In this document: one piece after another, positions 1-64,000 of the stretch | Layout of the letters: each line of letters opens with the position of its first letter | Numbering within the stretch: position 1 is the stretch's first letter | NCBI RefSeq assembly: GCF_001941845.1 | Contig: NZ_CP018870.1 | Span: 2,015,001 to 2,079,000 of the forward strand | Length of the DNA: 64,000 nt | Source: Streptomyces sp. TN58 | Lineage (GTDB): Bacteria; Actinomycetota; Actinomycetes; Streptomycetales; Streptomycetaceae | Direction: 5' to 3' | Program-made: the position numbers and the translations under genes | The notes under the pieces: model-generated | Told to the model about the DNA's origin: nothing | Database searches by the model: none | What the model saw: the letters and a program-made list of their open reading frames with translations, nothing else

Positions 1-1501
1 CGATGGTCGAGTACACGGAGGCCGCCTGCATGGCGTTGACGGACAGTCCCTGGCCGAAAGGGATCGTGTACTGCTGGGAGGTGGACCAGTCCTGCGGCTG
101 GGCGAGGATGCCGCGGGACTCGCCGGGGTAGTTCAGGCCGGTGGGCCGGCCGATGCCGAACTTGGTCAGGTACGAGTGCAGGACCTCGTTGGACTTGGCC
201 TGGGTGGGGCCGAGCTGGCCGGTGGCCAGGATGGTGCCGATGTTGGAGGACTTGGCGAGGACCCCGTTGAGGGTCAGGTACCAGGTCGGGTGGTCGATGT
301 CGTCCTTGAACAGCCGGTCGCCGCGGTGCAGCCGGTTGGGGACCTCGACGCGGGTGTCGGGGGTCGCCTTCTTCTCCTCCAGCACGGCGGCCATCGACAT
401 CACCTTGGCGGTGGAGCCGGGCTCGTACACGTCCTGGAGCGCGGCGTTGCCCATGGCGGCGGAGCTGGCCCGGGTCAGGTCGTTGGGGTCGAAGCCGGGG
501 GCGTTGGCCATGGCCAGCACCTCGCCGGTGCGGGTGTCCTGGACGATGACGTAGCCGCGGTCGGCCTCGGACTTCTGCACCTGTTCGGCGATGGCGCTCT
601 GCGCCGCCCACTGGATGTCCCGGTCGATGGTCAGCTCGATGTCGTCGCCGGGGACGGCGGGCTTCTCGCTGGAGCCGGCCGTGGGGACCTTGCGGCCGCC
701 GGACTGGGCGTAGGTGATCTCCCCGTCCTTGCCGGCGAGCTTCTTGTCGAGGGAGGACTCCAGCCCGCCGGCGCCCTTGCCCTCGGCGTTGACGTAGCCC
801 AGTATCCCGGCGGCGAGGTCGCCGCCGGGGTACACGCGCTTGCTGCTGTCCTCCTTGAACACCCCGGCCAGGACGTTGGCTCCGGGGGCGTTGTTCTTCT
901 TGTCGGCGGTCGCCTTCTCGGCGAAGACGCGCTTGAGGTCCTTGATCTGGTTCCAGACCTGGGGGGTCTGGCGCTGGGCGAGGACCACGTAGCGGCTGTT
1001 CTTGGTCCTGAGCTTGTCCGCGAGTTCCTTGGCGTCCTTGCCGAGGATGGGCGCCAGCAGCGCGGCGGCCTGCTCGGGGGCGTCCGGGGCCTTGCTCTCC
1101 TGCGGGGTGAACATCTTGGGGTCGGCGGTGATGTCGTACGCGTCGACGCTGGTGGCGAGTGCCACGCCCTTGCGGTCGGTGATCTCGCCGCGCTCGGCGG
1201 CCAGCTTGACGTTCGTGTAGCGGTTCTTGGACGCCGCCGCGGAGAAGGAGGAGGCGTCGACGGCCTGCACCTGGAGCAGCCGGACGACGAAGGCGAGCAT
1301 GACGAGGGTCAGACCTACGCCGACCAGCCGCAGCCGGGGCCGGGGGCTGCCGAGCCGGATCGTGTGGGGCTTGCGGGGGCCGGCGGGGCGGCGGGTCGCC
1401 GGGCGTGTGGCCGGCCGGGCGGTGGCGCGGTTGCGGTCGCCGGGCCGCGGCGGCCTGGACGGTCCGGGCATCCGCCGTCGCGGCGGGTCCTGCGGGCTCA
1501 C
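1..1501 (-). CDS. ftsI: Penicillin-binding protein FtsI (PBP2/3 class B), 3' end outside window
   Basis: Septal peptidoglycan transpeptidase, a monofunctional class B PBP, acting outside the membrane at the division site. The visible 500 codons show a long basic Pro/Arg-rich cytoplasmic tail (residues 1-55), one membrane anchor (about 59-78), the PBP dimerisation domain, and two active-site motifs: STAK with the catalytic Ser near residue 363, and SSN near 417. The KTG box lies beyond the window edge. I chose the GTG at 1501 because a stop lies 45 codons upstream in frame with no other start between; an ATG at 1471 is the alternative. It lies downstream of ftsL and is probably co-transcribed, but 159 bases separate them and carry a dispersed repeat. 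The family call is certain; the exact start is less so. Confidence 0.95.
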   Translation of the reverse strand, partial: MSPQDPPRRRMPGPSRPPRPGDRNRATARPATRPATRRPAGPRKPHTIRLGSPRPRLRLVGVGLTLVMLAFVVRLLQVQAVDASSFSAAASKNRYTNVKLAAERGEITDRKGVALATSVDAYDITADPKMFTPQESKAPDAPEQAAALLAPILGKDAKELADKLRTKNSRYVVLAQRQTPQVWNQIKDLKRVFAEKATADKKNNAPGANVLAGVFKEDSSKRVYPGGDLAAGILGYVNAEGKGAGGLESSLDKKLAGKDGEITYAQSGGRKVPTAGSSEKPAVPGDDIELTIDRDIQWAAQSAIAEQVQKSEADRGYVIVQDTRTGEVLAMANAPGFDPNDLTRASSAAMGNAALQDVYEPGSTAKVMSMAAVLEEKKATPDTRVEVPNRLHRGDRLFKDDIDHPTWYLTLNGVLAKSSNIGTILATGQLGPTQAKSNEVLHSYLTKFGIGRPTGLNYPGESRGILAQPQDWSTSQQYTIPFGQGLSVNAMQAASVYSTI

Positions 1502-1580
1502 CCGGCCACCGTCCGCGGCGTGCCGGTGCGGGCGCCGGCGCCCGTGCCGGCACGGCGGCCGCGGTGCGGGGCCGCGGGCC

Positions 1581-1636
1581 CGGGCGTTCCGGGGCTCCGC
1601 CCCGGCCCCCGCGCCTCGAACGCCGGCGAGGCTGGT
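1581..1636 (-). repeat. Dispersed GC-rich intergenic repeat between ftsL and ftsI
   Basis: Read on the minus strand, this stretch has the core GCCGGCGTTCGAGGCGCGGG followed by a GGGGC-GGA-GCCCC hairpin. The same element occurs at 9029-9145 and 41203-41340, always between genes. Here it fills part of the 159-base ftsL-ftsI gap, so it would be transcribed inside the division operon. Confidence 0.7.
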
Positions 1637-1660
1637 TCAGACGGGATCCGCGTCACGACG

Positions 1661-2200
1661 TCACCTTCCAGGGGTCTGGCTGGGCTGCGAACTGCCGGTG
1701 GGAGCGGGCTGGGCGGGAACCGGCGCCGGGGGCGCGGCCGGGGTCTGGCCCGGTCCGGCCTGCGCGGGCGGCGCCGCGGTCGGGGTCGGTGACGGCGGTG
1801 GCGGCGCCTCGGCCACCGAGACGCTGCCGGAGACCTTGCCGTCCGGGTCGATGAAGACGGGGCTGCCGCCCGGGACCAGGCCCAGTTCCCGGGCGCGGCG
1901 CTGGAGGGCGTCGGGCGCCGAGTGGGCGTCCACGTCGCGCTGGAGGGCCTGCTCCTCGTCGGTGAGGGTGGTGGTCTCCTTCTTCAGCCGGGTCAGCTGG
2001 AAGGAGCCCTCGTTGAGCGCGGAGTTCAGCAGCAGCAGGCTGATCAGCCCGCCGGCGAGCAGGGCCACGACCAGCAGGACGAACGGCATCCGCGCCGCCT
2101 GCCCGTCGGGGCGCGGCCCGGCCGGGCGGGCGCCGAGGGCCCTGCCGATGCGGGCCGCCTGCCCGCGGGTCAGCGTGGCGACCTTCCCGGCCTTGGTCAC
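1661..2200 (-). CDS. ftsL: Cell division protein FtsL
   Basis: Small bitopic divisome protein that with FtsB/DivIC and FtsQ activates septal peptidoglycan synthesis. The 179 residues comprise a basic cytoplasmic tail, one membrane helix (about 40-62), a periplasmic leucine-zipper-like coiled coil with the [12 protein letters not shown] stretch, and a Pro/Ala/Thr-rich tail of about 50 residues. The start is a GTG whose last bases form the rsmH stop (GTGA overlap), so the two are translationally coupled. FtsL is poorly conserved in sequence; the call rests on size, topology and position between rsmH and ftsI. Confidence 0.9.
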
Positions 2201-3156
2201 AGTCGCGCCTCCCGGATGCGTTCGACCCCCCGGAGTCTGGCCGGGGCGGCCCGCCGGTTCTCGGCGATCTCCTCCTCGGTCGGCAGTTCCGCGCCTCGTG
2301 TGAGCAGTTTGAGCTTCGGCTGGTACTTCTCCGGCACCACCGGCAGCCCGGGCGGGGCGGTGGAGGCGGCGCCCGCCGAGAAGACCTGCTTGACCAGGCG
2401 GTCCTCCAGCGAGTGGTACGAGAGCACCGCGATCCGGCCGCCGACCGCGATCCGGTCCACGGCGGCGGGGATGGCCCGCTCCAGTCCGGACAGTTCGCCG
2501 TTGACCTCGATCCGCAGCGCCTGGAAGGTGCGCTTGGCCGGGTTGCCGCCGGTCCGCTTCGCGGCCTGGGGCAGGGCGTCGCGGATAAGCTCGACCAGCC
2601 GGGCGCTGTTGCCGAAGGGGGCCTTCTCGCGTTCCCGGACGATCGCGGACACGATCCGCTTGGCCTGCTTCTCCTCGCCGTACTGGCGCAGGATGCGCAC
2701 GAGCTCGCCCGGTGCGTAGGTGTTGAGGACCTCGGCGGCGCTGATGCCCGTCGTCTGGTCCATGCGCATGTCCAGCGGGGCGTCCTGGGCGTACGCGAAC
2801 CCGCGGTCGGCCTCGTCCAACTGCATGGAGGAGACGCCCAGGTCGAAGAGGATGCCCTGGACGGCCGGGAGACCCAGCCCGTCGAGCACCTCGGCGAGGT
2901 CCGCGTAGATCGCGTGGACGAGGGTGGCCCGGTCGCCGAAGGGGGCGAGCCGTTCGCCGGAGAGCCGCAGGGCCTCCTTGTCGCGGTCGAGGCCGATCAG
3001 GCGGGCCTCGGGGAAGCGGGTCAGCAGGGCCTCGCTGTGGCCGCCGAGGCCGAGGGTGCAGTCGACGACGACGGCCCCGGGCCTCTCCAGCGCCGGGGCC
3101 AACAGGTCCAGGCACCGCTGGAGCATCACCGGGACATGTCGGGACTCGCTAGTCAA
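2197..3156 (-). CDS. rsmH: 16S rRNA (cytosine1402-N4)-methyltransferase RsmH (MraW)
   Basis: SAM-dependent methylation of C1402 in 16S rRNA, in the ribosomal P site. The 319 residues contain the conserved N-terminal HVPVML, the SAM-binding [14 protein letters not shown] motif (about 32-45), GLDRDKEAL, and the [10 protein letters not shown] and [11 protein letters not shown] blocks typical of MraW. The start is TTG: GAGAGGG sits a few bases upstream and the next in-frame GTG lies inside the conserved HVPVML block. It is the first gene of the local ftsL-ftsI operon. I see no mraZ beside it. Confidence 0.96.
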
Positions 3157-3516
3157 AGCGCCCTCTCAGATAACGGCGCGGCACGCGTACGCACCGCCCG
3201 CTCCCCCGGCCGGTGAGCGGAAGAGGGCCGGGCCGTACGTACGCGCCGCGCACGCGGAGTCTTCATCGGTGGCCGGCGGCCGGTCAGGGCCGGGCTCCGG
3301 CCGGTTCGCGTCACTTTAGTGCAACGGTCGCCGCGGTCAACGAACCGGCCCGCGCGCCGTACGCGCCTCTCGGACCGAAGCCGCGAATGCCCCCCGACCA
3401 CCCGGACGGCCGACCTCCGCCCACCCCTGTGGATTAGCTCACAACAAGCCCCGTTGACGTTCTTTGTCCAATCTCACGCAAGGCCTTCGGCGCGCGTGAC
3501 CACTAACGTCGTACCC
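3157..3516. other. Divergent intergenic region between rsmH and carbonic anhydrase genes
   Basis: This 360-base gap holds the rsmH promoter and its leader (3157-3306). On the other side it carries the start region of the carbonic anhydrase gene: TAACGT at 3504-3509 lies 7 bases before the ATG with no purine-rich ribosome site, which suggests a leaderless transcript. I see no other gene. Confidence 0.5.
3313..3340 (-). promoter_or_regulatory. Promoter of the rsmH-ftsL-ftsI operon
   Basis: On the minus strand TTGACC (3340-3335) and TAAAGT (3318-3313) are spaced by 16 bases, a good vegetative-sigma match. The predicted start near 3306 leaves a leader of about 150 bases before rsmH. The promoter is framed by an inverted repeat CCGGTTCG / CGAACCGG at 3301-3308 and 3341-3348. 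Confidence 0.65.
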
Positions 3517-4068
3517 ATGACGACTTCCGCATCACTGCCTGCAGAGTCCGCGCCCGAGGCATCCGTCGGCGGATCCGTCACCGACCGGCTGGTCGAGGCG
3601 AATCAGCGCTACGCCGCCGAGTTCACCGACCCCGGCATGGACGCCCGTCCCGTCCTCCACGTGGCCGTCGTGGCCTGCATGGACGCCCGCCTGGACCTGC
3701 ACAAGGCCCTCGGTCTGGAGCTCGGCGACTGCCACACCATCCGCAACGCGGGCGGTGTGGTCACCGACGACACCATCCGCTCCCTGACCATCAGCCAGCG
3801 GGCACTCGGCACCCGCACCGTGATACTGATCCATCACACCGGCTGTGGTCTGGAGAACCTGACCGAGGACTTCCGGCACGAGCTGGAGGACGAGGTCGGC
3901 CAGCGCCCCTCCTGGGCCGTCGAGGCGTTCCGGGACGTCGACCAGGACGTCCGCCAGTCCATGCAGCGGGTCCGCACCAACCCGTTCCTGCCGCACAAGG
4001 ACGATGTGCGAGGCTTCGTCTTCGACGTGCACACCGGGCTGCTCCGGGAGATCGATCCCGGCTCCTGA
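3517..4068 (+). CDS. Beta-class carbonic anhydrase
   Basis: Reversible hydration of CO2 to bicarbonate with a Zn ion. At 183 residues it is a short beta-CA. Zn ligands and catalytic dyad are visible: ACMDAR (Cys plus Asp/Arg) near residue 49 and LIHHTGCG (His and Cys) near 105. NAGG and the DVHTGLL end also fit the family. The ATG at 3517 is preferred over the in-frame ATG at 3319 because the conserved region begins just after it and the upstream sequence is promoter-like. It stands alone before the MoxR operon; there is no sign of a bicarbonate transporter nearby. Confidence 0.92.
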   Translation: MTTSASLPAESAPEASVGGSVTDRLVEANQRYAAEFTDPGMDARPVLHVAVVACMDARLDLHKALGLELGDCHTIRNAGGVVTDDTIRSLTISQRALGTRTVILIHHTGCGLENLTEDFRHELEDEVGQRPSWAVEAFRDVDQDVRQSMQRVRTNPFLPHKDDVRGFVFDVHTGLLREIDPGS

Positions 4069-4205
4069 GTGACACAAGGCCCTGACGCCGTCAAGAATGC
4101 GGGGATACACCGCCCGGGAGCCCCGGGTCCGGTGTCCGTGTTTTCGGGGTGGGCCGGTCATGCGCCAAGGGCGTCGGCCCTGGGAGATGGGCCGAGGAGA
4201 ACCAG

Positions 4206-5215
<1,010 letters not shown>

Positions 5216-5216
<1 letters not shown>

Positions 5217-6580
5217 TGGGCGCCGGTGCCCCGCGCGGCGCCGGCGGCCCGGGAGAGGGCGGCGGACTGCGCGCCTCGCTGTCCGGGCTGACCACCCGCG
5301 GCCGCTCGTTCGTGGCCGCCGGGATCGCCGCGGCCGCGTGCGCCTACGTCCTCGGCCAGGGCGCACTGCTGCGCGTCGGCATGCTGCTCGCCCTCCTGCC
5401 GCTGATCTGCGTCTACGCCCTGCACCGCACCCGCTACCGGGTCTCCGGCAGCCGCCGGCTGACCCCGGGGCGGGTGCCCGCGGGCGCCGAGGCGCGGGTG
5501 CAGCTGCGCATGGACAACGTCTCGCGGCTGCCCACCGGACTGCTGATGCTCCAGGACCGGGTGCCCTACGTACTGGGCCCGCGCCCGCGGTTCGTCCTGG
5601 ACCGGGTCGAGCCCGGCGGCCGCCGGGAGGTGTCCTACCGGGTCCGCTCCGACCTGCGCGGCCGCTACCCGCTGGGCCCGCTCCAGCTGCGGCTGACCGA
5701 CCCCTTCGGGCTGGTCGAGCTGACCCGCTCCTTCAGCACCTACGACACCCTCACGGTGATACCGCGCACCGAACCCCTCCCGCCGGTCCGGCTGACCGGT
5801 GAGGCCAACGGTTACGGCGACGGCAGCCGCCGGTCCCTGGCCCTGGCCGGCGACGACGACGTGATCCCGCGCGGCTACCGGCGCGGCGACGACCTGCGCC
5901 GCGTCCACTGGCGCTCCACCGCCCGCTACGGCGAGCTGATGGTGCGCCGCGAGGAGCAGCCCCAGCGCAGCAGGGCCACCGTCCTGCTCGACACCCGCCG
6001 CCTCGCCTTCGACGGCGCGGGCCCGGACTCGGCCTTCGAATGGGCCGTCTCCGCGGCCGCCTCCAGCCTGGTGCACGTCCTGGAGCAGGGCTTCTCCACA
6101 CGGCTGCTCACCGACACCGGGGACGCGGTGCCCGGCGAGGGCGGCGGCGGGTTCTCCGCCGGCGGGCAGGAGTCCGCGGAGGCCGCCGGGCTGATGATGG
6201 ACACCCTCGCCGTGGTCGTGCACTCCGACGGTGCCGGGCTCTCCCGCGCCTACGACGCGGTGCGCGGCAGCGGCTTCGGCGAAGGCGGCGACGGGCTCCT
6301 CGTCGCCTTCTTCGGCGACCTGGACGACGCGCAGACCGAGATGGCGGCCAGGATGCGCCAGCGCACCTCGGGCGCGCTGGCCTTCGTACTGGACACCCGG
6401 GCCTGGGGCGGACAGCCCGCGCCCGGGCACGATGTCGTCCCGCTGGAGGAGCGGCTGCGCAGACTGCGCGACGCGGGCTGGACGGCGCTGGCCGCCAGGC
6501 CCGGGGAGGCCTTCGGTGAGCTCTGGCGGCAGGCCGGGGCCGGGCGCTTCGGTACGGGAACGAGCGGAGGCCGGGAATGA
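5216..6580 (+). CDS. DUF58 domain membrane protein
   Basis: Second member of a MoxR-DUF58-transglutaminase operon. The 454 residues have two membrane segments near the N-terminus (about 22-60) and a C-terminal cytoplasmic region with the DUF58 signature around residues 222-235 (GDDLRRVHWRSTAR), related to von Willebrand A folds. The family is assumed to be the MoxR partner; its substrate is unknown. Start and stop overlap both neighbours (TGATG and ATGA). Confidence 0.9.
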
Positions 6581-8988
6581 GCGGACGGGCGAGACTGACG
6601 GTGTTCGCGGCGCTCGCGACGCTGCTCACCGCGTGGTCGCTGAGCCCGCTGGTGGAGTCGCAGGCCTGGCTGTTGCAGGGCGCGCTGCTGCTGGCCGTGC
6701 AGAGCGCGGTGGGCGCGGGGGCCCGGCGGGTGCCGCTGGCGCGGTCGCTGACGGTGGCCGCGCAGCTGCTGGTGTCGCTGCTGCTGCTCGCGCTGCTCTT
6801 CGCCGGCAAGGTCGAGTCCACCGGCAGCGGGCCGCTGGCGTACTTCGTGACGGACTTCGGCTCGCTGTTCGCGCAGGGTGTCCACGACGTCGGCGAGTTC
6901 GCGATACCGGCACCGCTGACGGACGGCATCCAGCTGCTGCTGGTGTCCGGGGTGCTGCTGATCGGCCTGCTCGTGGACCTGCTGGCGGTGACGGCGCGCA
7001 CGGCCGCCGCGGCCGGGCTGCCGCTGCTCGCGCTGTACTCGGTCGCGGCGGGCCTGTCGGGCGGCGGGGACGCCTCCTGGGTCTCCTTCCTGATGGCGGG
7101 CTGCGGTTACCTGATGCTGCTGCTCTGCGAGGGCCGTGACCGGCTCGCGCAGTGGGGGCGGGTCTTCGGCGCGGCACCGCGCGGACGCGGTGCGGCCGAT
7201 TCCGGCATCAGCTCCGGCGGCGGCCGGGCCACGGCCCCGGTGCGGTTCGGCCGGCGGATCGGCGCCATGGCGCTGGGCCTGGCCCTGGTGGTGCCGGCGG
7301 CGCTGCCCGCCCTGGACGACGGGCTGCTCGGCGGTACCGCGGACGGCGAGGGCAGCGGCGGGTCCGGCGGCACGATCTCGGCGGTCAACCCGCTGGTCTC
7401 CCTGCAGAGCAACCTGAACGCACAGGACAACCGGGTGATCCTGCGGTACCGCACGGACAACCCGCAGCAGAGCGAGCAGTACCTGCGCATCCTGGCGCTG
7501 GACGAGTTCAACGGCGTCAAGTGGGAGGCGTCGGGGCGGGCGCTGACCGACGTGCCGCAGCAGATGCCCGTGCCTCCGGGCCTCGGTGACCAGGTCCGCC
7601 TCGGCGCGACCGAGGTGACCACGAACATCACGGCGTCGGACGGCTACAGCCAGCGCTACCTGCCCATGCCGTATCCGGCGACGGCGGTGGACATCCGCGG
7701 CAAGTGGCGCTTCGAGCCGGTCGGGCGGACCCTGGTCGGCGACCAGCTGGGCAGGGACAAGTACCAGACGGTCCAGGGCGCGGAGTACAAGGTGCGCAGC
7801 CTGCTGCTGAACCCGACCGCGCAGCAGCTGCAGAAGGCCCCGGCGCCGGACCCGGCGGTCCGGGAGGAGTACACGAAGGTCCCGGACAACCTGCCGGCGG
7901 TGGTCGCCGAGACGGCCCGCCAGGTGACGCAGGGGGCGAAGGACGACTACACGCGTGCGGTGAAGCTGCAGGACTTCTTCGCCGTGAGCGGCGGGTTCCG
8001 CTACGACACGCAGACCGCCTCGGGGACGGGTCCGCAGGCCGTGGCCCGGTTCCTCGCCGACAAGGAGGGATTCTGCATCCACTTCGCGTTCTCGATGGCG
8101 GCCATGTCCCGCACGCTGGGCATCCCGGCGCGTGTCGCGGTGGGCTTCACGCCCGGCGAGAAGCAGTCGGACGGCGTCGTGAACGTGTCGATGCGGGACG
8201 CCCACGCCTGGCCCGAGCTGTACTTCCAGGGTGTGGGCTGGACCCGGTTCGAGCCGACGCCCCGGTCCGGCCTCAACGTCCCGGACTACTCCCGCGCGCA
8301 GGCTCCGGCGGCCCAGCCGTCGGCGCCGGCGCCGCTTCCCTCGCAGGGCGCGGTGCAGCCGGCTCCGGCGCCGTCGGCGTCCGTGGAGTGCCCGCCGGCG
8401 CTGAAGCGGCTCGGCGAGTGCGGGCCGACGGCGCCGCAGCAGAGCGCGGCCGGCGACGGCGGGCCGTCCGTGACGACGGTTCTGGGATGGGCGGCGCTGG
8501 TGCTCGCGGTGCTGGGCCTGCCGCTGCTCCCGCTGCTGTGGCGCACCCGGCTGCGGGCGCGGCGGCTGGGCACCGGGGAGGTTCTGGCGGCCTGGCAGGA
8601 GCTGGGCGACGCCGCCTGGGACGTGGGCGTGGTTCCCGACGAGGCGCTGTCCCCGCGCCGGGCGGCGAGCCGTATCGCCGATCTGGGCCGCCTGGAGCCG
8701 GACGCCGCCGCGGCGGTGCACCGGGTGGCGGGCGCGGTGGAGCGGGCCCTGTACGCGCCGCCGGGTGCGGAGGTCTCGTACGCGGGCCTGGCCGACGACG
8801 TACGGGAGGCCCAGGCGGGCCTGCTGGCTGCGGCGGACCGCCTGCCGCGGCTGCGGGCCCTGCTGCTGCCGCGTTCGGCGGCCCGGGTCGCGTGGGCGGT
8901 CTCGTCCCGCTGGTCGGCCCTGGCCTCGACGGTCTCGTCCCGCCTCACAGCCCTCCGCCTCCGCCTCCCCCTCCGAGACCGCGGCTGA
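6577..8988 (+). CDS. Transglutaminase-like membrane protein (DUF3488/TgpA family)
   Basis: Large 803-residue membrane protein. Several helices fill the first ~200 residues. A large extracellular region contains a papain-like transglutaminase core with the catalytic Cys near residue 500 (EGFCIHFAFSMA), followed by the His motif DAHAWPELYF. After a Pro/Ala linker comes one more membrane helix (about 628-650) and a C-terminal cytoplasmic DUF4129-like domain. It shares an ATGA overlap with DUF58. The family is inferred to act on the cell surface; no substrate can be read from the sequence. Confidence 0.92.
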   Translation: MSGRARLTVFAALATLLTAWSLSPLVESQAWLLQGALLLAVQSAVGAGARRVPLARSLTVAAQLLVSLLLLALLFAGKVESTGSGPLAYFVTDFGSLFAQGVHDVGEFAIPAPLTDGIQLLLVSGVLLIGLLVDLLAVTARTAAAAGLPLLALYSVAAGLSGGGDASWVSFLMAGCGYLMLLLCEGRDRLAQWGRVFGAAPRGRGAADSGISSGGGRATAPVRFGRRIGAMALGLALVVPAALPALDDGLLGGTADGEGSGGSGGTISAVNPLVSLQSNLNAQDNRVILRYRTDNPQQSEQYLRILALDEFNGVKWEASGRALTDVPQQMPVPPGLGDQVRLGATEVTTNITASDGYSQRYLPMPYPATAVDIRGKWRFEPVGRTLVGDQLGRDKYQTVQGAEYKVRSLLLNPTAQQLQKAPAPDPAVREEYTKVPDNLPAVVAETARQVTQGAKDDYTRAVKLQDFFAVSGGFRYDTQTASGTGPQAVARFLADKEGFCIHFAFSMAAMSRTLGIPARVAVGFTPGEKQSDGVVNVSMRDAHAWPELYFQGVGWTRFEPTPRSGLNVPDYSRAQAPAAQPSAPAPLPSQGAVQPAPAPSASVECPPALKRLGECGPTAPQQSAAGDGGPSVTTVLGWAALVLAVLGLPLLPLLWRTRLRARRLGTGEVLAAWQELGDAAWDVGVVPDEALSPRRAASRIADLGRLEPDAAAAVHRVAGAVERALYAPPGAEVSYAGLADDVREAQAGLLAAADRLPRLRALLLPRSAARVAWAVSSRWSALASTVSSRLTALRLRLPLRDRG

Positions 8989-9028
8989 TTCCAGCCCCGC
9001 CGCCCCCACCCAGCCCCGCCGCCCCATC

Positions 9029-9145
9029 CAGCCCCGCCGACGTTTGAGGCGCGGGGCCCGGGTCGGAGCCCCGCTCTTTTCAGCCCCGCCGGCGTTTGAG
9101 GCGCGGGGGTGCGGAGGCAGCGCCCCCGCCACGGCGCCGCACCGG
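9029..9145 (+). repeat. Two tandem copies of the dispersed intergenic repeat
   Basis: Unit A (from 9029) and unit B (from 9081) both start CAGCCCCGCCG-CGTTTGAGG. Unit A ends in a CGGAGCCCC arm, unit B in GCAGCGCCCCCGCC. The same A-then-B order recurs at 41203-41340. Confidence 0.75.
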
Positions 9146-9178
9146 CAGCGAAGACCCGCCGATCCCGCGGACGCGAGA

Positions 9179-9215
9179 ACGCGGCGAGGCCCGATCCCCC
9201 CGGGCCCCGCCGCGT
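9179..9215. terminator. Bidirectional intrinsic terminator after the transglutaminase gene
   Basis: A GC stem ACGCGGCG / CGCCGCGT with an inner GGCCCG / CGGGCC stem, one internal mismatch and a 7-base loop, followed by CCGCGCTTTT on the plus strand. It lies between the convergent transglutaminase and tetR genes. Confidence 0.6.
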
Positions 9216-9272
9216 CCGCGCTTTTCCGACCGGGTCCCCCGTACGTCGTCCGTACTTCGTCCCGGTTCCGGA

Positions 9273-9328
9273 AGGAGGTACCCGGTCCGCTCCGCAGCCC
9301 CGTGTCGGCGGTGCGGACCGGGCCTCCT
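9273..9328. repeat. Large inverted repeat (hairpin)
   Basis: AGGAGG-ta-CCCGGTCCGC at 9273-9290 pairs exactly with GCGGACCGGG-CCTCCT at 9313-9328, leaving a 2-base bulge and a 22-base loop. No T-run follows on either strand, so it need not be a terminator. Confidence 0.7.
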
Positions 9329-9396
9329 GTCCGTTGCTCCCAGTCTGGCGTCCGCGCAGGTGGGAGCCCATCCGCGTGGGTACTCATTTCCGCGCC

Positions 9397-9412
9397 TAGG
9401 TACGGGTACTCA
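9397..9412. promoter_or_regulatory. Candidate MacR binding site
   Basis: TAGGTACGGGTACTCA matches the reported MacR consensus TGAGTACnnGTACTCA (recalled from the S. coelicolor MacRS work) at all but two positions; a further half site GTACTCA lies at 9380-9386. A macRS-like pair is encoded at 36910-38840. Confidence 0.45.
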
Positions 9413-9490
9413 GCGGCCGCGGCGGGCCCCACCAGTTGTACGGCCCGGCGCGGCCGCGCGGCACCGCCGACTGGGGGGGTGCCGCGTGTT

Positions 9491-10123
9491 TCAGCGGTTG
9501 CCGCTGACTCGGCCCCGCAGCAGCAGCGACAGCGCCGAGTGCACGTCGTCGAGGGACCGCTCCCGCTGGAAGGACTGCCAGTCCAGGGCGGCCACGAGCA
9601 CCATGCCGACCATCGCGGCCGCGGTGAGCGGCACGTCGATCTCGGAGCTGAGTTCCCCCCGCTCGACTCCCTCGCGCAGCACCTTCTCCACGACGGTGAC
9701 GGCCTCCTGGCGGACCACCATCAGGGTGGACTGCCAGGTGCGGTTGGTGCGCCACAGTTCGGCGACGTACAGCTGGGTGAAGGCGGGGTAGCGGTCGATG
9801 AAGACGAGGCCCGCCCGGATCATCGCGTCGAGCGCCTCGACGCGGGTGCCGCCGCGCGCCTCGGTCTCCTCGGCCGCCGTCCGCAGCGACGCCGTCAGCA
9901 GCCCGACGCCGTGCCGCAGGAGCTCCTCGAACAGCTCGTTCTTGCTCGCGAAGTTGTAGTAGACGGTGCCCTTCGCCACGCCCGCCCGCTCGGCGATCTC
10001 GTCGACGGTGGTCGCGGAGAAGCCCTTCTCGGCGATCAGGGTGACGGCCGCTTCGTAGAGCTTCTGCCGGGTGGCCTGGCGCCGGCCCCCGCCGGTACCG
10101 GTAGTGGTACTGCTGCTGTCCAT
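9491..10123 (-). CDS. TetR-family transcriptional repressor
   Basis: The 210-residue protein has an N-terminal TetR DNA-binding domain, with the helix-turn-helix at about residues 37-58 (TVDEIAERAGVAKGTVYYNF), and a ligand-binding C-terminal half. It is the last gene of an operon with a YhgE-type membrane protein (29-base gap) and an ABC ATPase. It most likely represses this operon through the 26-bp palindrome before the ATPase gene and responds to a compound the pair exports. Ribosome sites are weak; ATG 10123 is preferred, GTG 10138 is possible. Confidence 0.92.
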   Translation of the reverse strand: MDSSSTTTGTGGGRRQATRQKLYEAAVTLIAEKGFSATTVDEIAERAGVAKGTVYYNFASKNELFEELLRHGVGLLTASLRTAAEETEARGGTRVEALDAMIRAGLVFIDRYPAFTQLYVAELWRTNRTWQSTLMVVRQEAVTVVEKVLREGVERGELSSEIDVPLTAAAMVGMVLVAALDWQSFQRERSLDDVHSALSLLLRGRVSGNR

Positions 10124-10152
10124 GGCGCTGATTGTCACAGGTCGGCACATCC

Positions 10153-12246
10153 CTACAGGCTCAGTTCCGGGTGGAGTCGGTCCATGGTCCACACCTGCTT
10201 GCCGCGGGCGGCGAGCGCGGTCAGGGCGAGGGCTCCGACCGTGAAGGCCAGCAGGACCGCGCTGCCCTGCCAGACCGGGGTGAGGTCGCCGCCGGTGATG
10301 AGGCGGCGCAGGCTCTCCACGACGTAGGACATCGGCAGGTAGGGGTGGACGGCGTTGAAGAAGTCCGGGCTGGTCTGGACGGGGTAGGTGCCGCCGGCCG
10401 AGGTCAGCTGGAGCATCAGGACGGCGAGGACGAGGATCCGCCCGGCCGCTCCGAACTTGGCGTTGAGCCACTGGATGATCGCCGCGAAGCAGCCGGTGAC
10501 CAGCAGCAGGAAGCCGATGGTGAGGGCCGGGTTGGCCATCTTGAGGCCGAGGTCCGGGGCCCAGTGCAGGACGGACATCAGCAGGGTGACCTGGGCGGCG
10601 CCGATCCCCATGACGGGCAGCCAGCCGGCGAGGGCGATCCGCCAGGGGGAGGCGCCGGAGGACAGGGCCCGCTTGTTCATCGGGGTGATCAGCATGTAGG
10701 CGACCATGGCGCCGACCCAGAGGGACAGCGGAATGAAGTAGGGCGCGAAGCCGGTGCCGTAGTTGGGCGCCTTGTGCAGGGACTGGTTGGCGAGCTTGAT
10801 CGGGTCGGCCATGACCTCGGTGCGGGCGTCCCGCTGCTGCTGGTCGTAGTCGGGGATCTTGCCCGCGCCCTCGTGGAGGCCGCCGGCGAGTTCGCCGGTG
10901 CCGTCGACGAGCTTGTACATGCCGCCGTCGAGGCGGTGGGCGCCGTCGCCGAGCTTGCCGACGCCTTCGCTGAGGGCGCCGGAGCCGGTGGTGGCGGTGC
11001 CGAGGCCGGTGTGCAGTTCGGCCATGCCGGTGGCGACCTTGTGGGCGCCGGTGTTGAGGGCGTTGACCTTGGCGACGGCCGCGTCGAGGTCGGCGGCGAG
11101 GTGGGGCGCCTTGTCGGCGAGGTCGCGGGCCTTCTTCTCCAGGTCGGTCAGCTGGGTGCGGAGCTTGGAGACGTCACCGTTGGCGTTCTTGACCAGGGCG
11201 CTGACGTCACCGCTGAGTTCGGCGGCTTCCGCCGTGTCGTCCCTGACCTTCTTCAGGTCGGGGCACGAGGCGAGGTGCGGCGCGCCGCCGGGGGTGACGC
11301 AGTGCTTGGTGTAGTAGGCGTCGGCTCCGGTGGAGGCCCGCTTGGCGGCGGCCGCGGCGGCCGGGGCCTTCTCGGCGAACTTGTCGAGGTGGTTGTTGAC
11401 CACCTTGGCGCTGTCGGCGACCAGCTCGGCGGCGGCCGCGAGGCTCTTGGGGTCCTTGACGAAGGGCCGGGCCTTGTCGGCCGCGCCGTTGACCTTGTCG
11501 GCGACGAGCTGGGTGCCGTTCGCGACGTCCCGCGTGCCGGTCTCCAGCTTGGCGGCGCCCGAGTTGAGCTTCTTCAGGCCGGCGGCGAGCTCGCCGCTCT
11601 TCTTCCCGGCGGTGTCGAGGCCGTCGGCGAGCTCCTTGGCGCCCTCCTGGGCCTTGCCGGCGCCGTCCTTGAGCTTGTCGGCGCCGTCGGCGGCCTCGGC
11701 GGTCTTGTCGTGCAGGTCGGAGAAGCTGACGAAAATCTTGTCGAGGAAGCCGCGGGAGGCGTTGGCGGACGCCGCCGAGCGGACCTCGGAGAAGACGCTG
11801 CGGGAGATGGAGCCGACGACGTAGTTGTTGGCGTCGTTGGTGCGGACCTGGAGCGCCCCGGTGGTGGGGTCCTCGCCGGAGCTGGAGGCGATCTTCTCGC
11901 TGAAGTCGGCGGGCATGGTCAGGGTCAGGTAGTACGTGCCGTCTTCCAGGCCCTCGGCCGCCTTCTCGGCGCTCACCTCCCGCCAGTCGAAGGTCTTGCT
12001 GTCGCGGAGCTTCCTGGTGATCTCGCCCCCCGCGTCCAGGTGCTTGCCGTCGACGGTCGCGCCCCGGTCGGAGTTGACGAGGGCGACGGGCACCTTGTCG
12101 AGGCGGCTGTAGGGGTCCCAGAAGGACCAGAGGTAGAGGGCTCCGTAGAGCAGTGGCAGCAGGAGCAGTGCGACGAGGGCGGCCCGGGGCAGCTTCCCCC
12201 GCCCGAACCGCTTCAGCTCAAGCGCGGCCAGCTTCGGCGAGCGCAT
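10153..12246 (-). CDS. YhgE/Pip family membrane protein (ABC-2-like)
   Basis: The 697 residues begin with one membrane helix (about 22-44), then an extracellular region of about 450 residues rich in heptad-like Gly/Ala/Lys/Leu repeats (many LADG, KLKDGAGK and LGDGAH motifs, as in YhgE/Pip proteins), then five or six C-terminal membrane helices ending in an ABC-2 permease-like domain. It resembles MmpL-independent exporters and phage-infection protein. ATG 12246 was chosen because the preceding in-frame sequence is the acidic tail of the ATPase gene; the two genes overlap by 29 bases. Substrate unknown. Confidence 0.9.
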   Translation of the reverse strand: MRSPKLAALELKRFGRGKLPRAALVALLLLPLLYGALYLWSFWDPYSRLDKVPVALVNSDRGATVDGKHLDAGGEITRKLRDSKTFDWREVSAEKAAEGLEDGTYYLTLTMPADFSEKIASSSGEDPTTGALQVRTNDANNYVVGSISRSVFSEVRSAASANASRGFLDKIFVSFSDLHDKTAEAADGADKLKDGAGKAQEGAKELADGLDTAGKKSGELAAGLKKLNSGAAKLETGTRDVANGTQLVADKVNGAADKARPFVKDPKSLAAAAELVADSAKVVNNHLDKFAEKAPAAAAAAKRASTGADAYYTKHCVTPGGAPHLASCPDLKKVRDDTAEAAELSGDVSALVKNANGDVSKLRTQLTDLEKKARDLADKAPHLAADLDAAVAKVNALNTGAHKVATGMAELHTGLGTATTGSGALSEGVGKLGDGAHRLDGGMYKLVDGTGELAGGLHEGAGKIPDYDQQQRDARTEVMADPIKLANQSLHKAPNYGTGFAPYFIPLSLWVGAMVAYMLITPMNKRALSSGASPWRIALAGWLPVMGIGAAQVTLLMSVLHWAPDLGLKMANPALTIGFLLLVTGCFAAIIQWLNAKFGAAGRILVLAVLMLQLTSAGGTYPVQTSPDFFNAVHPYLPMSYVVESLRRLITGGDLTPVWQGSAVLLAFTVGALALTALAARGKQVWTMDRLHPELSL

Positions 12247-13117
12247 CGTCCGCCCCCTTCGTGTCGTCGGTGTCGTTCTCGGTGTCGCTGTCGTTCTCGA
12301 TGTCGTTCTCGATGTCGTTCGCGGCGTCGGTGCCGGTGCCCTCTTCGGCGCCGGCGGCCTCGCCGGCCTCCGCGGCCTCCGCATCCTTCTCGGCGTCCTT
12401 CTCCGGCGCGCCGCCGTCCGCCCGGGGGCCGGTCCGCACGACCACGGCGTCGGCGGGAGCCTCGCTGCACACCGCGAGGACCGTGGTCCCGCGGGCGGCG
12501 ATCGAGCGCAGCAGGGCCCACACCTCGGTGCGCTCGGTGTCGGAGAGCTTGATGTCGAGGTCGTCGAGGGCGAGCAGCTGCGGGGTGCCGAGCAGGGCGA
12601 TGGCCACCGACAGCCGTACGGCTTCCAGGCGTTCCAGGTCCCGGACGCTGGTGCGCTCCGCCTTGGGCAGCGTGGCGAGGTCCAGTCCGGCGGCGTCGAG
12701 GGCGGCCTCGATCCGGGCGGAGGCGGCGGCGCGGCGCTCGGCGCGGGGCCGCAGCAGGGAGCGGATCGGGGCGCCGTAGTGGCGCTGGAGCAGGGCGCCC
12801 TCGCGCAGCTGCTCCGCGACGGTGAGGGACTGGTCGAGGTCGTTGACCCCGGGGACCGGGCCGAGGGCGGCGATCCGGCGGACCGCGGCCATCTTCTTCG
12901 GCAGCCGGTGACGGCCGATCTCGGCGTGGCCCTCGGTGGGTTTCATCCGCCCGGTGAGGGCAAGGAGCAGGCAGGTCCGGCCGCTGCCGGAGGGGCCTTC
13001 GACCGCGACGAGCGAGCCGGGGGCCGCGTCGAGGCCGATTCCCCTGAAGGCCCAGCCGCGCGGTCCCTTGAGTCCGAAGTCCTCGGCCTTGACGGCCGCG
13101 CCGTGCGGGCTGTCCAC
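12218..13117 (-). CDS. ABC transporter ATP-binding protein with degenerate motifs
   Basis: The nucleotide-binding subunit paired with the YhgE protein. Walker A is GPSGSGRT at residues 41-48, with Arg in place of the usual Lys. The signature LSGGQ is replaced by SVRDLERLEAVRLS, and Walker B reads QLLALDDLD with Asp where the catalytic Glu normally sits. The last ~70 residues are a low-complexity acidic tail with NDIENDIENDSDTENDTDD repeats. GTG 13117 has an excellent AAAGGAGGGGG ribosome site. Whether it hydrolyses ATP is uncertain. Confidence 0.88.
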   Translation of the reverse strand: MDSPHGAAVKAEDFGLKGPRGWAFRGIGLDAAPGSLVAVEGPSGSGRTCLLLALTGRMKPTEGHAEIGRHRLPKKMAAVRRIAALGPVPGVNDLDQSLTVAEQLREGALLQRHYGAPIRSLLRPRAERRAAASARIEAALDAAGLDLATLPKAERTSVRDLERLEAVRLSVAIALLGTPQLLALDDLDIKLSDTERTEVWALLRSIAARGTTVLAVCSEAPADAVVVRTGPRADGGAPEKDAEKDAEAAEAGEAAGAEEGTGTDAANDIENDIENDSDTENDTDDTKGADDALAEAGRA

Positions 13118-13130
13118 GCCAACCCCCTCC

Positions 13131-13156
13131 TTTTGAACTGACCGGTCAGTTCAAAA
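13131..13156. promoter_or_regulatory. TetR operator, 26-bp perfect palindrome
   Basis: The half site TTTTGAACTGACC is followed directly by its exact reverse complement. It lies just upstream of the ATPase ribosome site. On the minus strand a GATAGT -10-like hexamer (about 13165-13160) places the start site in or beside the palindrome, so binding would block transcription. The GACCGGTC core is typical of TetR-family sites. Confidence 0.7.
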
Positions 13157-13295
13157 ACTATCATCCTCATGCGCACCAGGCGTGCAGCAGGGGGCAGTTG
13201 CTCTGCATTTGACGGAAAAGGTGCAGGTCAGGGCGATTGTCAGTGGGGCCCGTCACGATGGGGGCAACGCACGACGCATCGACAGGAGGTTCGTC

Positions 13296-13778
13296 ATGGC
13301 CACACCGTCCCCGTCCCCTGTCCACCCCGTCCTACGGAAGTCGGCGGCCCCTCCGGCCGCCCTCGACCTCCTCGCCAAGGCACGCGGCGGCCTGGCCGAG
13401 GCCGCCCGGCTGACCCGGCCCAACGAGCGCTACGCGACGGCCCACCTCTCCGCGCTGCGCACCGCCGCGGCCGTGCTCGCCGCGCGCGGACGCCCCGAGC
13501 CGGTCTCCCCGCGGCGTCGGCCGCGGATCCGCAGCGCCTGGGAGGTGCTGCCGGAGCTGGCGCCGGAGCTCGCCGAGTGGAGCGCGCTCTTCGCCTCCGG
13601 CGCCGCCCGCCGGGCCCGGGCGGAGGCGGGGATACCGGACGCGGCGAGCGCCCGGGACGCGGACGACCTGGTGCGGGCCGCCTCGATGTTCCTGCGCCTG
13701 GTGGAGCGGATGCTCGCCGTACGGGTCCCCGCCCAGACCCTGCCCCAGCCGCGGCCGGAGCGTCCGGACGCGGGATGA
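13296..13778 (+). CDS. HEPN-domain protein (SAV_6107-like)
   Basis: The 160-residue, mostly helical protein resembles the Streptomyces family I know as SAV_6107-type HEPN proteins. Within LTRPNERYATAHLSALRTAA it has R-x4-H (RYATAH), the HEPN ribonuclease motif. A second conserved half has the DADDLVRAASMFLRLVE helix. Start ATG 13296 has GACAGGAGG 7 bases upstream; a longer frame begins at 13182 but without a ribosome site. It is divergent from the ABC/TetR operon and upstream of a methyltransferase. Cellular role unknown. Confidence 0.75.
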   Translation: MATPSPSPVHPVLRKSAAPPAALDLLAKARGGLAEAARLTRPNERYATAHLSALRTAAAVLAARGRPEPVSPRRRPRIRSAWEVLPELAPELAEWSALFASGAARRARAEAGIPDAASARDADDLVRAASMFLRLVERMLAVRVPAQTLPQPRPERPDAG

Positions 13779-13851
13779 GCTGCCCGGCTGCGGAAGGCAA
13801 TAGGGTGGGGCACTGACCGCTCACCCTTACCGCGCCGAGGAGCCATCAGCC

Positions 13852-14610
13852 GTGTCGGACACTTCCCGCCCCCGTGCCTCCCTCCGCACCGCCGTGGTGT
13901 GGGAGGTCCTCAAGGAGGCGCTCGACCGCCGGGTGAAGGCGACCGGACGGGACGTGCTGGACGTGCTCGACACCGGCGGCGGCACCGGCAAGTTCGCCGT
14001 GCCGGTGGCCCACCTGGGCCACCGGGTCACCGTGGTGGATCCCAGCCCGAACGCGCTGTTCGGGCTGGAGCGCCGGGTGGCCGAGGCCGGTGTCGCCGAC
14101 CTGGTGCGCGGTGTCCAGGGCGACGCCCAGGGCCTGTTGGACGTGGTGGAGCGGGGCGCCTACGACGTGGTGCTCTGCCACGGCGTCCTGGAGTACGTGG
14201 ACGACCCGGCCGACGGCGTGGCCAACGCGGTGGCCGCGCTGCGCCCCGGCGGCACGCTCAGCCTGCTGGCCGCCGGCCTCGGCGGGGCCGTGCTGGCCCG
14301 TGCGCTGGCCGGGCACTTCACGGAGGCACGTACCGCTCTCGCCGACCCGGCGGGCCGCTGGGGCTCCGGCGATCCGGTACCGCGCCGCTTCACCGCCGAG
14401 CAGCTGTCCGAGCTGGTCGGCGGGGCCGGCCTGGCGGTCGGCGCGGTGCACGGGGTACGGATCTTCGCCGACCTCGTGCCGGGCGTCCTGGTGGACACCG
14501 AGCCGGGTGCGGTGGAGGCGCTGCTGCGCCTGGAGGAGGCGGCGGCGGAGCTGCCCGCCTTCCACGCGGTGGCCACGCAACTGCACGTCCTGGGCGAGAA
14601 GCAGGTCTGA
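13852..14610 (+). CDS. Class I SAM-dependent methyltransferase
   Basis: The 252-residue Rossmann methyltransferase shows motif I DVLDTGGGTGKFAVP (about 34-48), the acidic residue ending strand 2 (VTVVDPSP), and motif IV YDVVLCHGVLEYV. It resembles UbiE/SmtA-type enzymes, but the substrate cannot be deduced. GTG 13852 has CGAGGAG upstream. It is 73 bases after the HEPN gene, probably co-transcribed. The next ~290 bases have no gene, so it likely ends the unit. Confidence 0.9.
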   Translation: MSDTSRPRASLRTAVVWEVLKEALDRRVKATGRDVLDVLDTGGGTGKFAVPVAHLGHRVTVVDPSPNALFGLERRVAEAGVADLVRGVQGDAQGLLDVVERGAYDVVLCHGVLEYVDDPADGVANAVAALRPGGTLSLLAAGLGGAVLARALAGHFTEARTALADPAGRWGSGDPVPRRFTAEQLSELVGGAGLAVGAVHGVRIFADLVPGVLVDTEPGAVEALLRLEEAAAELPAFHAVATQLHVLGEKQV

Positions 14611-14902
14611 ACTGCAGCTCTTGCGCGCACGGAGTCTGCCGCCGACCCTCCGCTTCGCCGGTCGGCCCCGTATGATCGGGAGCAGCGACCGGCATGGCGA
14701 TCGGGCCATTGGGGAATAACGGCCTCAGTGACCGCTCCCACGGCGGTACGGTTTCGCGCAGTGGCTTCACCGGCTGTTTCTTTCTGTGCTTTGTCAATTT
14801 GCAACGTACGTAGAGGGCGGGTGTCACGGGGGCGATTCCCCGCCTATCCTGAAGGGGACCCCTGGTCGCCACCCCCGCGACCGACGGATGAGGAGGACTC
14901 CC

Positions 14903-15304
14903 GTGCCGCTCTCGGAGCACGAGCAGCGAATGCTCGAGCAGATGGAGCGAGCGCTGTACGCCGAAGACCCCAAGTTCGCGACAGCGCTTGAGGGAAGCGG
15001 ACTGCGTACGTACACCCGGCGACGGGTCTACCAGGCAGTCGCAGGCATTGTGGTGGGTATCGCGCTCCTCATGACCGGTGTGATCATTCCGAACGTGCTC
15101 TGGATCAGCGTGGTGGGCTTCCTCGTCATGCTGGGCTGCACGGTCCTGGTGGTCACCGGTTGGCGCAAGGCACCCAAGCCCGGCGAGCAGCCCGTCTCCG
15201 GAAGTACCGGCGGTTCGGCCCGCGGCCACAACCGGCAGCGTCGGTCGATGATGAACCGCATCGAGGACCGGTGGCAGCGCCGCCGTGACGAGCAGGGGCA
15301 GTAG
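14903..15304 (+). CDS. DUF3040 membrane protein
   Basis: A 133-residue actinobacterial signature protein: a charged N-terminus with the conserved PLSEHEQRMLEQMERALYAE, two membrane helices (about 43-62 and 66-86) and a basic tail rich in Arg (RRSMMNRIEDRWQRRR). The homologue in S. coelicolor lies near the division gene cluster, and a role in growth or division has been proposed; the sequence does not prove it. GTG 14903 follows GAGGAGGA. A terminator follows immediately. Confidence 0.92.
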   Translation: MPLSEHEQRMLEQMERALYAEDPKFATALEGSGLRTYTRRRVYQAVAGIVVGIALLMTGVIIPNVLWISVVGFLVMLGCTVLVVTGWRKAPKPGEQPVSGSTGGSARGHNRQRRSMMNRIEDRWQRRRDEQGQ

Positions 15305-15319
15305 CCCCCGGACTGCATG

Positions 15320-15362
15320 AGTGAGGGGACGGCCGCCGCCGCGCGGTGGCCGTCCCCTCACT
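15320..15362. terminator. Intrinsic terminator after the DUF3040 gene
   Basis: Perfect 15-bp stem, AGTGAGGGGACGGCC at 15320-15334 and its complement at 15348-15362, with a 13-base loop and TGTTGTG after it. Confidence 0.8.
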
Positions 15363-15414
15363 GTTGTGCGCCACCCTGCGGCCCGCGGCGGCCCCCGTAC
15401 GGCATGATGATCCG

Positions 15415-16041
15415 ATGAGTGTGCTCCCCCTGGTCTTCACCAGCGGCTGGGCCAGTGGGATCAACGCATACGCCGTGGTCCTCCTGCTCGGCATCTTCGG
15501 CCGTACCGGCCTGACCGACGAGGTCCCCGCCTCGCTCCAGCGCACGGACGTGCTGATCGTCGCCGCCGTGCTGTTCCTCTGCGAGGCGGTCGCCGACAAG
15601 ATCCCGTACGTCGACTCGATATGGGACACCGTCCACACGGTGATCCGTCCCGTGACGGGTGCGGTGATCGGTGCCCTGCTGGCCGGCCAGAGCGGCTCGC
15701 TCTCCGACATCACCGCCGGGGCGGTCGGCGGCACCACGGCGCTGGCCAGCCATTTCGTGAAGGCCGGCACCCGGATGGCGATCAACACCTCGCCCGAGCC
15801 GTTCAGCAACGTGGCGATGAGCATCGCCGAGGACCTGGGCGTGGCGGGCCTCGTCACCTTCGCGATCTTCTACCCGGTCGCCGCCGCCGCCATCGCGGGC
15901 TCCCTGCTGGTCGTCGGACTGGCCATACTCTTCTTCCTCTGGAGCCGGATCCGCCGCTTCCTGCGCCGGCGCGCCCAGCGCCGCGAGGAGAAGCGGCTGG
16001 CCACCGAGGCCCGTGAGGTGGCCGGCGCCCCACCCCGCTGA
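15415..16041 (+). CDS. DUF4126 membrane protein
   Basis: The 208-residue protein has four or five predicted membrane helices and a basic C-terminus (RRFLRRRAQRREEKR). The glycine-rich ASGINAYAVVLLLGI at the N-terminus and SEPFSN-like region (NTSPEPFSNVAMSIAED) are the DUF4126 hallmarks. No biochemical role is known to me. ATG 15415 was chosen because the conserved N-terminus begins there; there is no clear ribosome site. Confidence 0.85.
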   Translation: MSVLPLVFTSGWASGINAYAVVLLLGIFGRTGLTDEVPASLQRTDVLIVAAVLFLCEAVADKIPYVDSIWDTVHTVIRPVTGAVIGALLAGQSGSLSDITAGAVGGTTALASHFVKAGTRMAINTSPEPFSNVAMSIAEDLGVAGLVTFAIFYPVAAAAIAGSLLVVGLAILFFLWSRIRRFLRRRAQRREEKRLATEAREVAGAPPR

Positions 16042-16064
16042 CCGGGGGCGTCCGGTCGGGGCCA

Positions 16065-16070
16065 TAGGCT
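16065..16070 (+). promoter_or_regulatory. -10 element of a leaderless promoter
   Basis: TAGGCT ends 7 bases before the ATG at 16078 and no ribosome site is present, so transcription probably begins at the start codon. Confidence 0.45.
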
Positions 16071-16077
16071 CGCCCGC

Positions 16078-17496
16078 ATGGCACGAATTGCGGTGATCGG
16101 CGCCGGCATGGGCGCGATGGCGACGGCGGCCCGGCTGGCAGTGGCGGGACACCGGGTGACGGTGTACGAGCGGGGCGCGACCTACGGCGGGGCCGTCGGC
16201 CGGTACGAGCGGGACGGTTTCGCCTTCGACACCGGACCCGGGCTGCTGCACCTGCCGGCCGTCTACCGCGACCTCTTCGTGAAGACCGGCAGGCGGCCGC
16301 TGGAGGACTGCGTCGAGATGACGCAGGCCGACCCGGCCGTCCGGCACGTCCTGCCCGCCCACGGCATCGACGCCACCCTGCCCGGCGCCTCGCACGGCGG
16401 GGTGGCCGCCGCCCTGGACGCCGCGTTCGGCCAGGGCTCCGGCGAGCGGTGGAACGGCGTGCTGGGCCGCGCCCGGGACGCCTGGGACCCCACCCGGCGC
16501 CCGCTGCTGGAGGAGCCCCTGCGCGAGGGGGCCCGGCAGGCGCTGGGCGGCGATCCGTACCCGGCCCTGCGGCGCAGCGGCCTGTTCCGCCGCCGTACGC
16601 CGACCCTCGCCGAGATGGCCGGGCGGGAGCTGGGCGGCCCCCTGGCGGAGGTGCTGACCGGGGTGGTCCGCGGCTACGGGGTCGACCCTGCCACGGCGCC
16701 CGCCTCGGCGGCCGTGCTGCCGTACATGGAGCAGACCTTCGGCAGCTGGTACGTGCGCGGCGGGATGCGGGCGCTGGCCACCGCCGTCCACGAGCGCTGC
16801 CTGGAGCGGAAGGTCGCCTTCGTCTTCGGGACGGAGGTGCGCGAGGTCCTGGTCCGGGACGGCCGGGCGGCCGGCCTGCTGCTGGCCGACGGCACCGAGG
16901 CGGCCGCCGACCACGTCGTCTGCGGCATCGACCCGCGGCGGCTGCCGGCCGCTTCGCTGCCGTGGCCCGCCGAGGCCGTGCCGGCCCGCGGCGACGGCGT
17001 GCCCGGCCGGATCACGCTGCTGCTCGCCCTGCGCGGGGCCCGCCCGGCGGGGACCGTCCACCGCACCCTCGTGCACTCCGCCGGGGCGCAGGTCACCGTC
17101 ATGCGGCCGGACGATCCCGGCACGCGGCCCGACCCGGAGCACGAGGCGGTCACCGTGAGCGCCGTGCACGGTCCGGGGACCTCGGAGCCCGGGGAGCTGC
17201 TGAACCTCGCGGAGAAGGCCGTACAGGGCCTGCGGGAGCGGCTGTTGTGGCAGGAGGTGCGCACTCCGGCCGATGTGGAGGCGGCCACCGGTGCGGTGGG
17301 CGGCGCGGTGCCCCCGCCCGCCCTCGCGGGTGCGGGGGGCCGGCTGCTGTACCCGGCCAACTCCACGGCCGTGCCGGGGCTGTATCTGGCGGGCGGCTGG
17401 GCCCATCCCGGCGGCGGGCTCGCGCACGCCGGGATGACCGGGGCCCTGGTGGCCGGGCTGATCGTGGAGGGCGCGGACTTCCGCGGCTCCCGGTGA
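16078..17496 (+). CDS. FAD-dependent oxidoreductase, phytoene desaturase-like
   Basis: The 472-residue flavoprotein has an N-terminal dinucleotide-binding motif VIGAGMGAMATAARLA (about 6-21), then YGGAVGRYERDGFAFDTGPGL typical of CrtI/NAD(P)-amine-oxidase-like enzymes, and a C-terminal FAD motif GLYLAGGWAHPGGGLAHAGMTG. It probably oxidises or isomerises a lipophilic substrate. There are no carotenoid genes nearby, so the substrate is open. The gene converges on a membrane-protein gene with a terminator between. Confidence 0.85.
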   Translation: MARIAVIGAGMGAMATAARLAVAGHRVTVYERGATYGGAVGRYERDGFAFDTGPGLLHLPAVYRDLFVKTGRRPLEDCVEMTQADPAVRHVLPAHGIDATLPGASHGGVAAALDAAFGQGSGERWNGVLGRARDAWDPTRRPLLEEPLREGARQALGGDPYPALRRSGLFRRRTPTLAEMAGRELGGPLAEVLTGVVRGYGVDPATAPASAAVLPYMEQTFGSWYVRGGMRALATAVHERCLERKVAFVFGTEVREVLVRDGRAAGLLLADGTEAAADHVVCGIDPRRLPAASLPWPAEAVPARGDGVPGRITLLLALRGARPAGTVHRTLVHSAGAQVTVMRPDDPGTRPDPEHEAVTVSAVHGPGTSEPGELLNLAEKAVQGLRERLLWQEVRTPADVEAATGAVGGAVPPPALAGAGGRLLYPANSTAVPGLYLAGGWAHPGGGLAHAGMTGALVAGLIVEGADFRGSR

Positions 17497-17504
17497 CCCT
17501 GCGG

Positions 17505-17525
17505 CCGGCCCCGCTGCGGGGCCGG
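17505..17525. terminator. Bidirectional terminator between convergent genes
   Basis: CCGGCCCCGC-T-GCGGGGCCGG, a near-perfect palindrome 8 bases after the oxidoreductase stop and 24 bases from the opposing stop. It has no T-run. Confidence 0.5.
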
Positions 17526-17548
17526 CGGCGGTTTCGGCGCCGGCAGGC

Positions 17549-18409
17549 TCAGTAGCGGTACTGCCCGTACTCCCCCTGCTGGGGGTACGGGTACTGCTGC
17601 GGCGGCTGCCCGCCCTGCCCGTCGGCCGGGTAGTGCTGGCCGGCCCCGTCGGTGGATCTCTGCTGTGGGACCCAGACGCCGCCGGGCGGGGTGTCGGTGG
17701 AGTACTGCTGCTGCCCGTAGTCGGCGTACGGGGTGTAGTCGTACGGCTGGGTCGGTACGACGCCTCCGCCGGTGCCGATGTACGGGTCGGAGTAGGCGGC
17801 GTAGACCTGCTGTTCGCCCGCCTGGTAGCCGCCGGAGTAGTCGTAGCCGCCCTGGCCGTGCTGGTCGTAGTACGCCGCGTACTGGTGGGCGTCCTGCTCG
17901 GCGGTGGTGAACGGGGAGGCGAAGGCCGCCGTCTGGCCGACCTCGGGGGCGGGCGTCGAGAAGCTCTGTATCCCGTAGGAGCCCGTGTCCTCGGGAACCG
18001 GCTCCGGGCTGTAGACCTCTTCGGCCTCGGCCCGCCGCGGACGCTCGTCCGGGGTCCCGTCCCCGTCGCCGTACTCCAGGGCGGTGACCTGGAGTGCCGG
18101 TTCCGGCGCCGCGGTACCTCCCCTGCGGCGCCTGGCCTGCCGTACGGGCTCCCCGCCGCGGCGCAGCGCCCAGCCGGCGACGAAGCCCTTGCGGAAGGAG
18201 AGCGTCACCAGGGTCTGGCCCACGGCGAACGCGGCGGCACCGGCGCCGATGACCGGCACCGAGGGCAGTATCACCCCGGCGACCACGCCGGCGAAGCCGG
18301 CGAAGGCGAGCAGGCGCCAGCGGAGCCGGGCCTTGTACTGCATCAGTACCTCGGCAAGCAGCCACAACGCGACGATTCCGAACGCGATGTAGAGGACCGT
18401 CATACCCAT
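17549..18409 (-). CDS. Membrane protein with Tyr/Gln/Gly-rich low-complexity tail
   Basis: The 286 residues start with two or three membrane helices (about 3-22, 34-52 and 55-75), then a short basic stretch and a ~180-residue disordered tail rich in Tyr, Gln, Gly and Pro (DQHGQGGYDYSGGYQAG, PQQYPYPQQGEYGQYRY). I do not recognise a functional domain. The tail composition resembles prion-like or phase-separating regions. ATG 18409 has GAGAGGGG six bases upstream, which is better spaced than ATG 18403. It is 42 bases downstream of metF's neighbourhood but on the same strand with its own start. Confidence 0.85.
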   Translation of the reverse strand: MGMTVLYIAFGIVALWLLAEVLMQYKARLRWRLLAFAGFAGVVAGVILPSVPVIGAGAAAFAVGQTLVTLSFRKGFVAGWALRRGGEPVRQARRRRGGTAAPEPALQVTALEYGDGDGTPDERPRRAEAEEVYSPEPVPEDTGSYGIQSFSTPAPEVGQTAAFASPFTTAEQDAHQYAAYYDQHGQGGYDYSGGYQAGEQQVYAAYSDPYIGTGGGVVPTQPYDYTPYADYGQQQYSTDTPPGGVWVPQQRSTDGAGQHYPADGQGGQPPQQYPYPQQGEYGQYRY

Positions 18410-18451
18410 GCAAGGCCCCTCTCGGTACGGCCGTCACACGGGTACGGCCGG

Positions 18452-19366
18452 TCAGGCCCGCTGGTGCAGGCCCAGGTTCTCGTAGATTTCGAGAGTCGCC
18501 GTGGAATTGTTCAGCGTGATGAAGTGCAGTCCTGGTACACCTTCGGACAGCAGCCGCGCGCAGAACTCCGTGGCGAACTCGATGCCAATGGAGCGTACAG
18601 CGGCCGGGTCGTGCTTGACCGCGAGCATGCGCTCTTTCACGTCCGAGGGGAAGACCGCGGTGCTGAGCTGGGGCAGCCGGTCGAGCTGCTTGATGCCCAC
18701 AACAGGCATGACCTCGGGGATGATCGGGGTCTCGCAGCCCGCCTTCTCGACGCTGTCACGCAGCCGCAGATAATTCTCGGGATCGAAGAACATCTGGGTG
18801 ATCGCATAGTCCGCGCCCGCACGGCACTTGTCCACGAAGTGCCGGATGTCCGTATCCCAGTCGGTGGATCGCGGGTGCATCTCGGGGAACGCCGCGACGC
18901 CGACGCAGAAGTCCCCGGACTCCTTGAGCAGCCGCACCAGGTCGGCGGCGTAGTGCACGCCCTCGGGGTGGGCCACCCAGTCGGCCATCGGGTCGCCCGG
19001 CGGGTCGCCGCGCAGGGCGAGCATGTTGCGGATCCCGGCGTCGGCGAACTGGCCGATGACGTGGCGCAGCTCGGCGATGGAGTGGTCCACGGCGGTCAGG
19101 TGCGCGACCGGGGTCAGCGTGGTGTCCGCGGCGATCTCCTGGGTGGCCTTGACGGTGCCGCCCCGGGTGGAGCCGCCGGCTCCGTAGGTCACGGACACGA
19201 AGCTCGGGGATACCGCCTCGACCCTGCGCAGGGCGTTCCAGAGGTTGCGTTCGCCCTTCTCGGTCTTCGGGGCCCAGAACTCGAAGGAGTACGAGCGCCC
19301 GGACGCGAGGAGGTCGCGGACCGTGTGTGCACGGTCCGACCAGGTGGAAGCGGTACCAGAGGCCAT
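18452..19366 (-). CDS. metF: Methylenetetrahydrofolate reductase
   Basis: Reduces 5,10-methylene-THF to 5-methyl-THF with FAD, feeding methionine synthase. The 304-residue TIM barrel shows [17 protein letters not shown] with the catalytic Glu, [12 protein letters not shown], the FAD site [11 protein letters not shown], and [16 protein letters not shown] 19366 has TAACCT about 7 bases upstream and no ribosome site, indicating a leaderless mRNA. Two direct repeats lie further upstream. Confidence 0.97.
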
Positions 19367-19413
19367 GTGGGCAGGTTAGACGCGGCCCGGCGCTCCCCGA
19401 AGCGGCGTCCGCC

Positions 19414-19435
19414 TTTTGGACACGTTTTTGGACAC
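19414..19435. promoter_or_regulatory. Direct repeat upstream of metF
   Basis: TTTTGGACAC occurs twice with 12-base spacing (19414-19423 and 19426-19435), about 48-70 bases upstream of the metF start, just above where the -35 region should lie. It may be a regulator site. Confidence 0.35.
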
Positions 19436-19532
19436 TCGGGGTCTCACGTCTGGCCTGAAAAGGACTCCACGGGTCTGCGCGGCGCGGATTGCCAGGGGGT
19501 GCCGGGGGCGCCAGGGGTGTCCGGATACGTTC

Positions 19533-20165
19533 CTAGGGCCTGGCGCGGATGCGCTTGGCGAGGTCGGCGGCGGCGGCGCCGGGGTCGGACGCCTCGGTGA
19601 GCGCGCGGACGACCACGACGCGGGTGGCGCCGGCGTCCAGCACCTGGTCCAGGTTCGCGGCGTCGATGCCGCCGATGGCGAACCAGGGCCGGTCCTGCTC
19701 CCGGGAGGCGGCGTAGCGGACCAGGTCCAGGCCGGGGGCGTGGCGGCCGGGCTTGGTAGGGGTGGGCCAGCAGGGCCCGGTGCAGAAGTAGTCCACGCCC
19801 GGTTCGGCGACGGCGGCGTCGACCTCGTCCTCCGCGTGGCAGGAGCGGCCGACGATCACCTGGCCGCCGAGGATGGCGCGGGCGGCGGGGACGGGGATGT
19901 CGCCCTGTCCGAGGTGCAGGACGTCGGAGCCGATGGCGTGGGCGACGTCGGCGCGGTCGTTCACGGCGAGGAGCCTGCCGTGGCGGCGGGCGGCCTCGGC
20001 GAAGACCTGGAGGTGTTCGAGCTCCTCGCCCGCCTCCATGCCCTTGTCGCGGAGCTGGACGATGTCCACGCCCCCGGCGAGGACGGCGTCGAGGAACTCG
20101 GGGAGGTCACCCTGGCGCTTGCGGGCGTCCGTGCACAGGTAGAGCCGGGCGTCGGACAGCTGCAT
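19533..20165 (-). CDS. thiE: Thiamine-phosphate synthase
   Basis: Joins HMP-PP and the thiazole phosphate to give thiamine phosphate. The 210-residue TIM barrel has IVQLRDK (phosphate site), [51 protein letters not shown] and the AIGGID loop. It is on the strand opposite thiOSG and does not share their riboswitch. Immediately upstream lies an Rv2175c-like gene; no riboswitch is seen before thiE itself. Confidence 0.96.
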
Positions 20166-20242
20166 GGGTGTACCCCCCGTGATGGAGGCGGTGTACGGGC
20201 ACGGGCCCGTACACCGCGGTGGAGCGGCTACTGCGGATCAGG

Positions 20243-20608
20243 TCAGAGGGCGAGCGCCTGAGCGCGGCGCTTCACCTCCGTGCCGCGATTCTCGCTCAGC
20301 GCCTGGGCGGGGGTGCCGGGCAGGGTCGGGTCGGCGGTGAAGAGCCACTCCAGGATCTCCTCGTCGGAGAAGCCGTCGTCGCGCAGGACGGTCAGCAGGC
20401 CGACGAGGCCCTTGACCACCTTGTCGCCGTCGATGAAGGGGGCCGGAACCTGCAGGGCCCTGTTCTCGCCCCGGCGTACGGCGATGAGCTGCCCTTCCTT
20501 GACCATCTGGCGGACCCGCGTCACCTCGACGTTCAGCATCTCCGCGATGTCGGGGAGGTACAGCCAGTCGGGGACGAGGGCATCGATCTTTGCGTCAATC
20601 TCGGTCAC
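20243..20608 (-). CDS. Rv2175c-like DNA-binding protein
   Basis: The 121 residues have a winged-helix/excisionase-like DNA-binding N-terminus (WLYLPDIAEMLNVEVTRVRQMVKEGQLIAVRRGENRALQVPAPFI) and a helical C-terminus (DDGFSDEEILEWLFT). It is similar in length and motif to mycobacterial Rv2175c, a substrate of Ser/Thr kinase PknL that binds DNA. A PknL-like kinase gene lies at 26400 in this window. GTG 20608 is the start; targets are unknown. Confidence 0.85.
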   Translation of the reverse strand: MTEIDAKIDALVPDWLYLPDIAEMLNVEVTRVRQMVKEGQLIAVRRGENRALQVPAPFIDGDKVVKGLVGLLTVLRDDGFSDEEILEWLFTADPTLPGTPAQALSENRGTEVKRRAQALAL

Positions 20609-20680
20609 AGGCCAAGCCTGCCACCTCCCGCCGACAGCCGGTACCCGGGCGGACCGTCCGTGGCCCGCCCGGGCCGGGAG

Positions 20681-21901
20681 CTACGCGGTGGCCGATTTCA
20701 GGGGGGTGCCCGGGTCGGCGGCCTTCGCCGGGTCGACGGGGGCGCCCGTCTCGATGAGCTTGCGGCCCTGGGCCAGGTCCCGGGGCCGGCCGACCGCGAG
20801 GACCGCGGCCAGGGCGCCGTCCCGCAGCCAGCAAACCGACCAGGTGTCCTGGCCGGGGTCGCCGCGCCGGACCAGGGTGTCGGCCGCGGTGTGGTGGCCG
20901 GCGTACTGCACGAAGCGCCCGAACTGCTCGGACCAGAAGTACGGCACCGGGTCGTAGACCGCGGTGGGCCGCCCGGCCAGGATGTTCGCCGCGACCGTCC
21001 TGGGGCCCTGGAGGGCGTTGTCCCAGTGGTGCACGAGCAGCCGCGCCCCGTACCGCCGGGAGGGGAAGGAGGCGCAGTCGCCGACCGCGTACACCCCCGG
21101 CAGGGAGGTCAGCAGGTGCGCGTCCGCGGTGATCGAGCCGTCGGCGCCGCGTTCCACGCCGGACCCGGCCAGCCATCCGGTGGCGGGGCGGGCGCCGATC
21201 CCCACCACGACCGCGTCGGCGGGCAGGGCGCGCCCGTCGGCCAGGAGGACCCGCCCCTCCTCGACGCCGGCCACCCTCGCGCCGGTGATCAGCTCGGCGC
21301 CGGCCTGGCCGTACCAGCGCGCCATGGGCTCGGCGACCTCCGCGGGCAGTGCGCCCGCCAGGACCCGGTCGGCGGCCTCGACGACGGTGACGGCGCAGCC
21401 GGCCTCCCGGGCGGCGGTGGCGAACTCGGCTCCGATCCAGCCCGCGCCGACGACCACGACGCGGGCGGCGGCCGCCAGGACCGGGCGCAGCCGCGCCGCG
21501 TCGTCCAGGGTGCGCAGCAGGTGGACGCCGGGGACGCCCTCGGTGCCGGGCAGGGTCAGCGGCTGCGCGCCGGTCGCCAGGACGAGGACCCCGTACGGGA
21601 CGGGTCCCGCCTCGGTGTCCAGCTCGTGGTCGGCGGCGCGCAGTCCGGTGACCTCCGTTCCGAGGCGGAGTTCGACGTCGAGGCCTTCGAAGTCCACGTC
21701 GAAGGCGGAGTCCTCGGCCTTGCCGAGCAGCACCGCCTTGGACAGCGGGGGCCGGTCGTAGGGCTGGTGGGGTTCGGCTCCCAGCAGGGTCACGGGGCCC
21801 GTGAAGCCCTGCTCGCGCAGGGCGACCGCGGTCTGCACCCCGGCCATTCCGGCGCCGACGATCACGACGCCGTGCTGATTGTGTTCCGTCTGCTCGCTCA
21901 C
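20681..21901 (-). CDS. NAD(P)/FAD-dependent reductase, ferredoxin-reductase type
   Basis: The 406-residue flavoprotein has two Rossmann motifs, VIVGAGMAGVQTAVALR (about 13-29) for FAD and VVVVGAGWIGAEFATAARE (about 147) for NAD(P)H, then the FAD-closing YAVGDCASFP and a C-terminal reductase domain (GRKLIETG). This matches putidaredoxin/rubredoxin reductases that pass electrons to small iron-sulfur or rubredoxin partners. No ferredoxin or P450 gene is adjacent. GTG 21901 is the start; it is divergent from the thiO riboswitch. Confidence 0.9.
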   Translation of the reverse strand: MSEQTEHNQHGVVIVGAGMAGVQTAVALREQGFTGPVTLLGAEPHQPYDRPPLSKAVLLGKAEDSAFDVDFEGLDVELRLGTEVTGLRAADHELDTEAGPVPYGVLVLATGAQPLTLPGTEGVPGVHLLRTLDDAARLRPVLAAAARVVVVGAGWIGAEFATAAREAGCAVTVVEAADRVLAGALPAEVAEPMARWYGQAGAELITGARVAGVEEGRVLLADGRALPADAVVVGIGARPATGWLAGSGVERGADGSITADAHLLTSLPGVYAVGDCASFPSRRYGARLLVHHWDNALQGPRTVAANILAGRPTAVYDPVPYFWSEQFGRFVQYAGHHTAADTLVRRGDPGQDTWSVCWLRDGALAAVLAVGRPRDLAQGRKLIETGAPVDPAKAADPGTPLKSATA

Positions 21902-21968
21902 GCGGCCACCCTAATCATCTGACGCTCCGTCAGGAACAGGTGCCGCCTTACCCGCCGTCCACGGCCGG

Positions 21969-21974
21969 GATAGT
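21969..21974 (+). promoter_or_regulatory. Probable -10 for the thiOSG transcript
   Basis: ATAGTC within GGGATAGTCTGG lies about 22 bases before the TPP aptamer. A TTACCC-like -35 is 17-18 bases further upstream. Confidence 0.4.
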
Positions 21975-21991
21975 CTGGCCACCGTACCTAT

Positions 21992-22080
21992 CGCGGGAGT
22001 CCGGCGCACCGGGCTGAGAGGGAGGCTGGCCGGCCTCCGACCGTACGAACCTGATCCGGGTCATGCCGGCGAAGGGAGGG
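21992..22080 (+). ncRNA. TPP riboswitch (THI element)
   Basis: The conserved thi-box core is present: CTGAGAGG at 22014-22021, then ACCTGATCCGGGTCATGCCGG at the 3' half (split here by the aptamer stem), and the closing GCGAAGGGAGG. The 3' strand of P1 contains GGGAGGGG, the ribosome site of thiO, so TPP binding should hide it and block translation of thiO-thiS-thiG. Confidence 0.95.
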
Positions 22081-22091
22081 GCTGGACGCCC

Positions 22092-24285
<2,194 letters not shown>

Positions 24286-24404
24286 GGGGGCGGGGGCTTC
24301 GGGGGGATCCGGGGGACTTCGGGGGGCCGCCGGGGCGGGGGCATCGAGAGGGGCGGCGGTGGCTTCGGGGGAGCGGGGGCCGCTGGGGCGGTGTCGGTGG
24401 GGTT
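24286..24404 (+). repeat. G-rich flank, left end of the inverted-repeat island
   Basis: Runs of five or six G alternate with CTTC or ATCC spacers (for example GCGGGGGCTTCGGGGGG). This fits a G-quadruplex pattern on the plus strand. The reverse complement of 26170-26290 is similarly G-rich and shares GCGGGGGCTTCGGGGGG, so this is probably the diverged outer part of the inverted repeat. Confidence 0.6.
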
Positions 24405-24751
24405 CTGGGGGTTTCCCGTCAGTCCCATCGTCTCTCCGCGTCGGGCCGGTCCGTCAAGGGCGCTCCCTTCGGTCGCGTCACTTCGTGAGGGCCTTCGGCC
24501 CCCCTTGACTGACCGTCCCGCCACGGAAATCCGAAAGACTGCCGGGAAGCCCCCAGAGGAACGGGCCGGCCATCAAGAGACACCCAGGGCGGTCGGCGCC
24601 GCGCGCCCGGATCCAGGGGCGCCCCAAATCGCTACGCGCTCCTGCCAGACGGCGTCTGCGAGCCCCGTGGGCTGGGCATAGGCCGCCCCAGATCGCTACG
24701 CGCTTCTCCATCGCGCGTCCGCGAGCCTCTTGGGCTGGGCATAGGCCGCCA
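24405..24751 (+). repeat. Long inverted repeat, left arm (IR-L)
   Basis: This arm matches the reverse complement of 25820-26168. Over the first ~170 bases I find one mismatch; the rest is about 80-85% identical. It contains tandem copies of a 63-64 base unit and no credible gene. The arms flank a two-gene cassette lying between thiG and the kinase gene. Confidence 0.85.
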
Positions 24752-24790
24752 TCGATCGCTACGCGCTTCTCGACGACGGCGTCCGGCCCT
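24628..24790 (+). repeat. 63-64 base tandem direct repeats in the left arm
   Basis: ATCGCTACGCGCT begins at 24628, 24692 and 24755, and each copy is followed by GCG-TC-GCGAGCC..TGGGCTGGGCATAGGCCGC. The third copy is truncated. Two copies occur in the right arm in the opposite orientation. Confidence 0.75.
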
Positions 24791-24982
24791 TGTTCGGGGC
24801 TGGGAGGGGCGAAATCGGGGGCGGGAAGGCGATTCATCGGCTTCGCCGAACCCAACCCCCAGCAAGGCCACGATGATATGCCACCCAGCGGCACAGACAG
24901 GGCAATTGGGGCGAAGCGAAGGGGGTCTGGGGTGCGCGCTCACCCAGACGTGGATGGGCATCACTTCAGCCGTCATCCGACG
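24752..24982. other. Non-coding stretch inside the cassette
   Basis: About 230 bases between the left arm and the regulator gene. It holds the end of the third direct repeat and a G-rich patch; I see no credible gene. A minus-strand frame from 24976 (MTAEVMPIHVW, then PNCPVCAAGWHIIVALLG) shows a hydrophobic patch, but no ribosome site or known family. Confidence 0.3.
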
Positions 24983-25291
24983 CTATTCCGGCTGCAGAGG
25001 GTGGCGCGCCGCTGCCACGATCCTCTCCAGCGCCGAGGCGTGCCGTTGGAGCGCCTGGCGCCCGTGCGGGGTGAGGCGGAGGTGTGTGTGGCGGCCCGTG
25101 GGGTTCCGCGTCTTGCGAACTTCGACATACCCGGCCTCCGCCAAGGCGGCGACCTGCTTGGACAGAGCCGAGTCGCTGGTGCCCACCGCGTCCCGGACGA
25201 AACCGAACTCCACCCAGTCCGCAGGAGCCAGCAGGGCGACGATCGACAGCCGCGCGGGAACATGCAGGAACTCGTCGAAGTCGGGGTCCAT
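24983..25291 (-). CDS. Small winged-helix transcriptional regulator
   Basis: The 102-residue protein of the short MarR/ArsR-like winged-helix type (HTH_34): MDPDFDEFLHVPARLSIVALL, recognition region VGTSDSALSKQVAALAEAGYVEVRK, wing RHTHLRLTPHGRQALQRHAS. No ligand-binding extension or Cys metal sites are seen. It is second in an operon with a membrane protein, one-base overlap of stop and start (TGATG). Two similar palindromes at the operon promoter are probable binding sites, implying autoregulation. Confidence 0.88.
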   Translation of the reverse strand: MDPDFDEFLHVPARLSIVALLAPADWVEFGFVRDAVGTSDSALSKQVAALAEAGYVEVRKTRNPTGRHTHLRLTPHGRQALQRHASALERIVAAARHPLQPE

Positions 25292-25743
25292 CAGCCCTGT
25301 CCGTTTCTGCGGATGATGCTCTCGACGGTCGGGCGCAAGGCGTAGGAGGCACCCACAGCCGCCAGCGCGGTGACGGCCGCGGCGAGCGTGTGCCGCGCCG
25401 ACAGGCCGAGGAAGTGGGCGGCGATCGCCACTCCCCAGAAGAGTACGAGGAGGAGGACCCCCAGGGCCGCGTAGAGCAGTGCCTCCGAGCCGACGATCTT
25501 GCGGCGGACGGGAGTCCGACGCTGGTGCATGAACAGCCCGCCGAGGGTCAGAGCGTTCCCCGCCAGGACCGCGGCGGTATTCCAGGGGGTCGGCAGGTCG
25601 AAGGACGAGCAGACGGCGAACAGCCCCAGCGCCGCAAGGATCGCGTGGGGGCGCGAGTTGGCGTGGCGGAGGTACGCGTCAAGCGTCTGCTGCCGGTGGT
25701 GACGTATGGCGTCGAGGGCGGTCTGGGCGTCGTAAGCGGTCAT
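25291..25743 (-). CDS. Small membrane protein paired with the winged-helix regulator
   Basis: The 150 residues contain an amphipathic N-terminus (YDAQTALDAIRHHRQQTL) and four probable membrane helices (about 32-48, 55-72, 86-109 and 115-133). I do not recognise a functional family; short membrane partners of MarR-like regulators are common in actinobacteria, and a signal-sensing or stress role is possible. ATG 25743 has GGACAAGGAC in its 5' region, with a -10-like TACTAG near 25763-25758 and two palindromes upstream. Confidence 0.8.
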   Translation of the reverse strand: MTAYDAQTALDAIRHHRQQTLDAYLRHANSRPHAILAALGLFAVCSSFDLPTPWNTAAVLAGNALTLGGLFMHQRRTPVRRKIVGSEALLYAALGVLLLVLFWGVAIAAHFLGLSARHTLAAAVTALAAVGASYALRPTVESIIRRNGQG

Positions 25744-25761
25744 GGGTGAGTCCTTGTCCTA

Positions 25762-25810
25762 GTACTTTCTCAGGAGGAAAGTACCACCTTCTTTCCGGAG
25801 AGGAAAGAAG
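25762..25810 (-). promoter_or_regulatory. Two tandem palindromic operators at the cassette promoter
   Basis: GTACTTTC and GAAAGTAC (25762-25784, 7-base spacer) and CTTCTTTCC and GGAAAGAAG (25788-25810, 5-base spacer) share the CTTTC..GAAAG core. Their centres are 26 bp apart, about 2.5 helical turns. They cover the promoter of the membrane-protein/regulator operon. Confidence 0.55.
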
Positions 25811-25819
25811 CTTCCCCAA

Positions 25820-26168
25820 TGGACAGCCTGTTCCCAGCCCAAGAGGCCTGCGGACGCGTGATCGAGGAGCGCGTAGCGATCGAGAGCGGCCTATGTCCAG
25901 CCCATGGGGCTCGCAGGCGCCGTCGGGCAGGAGCGCGTAGCGATTTGGGGCGCTCCTGGATCTGCCCGGGCGGCGCCGACCGCCCCGAGGGATGTCTTGA
26001 TGGCCGGCCCGTTCCTCTGGGGGCTTCCCGGCAGTCTTTCGGATTTCCGTGGCGGGACGGTCGGTCAAGGGGGGCCGAAGGCCCTCACGAAGTGACGCGA
26101 CCGAAGGGAGCGCCCTTGACGGACCGGCCCGACGCGGAGAGACGATGGGACTGACGGGAAACCCCCAG
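25820..26168 (-). repeat. Long inverted repeat, right arm (IR-R)
   Basis: Reverse complement of the left arm (24405-24751). The outer half is nearly identical; the inner half has two copies of the 64-base unit (GAGCGCGTAGCGAT near 25867 and 25931). No transposase gene or target-site duplication is evident. Confidence 0.85.
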
Positions 26169-26399
26169 GACATCTCCGAACCCGCCCGAGTGGATCCCGC
26201 CCCCCGAAGCCGCCGCCGCGCCTCCCACCCCCGCCCCCGCGCCCGGCCCCCCGAAGCCCCCGCCCGCACCCCCACCCCCTGGTCACCGCCCTGCCGGCGG
26301 CAGGCCGAGGCGCCGGTTCGGTGGTCGTTCACGTCACAGCTGCGCTGCAAGGCGACCCGCACCCGCCGGGGTCCTCGCGTCGGCTCGTAGAATCGGCGG
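26169..26399. other. C-rich right flank and upstream region of the kinase gene
   Basis: 26170-26290 is strongly C-rich, so the minus strand has G-runs able to form G-quadruplexes, mirroring 24286-24404. The last ~100 bases carry a TAGAAT -10 at 26388-26393 for the kinase gene. No gene is seen. Confidence 0.5.
26388..26393 (+). promoter_or_regulatory. -10 element for the kinase gene (leaderless)
   Basis: TAGAAT ends 6 bases before the GTG start at 26400, and no ribosome site is present. Confidence 0.5.
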
Positions 26400-28322
26400 G
26401 TGGATACGACCTTGGAAGACCCTCTCGTCGGGCGCGTGCTCGACGGCCGCTACCGCATCGACGCCCGCATCGCGGCCGGCGGCATGGCCACGGTCTACCG
26501 GGCCGTCGACACCCGCCTGGACCGGATCCTCGCCCTGAAGGTGATGCATCCGGCGCTCGCCTCCGACGCCGCGTTCGTGGACCGGTTCATCCGCGAGGCG
26601 AAGTCCGTGGCGCGGCTCGCGCACCCCAACGTGGTCGCCGTGTTCGACCAGGGCACCGACGGGCCGTACGTCTATCTGGCGATGGAGTACGTCTCCGGCT
26701 GCACCCTGCGCGACGTGCTGCGCGAGCGCGGCGCGCTCCAGCCCCGGGCGGCCCTCGACATCCTCGAACCGGTGCTCGCCGCGCTCGGCGCCGCCCACCG
26801 GGCCGGCTTCGTACACCGTGACATGAAGCCCGAGAACGTCCTGATCGGCGACGACGGCCGGGTCAAGGTCGCCGACTTCGGGCTGGTCCGGTCCGTGGAC
26901 TCGGTGACCAACACCACCGGCTCGGTCCTCGGCACCGTCTCCTACCTGGCCCCCGAGCAGATCGAGCACGGGACCGCCGACACCCGCGCGGACGTCTACG
27001 CCTGCGGTGTCGTCTTCTACGAGATGCTCACCGGCTCCAAGCCCCACCTCGGCGACTCCCCCGCGCAGGTGCTCTACCAGCACCTGCACGAGGACGTCCC
27101 GCCGCCGTCCGCCGTGGTCCCCGGCCTGCCCGTCGCCCTCGACGGGCTGGTGGCCTCCGCCACCGCCCGGAACCCCGAGCTGCGCCCCTACGACGCCGCC
27201 GCCCTGTTCGGCCTCGCCCGCGAGGCCCGCGCCGAGCTGACGGACGCCGAGCTGGACGCCGTACCGCCGCAGGCGCACGCCGTCGAGCGGTCGTCCGCGG
27301 AGGACCGCACCGGTGTGATCCCGCGCCCGGTGGCCGCGCAGCCGGTGAACCTCACGTCCCGGCTGGAGTCGCCGCCGCTGGACGAGCTGGATCCGCCCGC
27401 GCCGCCCGGGCGCCGCCCGGCGCCGTCCGCGCGCCCGCGCCGCGGCATGCTGCTGGTCGTCGTCGGCGTCCTGCTGGCGCTGGGGATCGGTACGGGCGTC
27501 TGGTACATCAACTCCGGCCAGTTCACCAAGGTCCCCAACATGCTCGGCAAGACCGAGGAGCAGGCGCGCGCCCAGCTGTCCGAGGCGGGGCTCGGCGTGA
27601 AGGGCGTCGACCGGAAGTTCAGCGACGCCTTCGAGCGCGGGACGGTGATGGACACCGATCCCCCGGGGGGCCGGCGGATCCGCGGCAACGGCGCGGTGAC
27701 CATCACGATCTCCCGCGGCCCCGAGGTCGTCTCCGTGCCCAACCTCAAGGGCCGGACCCTGGAGGAGGCCAAGGCCGAGCTGACCCGGATCGGGCTGGCG
27801 CCCGGGATCGTCACGCAGGCCTTCAGCCAGGAGGTCGCCCAGGGCTCGGTGATCAGCACCAACCCGGCGGGCGGCGAGAAGAGGGCGCCCGACACGGCGG
27901 TCTCGATCGTCGTCAGCAAGGGCCGGCCGGTGCCGGTGCCGGGCGTGACCGGGCTCCCCTTCGAGCAGGCGAAGGCCACGCTGGAGGGTCTGGGCCTGAA
28001 GGTCGTCACGGCTCCCGACCAGGTCAACGCGCCGTCGGACCCGGGTACGGTCGCCAACCAGTCGATCGGTGCCGGCGCCCAGGCGGCGGCCGGGGACACG
28101 ATCACGCTGACGGTGTCCAAGGGCCCGCGCCAGCTGCCGGTGCCGAACGTGATCGGCCAGGACGTGGACACGGCCCGCAGGACCCTGGAGGCGGCCGGCT
28201 TCAAGGTGAAGGTGGACCGGCCGCTGATCTCCTTCAGCAGGACCGTGGACGCGCAGTCGGTGCTGCCGGGGCAGACCGCCGCCGAGGGCCTCACGATCAC
28301 CATCCGGACCAAGGGGCTGTAA
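26400..28322 (+). CDS. Ser/Thr protein kinase with four PASTA domains (PknL/PknB-like)
   Basis: Transmembrane receptor kinase of 640 residues. Kinase domain about 11-275: glycine loop IAAGGMATVYRA, ATP Lys in LALKVMHP, catalytic loop HRDMKPENV, DFG, and APE (LAPEQIEHG). A Pro-rich linker leads to one membrane helix (about 350-368), then four PASTA repeats (to 640) with the TKVPNMLGKT, VSVPNLKG, VPVPGVTG and LPVPNVIG openings; PASTA domains bind peptidoglycan fragments. The genomic neighbourhood with an Rv2175c-like gene suggests a PknL relationship. The start is leaderless GTG. Confidence 0.96.
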   Translation: MDTTLEDPLVGRVLDGRYRIDARIAAGGMATVYRAVDTRLDRILALKVMHPALASDAAFVDRFIREAKSVARLAHPNVVAVFDQGTDGPYVYLAMEYVSGCTLRDVLRERGALQPRAALDILEPVLAALGAAHRAGFVHRDMKPENVLIGDDGRVKVADFGLVRSVDSVTNTTGSVLGTVSYLAPEQIEHGTADTRADVYACGVVFYEMLTGSKPHLGDSPAQVLYQHLHEDVPPPSAVVPGLPVALDGLVASATARNPELRPYDAAALFGLAREARAELTDAELDAVPPQAHAVERSSAEDRTGVIPRPVAAQPVNLTSRLESPPLDELDPPAPPGRRPAPSARPRRGMLLVVVGVLLALGIGTGVWYINSGQFTKVPNMLGKTEEQARAQLSEAGLGVKGVDRKFSDAFERGTVMDTDPPGGRRIRGNGAVTITISRGPEVVSVPNLKGRTLEEAKAELTRIGLAPGIVTQAFSQEVAQGSVISTNPAGGEKRAPDTAVSIVVSKGRPVPVPGVTGLPFEQAKATLEGLGLKVVTAPDQVNAPSDPGTVANQSIGAGAQAAAGDTITLTVSKGPRQLPVPNVIGQDVDTARRTLEAAGFKVKVDRPLISFSRTVDAQSVLPGQTAAEGLTITIRTKGL

Positions 28323-28328
28323 GCGCAC

Positions 28329-29189
28329 GTGGTACGCAATCCGGTGGGCGGACACGTCCCCGTCGCGGGCGGTCTCGCCTCGGTCGGGCTCACGTACGCC
28401 CGGGAGATGGGCGCCGAGGCCGTACAGGTCTTCGTCGCCAACCCGCGCGGCTGGGCCACCCCGGTCGGCAGTCCGGCGCAGGACGAGCGGTTCCGGGAGG
28501 AGTGCGCGCAGGAGGGCATCCCCGCGTACGTGCACGCGCCGTACCTGATCAACTTCGGCTCGCACACCGAGGCGACCGTGGAGAAGTCGGTGGAGTCGCT
28601 GCGCCACTCGCTGCGCCGGGCCCGGCGGATCGGCGCGCTCGGCGTGGTCGTCCACACCGGCTCGGCGACCGGCGGCCGCCCGCGGGAGGCGGCGTACGCG
28701 CAGGTCAGGGAGCACATGCTGCCGCTGCTGGACGAGCTGACGCATGACGACGATCCGTTCCTGCTGCTGGAGTCGACGGCCGGGCAGGGCTCCTCGCTGT
28801 GTTCGCGCACGTGGGACTTCGGCCCGTATTTCGACGCGCTGGACCACCATCCGAAGCTGGGGATCTGCCTGGACACCTGCCACATCTTCGCGGCCGGCCA
28901 CGACCTGGCGGAGCCGGGCGGGACGAAGGTGATGCTGGACCTGCTGGTGGACACAGTGGGCGAGGGCCGGCTGAAGCTGGTCCACGCGAACGACTCCAAG
29001 GAGGGTGTGGGCGCTCACAAGGACCGGCACGCGAACGTCGGCCAGGGCCACATCGGCCGGGACGCCTTCGCCGAGCTGTTCTCGCACCCGGCGACGGACG
29101 GCGTACCGCTGATCATCGAGACGCCCGGCGGCAGAGAAGGGCATGCGGCGGACGTGGCGCTGCTGAAGGAGCTGCGCGGCCCGCAGTGA
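28329..29189 (+). CDS. nfo: Endonuclease IV (deoxyribonuclease IV)
   Basis: AP endonuclease acting in base-excision repair, a Zn-dependent TIM barrel. The 286 residues show AEAVQVFVANPRGW, VHAPYLINFGS, VVVHTGS, LLLESTAGQG, GICLDTCHIFAAGHD, LVHANDSKEGVGAHKDRHANVGQGHIG and IIETPG, the metal-binding His/Asp/Glu residues of the family. GTG 28329 lies 7 bases after the kinase stop, so the two are probably co-transcribed. Confidence 0.95.
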   Translation: MVRNPVGGHVPVAGGLASVGLTYAREMGAEAVQVFVANPRGWATPVGSPAQDERFREECAQEGIPAYVHAPYLINFGSHTEATVEKSVESLRHSLRRARRIGALGVVVHTGSATGGRPREAAYAQVREHMLPLLDELTHDDDPFLLLESTAGQGSSLCSRTWDFGPYFDALDHHPKLGICLDTCHIFAAGHDLAEPGGTKVMLDLLVDTVGEGRLKLVHANDSKEGVGAHKDRHANVGQGHIGRDAFAELFSHPATDGVPLIIETPGGREGHAADVALLKELRGPQ

Positions 29190-29200
29190 TCCACTGATCC

Positions 29201-29229
29201 TTGAGGAATACCCTGGGGGGGTATACGGT
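29201..29229 (+). promoter_or_regulatory. Promoter with CsoR-type copper operator
   Basis: TTGAGG (29201-29206) and TACGGT (29224-29229) have 17-base spacing. The spacer is the inverted repeat ATACCC-TGGGG-GGGTAT (29208-29224), with the G/C tract flanked by AT typical of CsoR-family operators. A repressor here would block polymerase binding. Confidence 0.6.
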
Positions 29230-29281
29230 TCGGTCATGTCGACGGACCGCTACCCGGCTTTTCCCATCACAGGGGGTTGTC

Positions 29282-29797
29282 ATGGAGCACATGCACGAGG
29301 GGCACGGCCACCAGCAGCACCACAACCACGGCCCCGAGGGCGCCGGCACCGGTAGGGGCAAGGCGAGCTGGGCCATGGCCGCCCGGGCCACCCTGCACTG
29401 CCTGACCGGCTGCGCCATCGGCGAGGTGCTGGGCATGGTCATCGGTACCGCGCTGGGCTGGGGCAACGCCCCGACGATGATCCTGGCGATCGTCCTCGCG
29501 TTCTTCTTCGGCTACGCGCTCACCCTGCGCGGGCTTCTCGCCGCGGGCGTCGGTCTGCGTGCTGCCGTCCGGGTGGCGCTGGCCGCGGACACCCTTTCGA
29601 TCGCCGTCATGGAGCTGATCGACAACGGGGTCATCGCGCTCTGGCCCGGAGCCATGGACGCGCACCTGTCGGACCCGATGTTCTGGATCGTCCTGGCCAT
29701 CGCGCTGGCGGCCGCGTTCGTGATCACCACCCCGGTCAACAAGTGGATGATCGGCCGCGGCAAGGGCCACGCGGTCGTCCACCAGTACCACCATTGA
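29282..29797 (+). CDS. DUF4396 membrane protein with His-rich N-terminus
   Basis: The 171 residues start with the metal-binding-like MEHMHEGHGHQQHHNHGPEG, followed by four probable membrane helices (about 39-57, 65-83, 86-103 and 137-155) and the C-terminal His cluster HAVVHQYHH. The family (DUF4396) has no proven function; with a CsoR-type operator upstream, a role in copper or other metal handling is the best inference. ATG 29282 has AGGGGG upstream. Confidence 0.8.
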   Translation: MEHMHEGHGHQQHHNHGPEGAGTGRGKASWAMAARATLHCLTGCAIGEVLGMVIGTALGWGNAPTMILAIVLAFFFGYALTLRGLLAAGVGLRAAVRVALAADTLSIAVMELIDNGVIALWPGAMDAHLSDPMFWIVLAIALAAAFVITTPVNKWMIGRGKGHAVVHQYHH

Positions 29798-29821
29798 GGG
29801 AATGACCCCGCAGAGCTCCAG

Positions 29822-29885
29822 GGCGTGTGGCGAAAGTGGCGCCGTCCGCCCGCAGGGCGAGCCCGACGGGACTTTCCCACACGCC
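29822..29885. repeat. Imperfect inverted repeat after the DUF4396 gene
   Basis: GGCGTGTGG-GAAAGT pairs with ACTTTC-CCACACGCC with one base inserted; inner part CGTCC..GGCGAG. It lies directly before the 23-bp inverted repeat at 29886-29970 and together they may act as terminators for the convergent genes. Confidence 0.6.
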
Positions 29886-29970
29886 TAGGGTCTGCATCGA
29901 GTTGCCCCGTGGAGCAAGGAGGTGCGTGCCGGGCGTCGCGACGCCGCGGGGCAACTCGATACAGACCCTA
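29886..29970. repeat. 23-bp inverted repeat spanning the sulfite oxidase stop
   Basis: TAGGGTCTGCATCGAGTTGCCCC (arm, 29886-29908, shown as its first 20: TAGGGTCTGCATCGAGTTGC) and its complement at 29948-29970 differ at one base. The 39-base loop includes AAGGAGG. The right arm ends in the TAG stop of the sulfite-oxidase-like gene. Candidate terminator or miniature repeat element. Confidence 0.7.
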
Positions 29971-30600
29971 GAGCTCGGGGCCGTCCCCCGGCTCCTCCTG
30001 GTACGAGTAGCGCTGCTCGCGCCAGGGGTCGCCGATGTTGTGGTAGCCGCGCTCCTCCCAGAAGCCGCGGCGGTCGGCGGTCATGTACTCGATGCCGCGG
30101 ACCCACTTGGGGCCCTTCCACGCGTAGAGGTGCGGGACCACCAGCCGGACGGGGAAACCGTGCTCGGCGGTGAGCAGTTCGCCCCCCTCATGGGTGGCGA
30201 AGACGGTCCGGTCTGAGGCGAAGTCGGCCAGTCGCAGGTTGGAGCTGAATCCGTACTCGGCCCACACCATCACGTGTGTGACCTGCGGCGCGGGCGGGGC
30301 GAGGGCCAGTACGTCGCGCGCGAGCACACCGCCCCATTCGGCGCCCCGCATGCTGAACTTCGTGACGCAGTGCAGGTCCGCCACGACGGTGGCGAACGGC
30401 AGGGCCGTGAACTGCTCGTGGTTCCAGCAGTGCTTGTCGCCGTCGGCGGTCGCGCCGAAGACGCGGAACTCCCAGCGGTCCGGCTTGAACTTGGGCACGG
30501 GACCGTAGTGGGTGACGGGCCAGCCCTTCTGCAGCCGCTGCCCCGGTGGAAGCTCCAGCTGCTCTGCTCCCGGAGATTCCCGGCTTTCCGGCTGACCCAT
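29968..30600 (-). CDS. Sulfite-oxidase-like molybdopterin enzyme
   Basis: The 210-residue protein has the oxidoreductase molybdopterin-binding fold of YedY/sulfite oxidase: HYGPVPKF, FRVFG, the Mo-ligating Cys in ADLHCVTKFSMRGAEWGGV (about 80), and the C-terminal LYAWKGPKWVRGIE and FWEERGYHNIGDPW. There is no signal peptide and no dimerisation domain, so it is a short cytoplasmic form; the electron partner is unknown. ATG 30600. Confidence 0.88.
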   Translation of the reverse strand: MGQPESRESPGAEQLELPPGQRLQKGWPVTHYGPVPKFKPDRWEFRVFGATADGDKHCWNHEQFTALPFATVVADLHCVTKFSMRGAEWGGVLARDVLALAPPAPQVTHVMVWAEYGFSSNLRLADFASDRTVFATHEGGELLTAEHGFPVRLVVPHLYAWKGPKWVRGIEYMTADRRGFWEERGYHNIGDPWREQRYSYQEEPGDGPEL

Positions 30601-30773
30601 GACTCCATGGTGACAGACTGGGCAGGGTGGTCATGACCAGGTCCGAGCCGATTCGGGCAAGTCACGGCAACTCCCACTAAGGAGGCACTTACTGGACGAC
30701 CTTCAGCGGCGGTGCAAGGATGCGCGCAACTGCCCCGTCACATAGCTGACATTGCCTGGAAGGAGCCTCTGCG

Positions 30774-31250
30774 ATGCAGGGCGACCCCGAGGTCCTTGAG
30801 TTTCTGAACGAGCAGCTGACCGGCGAGCTGACGGCCATCAACCAGTACTGGCTGCACTACCGCATCCAGGACAACAAGGGCTGGACCAAGCTCGCCAAGT
30901 ACACGCGTGAAGAGTCCATCGACGAGATGAAGCACGCGGACAAGATCACCGAGCGCATCCTGATGCTCGACGGTCTGCCGAACTACCAGCGTCTCTTCCA
31001 TGTGCGCGTCGGGCAGACGATCACCGAGATGTTCCAGGCGGACCGCCAGGTCGAGGTCGAGGCCATCGACCGGCTCAAGCGCGGCATCGAGGTCATGCGC
31101 GGCAAGGGCGACATCACGTCGGCCCGGCTGTTCGAGGAGATCCTGGAGGACGAGGAGCACCACATCGACTACCTCGACACCCAGCTGGAGCTCATCGAGT
31201 CCCTGGGCGAGGCGCTCTACATCGCGCAGCTCATCGAGCAGCCGAGCTGA
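30774..31250 (+). CDS. bfr: Bacterioferritin
   Basis: Haem-containing iron-storage protein of 24 subunits. The 158-residue four-helix protein has the ferroxidase residues in the GELTAINQYW, DEMKHADKI, EAIDRLK and EDEEHHIDYL segments, and the haem-ligating Met in the IDEMKHADKI to ILMLDGLPNYQR region. GGAAGGAGC is a good ribosome site. Bfd is adjacent on the opposite strand. I see no iron box in its upstream region. Confidence 0.97.
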   Translation: MQGDPEVLEFLNEQLTGELTAINQYWLHYRIQDNKGWTKLAKYTREESIDEMKHADKITERILMLDGLPNYQRLFHVRVGQTITEMFQADRQVEVEAIDRLKRGIEVMRGKGDITSARLFEEILEDEEHHIDYLDTQLELIESLGEALYIAQLIEQPS

Positions 31251-31284
31251 CCTCCGGCTCCCGGGCCGCCAGGCCGGCCGGTCC

Positions 31285-31542
31285 CTAGGCCGCTTCGGCC
31301 ATCGCCGGCGAGCGGACCGCTTCCGTGTCGGCGGCGAGCACGGACACCGCGTCGCCCTTCTCCAGCAGCTCCCGGCGGGGGCAGGCGCCGCGGCCGAGGA
31401 TGCCCTGGATGGTGCGTACGCAGGAGCCGCAGTCGGTGCCGGCCTTGGTGGCCGAGGCGATCTGGCGGGGCGTGCAGGCCCCGGCAGCCGCGTGTTCCTT
31501 GACCTGCTTGTCGGTGATCCCGAAGCAAGAGCAGACGTACAC
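31285..31542 (-). CDS. bfd: Bacterioferritin-associated ferredoxin
   Basis: Small [2Fe-2S] protein that reduces and frees iron from bacterioferritin. It shows the Cys ligands of the Bfd fold: VCSC at the N-terminus and GTDCGSC in the middle. The protein is 85 residues with the usual MYVCSCFGITDKQVKEH start. I chose the second GTG (31542) because AGGAGG lies 8 bases before it, while the GTG at 31551 overlaps that site. Two iron boxes lie upstream, so it is likely induced when iron is scarce. Confidence 0.93.
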   Translation of the reverse strand: MYVCSCFGITDKQVKEHAAAGACTPRQIASATKAGTDCGSCVRTIQGILGRGACPRRELLEKGDAVSVLAADTEAVRSPAMAEAA

Positions 31543-31597
31543 GCGGTTCACCTCCTGGCGCTGAGTGGTCCTGAGTGGTGCGGCGAGCCATCCCCTA

Positions 31598-31616
31598 TTC
31601 GGTGAGGCTTACCTAA
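31598..31616 (-). promoter_or_regulatory. Iron box 1 (DmdR/IdeR site) upstream of bfd
   Basis: TTCGGTGAGGCTTACCTAA matches the consensus TTAGGTTAGGCTAACCTAA in both orientations at about 15 of 19 positions. It lies 56-74 bases upstream of the bfd start. Confidence 0.7.
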
Positions 31617-31623
31617 CCGTACC

Positions 31624-31642
31624 CAAAGTTAGGGTGACCTAA
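31624..31642 (-). promoter_or_regulatory. Iron box 2 (DmdR/IdeR site) upstream of bfd
   Basis: The core GTTAGGGTGACCTAA differs from the consensus core GTTAGGCTAACCTAA at two positions. It is 26 bases from box 1 (centre to centre), about 2.5 turns. Confidence 0.65.
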
Positions 31643-31659
31643 AAGCCCCGGGAACGACA

Positions 31660-31692
31660 GTGGGGCGCGGATCACATCGATCCGCGCCCCAC
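31660..31692. terminator. Terminator of the DAHP synthase gene
   Basis: GTGGGGCGCGGAT and ATCCGCGCCCCAC (13 bp, perfect) with a 7-base loop, 33 bases after the DAHP synthase stop. No T-run follows. Confidence 0.75.
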
Positions 31693-31724
31693 AGCCGTAG
31701 GAACGCACCTACTGATCGCGACGA

Positions 31725-33071
31725 CTAGTCGCGGTACAGCTCCGCGACCAGGAATGCCAGGTCCAGCGACTGGCTGCGGTTGAGCCGCGGGTCGCAAGCC
31801 GTCTCGTAGCGCTGGTGCAGGTCGTCGACGAAGATCTCGTCGCCGCCGCCCACGCACTCGGTGACGTCGTCACCGGTGAGCTCGACGTGGATGCCGCCCG
31901 GGTGGGTGCCGAGGCCCTTGTGGACCTCGAAGAAGCCCTTGACCTCGTCGAGCACGTCGTCGAAGCGCCGCGTCTTGTGGCCCGAGGCCGCCTCGAAGGT
32001 GTTGCCGTGCATCGGGTCGCTGACCCAGCCGACGATCGCGCCGGAGGCGGTGACCTTCTCGACCAGCTCGGGAAGCTTGTCGCGGACCTTGTCGGCGCCC
32101 ATGCGGACGACGAAGGTCAGCCGGCCCGGCTCGCGCTCGGGGTCCAGGCGGTCGATGTAGGTCAGCGCCTCGTCCACCGTGGTGGTGGGGCCGAGCTTGA
32201 TGCCGATCGGGTTGGCGATCTGCGAGCAGAACTCGATGTGCGCGTGGTCCAGCTGGCGGGTGCGCTCACCGATCCACACCATGTGGCCGGAGGTGTCGTA
32301 CAGCTTGCCGGTGCGCGAGTCGGTACGCGTCAGCGCGCCCTCGTAGTCGAGCAGCAGCGCCTCGTGGGAGGCGTAGAACTCGACGGCCTTGAACTCGGCC
32401 GGGTCGGTGCCACAGGCCTTCATGAAGTTCAGCGCGTTGTCGATCTCCCGCGCCAGCTGCTCGTAGCGCTGCCCGGAGGGGGAGGACTTCACGAAGTCCT
32501 GGTTCCAGGCGTGCACCTGGCGCAGGTCGGCGTAGCCGCCGGTGGTGAAGGCGCGCACCAGGTTGAGCGTGGAGGCGGAGGCGTTGTACATGCGCTTCAG
32601 CCGCTCGGGGTCCGGGACGCGGGCCTCTTCGGTGAAGGCGAAGCCGTTGACGGAGTCGCCGCGGTAGGTCGGCAGGGTGACGCCGTCGCGGGTCTCGGTG
32701 TCCTTGGAGCGCGGCTTGGAGTACTGGCCGGCGATGCGGCCGACCTTGACGACCGGCACGGAGGCCGCGTACGTCAGTACGGCACTCATCTGGAGCAGCG
32801 TCTTCAGCTTGGCTCGGATGTGGTCGGCGGAGACGCCGTCGAAGGCCTCGGCGCAGTCGCCGCCCTGAAGCAGGAACGCCTCGCCCTTGGCGACGGCTCC
32901 CAGACGGGCGCGCAGCTGGTCGCACTCACCCGCGAAAACGAGCGGAGGATACGACTCAAGGTCCGCGACGACAGCGCGCAGAGCCTCGGCATCGGGGTAC
33001 GAAGGCTGCTGCGCCGCGGGAAGGTCTCGCCAGGTCGCCTTGGCGGCGGGGGCTTGGGTTTCAGCGTTCAC
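31725..33071 (-). CDS. aroH: Class II DAHP synthase
   Basis: First step of the shikimate pathway, condensing PEP with erythrose 4-phosphate. The 448 residues belong to the class II (plant/actinobacterial) family: LLQGGDCAEAF, RIAGQYSKPRS, TLPTYRGD, LNLVRAFTTGGYADL, HMVWIGERTRQLD, IANPIGIKLGP, and WVSDPMHGNT. GTG 33071 has GAGGTGACC upstream, and a TAATGT -10 at 33093-33088 fits a short leader; the in-frame GTG at 33086 is less well placed. Lies opposite the trp attenuator. Confidence 0.95.
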   Translation of the reverse strand: MNAETQAPAAKATWRDLPAAQQPSYPDAEALRAVVADLESYPPLVFAGECDQLRARLGAVAKGEAFLLQGGDCAEAFDGVSADHIRAKLKTLLQMSAVLTYAASVPVVKVGRIAGQYSKPRSKDTETRDGVTLPTYRGDSVNGFAFTEEARVPDPERLKRMYNASASTLNLVRAFTTGGYADLRQVHAWNQDFVKSSPSGQRYEQLAREIDNALNFMKACGTDPAEFKAVEFYASHEALLLDYEGALTRTDSRTGKLYDTSGHMVWIGERTRQLDHAHIEFCSQIANPIGIKLGPTTTVDEALTYIDRLDPEREPGRLTFVVRMGADKVRDKLPELVEKVTASGAIVGWVSDPMHGNTFEAASGHKTRRFDDVLDEVKGFFEVHKGLGTHPGGIHVELTGDDVTECVGGGDEIFVDDLHQRYETACDPRLNRSQSLDLAFLVAELYRD

Positions 33072-33087
33072 GGTCACCTCGTACACA

Positions 33088-33093
33088 TTACGG
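33088..33093 (-). promoter_or_regulatory. -10 of the DAHP synthase promoter
   Basis: TAATGT on the minus strand, about 17 bases before the GTG start. Start site would be near 33081, so the leader is very short. Confidence 0.4.
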
Positions 33094-33228
33094 CGTCACG
33101 CGTGTCGTCCGGCCCCCCGCCCACAACGTGAGACGGATTTCTCGAAGGCGTCAGGGGTCCCAGCAGGCGGAATCCATGGTTCGGAGCGCGGTCTGTGGCG
33201 GAAGCGGCACCGGGCTCCCGGTCTGGGC

Positions 33229-33234
33229 TATGGT
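33229..33234 (+). promoter_or_regulatory. -10 of the trp leader transcript
   Basis: TATGGT lies 7 bases before the ATG of the leader peptide, so the leader is translated from a leaderless 5' end. Confidence 0.5.
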
Positions 33235-33241
33235 TCACCGC

Positions 33242-33310
33242 ATGTACGCGCACACGAACCAGAACTGGTGGTGGCCCGCTCCCGGCGGCCCACTTCCTGC
33301 GCGTACCTGA
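33242..33310 (+). CDS. trpL: Trp leader peptide (attenuator)
   Basis: A 22-residue leader, MYAHTNQNWWWPAPGGPLPA plus RT, with three consecutive Trp codons. Ribosome stalling at these codons would let the downstream antiterminator form and permit transcription of the trpEG gene. It matches known Streptomyces trpE leader organisation. Confidence 0.95.
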   Translation: MYAHTNQNWWWPAPGGPLPART

Positions 33311-33354
33311 AGACACGCACGACGCGAGAAGGCCGCCCCGAGGGGCGGCCTTTT
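33284..33354 (+). promoter_or_regulatory. Trp attenuator: antiterminator and terminator
   Basis: The terminator has 11-bp arms, AAGGCCGCCCC (33329-33339) and GGGGCGGCCTT (33342-33352), followed by TT. GGCGGCC at 33284-33290 inside the leader is complementary to GGCCGCC at 33331-33337 and can form the competing antiterminator. Confidence 0.9.
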
Positions 33355-33418
33355 CGCGTTCGACGGCCTCGGCGCCGGCAGCGAGAGCCGCTCCTCCCTC
33401 CGGAAGGACGCTCCGCCC

Positions 33419-35359
33419 ATGGAACCCAGCCGCCAGGACATCCACAGCAACAGCCAGGACGGCCCGGACCACCCCCGGCACCCGCTCAGCCGGCTGCTCG
33501 ACGACTCCTGCCCGCCCTTCGCCCTGCTGCGCCGGCGCACCCCCGGCCGCGACCACGACACCGTCGAGGTGCTCCTCGGGCCGGTCCACGAGGCCGGCCG
33601 CCTGGCCGACCTGCCCGTCGGCCCGCTGCCCACCCTCGCGCTGGTGCCCTTCCGGCAGATCCGCGAGCGCGGGTTCGACGTACGCGACGACGGCACGCCG
33701 CTGATCGCGCTCGTCGCCGAGGAGGTGTACGAGATCCCGCTCGCGCGGGCCCTGGCGGAGCTGCCCGCGCACGCGGTGCGGGTCGAGGGCGGCGGCTTCG
33801 ACGTCCGCGACGAGGCGTACGCGGAGACGGTGGAGCGGGTGGTCCGGGACGAGATCGGCCGGGGCGAGGGGGCGAACTTCGTCATCCGGCGGACCTTCGG
33901 GGGCCGGATCGACGGCTTCGGCCGGGCGGACGCGCTCGCCCTGTTCCGGCGGCTGCTGGAGGGCGAGCGGGGCGCCTATTGGACGTACGTCGTCCACACG
34001 GGCGAGCGCACGCTGGTCGGGGCCAGCCCCGAGGTCCACGTACGGATGTCCGGGGGCACGGTCGTGATGAACCCGATCAGCGGGACGTACCGCCATCCGT
34101 CGACGGGGCCGACCGCCGAATCGCTGCTGTCCTTCCTCGGCGACCGCAAGGAGACCGAGGAGCTGTCGATGGTGGTCGACGAGGAGCTGAAGATGATGTG
34201 CACGGTCGGGGACCGTGGCGGGGTGGTCGTCGGACCGCGGCTCAAGGAGATGTCCCACCTCACGCACACCGAGTACGAGCTGCGCGGACGCTCCTCGCTG
34301 GACGTGCGGGAGGTGCTGCGGGAGACGATGTTCGCGGCGACGGTGACGGGATCGCCGGTGCAGAACGCCTGCCGCGTGATCGAACGGTACGAGGCGGGCG
34401 GGCGCGGATACTACGCGGGCGCGCTGGCGCTGCTGGGCCTGGACGCGGCCGGGGCGCAGACGCTCGACTCCCCCATTCTGATCCGGACCGCCGACATCGG
34501 CGCGGACGGGACCCTGCGGGTTCCGGTGGGCGCCACGCTGGTCCGGCACTCGGACCCGGCGGGCGAGGTGGCGGAGACGCACGCGAAGGCGGCGGGGGTG
34601 CTGGCGGCGCTCGGCGTCCGTCCGGCGGCGCCGCGGGCGGCCGCCGAGCGGGCGCGCCTGGCCGACGACCCGCGGGTGCGGGCGGCCCTCGCGGCCCGGC
34701 GGGCGGACCTGGCGCCCTTCTGGCTGCGGATGCAGGAGCGGCCGGCCGCTGCGACGGGCCGGGCGCTGGTGGTCGACGGGGAGGACACCTTCACGGCCAT
34801 GCTGGCGCACGTGCTGCGGGTGGCCGGGCTGGAGGTGGCCGTACGGCGCTTCGACGAGCCGGGGCTGCGGGAGGCGGCCCTGGCCTGGGAGGGCCCGGTC
34901 GTGCTGGGTCCCGGCCCGGGCAATCCGGCGGACGGCGGCGACCCGAAGATGCGGATGCTGCGCGGGCTGGCGGCGGAGCTGCTGGCCGGGCACCGGCACG
35001 GGCTGCTCGGGGTCTGCCTCGGGCACGAGCTGCTCGCCGCCGAGCTGGGCCTGCCGCTGGTGCGCAAGGCGGAGCCGGCGCAGGGCGCGCAGACCCGGAT
35101 CGGGCTGTTCGGGGCCGAGGAGGTGGTCGGCTTCTACAACACGTACACGGCGCACTGCGACGAGGCGGGCGCGGCGCGGCTGGCGCGGGCGGGCGTGGAG
35201 GTGTCCCGCGACCCGGTGACCGGAGAGGTGCACGCGCTCCGGTCGGCCGGCGGCGGCTTCGCGGGGGTGCAGTTCCACCCTGAGTCTGTGCTCACCCTGC
35301 GCGGCGCGGACCTGCTGCGCGACCTGCTCACAGCGGTCCGCACACCGGCCCCGGCGTAG
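33419..35359 (+). CDS. trpE: Anthranilate synthase, fused TrpE-TrpG
   Basis: Makes anthranilate from chorismate and glutamine. The 646 residues join a chorismate-binding domain (about 1-440; SPEVHVRMSGGTVVMNPISGTYRHP, DEELKMMCTV, ATVTGSPVQNACRVIERYE) with a class I glutamine amidotransferase (about 448-640; catalytic Cys in GVCLGHELL, His-Glu in QFHPES). The order and length match TrpEG/PhzE-like enzymes. ATG 33419 has GGAAGGA upstream, and the Trp attenuator argues for a tryptophan role. Confidence 0.95.
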   Translation: MEPSRQDIHSNSQDGPDHPRHPLSRLLDDSCPPFALLRRRTPGRDHDTVEVLLGPVHEAGRLADLPVGPLPTLALVPFRQIRERGFDVRDDGTPLIALVAEEVYEIPLARALAELPAHAVRVEGGGFDVRDEAYAETVERVVRDEIGRGEGANFVIRRTFGGRIDGFGRADALALFRRLLEGERGAYWTYVVHTGERTLVGASPEVHVRMSGGTVVMNPISGTYRHPSTGPTAESLLSFLGDRKETEELSMVVDEELKMMCTVGDRGGVVVGPRLKEMSHLTHTEYELRGRSSLDVREVLRETMFAATVTGSPVQNACRVIERYEAGGRGYYAGALALLGLDAAGAQTLDSPILIRTADIGADGTLRVPVGATLVRHSDPAGEVAETHAKAAGVLAALGVRPAAPRAAAERARLADDPRVRAALAARRADLAPFWLRMQERPAAATGRALVVDGEDTFTAMLAHVLRVAGLEVAVRRFDEPGLREAALAWEGPVVLGPGPGNPADGGDPKMRMLRGLAAELLAGHRHGLLGVCLGHELLAAELGLPLVRKAEPAQGAQTRIGLFGAEEVVGFYNTYTAHCDEAGAARLARAGVEVSRDPVTGEVHALRSAGGGFAGVQFHPESVLTLRGADLLRDLLTAVRTPAPA

Positions 35360-35645
35360 CAGCGGGTGTCCTGCCGTTCGCCGCCGAGGCCCGGGCCGAC
35401 CGGATCAGCTGCCAGGCCAGGACCGGGCCCGACACCGCCATCCCGCAGAGGAAGGCGGTGAGGTGGTCGGCTGCCAGGGCCACGGACACCGGCGCGCCGA
35501 CGGCGGGGTCGGCGAACGCCAGCCATGCGTCCACCCGCTCTCCCGGCGCGGCCCGGAGAGCGGGTCGCAGGGCCCGGACCGCGTGCACGAGCTGCACGGC
35601 GGCCACGGCGAGCAGGAACCACCGGACTGCGGAAGGAATGTCCAC
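35328..35645 (-). CDS. Small hypothetical membrane protein
   Basis: The 105 residues show two hydrophobic helices (about 8-25 and 68-87) and no recognised domain. Its 3' end overlaps the 3' end of trpEG by 32 bases (convergent). GTG 35645 is the start. A neighbour of unknown function occupies the same spot in S. coelicolor. Confidence 0.6.
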   Translation of the reverse strand: MDIPSAVRWFLLAVAAVQLVHAVRALRPALRAAPGERVDAWLAFADPAVGAPVSVALAADHLTAFLCGMAVSGPVLAWQLIRSARASAANGRTPAATPGPVCGPL

Positions 35646-35727
35646 GTGCCGAAGCTAGGTGGTGTCCGCGCCTCACGTGGGGCCGTCCGGTGAACTGCGG
35701 GTGAACTCGCGGTGCGAGGGCCGGGGG

Positions 35728-36756
35728 TCAGCCGAAGAAGACGCCGGCCTCCGCGTACAGGGCGGGGTCGACCGTCTTGAGCTTCGCCGTGGCGTCCGCG
35801 ATCGGTACGCGGACGATGTCCGTGCCCTTCAGCGCGACCATCTTGCCGAAGTCCCCTTCGTGGACGGCGTCGATCGCGTGCAGCCCGAAGCGGGTGGCGA
35901 GCCAGCGGTCGAAGGCGCTGGGGGTGCCGCCGCGCTGGATGTGCCCGAGCACCGTCGTGCGGGCTTCCTTGCCGGTGCGCTCCTCGATCTCCTTGGCCAG
36001 CCACTCGCCGACGCCGGAGAGCCGGACGTGTCCGAAGGAGTCCCTGGTGCCGTCCTTGAGCACCATGTCCCCGTCCTTGGGCATCGCGCCTTCGGCGACC
36101 ACGACGATCGGGGCGTAGCTGGCCCTGAACCGGGAGGTCACCCACGCGCACACCTGGTCGACGTCGAAGCGCTGTTCCGGGATGAGGATGACGTTGGCGC
36201 CGCCGGCGAGCCCGGAGTGCAGGGCGATCCATCCGGCGTGCCGGCCCATGACCTCGACGACGAGGACCCGCATGTGCGATTCGGCCGTGGTGTGCAGGCG
36301 GTCGATGGCCTCGGTCGCGATGCCGACGGCGGTGTCGAAGCCGAAGGTGTAGTCGGTGGCGGACAGGTCGTTGTCGATGGTCTTCGGGACGCCGACGCAG
36401 GGGATGCCGTACTCCTGGTGGAGGCGGGCGGCGACGCCGAGGGTGTCCTCGCCGCCGATCGCGATGAGGGCGTCGACCTCGTACTTGGCCAGGTTGTCCT
36501 TGATGTCGCGCACGCCGTGCTCCGTCTTGAACGGGTTGGTGCGCGAGGAGCCGAGGAGGGTGCCGCCGCGGGGCAGGATGCCGCGGACGGCGGGGATGTC
36601 GAGGGGGACCGTGCGCCCCTCGACCGCGCCCCGCCAGCCGTCCTTGAAGCCGATGAACTCGCAGCCGTACTCCTGGTGGCCCTTGCGGACGACGGCCCTG
36701 ATCACCGCGTTGAGTCCGGGGCAGTCGCCGCCGCCGGTCAGTACTCCGACCTTCAT
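35728..36756 (-). CDS. pfkA: ATP-dependent 6-phosphofructokinase
   Basis: Key glycolytic kinase. At 342 residues, with LTGGGDCPGLNAVIR, LGSSRTNPF, AIGGEDTLGVA, the PKTIDND catalytic loop, EVMGRHAGWIA and HIQRGGTPSAFDR. The GGED rather than GGDGS motif marks the actinobacterial group of ATP-PFKs. ATG 36756 has AGGGAG seven bases upstream; longer frames to 36804 lie in the promoter. Promoter with a Crp-like site precedes it. Confidence 0.96.
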   Translation of the reverse strand: MKVGVLTGGGDCPGLNAVIRAVVRKGHQEYGCEFIGFKDGWRGAVEGRTVPLDIPAVRGILPRGGTLLGSSRTNPFKTEHGVRDIKDNLAKYEVDALIAIGGEDTLGVAARLHQEYGIPCVGVPKTIDNDLSATDYTFGFDTAVGIATEAIDRLHTTAESHMRVLVVEVMGRHAGWIALHSGLAGGANVILIPEQRFDVDQVCAWVTSRFRASYAPIVVVAEGAMPKDGDMVLKDGTRDSFGHVRLSGVGEWLAKEIEERTGKEARTTVLGHIQRGGTPSAFDRWLATRFGLHAIDAVHEGDFGKMVALKGTDIVRVPIADATAKLKTVDPALYAEAGVFFG

Positions 36757-36781
36757 TGCATCTCCCTTCGCCATGACGGTC

Positions 36782-36809
36782 ACGCTAGTGGTGACCCAGG
36801 TCACATCAA
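36782..36809 (-). promoter_or_regulatory. pfkA promoter with Crp-type palindrome
   Basis: On the minus strand TTGATG (36809-36804) and TAGCGT (36787-36782), 16-base spacer. GTGACC-CA-GGTCAC at 36791-36804 fills the spacer, a perfect palindrome that fits the recalled Streptomyces Crp consensus GTG(N)6GNCAC. Confidence 0.6.
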
Positions 36810-36909
36810 GGGCTTGGAAGGCGGCAATTCAGGTGGAATCGCAGGGCGTTGCGTACGCCCCGTCACTCGTACGGGGACGTAAGTACGATCGACGCCGCGC
36901 GGGGTGGGG

Positions 36910-37617
36910 TCACGCGTCGTCGAGGCCCGCCTCTATGGCGTAGCGGACGAGCTCCACCCGGTTGTGCAACTGCAGCTTGCCCAGGGTGTTCTGGACGTGG
37001 TTCTGCACGGTGCGGTGCGAGATGACGAGCCGCTCCGCGATCTGCTTGTACGACAGCCCCTTGGCCACCAGGCGCAGCACCTCGGTCTCCCGGTCGGTGA
37101 GCTGAGGCGCCTTCGGCTCGTCGGAGGCGGTCGGCGCCGGGTCGGTGGCCAGCCGCCGGTACTCGCCGAGGACCAGCCCGGCCAGGCCCGGGGTGAAGAC
37201 GGGGTCCCCGACCGCGGTGCGGCGGACGGCGTCGATCAGCTCCTCGGCGCCCGCGGACTTGAGCAGGTAGCCGGTCGCGCCGGACTTCACCGCCTCCAGG
37301 ACGTCGGCGTGCTCACCGCTGGCCGACAGGACCAGGACCCGTAGCGCCGGGTTGGCGCCGACGAGCTCCTTGCAGACCTGTACGCCGGGCATGCCGGGGA
37401 GGTTGAGGTCGAGGACCAGGACGTCGGGGGTGACGGCGCGGGCCCGGCGTACCGCCTCGGGGCCGTCGCCGGCGGTGGCCACCACGTCGAGGCCGGCGGC
37501 GGCCAGGTCGCGGGCGACCGCGTCGCGCCACATGGGGTGGTCGTCGACGACCATCACCCTCGGCTCGCGCTGCTCCTGCGACTGCTGCGGGATGTTCACG
37601 TCGGTGTGCTCGCTCAC
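36910..37617 (-). CDS. macR: LuxR-type response regulator MacR-like
   Basis: The 235 residues have a receiver domain (about 18-135) with phospho-acceptor Asp in VLVLDLNLPGMPG and a C-terminal LuxR helix-turn-helix (LTDRETEVLRLVAKGLSYKQIAERLVISHRTVQNHV). It overlaps the sensor gene stop by GTGA. Order and position (after pfkA) agree with S. coelicolor MacR (SCO2120). Known MacR sites are TGAGTACnnGTACTCA. Confidence 0.88.
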   Translation of the reverse strand: MSEHTDVNIPQQSQEQREPRVMVVDDHPMWRDAVARDLAAAGLDVVATAGDGPEAVRRARAVTPDVLVLDLNLPGMPGVQVCKELVGANPALRVLVLSASGEHADVLEAVKSGATGYLLKSAGAEELIDAVRRTAVGDPVFTPGLAGLVLGEYRRLATDPAPTASDEPKAPQLTDRETEVLRLVAKGLSYKQIAERLVISHRTVQNHVQNTLGKLQLHNRVELVRYAIEAGLDDA

Positions 37618-38840
37618 TTCTTGTCCGTCCTGCCCCTGGGTACCTTCAGTTCCACTTCGGTGCCCTGCCCGGGGACGGACACCAGATCGGCGCTGCCGCC
37701 GAGGTCGCGCAGACGGCCCCGGATGGACAGGGCGACGCCCATCCGGCCCTCGCCCTCGGCCTGGTCGAGGCGGCCGGCCGGGATGCCGGGGCCGTCGTCG
37801 CGGACGGTCACGATCACCTCGTCGCCCCAGTCCTCCACCAGGATCCAGGCCCGGGCGCCTTCCCCGGCGTGCTTGCGCACGTTGTCGAGGGCCGCGCCGA
37901 CGGCGGCGGCCAGTTCCTTCGCGGCGGGCACGGGCAGCGGTACGGGGGTGCCCGGCTCGGCGAAGCTCACCCGGGACCCGGCGTGCGGGGCGAGGAGCGA
38001 GCGCAGGTCCAGCTCGCCGTCGTCCGTGCCGGGCTCGTCGTCCTCGTACGTGTCCACCAGCGCGCCCCGCGACTCGTCGCGGCAGACCCGGGAGGGCTGC
38101 ACCAGGCCGCTGGAGACCAGCGTGCGCAGCGCCACCTCCTGCTCCCCGGCCATCCTGCCCAGTTCCTCGGCCTCGCCGCCCAGTTCGGCGCCGCGGCGCT
38201 GGACCATGGCCAGGACCTGGAGGACGCCGTCGTGGATGTCGCGGGCGAGGCGCTCGCGTTCGCGGGTGGCGGCCTCGATCTCCAGGGCGCGGGCGAGGGT
38301 GTTCTCACTGGCGCGGGCGACCTCGACGACGTAGCCGATGGCGACGGAGGCGACCCAGACGAGCAGGACGTTGTGCAGGGTGTCGCGGGTGGGCTGGCCG
38401 CCGTGGATGACGATGTTGGCCATGGCCACGAAGGTGGAGGCGAAGCAGGCCCAGCGCCAGCCGCCCTTGATGGCGAAGCCGAGGACGGCGCCGGCCGTCC
38501 AGATGGTGGGGAGGGTGGGGCCGCCGGAGGCGATCCGCTCCTGGGTGTCGACGATCGGCGTGAGCAGGACACCGGCGATGGCCACGGCCAGGTCGGCGAC
38601 GAGGAAGCCCTTGGTGCAGCTGGCGGCGTTGGAGACCTTGCGGAAGGTGGCGAGGGTCCACACGGCGAGGACGGTGAGGTAGCCGGCCGCGGGCCAGGGG
38701 TGCGGGAACAGCTTGTACGCCGAGGCGAACAGGAGTACCGCGTAGACCATGGTCAGCAGCCGGTACGCGGTCAGGGCGCGCCAGAGCGGCTGCTCGACCG
38801 ACATGCGTACGACGCGTTCGCGTTTCGCCATCTCCCCCAC
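37614..38840 (-). CDS. macS: Sensor histidine kinase MacS-like
   Basis: The 408-residue sensor has five or six N-terminal membrane helices (about 22-200, DUF5931), then a HisKA_3 dimerisation region with phospho-His in LARDIHDGVLQVLAMV (about 225), and an HATPase domain (DNVRKHAGEG, DDGPGIPAGRL, GRMGVALSIRGRL). It partners the MacR-like regulator. The start is uncertain (GTG 38840, or ATG 38831). Confidence 0.88.
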   Translation of the reverse strand: MGEMAKRERVVRMSVEQPLWRALTAYRLLTMVYAVLLFASAYKLFPHPWPAAGYLTVLAVWTLATFRKVSNAASCTKGFLVADLAVAIAGVLLTPIVDTQERIASGGPTLPTIWTAGAVLGFAIKGGWRWACFASTFVAMANIVIHGGQPTRDTLHNVLLVWVASVAIGYVVEVARASENTLARALEIEAATRERERLARDIHDGVLQVLAMVQRRGAELGGEAEELGRMAGEQEVALRTLVSSGLVQPSRVCRDESRGALVDTYEDDEPGTDDGELDLRSLLAPHAGSRVSFAEPGTPVPLPVPAAKELAAAVGAALDNVRKHAGEGARAWILVEDWGDEVIVTVRDDGPGIPAGRLDQAEGEGRMGVALSIRGRLRDLGGSADLVSVPGQGTEVELKVPRGRTDKK

Positions 38841-38867
38841 CCGCCTGACGGCCGGTACCGCCCGCCG

Positions 38868-39632
38868 CTACTCGCTCTTGCCGCCGTTGTCGCCCTTGTC
38901 GTTCCTGGCCGCCTTGGCCGCTTTCTCGGCGTCCTTGGCGGCCTTCTCGGCGTCGGCGATCTGGCGCTTGGCCGCCGTCGCGTAGATGTCGACGTACTCC
39001 TGGCCGGAGAGCTTCATGATCTCGTACATGACCTCGTCGGTCACCGAGCGGAGGATGAAGCGGTCGTTGTCCATGCCGTGGTAGCGGCTGAAGTCCAGCG
39101 GCTTGCCGATCCGGATGCCCGGGCGCATGAGCTTGGGGATGACCTTGCCGGGCGGCTGGATCTTCTCCGTGTTGATCATCGCGACGGGGATCACGGGGGC
39201 TCCGGTGGCCAGCGCCACGCGCGCCAGGCCGCCCGGCTTGCCGCGGTAGAGGCGGCCGTCGGGTGAACGCGTGCCCTCGGGGTAGATACCGAACAGCTCA
39301 CCGCGTTCGATGACCTCGATGCCGCTCCTGATGGCGGCCTCGCCGGCGCCGCGGGCGCCGGAGCGGTCCACCGGGAGCTGCCCGACGCCCTTGAAGAAGG
39401 CGGCGGTCAGCCTGCCCTTGACGCCCGGGGAGGTGAAGTACTCCGCCTTCGCGATGAAGGTGACCTTGCGGTCCAGCACGGCCGGGAGGAAGAGGGAGTC
39501 GGAAAAGGACAGGTGGTTGCTCGCGAGGATCGCCGGCCCCTCGGCGGGAACGTTCTCGATGCCCTCCACCCACGGCCTGAAGGCGAGCTTCAGAGAACCG
39601 CCGAGGGAGAACTTCATTGCGCCGTAGATCAA
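38868..39632 (-). CDS. 1-acyl-sn-glycerol-3-phosphate acyltransferase (PlsC family)
   Basis: Adds the second acyl chain to lysophosphatidic acid. The 254 residues have the HX4D motif NHLSFSD (about 39), EGTRSPDG, and the GRLYRGKPGGLARVAL region. The C-terminal 35 residues are Ala/Lys-rich coiled coil (ADAEKAAKDAEKAAKAARND). Start TTG 39632 has AGGAAGG about 8 bases upstream; ATG 39617 would be too far from it. A TAAGGT -10 lies at 39668-39663. Confidence 0.9.
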   Translation of the reverse strand: MIYGAMKFSLGGSLKLAFRPWVEGIENVPAEGPAILASNHLSFSDSLFLPAVLDRKVTFIAKAEYFTSPGVKGRLTAAFFKGVGQLPVDRSGARGAGEAAIRSGIEVIERGELFGIYPEGTRSPDGRLYRGKPGGLARVALATGAPVIPVAMINTEKIQPPGKVIPKLMRPGIRIGKPLDFSRYHGMDNDRFILRSVTDEVMYEIMKLSGQEYVDIYATAAKRQIADAEKAAKDAEKAAKAARNDKGDNGGKSE

Positions 39633-39788
39633 CTCGAAAGCCTTCCTGTGTCTGTCGAACAGACCTTATCCCGTGGCCCCGCCGGTAGGAGCCCGACGAC
39701 CCTGGCCGGTGCCACCCCCGTCGCGTACGGTGAAGTCACACAGAGCAACGCACCCGCCCGACGCACGTCATGATCAAGGAGACCCCTG

Positions 39789-40568
39789 GTGCCCGTCCTC
39801 CCTGGAGCCGAGCCGTTCCGCCACGAGGGCGGAGAGGTCGGCGTCCTCCTCTGCCACGGCTTCACCGGTTCCCCGCAGTCCCTGCGTCCCTGGGCCGAGT
39901 ACCTCGCGGAGCGGGGCCTGACGGTGTCGCTGCCGCTGCTGCCCGGGCACGGGACGCGCTGGCAGGACATGCAGCTCACGGGCTGGCAGGACTGGTACGC
40001 CGAAGTGGACCGCGCCCTGCGGGAGCTGCTGGACCGGTGCGAGCAGGTCTTCGTCTTCGGACTGTCGATGGGCGGCGCTCTGACCCTGCGGCTGGCGGCC
40101 AAGCACGGCGACGCCATCAGCGGCATCGTCCTGGTCAACCCGGCGAACAAGGTGCACGACCCGCTGGCCTTCGCCCTTCCGGTGGCGCAGCACTTCGTCC
40201 GGTCGACGCCGGGCATCGTCAGCGACATCGCCAGGCCGGGCTCGGTGGAGGTCGGCTACGACCGGGTCCCGACGCGGGCCGCGCACTCGCTGCGCCGGTT
40301 CCTGCGGCTGGTGGACGCCGAGCTGCCGCAGGTGACGCAGCCGCTCCTGCTCCTGCACAGCCCGCAGGACCACGTGGTGCCGCCCGTCGACTCGGCGCGG
40401 GTGCTGGCCCGGGTCTCGTCGACGGACGTCACGGAGACCCTGCTGGAACAGAGCTACCACGTCGCGACGTTGGACCATGACGCGGAGCGGATCTTCGCGG
40501 ACAGTTTTGCGTTCGTCGGCCGACTGGCGGAGAGCGTGGGCAGGGAGGGGGCGGAGGCCGGTGGCTGA
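39789..40568 (+). CDS. Alpha/beta hydrolase (carboxylesterase-like)
   Basis: The 259-residue serine hydrolase has the nucleophile elbow GLSMGG (about 94), catalytic Asp in HSPQDHVV (about 197) and His in SYHVATLDHD (about 228). The LLCHGFTGSPQSLRPWAEYLA oxyanion region is typical of esterase/lipase family carboxylesterases. GTG 39789 has AAGGAGAC upstream. The following membrane-protein gene overlaps it by 8 bases. Confidence 0.9.
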   Translation: MPVLPGAEPFRHEGGEVGVLLCHGFTGSPQSLRPWAEYLAERGLTVSLPLLPGHGTRWQDMQLTGWQDWYAEVDRALRELLDRCEQVFVFGLSMGGALTLRLAAKHGDAISGIVLVNPANKVHDPLAFALPVAQHFVRSTPGIVSDIARPGSVEVGYDRVPTRAAHSLRRFLRLVDAELPQVTQPLLLLHSPQDHVVPPVDSARVLARVSSTDVTETLLEQSYHVATLDHDAERIFADSFAFVGRLAESVGREGAEAGG

Positions 40569-41142
40569 GCACGAGGAGCAGTCGGGCGGTATCCCGCCGC
40601 TGGACGAGGAAGCGGCGTGGGCCGCGATCGTGGCCGGGTACGGGCAGGAGCCGCCGGACCCGCCGGGGTCCCGGCCGTTCCGGCCGATCGAGAACCTCGC
40701 GCTGCCGGAGGAGGACGTCAAGCCGCTGCCCGCGGAGCCGGGCGCGGCCCCCGAGCCGGAGCCCAAGCCGGAGCCGCCGGCCGCGCCGGCGCCGCCGCTG
40801 GGCAGCTCGGTGGTCTTCGCTCCGGGCGTGGGCATGGCGGGCCCCCGGGACCACTCGCTGGCGGAGCCCGACGACGAGGACCCGGCTGCGGCGGACGAAG
40901 GCCATTTCGTCCAGCCCGAGCCGGAGCTCCCGCCGGCGGACACCACGGCGAAGTTCGCGTGGCTCGCGGTGGTCGGCGGCCCGGTGCTCCTGCTGCTGGC
41001 GGTGCTGCTCCAGTGGGACATGACCTGGTGGCTGACGACGCTGGGCATCGGCGGCTTCCTGGGCGGCTTCGCGACGCTGGTCGCCCGCATGCAGCACGGC
41101 GACGACGAGGACGACGACCCGGGCCGCGGCGCGGTCGTCTGA
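40561..41142 (+). CDS. Hypothetical membrane protein with acidic Pro-rich N-terminus
   Basis: The 193 residues comprise about 135 acidic, Pro/Ala-rich disordered residues followed by two membrane helices (about 135-155 and 158-175) and an acidic tail (HGDDEDDDPG). I do not recognise a domain. GTG 40561 overlaps the hydrolase end by 8 bases, so the two are co-transcribed. Confidence 0.75.
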   Translation: MAEHEEQSGGIPPLDEEAAWAAIVAGYGQEPPDPPGSRPFRPIENLALPEEDVKPLPAEPGAAPEPEPKPEPPAAPAPPLGSSVVFAPGVGMAGPRDHSLAEPDDEDPAAADEGHFVQPEPELPPADTTAKFAWLAVVGGPVLLLLAVLLQWDMTWWLTTLGIGGFLGGFATLVARMQHGDDEDDDPGRGAVV

Positions 41143-41162
41143 CAACGACCCCGGCGGGGCAC

Positions 41163-41340
41163 CTCAGCCCCGCCGGGCACTTCTCAGCCCCGCGGGCACT
41201 TCTCAGCCCCGCCGGCGTTCGAGGCGCGGGGCCTGAGGCGGAGCCCCCGCTCTTCCGCCCCGCCGGGCACTTCTCAGCCCCGCCGGCGTTTGAGGCGCGG
41301 GGGTGCGGGGGCAGCGCCCCCGCCGCGGCGCCGCACCCGG
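41163..41340 (+). repeat. Dispersed intergenic repeat, composite with short tandem units
   Basis: Short tandem copies of GGGCACTTCTCAGCCCCGCC precede unit A (41203-41255) and unit B (41275-41340), the same A-B pair as at 9029-9145. Lies between convergent genes. Confidence 0.75.
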
Positions 41341-41356
41341 ACACCGCCCGCCGGGG

Positions 41357-42124
41357 CTACCCCGCAGCCGGCAGCCGCAGCACCGCCAGCACCGGCAGGT
41401 GGTCCGTCGCCGACCGCAGGTCACCGTCGGACACCCCCGCCAGCCCCGCAGGGACCCCGCAGGCCAGCACCTCCACCCCCGCCGTGGCGAACACCGCGTC
41501 GATCCGCCGGTCCGGCGCCACCGCCGGGAAGGTCCCCTCCCCGCCCCAGGGGGCGACCGCCCGGCAGTCCTGGAGCACGGCGGCGAGCCTCCCGAAGGCG
41601 GGGCCGTCCGGGCCCTCGTTCACATCCGCCGCGACGATCCCGTACGGGGTGTCCAGCGCGCTCAGCCCGTCGAGGACGAGGCCCGCCTGGGCCCGCCGCT
41701 GCTCCCGGTCCAGCGACAGGTGCGCCGAGACCACGCCCACCCGCACACCTCCGATGCGGACGACCGCGGTGGCCAGGCCCCGCCGGTGCAGCCCGGGCGT
41801 GTGCGGCAGCAGCACGTCCCGCGTCCGCTCCGCGAAGACCCGTAGCGAGCACAGCAGGAGCGGTCCGGTGGCCGTCGCGCCTCCGCCCAGCACCACCAGG
41901 TCGCACTTCCGGGCCAGCCGCGCCGCGTGCTTGCGCCACCGGAAGAACCGGGGCGCCTCCTGTACGAGGACCAGGTCCGGCTCGCAGGCCCGGATGACCC
42001 GGACCAGCGCCTCCTCGTCGTCGCGCAGCGAGCGGACGTTGTAGCCGAGGACGCGGATCACGGCAGAACCGTCGGGCTCCGTACGGGACTTCGGCAGCGG
42101 GGGCGGCAACTGGTCCATGTCCAT
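41357..42124 (-). CDS. Endonuclease/exonuclease/phosphatase family protein
   Basis: The 255 residues of the EEP fold: VLGYNVRSLRDDEE, LVLVQEAPR, SAHLSLDREQRRAQ, GIVAADVNEGPDG, and SDGDLRSATDHLPVLAVL, carrying the Asn, Glu, Asp and His ligands. Substrate (DNA, phosphoinositide or other) not deducible. ATG 42124 has TATCTT 7 bases upstream and no ribosome site, so is probably leaderless. Confidence 0.88.
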   Translation of the reverse strand: MDMDQLPPPLPKSRTEPDGSAVIRVLGYNVRSLRDDEEALVRVIRACEPDLVLVQEAPRFFRWRKHAARLARKCDLVVLGGGATATGPLLLCSLRVFAERTRDVLLPHTPGLHRRGLATAVVRIGGVRVGVVSAHLSLDREQRRAQAGLVLDGLSALDTPYGIVAADVNEGPDGPAFGRLAAVLQDCRAVAPWGGEGTFPAVAPDRRIDAVFATAGVEVLACGVPAGLAGVSDGDLRSATDHLPVLAVLRLPAAG

Positions 42125-42142
42125 GCACCGCAAGATACGCAG

Positions 42143-42177
42143 CCGCCCGCCGCTCCCCCAAGGGGCGCGACGGGCGG
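42143..42177. terminator. Hairpin after the glucokinase gene
   Basis: CCGCCCG and CGGGCGG with an inner CCCC / GGGG, 15 bases after the glucokinase stop; imperfect, no T-run. Confidence 0.4.
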
Positions 42178-42191
42178 TACGGGTGGCGGGG

Positions 42192-43133
42192 TCAGCCCTG
42201 GCGGGCCAGGTCGGCCGCGCCGACGAGTCCGGCCTTGCCGCCGAGCTGGGCGGCGAGCACCTGTGCGTGGGGGCGCCAGGCGCCGCCCACGAGCCAGCGC
42301 TTGAAGGACTTGCGGATCGGGTCGAGGACGAGGTCGCCCTCGTCGGAGACTCCGCCGCCGACGATGAACGCCGACGGGTCGAAGAGGGAGGCGAGGTCGG
42401 CGAGGCCGGCGCCGGCCCAGCGGGCCAGCTCGCGGAAGGCGTCCACGGCCACCAGGTCGCCCTGTCGGGCGGCCTCGCTGATGTGCTTGCCCTCGATGCC
42501 GTCGGGGGTGCCGTCGCCGAGCGCGAGGAGGATCGTCGCGTTCTCGGGGGTGGCGTTGGCGCGCTGCTTGGCGTATCGGACGAGGGCGCGTCCGGAGGCG
42601 TACTGCTCCCAGCAGCCCTGGCTGCCGCAGCCGCACAGCAGGCCGTCCGGGACGACCCGGATGTGGCCGAACTCGGCGGCGACACCGAAGCGTCCGCGGC
42701 GCAGCTTGTTGCCGATGATGATGCCGCCGCCCAGGCCGGTGCCGAGGGTGATGCAGATGACGTCCTCGTGGCCCTGGCCGGCGCCGAAGCGGTATTCGCC
42801 CCAGGCGGCGCAGTTCGCGTCGTTCTCGACGACGACGGGCAGGCCGATGCGCTGCTCGACCTTGTCCTTGAGCGGCTCGTGGCGCCAGTTGATGTTCGGC
42901 GCGAAGAGTACGGTCGCGCGCTTGTCGTCCACGTATCCGGCGGCGCCGATGCCGACGGCCTCGATGGTGTGGTTGCTGCTGACCTCTGAGACGGCGGCGC
43001 AGATGGCCTCCGTCACTCCGTCCGCGGTCGGCGGCGTGGGCACCTTGTACGTCTCAAGGATCGTGCCCTCTTCGTCGACCACGCCGGCCGCGATCTTCGT
43101 GCCGCCGATGTCGACGCCGATGGTGAGTCCCAT
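42192..43133 (-). CDS. glkA: Glucokinase (ROK family)
   Basis: Phosphorylates glucose and, in Streptomyces, takes part in carbon catabolite repression. The 313 residues have the ROK motifs: VDIGGTKIAAG, VENDANCAAWGE, GTGLGGGII, and the Zn-binding CGCGSQGCWEQYASG. ATG 43133 has weak upstream purines. pfkA at 35728 serves the next step but one. Confidence 0.96.
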   Translation of the reverse strand: MGLTIGVDIGGTKIAAGVVDEEGTILETYKVPTPPTADGVTEAICAAVSEVSSNHTIEAVGIGAAGYVDDKRATVLFAPNINWRHEPLKDKVEQRIGLPVVVENDANCAAWGEYRFGAGQGHEDVICITLGTGLGGGIIIGNKLRRGRFGVAAEFGHIRVVPDGLLCGCGSQGCWEQYASGRALVRYAKQRANATPENATILLALGDGTPDGIEGKHISEAARQGDLVAVDAFRELARWAGAGLADLASLFDPSAFIVGGGVSDEGDLVLDPIRKSFKRWLVGGAWRPHAQVLAAQLGGKAGLVGAADLARQG

Positions 43134-43194
43134 TAGTCCCTCGGTTTCCGGTCAAACCCCGCCACGGCCAAAGGTACCCGAGGGCGCCCGGGGT

Positions 43195-43659
43195 TCAGTC
43201 GAGATCGATCCGCTCGGCGGGGCCGTCGTCGGGGCCGTCCCTGCGCGGGTCGCGGTCGTCGGGGGCCTGGCGGGGTGCCCGGGGCTCGCCCCGGGTCCAG
43301 CGGCCCTCGTGGCCTTCGACGGCGGAGCGGTAGGCGGCGAGCAGTTCGGAGCCGGCTGCCGCGAGGTGGTCGAAGACCTCGGGGTTGCGTTCGACGACGG
43401 GCTTCGCCGCGGTTTTCGCCTGGTCGAAGATCTGGCGCACGGCGCCCTGTGCGGCGGCTCCGAACAGCGGGTTGTTCAGTCCGGATACCTTGTCGGCGAC
43501 GGCCTCGAAGAGCTTGAACAGCTCCTCGGCCGCGGTTCCGGTGGCTCCGGTGCCGGTCCGGTCCTGTCCGCGCAGGCGCTCCTTCTCGGCGGCGAGGTCC
43601 TCGGCACAGGCCTTGGCCCAGGCGTCGTCGTCGGTGGGGCGGTCGGTGGCCTCGCTCAT
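43195..43659 (-). CDS. DUF5304 protein
   Basis: The 154-residue soluble protein, with helical centre (EELFKLFEAVADKVSGLNNPLFGAAAQGAVRQIFDQAK) and an acidic, disordered C-terminus. It carries no known active site. Linked to the ArsA-like gene upstream (75-base gap). Confidence 0.75.
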   Translation of the reverse strand: MSEATDRPTDDDAWAKACAEDLAAEKERLRGQDRTGTGATGTAAEELFKLFEAVADKVSGLNNPLFGAAAQGAVRQIFDQAKTAAKPVVERNPEVFDHLAAAGSELLAAYRSAVEGHEGRWTRGEPRAPRQAPDDRDPRRDGPDDGPAERIDLD

Positions 43660-43734
43660 GGCGGACTCTCCTGCGGCGGCTGCTGGGCGTGCGTGCTGTC
43701 TACCTTCGACGGTACCCGAACGGGGGTACCGGGT

Positions 43735-44892
43735 TCAGCGCGTACGGGGCCACAGGCCGGGGTCCGGGGTGAAGCGGATGCGGAGCTCGCCTTCGGTGAG
43801 GGCGGCTCCGGAGACGGTGCAGCGGCGCAGCGCCGAGGGGAGGGTGACGATTCTGCGGTGGGGGCCGGCGGTGAGCAGCAGCTCGTCGCCGCGGCGGACG
43901 AGGTCGAGGTCGCGTTTGTGCGCGCCGGGCAGCGGAACCACCCAGACGAGGACCCCGTCGTCGGCGAGCCGGTCCTCGACGGTCCAGGCGCGGCGGGGTG
44001 CGGGGCGGTCCGGGAGGAGTGCGGCGGTGGCGCCGAGCCGGTCGAGGTCGTCCTGGCCCTGGGGGTCGGGGCCGAGGTGGGCGAGGGTGGTCACGGGTCC
44101 CTCGCCGGCCCATTCGGCGGCGTACTTCTCCTGCTGGGCGGCGAGCCCGGCGAGCCACGGGTCGGCGGAGCCGGGCGGGACCGTCCGGTTGGCGACGACG
44201 TCGTGGACGGGCAGCTGGTGGAGGGCGAGGCCGAGCCGTCCGAGGCGCAGGGCGTCGTCGGCGGCGGGTCCGGGCTCGGCGACGAGGCGTACCGCGGTGG
44301 TGTCGGCCTCGATGACGGCCTGGACGGCGGCGAGCTCCTGATCCCAGCGGGCTGCGGCCTCGTAGAGCCACTGGGCGGGCATGGGTACGCCGGCCAGCTG
44401 GGCCAGTACGGGGCGCAGGGCGCGGGCGGCCTGCTTCTCGGCGGGGAGCAGGCGGGCGAGGTAGCGGCGCAGCTGGGCGGGGAGGGCGAGGGTGGCGACG
44501 GCCTGGTGGATCGGGGGCAGGTCGGCGACGACGAGGTCGGCGGCGGGTGCGGTGGCGGCCCGTCGCAGGGCGCGGAGGAGGGCGAACTGTTCGGCTCCGG
44601 GCAGTTCGGTGAGTTCCTCGGCGGCGAGGGGGCGGGCGCCGACCATGGAGAGGAGGGCTGATCCGCGTTCCTGGAGGGTGACGAGTTCGTCGCGGAACTC
44701 CTGGCCGGAGTCGACGCGGGCGGTGCTCAGGCCGGGCGGGAGGGGATCGCCGAGCAGTGCGGCGAGCGGGTCGCCCGCGTCTCCGGTGAGCAGCAGCACC
44801 TGTCGGCCCCGGCGGGCGGCGGCGAGGGCGGTGGCGGCCGCCACGGTGGTCCGGCCGGCCCCGCCGGGGCCGGTGACGAGCAGGGTGTGCAT
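43735..44892 (-). CDS. ArsA/GET3-like ATPase with altered P-loop
   Basis: The 385 residues resemble ArsA/anion-transporting ATPases: N-terminal deviant Walker GPGGAGRTTVAAATALAAA, where ArsA has GKGGVGKT; both conserved Lys are absent (Pro and Arg here). Later LTGDAGDPL, VADLPPIHQAV and NRTVPPG resemble the switch regions. Membrane targeting or metal transport cannot be assigned. It lies between DUF5304 and SRPBCC genes on the same strand. Confidence 0.8.
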   Translation of the reverse strand: MHTLLVTGPGGAGRTTVAAATALAAARRGRQVLLLTGDAGDPLAALLGDPLPPGLSTARVDSGQEFRDELVTLQERGSALLSMVGARPLAAEELTELPGAEQFALLRALRRAATAPAADLVVADLPPIHQAVATLALPAQLRRYLARLLPAEKQAARALRPVLAQLAGVPMPAQWLYEAAARWDQELAAVQAVIEADTTAVRLVAEPGPAADDALRLGRLGLALHQLPVHDVVANRTVPPGSADPWLAGLAAQQEKYAAEWAGEGPVTTLAHLGPDPQGQDDLDRLGATAALLPDRPAPRRAWTVEDRLADDGVLVWVVPLPGAHKRDLDLVRRGDELLLTAGPHRRIVTLPSALRRCTVSGAALTEGELRIRFTPDPGLWPRTR

Positions 44893-44989
44893 GTGCGGGT
44901 GCTCCGGATCGGGGGGGGCGCGGCCGTGCGGGCGGGGTGTCGGGGCCCCGCGGGGTGCCGCGCCCGGCGGGGCGCGGCGTTCCCCGTGG

Positions 44990-45430
44990 TCAGACGGACT
45001 CGACGCGCTTCTTCAGGCCCGCGAGTGCGCGGTCGATGATGACCTTCTCGGCCTTGCGCTTGATCATGCCGAGCATGGGGATCTTGACGTCGACGGTCAG
45101 CTGGTAGGTGACCTCGGTGTGCGCGCCGCCGTCCACCGGGGTGAGCCGGTAGGAGCCGTCGAGCTGGCGCAGCATCTGGGACTTGTCCAGGGTCCAGCTG
45201 ACCTCGTCGGTGCCCTTCCAGGTGTAGGCGAGGGTGTGGTCGTCCTTGATCGCGCCCGCGTCGAGCAGCAGCCGGACCTTCTCGGCCCGGCCGTCGGCGT
45301 TGGTGGCGAGGACTTCGGCCTCCTTCACCTCGCCGGTCCACTCGGGGTAGCGGGCGAAGTCGGCGATCACGGCCATCACGGCGCCGGGCGTGGCGTTGAT
45401 CGTGATGCTTGAGCTGGTGTGTTCCGCCAT
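44990..45430 (-). CDS. SRPBCC (START-like) lipid-binding family protein
   Basis: The 146-residue helix-grip fold protein: SSITINATPGAVMAVIADFARYPEW at the N-terminus, alternating strands, and the long C-terminal helix RALAGLKKRVESV. These proteins bind hydrophobic ligands; the ligand here is unknown. First gene of the SRPBCC-ArsA-DUF5304 group, suggesting a joint role. Confidence 0.85.
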   Translation of the reverse strand: MAEHTSSSITINATPGAVMAVIADFARYPEWTGEVKEAEVLATNADGRAEKVRLLLDAGAIKDDHTLAYTWKGTDEVSWTLDKSQMLRQLDGSYRLTPVDGGAHTEVTYQLTVDVKIPMLGMIKRKAEKVIIDRALAGLKKRVESV

Positions 45431-45565
45431 CGCGGTCGCTCCTCCGGAGATTGTTCGAGGATGTGTACGGCCTCCGGCCGCCGCGTGAAGGCTACCGCGC
45501 GTGCGGGCGCCGCCACTCCAGAGGCTCCCCGGGTCCGGGGCGGGCGGTGCGGGAGCGGCTGGTTC

Positions 45566-46381
45566 TCACCACTCCATCGCCCAGGGGCGGCCGGTGGAGG
45601 CGAAGTGGCCGACGTTCACGCACTCGGTGGCGCCGATGCGCATCCGGCGGGTGAGGGGCTGGTGGACGTGGCCGAAGAGGGCGTAGCGGGGGCGGGTGCG
45701 GCGGATGGCGGCGAGCAGGGCCTCGCTGCCGCGTTCGAAGCGGCGGGCGACGGTGTCGTAGCAGAGCTCGGGGACTTCCGGCGGGATGTGCGAGCACAGG
45801 ACGTCGACCTCGCCGAGGGCCTCGACCTTGGCGGCGTATTCCTCCACGTCCACTTCGTAGGGGGTGCGCATGGGGGAGGGCAGGCCGCCGCCGACGAAGC
45901 CGAAGACGCGGCCGGCGATCTCGACGCGTTGTCCGTCGAGGACGGTGAGGCCGTGGCGGTCGGCGTACTCGGGCCACAGGGTGGGGATGTCGACGTTGCC
46001 GTAGGTGGCGTAGGTGGGGCGGGGGAAGGCGGCGAACATCTGGGCGTACTGGCGGCGCACGGCGTCCTCGATGACCTGCTCGCGGTCGAGTCCGGCCCAC
46101 AGCCGCCGGCCGAGGGCGTGGGCCTCGTCGAAGCGGCGCTGGGTGCGCAGCTCGACGATGAGGTCGGCGTTCTCGACGCCGAACAGGTCGGGGAAGATCC
46201 CGCGCGAGTGGTCGGCGTAGTCGAGGAAGAGGACGAGGTCGCCGAGGCAGATCAGGGCGTCGGCGCCGTCGCCGGCGCGCGCCAAGGCCTCGGTGTTGCC
46301 GTGCACGTCGCTGACGACGTGGACCCGTGTGCGGCTCGATCCGCTCGTGCCGTTCTTCCCGCCCCGCGTGCTGCCAGCCAT
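45566..46381 (-). CDS. Metallophosphoesterase
   Basis: The 271-residue calcineurin-like phosphoesterase: VVSDVHGN (DxH), CLGDLVLFLDYADHSRG (GDxxD), YGNVD (GNxD), SHIPPEVPEL and LFGHVHQPL (GHxH). Substrate unknown, probably a phosphodiester. ATG 46381. It is divergent from the acyl-CoA ligase gene. Confidence 0.93.
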   Translation of the reverse strand: MAGSTRGGKNGTSGSSRTRVHVVSDVHGNTEALARAGDGADALICLGDLVLFLDYADHSRGIFPDLFGVENADLIVELRTQRRFDEAHALGRRLWAGLDREQVIEDAVRRQYAQMFAAFPRPTYATYGNVDIPTLWPEYADRHGLTVLDGQRVEIAGRVFGFVGGGLPSPMRTPYEVDVEEYAAKVEALGEVDVLCSHIPPEVPELCYDTVARRFERGSEALLAAIRRTRPRYALFGHVHQPLTRRMRIGATECVNVGHFASTGRPWAMEW

Positions 46382-46539
46382 GCGGACAACCCTAGGGGGG
46401 CTGGTGAGGGCTCGGTAGTGGCCTTGTGAAAGCGGGGCCTACCTGCGGTTACTTCCGCGTCCCCGAGGGGGTCGACTACTGTCGGCGCGTCGGGGTCGGA
46501 CCGTGTGAGTGCAGAATGTGACGCACGGAACATCTGGCC

Positions 46540-46573
46540 GGTTCCCTCTATCGGGAACCCACTACCGGTGGGT
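46540..46573 (+). promoter_or_regulatory. Adjacent inverted repeats upstream of the acyl-CoA ligase gene
   Basis: GGTTCCC-tctatc-GGGAACC (46540-46559) and ACCCAC-TACCG-GTGGGT (46557-46573) overlap by three bases. They lie 52-85 bases before the start, where a regulator of fatty-acid use could act. The target protein is not known. Confidence 0.4.
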
Positions 46574-46624
46574 AACGTCCGGTCGGTCCACATGGTGGCG
46601 ATGGCGCCCAGAGGAGCAGCAGTC

Positions 46625-48421
46625 TTGCGCGAGTTCAGCCTTCCGGCCCTGTACGAGGTCCCGTCGGACGGGAACCTGACGGATCTCATCCGCCGCAACG
46701 CCGCCCAGCACCCAGACACCGCCGTCATGAGCCGCAAGGCCGACGGCCGGTGGCAGGACGTGACGGCGACCGAGTTCCTGGCCGAGGTGCGCGCCACGGC
46801 CAAGGGCCTGATCGCCGCCGGCGTGCGCCCCGGTGACCGGGTCGCCCTGATCTCCCGCACCCGCTACGAGTGGGTGCTGATCGACTTCGCGATCTGGAGC
46901 GCGGGCGGTGTCACCGTCCCCGTGTACGAAACCAGCTCCCCCGAGCAGATCCAGTGGATCCTCGGCGACTCCGGTGCCGTCGCCGCCGTCGTGGAGAGCC
47001 CCGGGCACTCCAAGGCCGTGGCCTCGCTGCGCGAGAGCCTGCCGGAGCTGCGCGACGTGTGGGAGATCGAGCAGGGCGCGCTGGACACGCTGAAGGCCGC
47101 GGGCGCGGCGGTCACCGACGCCGAGGTCGACGAGCGCAGCAGCCTGGCGAACGCCGACGACCCGGCCACCATCGTCTACACCTCGGGCACCACCGGCCGC
47201 CCCAAGGGCTGTGTGCTGAGCCACCGCAACTTCTTCGCGGAGTGCGGCAACGCGGTGGAGCGCCTGAGCCCGCTGTTCCGGACCGGCGAGTGCTCGGTGC
47301 TGCTGTTCCTGCCGGCCGCGCACGTGTTCGGGCGCCTGGTGGAGGTTGCGGCCGTGCTGGCGCCGATCCGCCTGGGCTGCGTACCGGACATCAAGAACCT
47401 CACCGAGGAGCTGCAGTCCTTCCGCCCCACGCTGATCCTCGGCGTCCCCCGGGTCTTCGAGAAGGTCTACAACTCGGCGCGCGCCAAGGCGCAGGCCGAG
47501 GGCAAGGGGAAGATCTTCGACGCGGCGGCGGACACGGCCATCGCCTACAGCCGTGCGCTGGACACGCCGCGCGGCCCGTCGTTCGGCCTGAAGCTCAAGC
47601 ACAAGCTCTTCTCGAAGCTGGTCTACAGCAAGCTGCACGCGGTGCTCGGCGGGCGCGGCGAGTACGCGATCTCCGGTGGCGCGCCGCTGGGCGAGCGGCT
47701 GGGCCACTTCTTCCGCGGCATCGGTTTCACGGTCCTGGAGGGTTACGGCCTGACGGAGTCCTGTGCGGCGACCACCTTCAACCCGTGGGACAAGCAGAAG
47801 ATCGGTACGGTCGGCCAGCCCATGCCGGGCTCCGTGGTGCGCATCGCGGACGACGGCGAGGTGCTGCTGCACGGCGAGCAGATCTTCACGGGCTACTGGA
47901 AGAACGAGGCCGCGACGGCCGAGGCGTTGACCGACGGCTGGTTCCACACCGGCGACGTCGGCACCCTCGACGAGGACGGCTACCTCACGATCACCGGCCG
48001 CAAGAAGGAGCTCATCGTCACGGCGGGCGGCAAGAACGTGGCCCCCGCGGTGATCGAGGACCGGATCCGGGCGCACGCGCTGGTCGCGGAGTGCATGGTG
48101 GTCGGCGACGCGAGGCCGTTCGTGGCCGCGCTGGTCACCATCGACGAGGAGTTCCTGGGCCGCTGGGCCGCGGAGAACGGCAAGCCGGCCGGGGTCACGG
48201 CGGCGGAGCTGCGTGAGGACGCCGACCTCGTCGCCGCCGTCCAGAAGGCGATCGACGACGGCAACGCGGCGGTGTCCAAGGCGGAATCGGTGCGCAAGTT
48301 CCGCATTCTGCCCTCCCAGTTCACGGAGGAGTCGGGGCACATCACGCCGTCACTGAAGCTGAAGCGCAACGTGGTGGCGAAGGACTACGCCGACGAGATC
48401 GAGGCGCTCTACCGCGGCTGA
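46625..48421 (+). CDS. Long-chain fatty-acid CoA ligase (FadD type)
   Basis: Activates fatty acids to acyl-CoA via an acyl-adenylate. The 598 residues have the AMP-binding P-loop IVYTSGTTGRPKGCVLSH (about 182), LEGYGLTESCAATTFN (about 370), the GWFHTGDVG hinge and GRKKELIVTAGGKNV. Start TTG 46625 has GAGGAG nine bases upstream; longer in-frame codons lie in the promoter. Single gene, followed by a terminator. Confidence 0.95.
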   Translation: MREFSLPALYEVPSDGNLTDLIRRNAAQHPDTAVMSRKADGRWQDVTATEFLAEVRATAKGLIAAGVRPGDRVALISRTRYEWVLIDFAIWSAGGVTVPVYETSSPEQIQWILGDSGAVAAVVESPGHSKAVASLRESLPELRDVWEIEQGALDTLKAAGAAVTDAEVDERSSLANADDPATIVYTSGTTGRPKGCVLSHRNFFAECGNAVERLSPLFRTGECSVLLFLPAAHVFGRLVEVAAVLAPIRLGCVPDIKNLTEELQSFRPTLILGVPRVFEKVYNSARAKAQAEGKGKIFDAAADTAIAYSRALDTPRGPSFGLKLKHKLFSKLVYSKLHAVLGGRGEYAISGGAPLGERLGHFFRGIGFTVLEGYGLTESCAATTFNPWDKQKIGTVGQPMPGSVVRIADDGEVLLHGEQIFTGYWKNEAATAEALTDGWFHTGDVGTLDEDGYLTITGRKKELIVTAGGKNVAPAVIEDRIRAHALVAECMVVGDARPFVAALVTIDEEFLGRWAAENGKPAGVTAAELREDADLVAAVQKAIDDGNAAVSKAESVRKFRILPSQFTEESGHITPSLKLKRNVVAKDYADEIEALYRG

Positions 48422-48440
48422 TCCCGCCGCCGGCGTTGCA

Positions 48441-48487
48441 CGCGTCCTCGCCGGTCCCCGCTGTCAGCGGGGGCCGGCGAGGACGCG
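48441..48487. terminator. Strong intrinsic terminator
   Basis: About 22-bp stem, CGCGTCCTCGCCGG-t-CCCCGCT with loop GTC and AGCGGGG plus complement, followed by TTCCGCGTTCC. Between the acyl-CoA ligase and the convergent mannosyltransferase gene. Confidence 0.8.
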
Positions 48488-48540
48488 TTCCGCGTTCCGC
48501 CCGGCGGGCGAGCGGGCGCCGCGGCCTCGTACGGCCCCGG

Positions 48541-49683
48541 CTACAGCAGTTCGCGCAGGCGTTCCGCCAGCAGGTCCCAGCGCCACTTCTCCTCGACCCA
48601 GGCGCGCCCGCGCTCGCCCATCCGGGCCCGCAGGCCGGGGTCCCGCAGCAGGGCCGTGATCCGGTCGGCCGCCTCCTCGGGCGCACCGCCCCGTACGACC
48701 CAGCCCGTCTCACCGTCCAGCACCGCGTCCGGCGCCCCGCCGGAGTCGCCCGCGACGACGGGCAGGCCCGTCGCCGAGGCCTCCAGGTAGACGATGCCGA
48801 GCCCCTCCACGTCGAGGCCGCCCCGCCGGGTCCGGCAGGGCATGGCGAAGACGTCGCCCGCGCCGTAGTGCGCGGGGAGCTCCGACCACGGGACCGCGCC
48901 CGTGAAGACCACCGAGCGGGCCACCCCCGTGGACGCCGCCAGCGCGCGCAGGTCGTCCTCGTAGGGGCCGCCGCCGACGATCAGCAGCACGGCGTCGGGC
49001 ACGGCGGCCAGGATCCTCGGCATGGCCTCGATCAGCGTGTCCTGGCCCTTGCGCGGGACCAGCCGCGACACGCACACCACCACGGGCCGGTCCGTCAGGC
49101 CGAGCCGGGCCCGGACATCGTCGCCGCCGGACGCCGGGTGGAAGGTCTTCTCGTCGACTCCCGGGGGGAGTTGCACCATCCGCGCGGCCGCCCGGTCCGT
49201 GACCGCCGAGGCGATCCGGGAGCGGGTGTACTCCCCCAGGTACGTCAGCGTGTCCGTGCCCTCGCCGATCCGCCGCAGCAGCTGCCGCGCGGCCGGCAGC
49301 TGGGCCCAGCCCGCCTCGTGTCCGTGCGTGGTCGCCACGATCCGCCGGGCGCCCGCCCTGCGCAGCGCCGGGCCCATCAGCCCGAGCGGGGCGGCGGCGC
49401 CGAACCACACGGACTCGCAGCCGTGTTCGCGCAGCAGGCCGACGGCCCGCCGGGTGACGCGCGGGGTCGGCAGCAGCATCGTCGTACGGTCGCGGACCAC
49501 CTGGAAGGGCTGCTCCGCGTCGAAGGCGGCGGTGGCCTCGCGGCCCTCCGCGCCGTGCTTCCACGTGGAGGCGTAGACGACGACCCGGTCGGGATCCAGC
49601 CGCAGCGCCATGTTGTGGAGGAAGGCCTGGATGCCGCCCGGCCGGGGCGGGAAGTCGTTGGTCACGATCAGGGTCTTGTGCAT
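48541..49683 (-). CDS. GT4 glycosyltransferase, PimB-like
   Basis: The 380-residue GT-B enzyme: N-terminal LIVTNDFPPRPGGIQAFLHNM (the NDFPPxxGGIQ hallmark of PimB-like mannosyltransferases), then VVCVSRLVPRKGQDTLI (about 193), and the donor region GLDVEGLGIVYLEASATGLPVV with the EX7E motif. Presumed to transfer mannose to phosphatidylinositol-mannoside. ATG 49683; 20 bases after the preceding lipoprotein gene. Confidence 0.88.
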   Translation of the reverse strand: MHKTLIVTNDFPPRPGGIQAFLHNMALRLDPDRVVVYASTWKHGAEGREATAAFDAEQPFQVVRDRTTMLLPTPRVTRRAVGLLREHGCESVWFGAAAPLGLMGPALRRAGARRIVATTHGHEAGWAQLPAARQLLRRIGEGTDTLTYLGEYTRSRIASAVTDRAAARMVQLPPGVDEKTFHPASGGDDVRARLGLTDRPVVVCVSRLVPRKGQDTLIEAMPRILAAVPDAVLLIVGGGPYEDDLRALAASTGVARSVVFTGAVPWSELPAHYGAGDVFAMPCRTRRGGLDVEGLGIVYLEASATGLPVVAGDSGGAPDAVLDGETGWVVRGGAPEEAADRITALLRDPGLRARMGERGRAWVEEKWRWDLLAERLRELL

Positions 49684-49703
49684 CGCCTGCCGACAGTACC
49701 CGC

Positions 49704-50843
49704 TCAGCGCAGCTCCTCGCGCAGGGAGTCCCGCCAGGCCTCGGTGAGCCCGGCCCGGTCCACTCCGAGGGTTTCGCGCAGTGCCGTCTCCAGGGGCTCG
49801 CGGCCCGCCCGTGCGTAGAGGTCCACCAGCGCCTTCTCGCCCCACTTCGCCGCGATCAGCCGGCACGCCAGCCATGCCCCCTCGTACGCGCGCGCGGCCG
49901 CCTCGGGGTCGCCGCCGAAGGCGAAGTCCTCCGTACCGGGCAGCTGCCCCGGCAGCGCGCCGTCCCGCACCGCCCGGGCGAGCGCCGGGGCGGCCTGCGC
50001 GGGGCTGGTGGACGCGCCCCGGTACGCCGCCCAGTCCGCGAAGCCCTCGGAGAGCCACAGCGGGGTGGCGGCGGCGGTCGCCGTGCGGGTGGCCACATGC
50101 GTGACCTCGTGGGCCAGGATGATCCGCCGGCCTTCCGCGCCGAGGCCCGCGTACCCCTCCGGATTGACCACGACCCGGTCGGCGGGGGCCGGGCCGTCGC
50201 CCACCCGGCCGGTGGTGACGGCGCCGAGGGCCCGGTAGGCGTCGGCGGGCCGGCCCAGCAGCCGCGCCATCGCGTCGAGGGAGCCGGGGACCAGGACGAC
50301 GACCCGTCCCGCCCAGGGGCCGGGCCAGGCGGCGGTCGCGGCCGGTACCGCCCGGTCGGCCTCGGCGGCGATCTCCTCCAGCGTCGCCGTGCTCTGTCCG
50401 GCCCCGCCGAGGACCAGGGAGTGCGTGCCTGCGGCCACCGAGACCGCTCCCTGGTCCCACAGCTGCGGCAGGGCGCCCGGTGCGGGCCGGTCGGCGCTCA
50501 CCCGCCAGGTCCCGCCCTGCCGGACCGCCTCGATCTCGCGGGCGGACTCCTCGGGGGCGGTGTCGTAGCCGGCCAGCCGGTAGCGCAGCCGGGCCCTTAC
50601 GAGGGCCCGCTCGCCGTCGCGCCGGACCGAGGCGACCTCGTAGACCCGGTCGGCGAACGGGATCCCGGCGAGTGCGTCGGGCGTCTGGCGCGACCAGTCG
50701 GCGACGGCCCGGCGGACGTCCCGCTCGGCGGTGTCGGCGCCGCCGGCCGGCCCCGGACCGCATCCGGCGAGCAGCGCGCACAGCAGGACCGGCAGGACCG
50801 GCAGCAGCGGCCGGATGCGCGGCGGACGGCGGAGGCGGGGCAT
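49704..50843 (-). CDS. Lipoprotein with gluzincin metallopeptidase domain
   Basis: The 379-residue secreted protein: signal peptide with lipobox LLAGC (Cys about 28), an NTF2-like middle (VRRDGERALVRARLRYRLAGYD), and a C-terminal peptidase with HEVTH (IILAHEVTHVATR) and downstream Glu in LSEGFADW, the HExxH-18x-E pattern. Cell-surface protease of unknown substrate. Same strand as PimB-like gene. Confidence 0.85.
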   Translation of the reverse strand: MPRLRRPPRIRPLLPVLPVLLCALLAGCGPGPAGGADTAERDVRRAVADWSRQTPDALAGIPFADRVYEVASVRRDGERALVRARLRYRLAGYDTAPEESAREIEAVRQGGTWRVSADRPAPGALPQLWDQGAVSVAAGTHSLVLGGAGQSTATLEEIAAEADRAVPAATAAWPGPWAGRVVVLVPGSLDAMARLLGRPADAYRALGAVTTGRVGDGPAPADRVVVNPEGYAGLGAEGRRIILAHEVTHVATRTATAAATPLWLSEGFADWAAYRGASTSPAQAAPALARAVRDGALPGQLPGTEDFAFGGDPEAAARAYEGAWLACRLIAAKWGEKALVDLYARAGREPLETALRETLGVDRAGLTEAWRDSLREELR

Positions 50844-50903
50844 CCGCCGATCGTACGCAGCGCGCCGGGGGCGGCGCGGACTGCGGGGGTCAGGGGCGGG
50901 GGG

Positions 50904-51968
50904 TCAGGGGCGGGTGACCGCCGAGACCGGCATCATCCCGACCGGGTCGTAGCGCACCCGGGCGCCGGGGTAGGGGGCGTGGACGACCTGGCCGTTGCCG
51001 ACGTACATGCCGACGTGGCTGGCGTCGGAGCGGTACGTCACCAGGTCGCCCGGGCGGGCCTGCGAGAGCGGCACCTGGCGGCCCGCGTGCCGCTGGGCCT
51101 GCGAGGTGCGCGGCAGCGACACTCCCGCCTGCCGGTAGGACCAGACCATCAGACCGGAGCAGTCGAAGCCGGAGGGGCCCGTGGAGCCCCACACGTACGG
51201 ACGGCCGACGGCGGCGCGGGCCGCCATCACGGCGGCCGCGGCGCGGCCCGAGGGGGCGCCGCCGGCGTCCAGGGGGCCGAGGTCGGGCATTGCCTCGTGG
51301 CGCCCGCCGGAGCGCGAGGAGCGCTCGAAGTCGGCCCGTTCCTGGGACGGCATGGAGTTGAGCAGCCGCCTGGCCGCCGCGAGCTTCTCGGTGACGGACC
51401 GCTTGTGGCGGGCGACGTCGGAGCGCAGGGCGTCGAGCTCGGCGAGTTTGCGGGAGGCCTCCGCCCGCACCTGGCCGAGCCGGCGCTGCTCCTGGCGCAG
51501 TTCGTGGAGGTGGCGGGCCTGACGCTCGGTCAGCCGGTCGAGGGCCGCGGCCTGGGCCAGGTAGGCGTCGGGGTCCTCGGCGAGCATCAGTCCGACGGCG
51601 GGGTCGATGCCGCCGCTGCGGTACTGGGCTCCGGCGAAGGTGCCGAGGATGCCGCGCATGGTGTTGATGCGCTCCTGGCCGCGGGCCACCGCGTCCTGGG
51701 CCCGGTTGACCTCGGTGCGGAGCCTGGCGGCCTTCTCCCCGGCCTCGTTGAAGTGCTCGGTGGCCTGCTCGGCCTCTTCGAAGAGCCGGTCGACCTGGGC
51801 GCTGACACCGGATCTCGCGCCGCCGCCGGGCTCGTACGGGAGGCCCGGGGCCGCGTTGGCGGGTACGCCCGCCATGGCGACCGCGGCGGTCGCCGCGGCG
51901 GCGGTGAGGACGGTGGCCTTCGCGCTCCGGTCGAGGCCGCCGAGCCCGGACCGACGATGTGACGCCAC
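50904..51968 (-). CDS. Secreted NlpC/P60 peptidoglycan hydrolase (first copy)
   Basis: The 354 residues have a signal peptide (VASHRRSG..ANAAPG), a long coiled coil (about 60-240) and C-terminal NlpC/P60 domain with catalytic Cys in FDCSGLMVWSYR, His in SHVGMYVGNGQ and second His in VVHAPYPG. Cleaves peptide crosslinks of peptidoglycan. GTG 51968 has GGAAGGGAG upstream; the longer frame to 52127 lacks a site. The next gene is a paralogue. Confidence 0.94.
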   Translation of the reverse strand: MASHRRSGLGGLDRSAKATVLTAAAATAAVAMAGVPANAAPGLPYEPGGGARSGVSAQVDRLFEEAEQATEHFNEAGEKAARLRTEVNRAQDAVARGQERINTMRGILGTFAGAQYRSGGIDPAVGLMLAEDPDAYLAQAAALDRLTERQARHLHELRQEQRRLGQVRAEASRKLAELDALRSDVARHKRSVTEKLAAARRLLNSMPSQERADFERSSRSGGRHEAMPDLGPLDAGGAPSGRAAAAVMAARAAVGRPYVWGSTGPSGFDCSGLMVWSYRQAGVSLPRTSQAQRHAGRQVPLSQARPGDLVTYRSDASHVGMYVGNGQVVHAPYPGARVRYDPVGMMPVSAVTRP

Positions 51969-52189
51969 GTGCACCGCTCCCTTCCGCTGAGCGGGGCCCG
52001 GGTCCGCCCCCCGTGGGCGGCCGTGTACCGGGTTCCGCGCTGGCAGACAGTAGCCGTGCGGCCACACATCCGACGAACGGCCGCCGGAGGGCACACACAC
52101 CTGCGCCCCGCCGGAGACGCAGGTCACCGGCGGGGCGTGTGGTCAGGGCGGGGCCGCGGAATTCGCCCGGATGGGCGGTGTGCGGCGGG

Positions 52190-53218
52190 TCAGCCGATGC
52201 GGACGCCGAACTGGAACGGCATGTTGTCCATCGACTCGTACTTGACGCCGCCGCGCGGGTTCGAGGCGTGCAGCGTCATGTTGTTGCCGGCGTACAGGCC
52301 GACGTGGTGCAGGTCCCCGTAGAAGAAGACCAGGTCACCGGGCTGCAGTTGGCTGCGGCTGATGCGCGTGCCGTCGTTGGCCTGGGTGTAGGTGACGCGG
52401 CTGATGCTGACGTTGGCCTGCTTGTACGCCCACTGCGTCAGCCCGGAGCAGTCGAAGGAGTTGGGGCCCTCGTGGCCCGAGATGTAGGCGCTGCCGACCT
52501 TGGTCTTGGCGGCGGCCAGGGCGGCGCCCGCGCGGCCGGAGGCCTTGACGTTGCCGAGGTCGACGCGCTGGCTGTCGGCGCGGCTGGCGCGCGTCTCCTC
52601 GTCCTTGAGCGCGGCGCGTTCCTGCGCCGTGAGGGTGTTGAGGATGGCCTGGGCGGCGGCGAGCTTCTCGGACGAGACCTTCTTCTTCTCGGCCAGCTCC
52701 TTGCGGGTGGCGTCGAGGTCGGCGAGCTTGCCGGAGGCCTCCTGGCGCTGCTGCGCGAGGGTGCGCTGCTTCGCCTGGATCTTCTGGACCGCTTCGACCT
52801 GCTTGCCGCTCAGGTGCTCCAGGGTGGAGGCCTTGTCGAGGTAGCTGTCGGGGTCCTCGGAGAGGAGGAGGGCGAGCGAGGGGTCGATGCCGCCGTTGCG
52901 GTACTGGGCGCTCGCCATCGAACCGAGCGCGTTGCGGAGGTCGTTGAGCTCGCCCTGGCCGCGCGCGACCTGGTCCTGGATCTGCCCGATCTCCTTCTCC
53001 AGGGTCGCCTGGCGCTCCTTGGCCCCGTTGAACTTCTCGGTGGCCTGCTCGGCCTCTTCGTAGAGGGCGTCGACCTGGCTCTTGACCTCGTCCTTGCTCG
53101 GCTTCGCCGGCGCGGCGGAGGCGCTCTGCGCGGTGAGGGCGACGGCCGCGGCGGCGACCGAGGTGAGCACGGTCACACGAGCGCGGGTCGGCTGCTTGGG
53201 TCGACGGTGGGACGCCAC
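52190..53218 (-). CDS. Secreted NlpC/P60 peptidoglycan hydrolase (second copy)
   Basis: The 342-residue paralogue of the previous protein with the same plan: MASHRRPKQ start, signal peptide to ASAAPA, coiled coil (about 45-215) and catalytic NSFDCSGLTQWAYK, HHVGLYAGNN and LHASNP. GTG 53218 has AAGAAGGAGC 8 bases upstream. The two copies are tandem, transcribed separately or together; promoter upstream at 53320-53349. Confidence 0.94.
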   Translation of the reverse strand: MASHRRPKQPTRARVTVLTSVAAAAVALTAQSASAAPAKPSKDEVKSQVDALYEEAEQATEKFNGAKERQATLEKEIGQIQDQVARGQGELNDLRNALGSMASAQYRNGGIDPSLALLLSEDPDSYLDKASTLEHLSGKQVEAVQKIQAKQRTLAQQRQEASGKLADLDATRKELAEKKKVSSEKLAAAQAILNTLTAQERAALKDEETRASRADSQRVDLGNVKASGRAGAALAAAKTKVGSAYISGHEGPNSFDCSGLTQWAYKQANVSISRVTYTQANDGTRISRSQLQPGDLVFFYGDLHHVGLYAGNNMTLHASNPRGGVKYESMDNMPFQFGVRIG

Positions 53219-53319
53219 GAAGGCGAGCTCCTTCTTCCTAGAGCCGCCGGAGAACGCAACTCGGCAGCACCTTCGCCGCCACCCCGAATGAGTGATCTAC
53301 CGCACGAAGGTTTGAGCAG

Positions 53320-53349
53320 ACCCTAGTGACCCTGCTGTGATCAGTTCAA
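53320..53349 (-). promoter_or_regulatory. Promoter of the second NlpC/P60 gene
   Basis: On the minus strand TTGAAC (53349-53344) and TAGGGT (53325-53320), 18-base spacer; good vegetative-sigma match. Leader of about 95 bases with no recognised riboswitch. Confidence 0.6.
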
Positions 53350-53470
53350 ATCCTGTCGGGAAAAAACTTGGCCCCCGACCAGCTTCTTTACCTTCACCGC
53401 ACGCTCCGTGCCGGGTACTTGACGGTGCGTCCTCCACATGACCCACCAATTCAGGCATTAGGGCCGGGAG

Positions 53471-54832
53471 TTAGGAAACGCGCGAAAGCCGCTTCAGCAA
53501 CAAAGCGGACGTTACGGGCCGCGCTCCGGCCTTGGCCACGCCGTCGGCGACCTCACGGTCCGTGGAGACCACCACGACCGGCCGGCCGGGCGGCTCCGCC
53601 CGCACCAGCTGGCGGATCAGCTCGTCGGCCGTCACCCCGGCCTTGGAGAACAGCACCCGCACACCCCGCGGCGGCGCGAGCAGCACGGGGGCCGCCAGCT
53701 CCGCACCGTCGAACACGCAGGTCATCTCCGCACCCGTCTGCGCGGCCAGCATCGACAGCCCGCCCAGCAGGCGCAGCCGCTGCTTCTCCAGCGGCATCGT
53801 CGGATACCCGGTCTTGGTCACGTTGTAGCCGTCGACCACGAGATGGGCCTGGGGCAGCGCCAACAACTGGTCCAGCAGAGCCGGATCCGTCTCCGACAGG
53901 GCCCGCGCCGCGATGTCCTTCGGCGTCATCCGGCCCGGCTCCACCGCGTCCACCGTGTCGGCCGGGCGGGTGTTCACCGGCGGCAGCGCCAGCTCCCGGC
54001 GCAGTCCCTGCGCCGCGTCCAGCACCGTGTCCAGCAGCAGCCGCAGCCGCATGTCCTCGATACTGCGCCCCTCACGGGTGGCCCGGCGGGACGTCTCCAG
54101 CGCCGTCTCCACCTCAGCGAGCCGGGACTTGAGCCGCCGCGTCTCGCTCTCGGCGGCCGCCACACGGGCCGCGGCCTCGCCGCGGATCCCGTCGATCTCG
54201 GCGGTCACCTTGCGCAGCGCCGCCTCACCGCGCTTGACGTCGCTCAGGGCGCTGCGCAGCCGGCGCTGAAGCGATTCCGCTTCCTTCCGCGCCGCCTCCA
54301 GCTCAGCCCGTACCTGCTCGCCGCCCGTGCGCTGCAGCTCCCGTACGTGCTCCAGCTCCTCGCGCAGCCGGTCCAGCTCGCGCCGGGTCTCCTCGCCCAC
54401 CCGCTCGGCGTCGGCGCGCTGCGCCTCCTCGCCCGCCGCGGCCACGAGCTTGACCCATCCGGCGGGCCGCAGGACGAAGGCCGCGGCCGCCACGTCCAGC
54501 GGATCCGCCGCCGCCGGCGGCGCACCGGACTCCAGCGCGGCGGCCAGGTCGCTCTGCGCCTCGCGCAGCTTCTCCGCGACCCGGCTGCGGAACACCGGGT
54601 CCGTCTCGACCGCCGCGGCCATGGCGTTGCCGGCGAACTTGGCGCGCCGGGTCGGGGTGAAGCGCGCGTACTGGCGCAGCTGCGCCGGCAGGTCCGCGAC
54701 CGTCAGCGCGCCGAAGGCGTCCGAGACGAGCGCGACGACCCGGCGCCGCACGCCTTCCGGCAGCGGGCGGTCGAGCGCCTCCGCGGCGTCGCCGGCCGCG
54801 TCGGCCGGCCCAGCGCCGCTTGCTGGCTCCAC
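53471..54832 (-). CDS. NYN-domain (PIN-like ribonuclease) protein
   Basis: The 453 residues: N-terminal helical domain with QYARFTPTRRAKFAG, a long coiled coil (about 140-270), then a C-terminal NYN/PIN fold (about 325-453): LVVDGYNVTKTGYP with the first Asp, CVFDGAE, and VVVVSTDREVADGV. Similar proteins are RNases of YacP/NYN type. GTG 54832 is the start; the ribosome site is modest. Adjacent to a zinc-ribbon gene (47-base gap). Confidence 0.88.
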   Translation of the reverse strand: MEPASGAGPADAAGDAAEALDRPLPEGVRRRVVALVSDAFGALTVADLPAQLRQYARFTPTRRAKFAGNAMAAAVETDPVFRSRVAEKLREAQSDLAAALESGAPPAAADPLDVAAAAFVLRPAGWVKLVAAAGEEAQRADAERVGEETRRELDRLREELEHVRELQRTGGEQVRAELEAARKEAESLQRRLRSALSDVKRGEAALRKVTAEIDGIRGEAAARVAAAESETRRLKSRLAEVETALETSRRATREGRSIEDMRLRLLLDTVLDAAQGLRRELALPPVNTRPADTVDAVEPGRMTPKDIAARALSETDPALLDQLLALPQAHLVVDGYNVTKTGYPTMPLEKQRLRLLGGLSMLAAQTGAEMTCVFDGAELAAPVLLAPPRGVRVLFSKAGVTADELIRQLVRAEPPGRPVVVVSTDREVADGVAKAGARPVTSALLLKRLSRVS

Positions 54833-54878
54833 AATCCGTCACCCCTACCGTGATGGTCTACCTGCGTGCGGGGCTCCG

Positions 54879-55118
54879 TCAGGAGTCCGCGCCCGGCCTG
54901 TCCACGAGCTCGATCTGGTCCACCGCGTTGCACCAGCGGCAGCGGACCGACTCGATGGTCTCATTGACCACCTCCCGCTCCTCGACCTTGGGCTCCCCGG
55001 CGAGGTCCAGGTGGATGTACTCGACGACCTTCGACGACCGGGTGACGTCGAAGCGCGTGAGGTTGCCGCACAGGGTGCAGCGCCACCGGGTGGTGTCGGT
55101 CGGCAGGGGAACCGTCAT
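54879..55118 (-). CDS. Small zinc-ribbon protein
   Basis: The 79-residue protein with two CxxC knuckles (RCTLCGN near residue 11 and RCRWCNA near 62) flanking a beta-rich centre. Probable Zn binding; no catalytic motif. ATG 55118 is preferred because AAGGAGTG lies upstream, but ATG 55145 would add nine residues. Transcribed with the NYN gene. Confidence 0.75.
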   Translation of the reverse strand: MTVPLPTDTTRWRCTLCGNLTRFDVTRSSKVVEYIHLDLAGEPKVEEREVVNETIESVRCRWCNAVDQIELVDRPGADS

Positions 55119-55254
55119 CGGCCTGCTCACTCCTTCGTAGCTCATTCAATTAAAGCGGTCGTTCGGCTGTCCGCGTCGGCCCTCCGGACCGCAGCTCGTA
55201 ACCCTACGGCCTGCCACCGCTTCAGGTGGGGCACGTTGCGTCATGCTCTGTCAC

Positions 55255-55977
55255 ATGATCGTAAGGTGGCAGGCTGTGCGCGAGGCCGCCCGGGGACCGG
55301 TGGTCACCCACGCGCTGATCGCGGGCTGCGCGGTGGTGTTCGTCCTGAGCCCCGCCTCCGGGCTCCATCCCGGATACGGGACCGGCGAGGAACTGCTGAG
55401 CGCGGGCACCGCGTACTTCCGGCGCTGGGGCGTGGTCCCCGACGAACTCCTCAGCGGCACCCCGCGCGCCTGGCTGACGCCGCTCACCGCGCTGTTCGTC
55501 CACGGCAGCTGGCTGCACCTGCTGGGGAACATGCTCTTCCTCTTCGTCTTCGGCGCGATGGCCGAGGAGCGGATGGGCCGTCCGGCGTTCCTCGTCTTCT
55601 ACCTCTGTACGGGGTACCTGGCGCTGGCGGCGTACGCGGCGGCCAACGCGGAGTCCGCGCAGACGCTGGTGGGAGCGTCCGGGGCGATCTCTGCCGTCCT
55701 GGGGGCGTTCCTCTACCTGTTGCCGCGGGCGAGGGTGACGAGCCTGTTCCCGTTCCTCTTCTTCCTGCCGCTGCGGTTTCCGGCGTGGATGGTGCTGCTG
55801 TTCTGGTTCGCCCTCCAATGGGTGGCGGCACACCGCGCCGACAGCGGGCCCGGGGTCGCCTATCTGGCCCATCTGGTGGGGTTCTCGCTCGGCTTCCTCT
55901 ACGCGTGGGCCCGCTATCGGGGTACGACTAGAGTGAGTCGACCAGCGACGGCCACCGAGGGAGACAGCCAGCCGTGA
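55255..55977 (+). CDS. Rhomboid-family intramembrane serine protease
   Basis: The 240-residue membrane protein with six or seven helices and the rhomboid active site: NMLFLFVFG (helix 2), catalytic Ser in LVGASGAISAVLG (about 140), and His in VAYLAHLVGFSLGFLY (about 200). Cuts transmembrane substrates. ATG 55255 starts at the conserved MIVRWQ; ATG 55243 is the alternative. Overlaps the next gene by GTGA. Confidence 0.92.
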   Translation: MIVRWQAVREAARGPVVTHALIAGCAVVFVLSPASGLHPGYGTGEELLSAGTAYFRRWGVVPDELLSGTPRAWLTPLTALFVHGSWLHLLGNMLFLFVFGAMAEERMGRPAFLVFYLCTGYLALAAYAAANAESAQTLVGASGAISAVLGAFLYLLPRARVTSLFPFLFFLPLRFPAWMVLLFWFALQWVAAHRADSGPGVAYLAHLVGFSLGFLYAWARYRGTTRVSRPATATEGDSQP

Positions 55978-56255
55978 TCACCGCGATCGTGCTCATCAAG
56001 ACCAGCGTGGACCGCATCCCCGAGATCGCCGAGTCCATCGCCGCGCTGGACAGCGTCAGCGAGGTCTACTCCGTGACGGGGACCTACGACCTGATCGCGC
56101 TGGTCCGCGTGAACCGCCACGAGAACCTGGCCGACATCATCCCCGGCCGCATCAGCAAGATCCCGGGCGTCGAGGCGACGGACACGCACGTGGCGTTCCG
56201 CACGTACTCGCAGCACGACCTGGAGGCGGCGTTCGCGATCGGCCTGGACGCCTAG
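55974..56255 (+). CDS. Lrp/AsnC ligand-binding (RAM) domain protein
   Basis: The 93 residues are a stand-alone RAM domain (MITAIVLIKTSVDRI, VTGTYDLIALVRV, THVAFRTYSQHDL), without a DNA-binding domain. Such proteins bind amino acids and oligomerise. GTG 55974 overlaps the rhomboid stop. Confidence 0.93.
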   Translation: MITAIVLIKTSVDRIPEIAESIAALDSVSEVYSVTGTYDLIALVRVNRHENLADIIPGRISKIPGVEATDTHVAFRTYSQHDLEAAFAIGLDA

Positions 56256-56280
56256 CGCTGGCTTCGGCGGGCCCCCGGTG

Positions 56281-56305
56281 CGTTGCCGGGCTCTGCCCGG
56301 CAACG
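56281..56305. terminator. Intrinsic terminator between convergent genes
   Basis: CGTTGCCGGGC-tct-GCCCGGCAACG, perfect 11-bp stem, 26 bases after the RAM gene. It has no T-run. Confidence 0.6.
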
Positions 56306-56374
56306 GCGGCGAGCCAGCCGCCCGCAGGGCAACCCCGCGCGGGTCCGGGCGGAGCCCGGCAGCGGCGGCGAGAC

Positions 56375-57769
56375 CTAGCCCTGCGGGACGCAGCGGCCTT
56401 GCTCCGTGCGGTACTGCCACTTCGCACCGTTCGCGACCAGTTCGCGCACCGCGCCCACGAAGCGGTCCACGTGCTCGTCCGGGGTGCCCGCGCCGAAGCT
56501 GACGCGGATCGCGTTCAGGGAGCGCTCGCCCGGGGCGGCCTCGGGGGCCCCGCACTCGCCCTGGGCCTGCGGCTCGCCGCCCAGCAGGGTCCGCACCAGC
56601 GGGTGGGCGCAGAACAGCCCGTCCCGTACGCCGATCCCGTACTCGGCGGAGAGCGCGGCGGCGAAGTGGGAGCTGTTCCAGCCGTCCACGACGAAGGAGA
56701 TGACGCCGACCCGCGGGGCGTCGTCCCCGAAGAGGGACAGGACCCGGACGGCCGGGACCTCGGCCAGGCCTTCCCGCACCTTCGCGACGAGGCGCTGCTC
56801 GCGGGCGACGAGCGTCTCGAAGCCCGCTTCGGTCAGGGCCCGGCAGGCCGAGGCGATGGAGTAGACGCCGATGACGTTCGGGGAGCCGGCCTCGTGGCGG
56901 GCGGCCGTGGTGTGCCACTCGACGTCGACGCCGCCGTCCTCGCGCCGGGAGACCTTGCGGGAGGCGCCGCCGCCGGCCAGGTACGGGTCGGCCTGCCGGA
57001 GCCAGTCGGCGCGGCCGGCGAGGACTCCCGAGCCGAAGGGGGCGTACAGCTTGTGGCCGGAGAAGGCGACCCAGTCGACGTCGAGGTCCCGCACGGAGAC
57101 GGGGTGGTGCGGGGCCAGTTGGGCGGCGTCCAGGACGATCCGCGCGCCGTGGGCGTGTGCGGCGGCGGCGAGTTCCTTCACCGGCCACAGCTCGCCGGTG
57201 ACGTTGGACGCGCCGGTGACGCACACGAGCGCCGGGCCGTGGCCCTCTTCGATTGACGCAGTGCGGTCGGCGAGGGCCCGCTCCAGGACGGCGACGGCCT
57301 CGTCCGGGGTGCGCGGCGCGTCGAGGTAGGTGACGTGCGCGTTCGTCCACGGCAGGAGCGAGGCGTGGTGCTCGGTCTCGAAGACGAAGACCTGGCAGCC
57401 GGCCGGGAGCGCCGCGGCGAGCAGGTTCAGGGAGTCGGTGGTGGAGCGGGTGAAGACGACCTGGTCGTGGGGGCGGCAGTCGAGGAACTCGGCGACGGTG
57501 GCCCGGCTCTGCTCGAAGAGGTCGGTGGACAGCTGGGAGAGGTAGCCGGCGCCGCGGTGGACGCTGCCGTAGTACGGGGCGTAGGCGGCGACGTCGTCCC
57601 AGACCCGCTGGAGGGCGGGGGCGCTGGCCGCGTAGTCGAGGGCCGCGTAGCTGACCTCGCCTCCGGTGACCAGCGGGACGGTGACGTCGCGGCCGAGGAC
57701 GGCGAGCGGTTCGGTGCGGGCGGGGTCCTGGGCGGTGGCGGTGGCGACGGCGTTCAGGGATGCGGACAT
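56375..57769 (-). CDS. Class V aminotransferase (cysteine desulfurase-like)
   Basis: PLP enzyme of 464 residues with LDYAASAPA, STTDSLNLLA, TEHHASLLPW, DAAQLAPHHPV, and the PLP Lys in FSGHKLYAPFGSG (about 237). No clear cysteine-loop of NifS/SufS is evident, so it may act on other substrates. A SAM-IV riboswitch upstream links it to sulfur/methionine metabolism. ATG 57769; 220 bases of leader follow the aptamer. Confidence 0.88.
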   Translation of the reverse strand: MSASLNAVATATAQDPARTEPLAVLGRDVTVPLVTGGEVSYAALDYAASAPALQRVWDDVAAYAPYYGSVHRGAGYLSQLSTDLFEQSRATVAEFLDCRPHDQVVFTRSTTDSLNLLAAALPAGCQVFVFETEHHASLLPWTNAHVTYLDAPRTPDEAVAVLERALADRTASIEEGHGPALVCVTGASNVTGELWPVKELAAAAHAHGARIVLDAAQLAPHHPVSVRDLDVDWVAFSGHKLYAPFGSGVLAGRADWLRQADPYLAGGGASRKVSRREDGGVDVEWHTTAARHEAGSPNVIGVYSIASACRALTEAGFETLVAREQRLVAKVREGLAEVPAVRVLSLFGDDAPRVGVISFVVDGWNSSHFAAALSAEYGIGVRDGLFCAHPLVRTLLGGEPQAQGECGAPEAAPGERSLNAIRVSFGAGTPDEHVDRFVGAVRELVANGAKWQYRTEQGRCVPQG

Positions 57770-57950
57770 GGCGGTATCTCCCGGCAGGCAGGGCTGAATG
57801 GCTTCGGTGTGCCCGTACGCGGGTACGGCGGTGCGGCCGTCCGGGGTACGGGAGGGGCCTCGGACGGGGTGCCGCGGTACGCGGAGGTGACCCTGGTCCG
57901 AGGGGGTGAAGTCGGGGCGTCGGTCGCCCTATCGCATTCGCTTGCTCACG

Positions 57951-57990
57951 GAAAACGCTCCTCGAAAGACCAGGACCCCTGGTGTCGAGG
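57951..57990 (-). terminator. Expression-platform terminator of the SAM-IV riboswitch
   Basis: On the minus strand an outer CCTCGA / TCGAGG stem with an inner ACCAGG / CCTGGT (57960-57990), followed by AGCGTTTTCC. Probably formed when SAM is bound. Confidence 0.6.
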
Positions 57991-57994
57991 GATC

Positions 57995-58113
57995 CGCGCT
58001 TGCCGTAGGCCTTGCCGCCTACGACCTGGTCATCACCCGGGGCACCCCGCCACGGAAGGAGGGTTGCCGGACAGCAAGCCGGGGCCTGAACGCTGTCACT
58101 CGTGACCTTGCGA
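57995..58113 (-). ncRNA. SAM-IV riboswitch
   Basis: On the minus strand GGTCACGAGTGACAGCG at the 5' end, GCTTGCTGTCCGGCAACC, GTGCCCCGGGTGATGACC and a downstream GTAGGC..GCCTAC hairpin (58005-58022) match the actinobacterial SAM-IV pattern. Controls the class-V aminotransferase gene. Confidence 0.88.
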
Positions 58114-58142
58114 GCATCCTGCCACACGATGCGCCGCGCACA

Positions 58143-58173
58143 AGACCCCGGTCCGCCATGCGGACCGGGGTCT
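58143..58173. terminator. Terminator of trpD
   Basis: AGACCCCGGTCCGC-cat-GCGGACCGGGGTCT, a perfect 14-bp stem 21 bases after the trpD stop; no T-run. Confidence 0.75.
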
Positions 58174-58193
58174 GGCGTGAACCGTGTGCCGGG

Positions 58194-59258
58194 TCAGGCG
58201 TTGCTGGCGCTCACCCAGCGCTCCAGGGCGGCCCGGGCGGCGCCCGAGTCGATGGACTCGGCCGCGCGGGTGATGCCGGCCGTGATCTGCTCCTCCAGGC
58301 TGCCCGTGCCCGGGTCGAGGGCGACGAGGGCGGCCGCGGAGTTCAGCAGTACGGCGTCGCGTACGGGTCCGGTCTCGCCGGCCAGCAGGCGGCGTGCCAC
58401 GTCCGCGTTGAAGGAGGGGTCCCCGCCGGCCAGGGCGGAGACGTCGACCAGGGGGATGCCGACGTCGCGCGGGTCGAAGGACTGCTCGGTGACCTTCCCG
58501 TCGCGGACCCACCAGACGCGGGAGGTCGCCGTGGTGGTCAGTTCGTCGAGGCCGTCGTCCCCGCGGAAGACCAGCGCGGAGGAACCGCGCTCGGCGAGCA
58601 CGCCGGCCACGATGGGCGCCATCCGGGGATCGGCCACGCCGGTGGCCTGGGCGCGTACGCGGGCCGGGTTGGTGAGCGGGCCGAGGATGTTGAAGGTGGT
58701 CCGGATGCCCAGCTCGCGGCGGGCTCCCGCGACGTGCCGCAGGGCGGGGTGGAACTTCACCGCGAAGCAGAAGGTGATGCCGGCCTCCTCGGCGACCTCG
58801 ACGACGCGCGCGGTGCTCAGGTCGAGGTTGACGCCGAGCTTCTCCAGGACGTCGGAGGATCCGCTCGCGGAGGACGCGGCCCGGTTGCCGTGCTTGACGA
58901 CCTTGGCGCCGGTCCCGGCGACCACGACCGCGGACATCGTGGAGATGTTGACCGTCTTGGCGCCGTCACCGCCGGTGCCGACGATGTCGACGGTGCGGCC
59001 GGGGACCTCGATGAGGTTGGCGTGCCCGTACATGGCCCGTACGAGGCCGTTGATCTCGGCGACCGTCTCCCCCTTGGCGCGCAGCGCGACCACGAAGCCG
59101 GCGATCTGGGCGTCGGTGGCCTCCCCTCGCATGATCCGGTCCATGGCCCAGGCGGTGTCGTCGGCGCTGAGGTCCTGGCCGGTGAGCAGGGCGTCGAGGA
59201 CGCCCGGCCAACCGCGGGCCGCCACGCTGTCGCCGCCTGCCGGGGTCGCAACGTTCAT
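58194..59258 (-). CDS. trpD: Anthranilate phosphoribosyltransferase
   Basis: Second committed step of tryptophan synthesis: transfers phosphoribosyl to anthranilate. The 354 residues: [23 protein letters not shown] (PRPP site), [33 protein letters not shown] and DELTTT. ATG 59258. A short frame [13 protein letters not shown] ends across the start (ATGA), without Trp codons. It is separate from the trpEG locus (33 kb). Confidence 0.96.
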
Positions 59259-59334
59259 GGTCCGCTCCTGCTGTTGATGGGGGTTCCACGTCTCATGGGT
59301 CGGAGATCAGCCTATCCAGCCCCGGTTACGGCAA

Positions 59335-59365
59335 AGAGCCCCGTCCGGACAGTGGACGGGGCTCT
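59335..59365. terminator. Terminator of the qcr operon
   Basis: AGAGCCCCGTCC-ggacagt-GGACGGGGCTCT: 12-bp perfect stem, 58 bases after the qcrB stop (minus strand). Confidence 0.7.
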
Positions 59366-59422
59366 CGCCGTGGCGACACCAGGACTGACCGAAATCAGTC
59401 CCTCATGCGGTGGTGCGGGGGA

Positions 59423-61051
59423 TCAGTGGTGGCCGTGGCCGGACTGGATCTCCTTGTACTCCTCCACCGTGGGCTTCGTGATCTGGTTGCCCTCGGCGTA
59501 GAAGCCCTTGCTGAGCTTCGCGCGCAGCTTCTCCATGGCCTTCACCTTGCGCTCGACGCCGTTCTCGTCGACCGTCGGGCCGATCTCGATCGGCTTGTAC
59601 TGCTCGTGCGCGGTGAGGGTGTGCAGCTTGCCCTGCGGGAGCGGCTCGTGGACCTCGACGAACTCACCGTGCGGCAGGCGCTTGATGATGCCGGTCTCGC
59701 GACCGTGCAGCACCTTGTCGTGGTCCCGGCGCTGGAGGCCGAGGCAGATCCGCTTGGTGATGATGAAGGCGAGGACCGGGACGACGAAGAAGCCGATCCG
59801 GACGAACCACGTGATCGCGTTGATCGACAGGTGGAAGTACTGGGCGAACATGTCGTTGCCGCCGCCGATGAGGAGCACGATGTACTCCGCGATCCAGGCG
59901 ACACCGAAGGCCGTACGGGTCGGGACGTTGCGCGGGCGGTCCAGGATGTGGTGCTCGCGCTTGTCGCCGGTGACCCAGGACTCGATGAACGGCCAGACGG
60001 CGATCGCGCCGAGGACCAGCGGGAAGAGGATCAGCGGGATGAACACGCCCAGGACGAGCGTGTGGCCCCACAGGTTGATCTCCCAGCCGGGCATGGCACG
60101 GATCAGGCCTTCCGGCATGCCCATGTACCAGTCGGGCTGCGCACCGGTGGACACGTGGTCCGGGCGGTACGGGCCGAGGGCCCAGATCGGGTTGATCGAG
60201 GCGACCGCGGCGACGACCGAGATGACACCGAAGACCAGGAAGAAGAAGCCTCCGGCCTTGGCCATGTAGACCGGCAGCAGCGGCATGCCGACGACGTTGT
60301 TGTTCGTCTTGCCGGGGCCCGCGTACTGGGTGTGCTTGTGGTAGAAGACCAGGATCAGGTGGGCCACGAGGAGGCCCATCATGATGCCGGGCAGCAGCAG
60401 GATGTGCACCGAGTAGAAGCGCGCGACGAAGTCGCCGCCCGGGAACTCCCCGCCGAACAGGAACATCGACAGGTACGTGCCGACGACCGGGACGGACAGG
60501 ATGGCGCCCTGCATGAAGCGGACACCGGTACCCGAGAGCAGGTCGTCCGGCAGCGAGTAACCGGTGAAGCCGGTGAACATGCCGAGGACCAGCAGCAGGA
60601 AGCCGAAGATCCAGTTGACCTCGCGCGGCTTGCGGAACGCGCCGGTGAAGAAGACGCGCATCATGTGCACGATCATCGCCGCGACGAAGATCAGCGCCGC
60701 CCAGTGGTGGATCTGGCGGATCAGCAGGCCACCGCGGACGTCGAAGCTGATGTCGAGCGTCGAGGCGAAGGCCTCGGACATCAGCACGCCCTGCATCGGC
60801 ACGTACGAGCCGTGGTACTCCACCTCGTTCATGCTCGGGTGGAAGAACAGCGTCAGGTACACACCCGTGAGGATGATGATGATGAAGCTGTAGAGGCAGA
60901 TCTCACCGAGCATGAAGGACCAGTGGTCCGGGAAGATCTTGCGCATGTTGGCCTTGGCGAGGCTGTAGATGCCCAGGCGGCCGTCCGCCCAGTCCGCTAC
61001 GCGCTCTCCGGCCGGCGCTTTGCGCGCCTTGGTGTCAGTGGCGGTGCTCAT
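59423..61051 (-). CDS. qcrB: Cytochrome bc1 complex cytochrome b subunit
   Basis: Integral cytochrome b of the menaquinol-cytochrome c reductase. The 542 residues have eight or nine membrane helices, haem-binding His pairs in HHWAALIFVAAMIVHMMRVFF and HILLLPGIMMGLLVAHLILVF, the quinol-site PDW (AQPDWYMG; actinobacterial variant of PEWY) and a C-terminal extension. Overlaps qcrA by ATGA. Forms a supercomplex with cytochrome aa3. Confidence 0.96.
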   Translation of the reverse strand: MSTATDTKARKAPAGERVADWADGRLGIYSLAKANMRKIFPDHWSFMLGEICLYSFIIIILTGVYLTLFFHPSMNEVEYHGSYVPMQGVLMSEAFASTLDISFDVRGGLLIRQIHHWAALIFVAAMIVHMMRVFFTGAFRKPREVNWIFGFLLLVLGMFTGFTGYSLPDDLLSGTGVRFMQGAILSVPVVGTYLSMFLFGGEFPGGDFVARFYSVHILLLPGIMMGLLVAHLILVFYHKHTQYAGPGKTNNNVVGMPLLPVYMAKAGGFFFLVFGVISVVAAVASINPIWALGPYRPDHVSTGAQPDWYMGMPEGLIRAMPGWEINLWGHTLVLGVFIPLILFPLVLGAIAVWPFIESWVTGDKREHHILDRPRNVPTRTAFGVAWIAEYIVLLIGGGNDMFAQYFHLSINAITWFVRIGFFVVPVLAFIITKRICLGLQRRDHDKVLHGRETGIIKRLPHGEFVEVHEPLPQGKLHTLTAHEQYKPIEIGPTVDENGVERKVKAMEKLRAKLSKGFYAEGNQITKPTVEEYKEIQSGHGHH

Positions 61052-62106
61052 CCGCGCTCCCAGAATGCAGGACCGACGGGCTCTTCGAAGTCGCCGAGCG
61101 CTTCGAGGAAGCCTTCGTCATTCACGCCGATCCGCAGCTGCGGGAGGGCGTGACCGGCCGGGCCGAAGATGACGCGGGCGCCGTCGGAGAGGTCGAAGGT
61201 GGACTGGTGGCACGGGCAGAGCACGTGGTGCGTCTGCTGCTCGTACAGGCTGATCGGGCAGCCGACGTGGGTGCAGATCTTGGAGTAGGCCACGATTCCG
61301 TCGTGGGACCACTCCAGCTCCTGCTTGTCCTTGATGTCCTCCGGCTGGATGCGGACGATCATCAGGGCGGCCTTGGCGATCTGCGTCTGGAAGTCGTGCT
61401 GGTGCTCGTCCAGGCCCTCGGGCATGGCGAACGTCAGCGAACCGACGAGCACGTCCTCGGGACGCAGCGGCTCCATCGTGTTCTGGTTGATGAGCAGCTT
61501 GCCCTTGGCCCACATGGTGTGCCGGAGCTTCTCCTCGGGCAGCGGACCCAGGTCGCGCATGATCACGACGGCGGACAGCGGCAGCATGGCCAGCGCGCCC
61601 AGCATCGTGTTGCGGATCAGCGGACGGCGGCCGATGCCGGACTCGTTCGCGCCGTCGGCGAAGTCCTGCAGGACCTTCGCCTTGACCTCCGGCGAAGCGG
61701 CGATCTCGTGGCGGTCGTCGGCGACCTCGACGTCGGACATCAGGGTGCGGGCCCAGTGGACCGCGCCCGCGCCGATGCAGAAGAGGGCCGTGCCCAGCGT
61801 CATGCCCAGGGCGAAGTTGAGCGCGCTGACCTTCCCGAGCGGGAAGATGAAGACGATCTTGTCGACCGGGAAGATCACGTACGAGGCGATGAAGCCGATC
61901 GTGGCCAGCATCGACAGCGTGAACAGCATGGCGACGGTGCGCTCGGAGCGCTTCGCCGCCCGCTCGTCGATGTCCTGGATGCGCGGCTTGTGGACCGGCA
62001 GGCCCGGGTCGGCGAACGGGTCGTCCGCCACTGCTACGCCACCGTGGTGGGCGTCGCCCTGCTCGCTCGGCAGGTGCTTCTCTTCGGGAATCTCTTGGCT
62101 ACTCAT
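61048..62106 (-). CDS. qcrA: Cytochrome bc1 complex Rieske iron-sulfur subunit
   Basis: The 352-residue actinobacterial Rieske protein with three N-terminal membrane helices (about 55-75, 90-115 and 170-190), and the [2Fe-2S] ligands in CTHVGCPISL and CPCHQSTFDL. Overlaps qcrC (ATGA) and qcrB. Confidence 0.97.
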   Translation of the reverse strand: MSSQEIPEEKHLPSEQGDAHHGGVAVADDPFADPGLPVHKPRIQDIDERAAKRSERTVAMLFTLSMLATIGFIASYVIFPVDKIVFIFPLGKVSALNFALGMTLGTALFCIGAGAVHWARTLMSDVEVADDRHEIAASPEVKAKVLQDFADGANESGIGRRPLIRNTMLGALAMLPLSAVVIMRDLGPLPEEKLRHTMWAKGKLLINQNTMEPLRPEDVLVGSLTFAMPEGLDEHQHDFQTQIAKAALMIVRIQPEDIKDKQELEWSHDGIVAYSKICTHVGCPISLYEQQTHHVLCPCHQSTFDLSDGARVIFGPAGHALPQLRIGVNDEGFLEALGDFEEPVGPAFWERG

Positions 62107-62912
62107 GACTTCTTGGCCTTAGCGGTGTGGGCCGCGACCCAGACGGCGACAGCGATCAGCGCACCCAGAGCGAAGATCCAGCCGAACAGACCCTCGGAGA
62201 CGGGGCCGAGGCCGCCGAGCTTGAGACCACCGGGGTTGGTCGACTTCTCACCGTTCACGTTCTGGAGGTACGCGATGATGTCCTTCTTCTGCTTCTCCGG
62301 CATGGTGCTGTCGGGGAAGGAGGGCATGTTCTGCGGGCCGGTCTGCATGGCCTCGTAGATGTGCTTCGGCGAGACGTCCTCAAGGTTGGGGGCGTACTTG
62401 CCGTTGGTCAGCGCGCCGCCTTCACCGGTGAAGTTGTGGCACTGCGCGCAGTTGTTGCGGAACAGCTCACCACCGTTGGCGATGTCGGCGTCGGCCGGGT
62501 CGTACTGCTTCTCGGTCGGCGTGATCGGGCCGGCGCCGAGGGAGGCGATGTACGCGGCCAGCTGGTCGATCTGCGCCTGGGTGTAGATGACCGGCTTCTT
62601 CGGCACCTGGGCGCCGGGCTGCTGGGCGGGCATGCGGCCCGTGCTCACCTGGAAGTCGACGGCCGCGGAGCCGACGCCGACCAGGCTCGGGCCGTCAGAG
62701 GAACCCTGACCGCCGGTTCCGTGGCAGCTTGCGCAACCCACGGCGTAGAGCTTCTTGCCCTCCTCGATGGCGAGGGACTGGGCGGTTTCATCGGCCTGCG
62801 CCTTGCCCGCGGGAGCAAAGGCGGCGTACAGCCCCCCAGTGGCCGCCAGCGCGAGGAGTAGAACGACGACCGCCGCCAGCGGATGGCGTCGTCGTGCGGA
62901 GAGCTTTTTCAC
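62103..62912 (-). CDS. qcrC: Cytochrome bc1 complex dihaem cytochrome c subunit
   Basis: The 269 residues: N-terminal membrane anchor (about 12-32), two c-type haem sites (CASCH near residue 59, CAQCH near 158), and a C-terminal membrane helix (about 245-262). Joins bc1 to cytochrome aa3. GTG 62912 has GGGGTAA upstream. Confidence 0.97.
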   Translation of the reverse strand: MKKLSARRRHPLAAVVVLLLALAATGGLYAAFAPAGKAQADETAQSLAIEEGKKLYAVGCASCHGTGGQGSSDGPSLVGVGSAAVDFQVSTGRMPAQQPGAQVPKKPVIYTQAQIDQLAAYIASLGAGPITPTEKQYDPADADIANGGELFRNNCAQCHNFTGEGGALTNGKYAPNLEDVSPKHIYEAMQTGPQNMPSFPDSTMPEKQKKDIIAYLQNVNGEKSTNPGGLKLGGLGPVSEGLFGWIFALGALIAVAVWVAAHTAKAKKS

Positions 62913-62988
62913 GGATTACCCCGGTGTCAGGATCTTCTGCGTCGGTGTGTCTGGATGGAGTGCCGGGTCGGACCCGGTGACGTGTTCG

Positions 62989-63609
62989 CTACTTGATCAG
63001 GTAGATCGTGGCGAAGAGGCCGATCCAGACGACATCGACGAAGTGCCAGTAGTAGGACACGACGATGGCCGACGTGGCCTGTTCGTGGGTGAACCTCTTG
63101 GCCGCGTACGTCCGGCCGAGGACCAGCAGGAAGGCGATGAGACCGCCCGTCACGTGCAGACCGTGGAAGCCGGTGGTCAGGTAGAAGACCGAGCCGTACG
63201 GACCGGACGAGAGGCTCATGCCCTCGTGCTTGACCAGCTCGGTGTACTCGAACACCTGGCCGCCAATGAAGATCGCACCCATGACGAACGTGATGATGAA
63301 CCACGTCCGGAGCTTCTTCACGTCACCGCGCTCGGCGGCGAAGACGCCGAGCTGGCAGGTGAGGGAGGAAAGCACCAGGATCGTGGTGTTCGTCGCCGAG
63401 AAGGGCAGGTTCAAGGCCGAGGCCTGCTCTGTCCAGTACTCGGGACCCGTCACGGATCGCAGGGTGAAGTACATCGCGAAGAGGGCCGCGAAGAACATCA
63501 GCTCGGAACTCAACCAGATGATGGTTCCGACGCTGACGAGGTTCGGCCGGTTGACCGTCGGGTGCGCGTGCCCGGTATCTACTGTCGTTGCTGTCGCCAC
63601 GACCGACAT
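62989..63609 (-). CDS. ctaE: Cytochrome c oxidase subunit III
   Basis: Subunit III of aa3 oxidase: 206 residues with five membrane helices ([77 protein letters not shown]). First gene of the ctaE-qcrC-qcrA-qcrB group, the normal actinobacterial order. A palindrome spans its start codon and no ribosome site is seen. Confidence 0.96.
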
Positions 63610-63620
63610 TATGTCGGTCG
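63600..63620. promoter_or_regulatory. Palindrome spanning the ctaE start codon
   Basis: CGACCGACA-TTA-TGTCGGTCG: perfect 9-bp arms, with the ATG of ctaE in the loop and right arm (minus strand). Could be an operator or an mRNA hairpin that controls initiation. Confidence 0.5.
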
Positions 63621-63808
63621 CTTATCCCGCCCTCACCCCGGGGGGTGCCGTTCGGAGTGTCAGGGGCGTGTGCAAGGCCCGAACGGCCCATCAGATCACC
63701 TCTCCGAACGGCCTCGCGCACATGTCCGAACCGATGTTGACGGAGCGGCGGGAGGAGTAGCATCCCGCGCAACATCAACGTGATTCATGGGACACGTGGA
63801 GGATCGAT

Positions 63809-64000
63809 ATGCGGGCGACTGCGCGGGTTCTGGTCTACAGCGACGACGCGGGCACCCGGGAGCAGGTGAGACTGGCGGCGGGCCGCCGCCCGGCCGCGGA
63901 TCTGCCGCCGGTGGAGTTCCTGGAGTGCGCGACCCTGCCGGCGGTCCTGTCGGAGCTGGACGCGGGCGGCGTCGACGTGTGCGTGCTGGACGGCGAGGCG
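63809..64000 (+). CDS. Receiver-like protein, 3' end outside window
   Basis: The first 64 codons: MRATARVLVYSDDAGTREQV, followed by PPVEFLECATLPAVLSELD and DVCVLDGEA. This has the CheY-like layout with the phospho-acceptor Asp position (VCVLDGEA) present. Start ATG 63809 has GTGGAGGA upstream. A homologue lies next to ctaE in S. coelicolor; no output domain can be seen within the window. Confidence 0.8.
   Translation, partial: MRATARVLVYSDDAGTREQVRLAAGRRPAADLPPVEFLECATLPAVLSELDAGGVDVCVLDGEA

Follow-up and report, generated by a model that had tools for sequence, protein, structure and literature searches.

The results presented here reveal a family of long inverted arms that occupy the same chromosomal sites in several Streptomyces species, evolve in concert within each genome, and enclose accessory genes that turn over from genome to genome. 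The window, a 64,000-nucleotide stretch covering positions 2015001-2079000 of the 7.585-Mb single-contig genome of Streptomyces sp. TN58 (G000), holds one such element. It can be read as one copy of a set of dispersed chromosomal docking sites, in which the sites are inherited, the arms are homogenised by gene conversion, and the interior is replaced by arm-guided recombination; this reading could equally prove right or wrong. We infer hairpin extrusion, breakage and exchange as the mechanism behind it.

The window element lies between thiG and a PASTA kinase gene. Two inverted matches define its arms, 24368-24589 with 25984-26205 (222 nt, 92% identity) and 24587-24746 with 25826-25985 (160 nt, 88% identity). 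The outer 168 nt are 99% identical, in agreement with an earlier note on this DNA that had placed inverted arms at 24405-24751 and 25820-26168, near-identical over the outer ~170 bases. Each arm is a composite of a 153-bp imperfect palindrome (A half outward, B half inward) bearing a central three-hairpin cloverleaf, a spacer, and iterons of ~63 bp. Between the arms are a non-coding core, shortened on its right side, and a two-gene operon on the minus strand. The parts are as follows:

24286-24404, no strand: left outer G-rich flank; the inner ~60 nt are repeat, and beyond these the copies aligned outside the palindrome are similar only at the shuffled level
24405-24557, plus strand: left 153-bp palindrome with cloverleaf at 24452-24510; dispersed repeat with compensatory changes
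24588-24780, plus strand: left iterons, ~63 bp each, motif ATCGCTACGCGCTYCT; direct repeat family
24780-24989, plus strand: non-coding core common to empty copies, right end absent; 82% identical to positions 1-212 of the L048 core
24983-25291, minus strand: cargo gene 1, winged-helix regulator HTH_34 (PF13601, E 1.5e-21)
25291-25743, minus strand: cargo gene 2, an ORF for a 150-aa probable membrane protein; relatives in 13 other genomes of 384, no Pfam hit
25762-25810, no strand: two palindromes upstream of the operon, probable operators from reading of the sequence; kept in unarmed copies
25826-25985, minus strand: right iterons and spacer, the inverted match to the left arm
26016-26168, minus strand: right 153-bp palindrome with cloverleaf at 26063-26121; 99% identical to the left palindrome over 168 nt
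26169-26290, no strand: right outer C-rich flank; the inner ~60 nt are repeat

The earlier note had also described a winged-helix regulator and a membrane protein as the sole genes inside; the HTH_34 protein and the 150-aa membrane-like protein without a Pfam hit bear this out, and the ORFs place the unit between thiG and the kinase gene as claimed. Its G-rich outer flanks stand in part. Similarity between copies clearly exceeds that of shuffled sequence only in the inner ~60 nt, and the remaining likeness is mostly composition and short repeats. In five genomes similarity outside the palindrome decays over ~60 nt, and no sharp outer end of the kind expected of a MITE or mobile insertion cassette was found. 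A view of the flanks as locus-specific inverted duplications was dropped for this genome, since 21 of 22 flanks of paired TN58 copies scored higher with the flank of another locus than with their own partner. An Rfam scan gave four sub-threshold matches, taken as chance.

Used as a query against TN58, the window arm gave 38 matches, far above chance and in two dozen cases close to full length; the search for further copies suggested in the earlier note thus uncovers a large dispersed family. The TN58 genome holds 24 arms, forming 11 inward-facing pairs and two solo arms (L041, L045). L042 and L048-L052 contain only iterons and a common 280-nt core, 92-97% identical to the L048 core; L052 has a second core copy at 88%, and the core of L047 is partly replaced. 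Four pairs carry cargo: the window pair, L044 (a GNAT acetyltransferase), L043 (one protein with no Pfam hit, plus a stretch sharing 88% identity over 68 aa with the L118 NUDIX protein), and L046 (a 2OG-Fe(II) oxygenase-like ORF and one further ORF). L044, L047 and L054 depart from the core at approximately positions 197-212, which in three copies is only suggestive of a fixed cargo junction. The solo arm of L045 (2288-2447) is adjoined by genes resembling IS200/IS605 tnpA and tnpB (L045:163-1827), the tnpA-like gene being one of two Y1 matches in the TN58 genome.

The family extends to other Streptomyces. A palindrome search at E 1e-8, with the best two candidates per genome scored, had hits in 38 of 392 genomes. 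With a covariance model of the cloverleaf, 50 of 199 genomes passed E 1e-4; only 19 of these went below 1e-10, and the others mostly had a single weak match. With the best 27 candidates per genome scored, this model gave at least 27 matches in G006, 25 in G189 and 24 in TN58; the RNAalifold structure behind it (R1) omits the first hairpin. Five relatives have from 12 to at least 40 arm matches each. Carriers of a 21-base arm pattern include S. virginiae, S. lavendulae, S. avidinii, S. katrae, S. amritsarensis and S. yangpuensis. An Acetobacteraceae record with the same pattern had no arm in the stretch inspected, and a viral contig with the pattern had no cloverleaf by regex. Long inverted arms with a cloverleaf, of otherwise diverged sequence, surround a middle in four of five stretches of G006 and in G004 and G326; the inverted match in G315 is weak (66%). 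The G326 element also contains tandem repeats of ~110-120 bp adjoining a small ORF (L284:1900-2500). Phage records gave no arm match. Plasmid records gave one arm only, internal on a linear Streptomyces plasmid (L330:5001-7311, NZ_CP108163.1) with GNAT, pterin dehydratase and Tat-signal genes after it and no detected partner arm. Searches of the open-access literature showed no description of the arm family; a word search of PMC3733652 gave no mention of Streptomyces.

Of the 68 loci examined in six genomes, 56 hold a pair of arms facing inward, and a pair facing outward was seen at none; 56 of 68 is no unbiased rate, because the loci of four genomes were chosen mostly for looking paired. The set contains all TN58 pairs and solo arms (the weak match L053 left out), all arm hits of G189, and part of the hits of G215, G054, G285 and G378, mostly apparent pairs and for G378 from the best 40 candidates. 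A further 106 stretches, the G189 loci included again, gave 82 with an arm, 31 with a pair and none facing outward; of the 75 without a pair, 24 had no arm detected and 41 had the inward side cut by the stretch end. Elements are located mostly downstream of genes. By a crude gene finder, 25 of 56 lie between convergent genes and one between divergent genes, compared to 27 and 56, respectively, of 200 neighbouring gene pairs in the flanks.

At the thiG site, the element is the exception. The thiG gene was found in 31 of 32 genomes, and 30 stretches were compared. A cloverleaf is present in four of the 30, and a fifth stretch (G058) breaks off within an arm, at a contig edge. The states of the site include arms without cargo (G215), a bare palindrome (G378), arms with cargo (G189) and a half element (G294), and there are just 140-240 nt at the site in G070, G243, G285, G055 and G054. 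The unit had been proposed to be an inserted island without its own transposase. The dispersed repeat on which it is built and its absence from this site in most Streptomyces examined support that proposal. Comparison of empty and filled sites for a target-site duplication met intergenic DNA that is too diverged and an outer boundary that is gradual. By eye, G099 has regulator-like and monooxygenase-like genes at the site with a half-arm remnant, and G273 has an acetyltransferase-like gene and no arm; these small genes (L098, L093) are perhaps cargo that outlived its arms. In G294, as judged by eye, an inverted copy of the sequence that follows thiG precedes the kinase gene and lies beyond the half element (L096:822-1501).

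Sites are shared between genomes far more often than expected. The same site was found in different genomes for 42 cross-genome locus pairs, 24 of them by both flanks, against a random expectation of ~0.3 assuming 6500 intergenic regions. The loci group into 38 sites, and 19 of these are common to at least two genomes. None of 28 same-site pairs of paired loci share a cargo ORF. Cargo was detected on both sides in six, on one side in 14 and on neither in eight; only six pairs compare cargo with cargo, because in 22 of 28 one or both loci are without detected cargo, and in all six the cargo differs. For example, one site is empty in TN58 (L048) but occupied elsewhere, by a GntR regulator (G189, L119), a glyoxalase (G378, L145), or a PadR regulator with a hydrolase (G054, L298). 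A simple codon score was used to call cargo ORFs and detected them at 23 of the 56 paired loci; L043 was added by hand, and long interiors called empty (L148, 3.1 kb; L142, L143 and L309) may contain missed genes.

Cargo is also shared across sites, by 33 different-site pairs. One recurrent 60-84-aa protein accounts for 28 of these, 15 within one genome, and NUDIX-type or CYTH proteins account for five (L118 with L043, as above; L149 with L113, 87% over 101 aa). The recurrent protein (L113:4983-5237, with relatives in L114, L116, L117, L119, L123, L147 and L043) was observed at eight loci in three genomes, and the single copy scanned had no Pfam hit.

In a wider set, two same-site pairs share cargo, one fully and one partly; eight rows at 100%, which represent the G189 genome twice, were left out of this count. 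At the thiG site, S. lavendulae CCM 3239 (L239) and G189 (L113) have the same cargo, collinear and 86.6% identical, and L206 shares cargo in part with L043 at the same site. These pairs show both the in-place inheritance of elements and the ability of the comparison to pick up shared cargo where it exists. An inversion of cargo between L113 and L239 was apparent only, as the whole L239 stretch is reversed and the locus is collinear once flanks are compared. No inversion of the cassette, a possibility raised in the earlier note, was seen, the one clear same-site, same-cargo case being collinear with its flanks.

The arms follow the genome rather than the site. Arms at different sites of one genome have an average identity of 0.927 (n = 1358), and the two arms of one element 0.935 (n = 56). 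Between genomes the mean is 0.871 for the same site by both flanks (n = 84), 0.860 for the same site by one flank (n = 55) and 0.862 for different sites (n = 6073). A tree of 99 arms groups them mostly by genome; the exceptions are the solo arms L041 and L045 and the left arm of L043, which fall outside G000, and some arms of L120, L122, L123 and L144, which cluster with another genome. Both ends of L046 and of L049 match the left arm of L048 best. The arms of L239 are identical over 156 nt, whereas its cargo and flanks differ by 11-16% from G189.

The window operon exists elsewhere without arms. The membrane protein is present in 14 of 384 genomes, TN58 included, and at its other loci the regulator is adjacent in 14 of 14 and an arm is present in none, within at most 3.4 kb per locus. 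G243 and G285 match the window over 25001-25810 and 24995-25810, respectively, both at 83%, an extent that runs from the operator palindromes to no more than 20 nt from the regulator stop. Arm-guided exchange may have put the regulator and membrane-protein operon at the thiG site.

Several results favor the docking-site reading: the 56 inward pairs of 68 with no outward ones, the shared sites, the greater likeness of arms within a genome, and the lack of cargo sharing in 28 same-site pairs against its occurrence in 33 different-site pairs. It is further favored by the unarmed window operon in other genomes, by the lack of a transposase recurring among the cargo ORFs scanned, and by the S. lavendulae element, with two identical arms around a cargo inherited in place and common to G189. 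In the proposed mechanism, two inward-facing arms, each with cloverleaf palindrome and iterons, enclose a bay with no cargo or with one to a few accessory genes. The arms would form single-stranded DNA hairpins during replication or repair, the likely trigger of exchange, and would be prone to breakage. Broken arms may be repaired by homologous recombination with other arms, located in the genome or in incoming DNA. Repair of this type would even out the arms of a genome; if it involved both arms of an element, the interior would be replaced and the cargo swapped. Against this reading, zero recombination events were observed, just six same-site pairs set cargo against cargo, most of the different-site sharing comes from the one recurrent short protein, two same-site pairs of the wider set share cargo, and some arms (L120, L122, L123, L144) are off pattern. 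Of the two origins proposed in the earlier note, recombination of a dispersed repeat is the better fit.

The other, mobilisation in trans, remains the main rival, although it is rather unlikely. The elements would be non-autonomous transposable elements of the MITE, foldback or mobile-insertion-cassette type, moved in trans with passenger genes and re-inserting into preferred intergenic sites. Dispersed inverted arms, varied passenger genes, the lack of an own transposase, positions mostly downstream of genes and the existence of empty sites are all consistent with such elements. So is arm uniformity within each genome; clustering of arms by genome could also result from fresh insertions into preferred sites. 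However, several species have elements at common sites far more often than random placement would give, one element was inherited in place with its cargo, and there is no sharp outer end. Among 30 cargo ORFs scanned besides the window pair, no recombinase or transposase recurs; one transposase was found (DDE_5, Pfam, L115:4507-5757). By eye, L134:3714-4893 contains ORFs resembling an IS3 transposase. The insertion sequences in L115 and L134 are single cases. Y1 (PF01797), the single-strand transposase family and the sole transposase family searched, is absent from seven of nine arm-rich genomes (the control search was positive in 5 of 14 known genomes), and it was rejected as the general driver.

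An improbable alternative is that the arms serve as bidirectional transcription terminators or insulators that shield the cargo from read-through, the repeat spreading or persisting for that role. Read inward, the loops would be c(UNCG)g in RNA, and 25 of 56 elements lie between convergent genes, both as expected of terminators. Across 18 lineages, the cells of the proposed cloverleaf are 98.9% paired, with two-sided changes in 5 of 20 pairs and one-sided changes in none. Four of five measures were above all 500 shuffles and the fifth was reached by 14, a control in which relatedness of the sequences can inflate the result. Compensatory changes are present, and G-T (G-U) pairs are nearly absent. 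Hairpins 2 and 3 of 199 distinct arms have 1783 Watson-Crick, one G-T and seven mismatched cells (1 of 1791 G-T), counts taken with a regex that picks partly paired arms with TNC loops and so favors Watson-Crick cells and fixes the loop pattern. The scarcity of G-T favors a DNA over an RNA hairpin, although high G+C also lowers G-T. The presence of several hairpins and iterons per arm is also unlike a terminator, and an RNA role leaves shared sites with changing cargo unexplained.

As DNA, the window cloverleaf folds with z of -4.05 and -3.53 on the two strands, and two other copies with approximately -2. Hairpin 2 and 3 loops are TTC, TGC, TAC or TCC, which is GNA on the opposite strand. Read inward with a stem of at least 3, C(TNC)G and C(GNA)G hairpins number 453 vs 30 in arms, 98 vs 96 in flanks and 32 vs 31 in middles; with a stem of at least 4 the counts are 209 vs 13, 34 vs 30 and 7 vs 11, respectively. 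Published Streptomyces telomeres carry GCA or GGA loops in which sheared G:A pairs form the closure, and Tap binds these telomeres (PMC4513846, PMC7205883). Among 16 chromosome ends, four (G054, G286) have packed hairpins of the same polarity as the arms, 23 vs 0 in the first 400 nt, two (G215) have 2 vs 0 each, and ten have none, presumably because the assemblies stop short. The two TN58 contig ends (L314, L315) share an identical first 240 bases, indicating that a terminal inverted repeat was assembled, and no packed hairpins were seen there. Arms and telomeres thus have in common packed palindromes, polarity towards the end, and GNA triloops on the strand with the outward-pointing 3' end. 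Unlike telomeres, the arms are internal in the chromosome, as is the plasmid copy, are paired around cargo, occur in tens of copies and have another sequence. Most improbable is that the elements are what remains of small linear replicons integrated in the chromosome, the arms being their telomere-like ends on either side of the genes: loop type and polarity are those of the four packed chromosome ends and the published telomere hairpins have sheared G:A loops (PMC4513846, PMC7205883), but no replication gene was found among 30 scanned cargo ORFs and the window pair, and the single plasmid match is internal.

Known systems resemble the arm elements in part. Mobile insertion cassettes and MITEs with passenger genes likewise have terminal inverted repeats around non-transposase genes, lack their own transposase and occur in dispersed copies; the arm elements differ in arms of 150-500 bp with cloverleaf and iterons, a gradual boundary, sites common to species and concerted arms. 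Foldback elements of eukaryotes have long inverted arms with tandem subrepeats in variable number around a variable middle. The arm elements share this layout, but are bacterial and have polarised mini-hairpins and sites common to species. REPINs, moved by RAYT (Y1) transposases, are also paired inverted palindromes with many copies per genome, whereas the arm elements are far longer and carry cargo, and seven of nine arm-rich genomes lack Y1. Integron gene cassettes are interchangeable small genes with structured DNA sites, features shared with the arm elements, which differ in scattered sites, one bay per site, inverted arm pairs, and no integrase among 32 scanned cargo proteins. We consider with moderate confidence that the arm-cassette system is of a new kind; it fits none of the known families considered in every feature tested, and no open-access description was found. 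If transposition proves to be the mover, the arm elements would be a variant of passenger-carrying inverted-repeat elements.

Finally, it is possible, although doubtful, that Streptomyces chromosomes contain a distributed gene-exchange system that has no recombinase of its own. Each genome would have fixed docking sites, from about ten to several tens of them, where polarised telomere-type DNA hairpins provoke and guide homologous swaps of small cassettes between sites and species. If so, the telomere hairpin type would be used within a chromosome, and palindrome-driven gene conversion in bacteria would become directly testable. The docking sites would also be natural landing sites for engineering. 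Streptomyces could acquire and exchange small accessory genes at predictable places with no transposase or integrase devoted to the task, and the docking sites would explain part of Streptomyces gene turnover.
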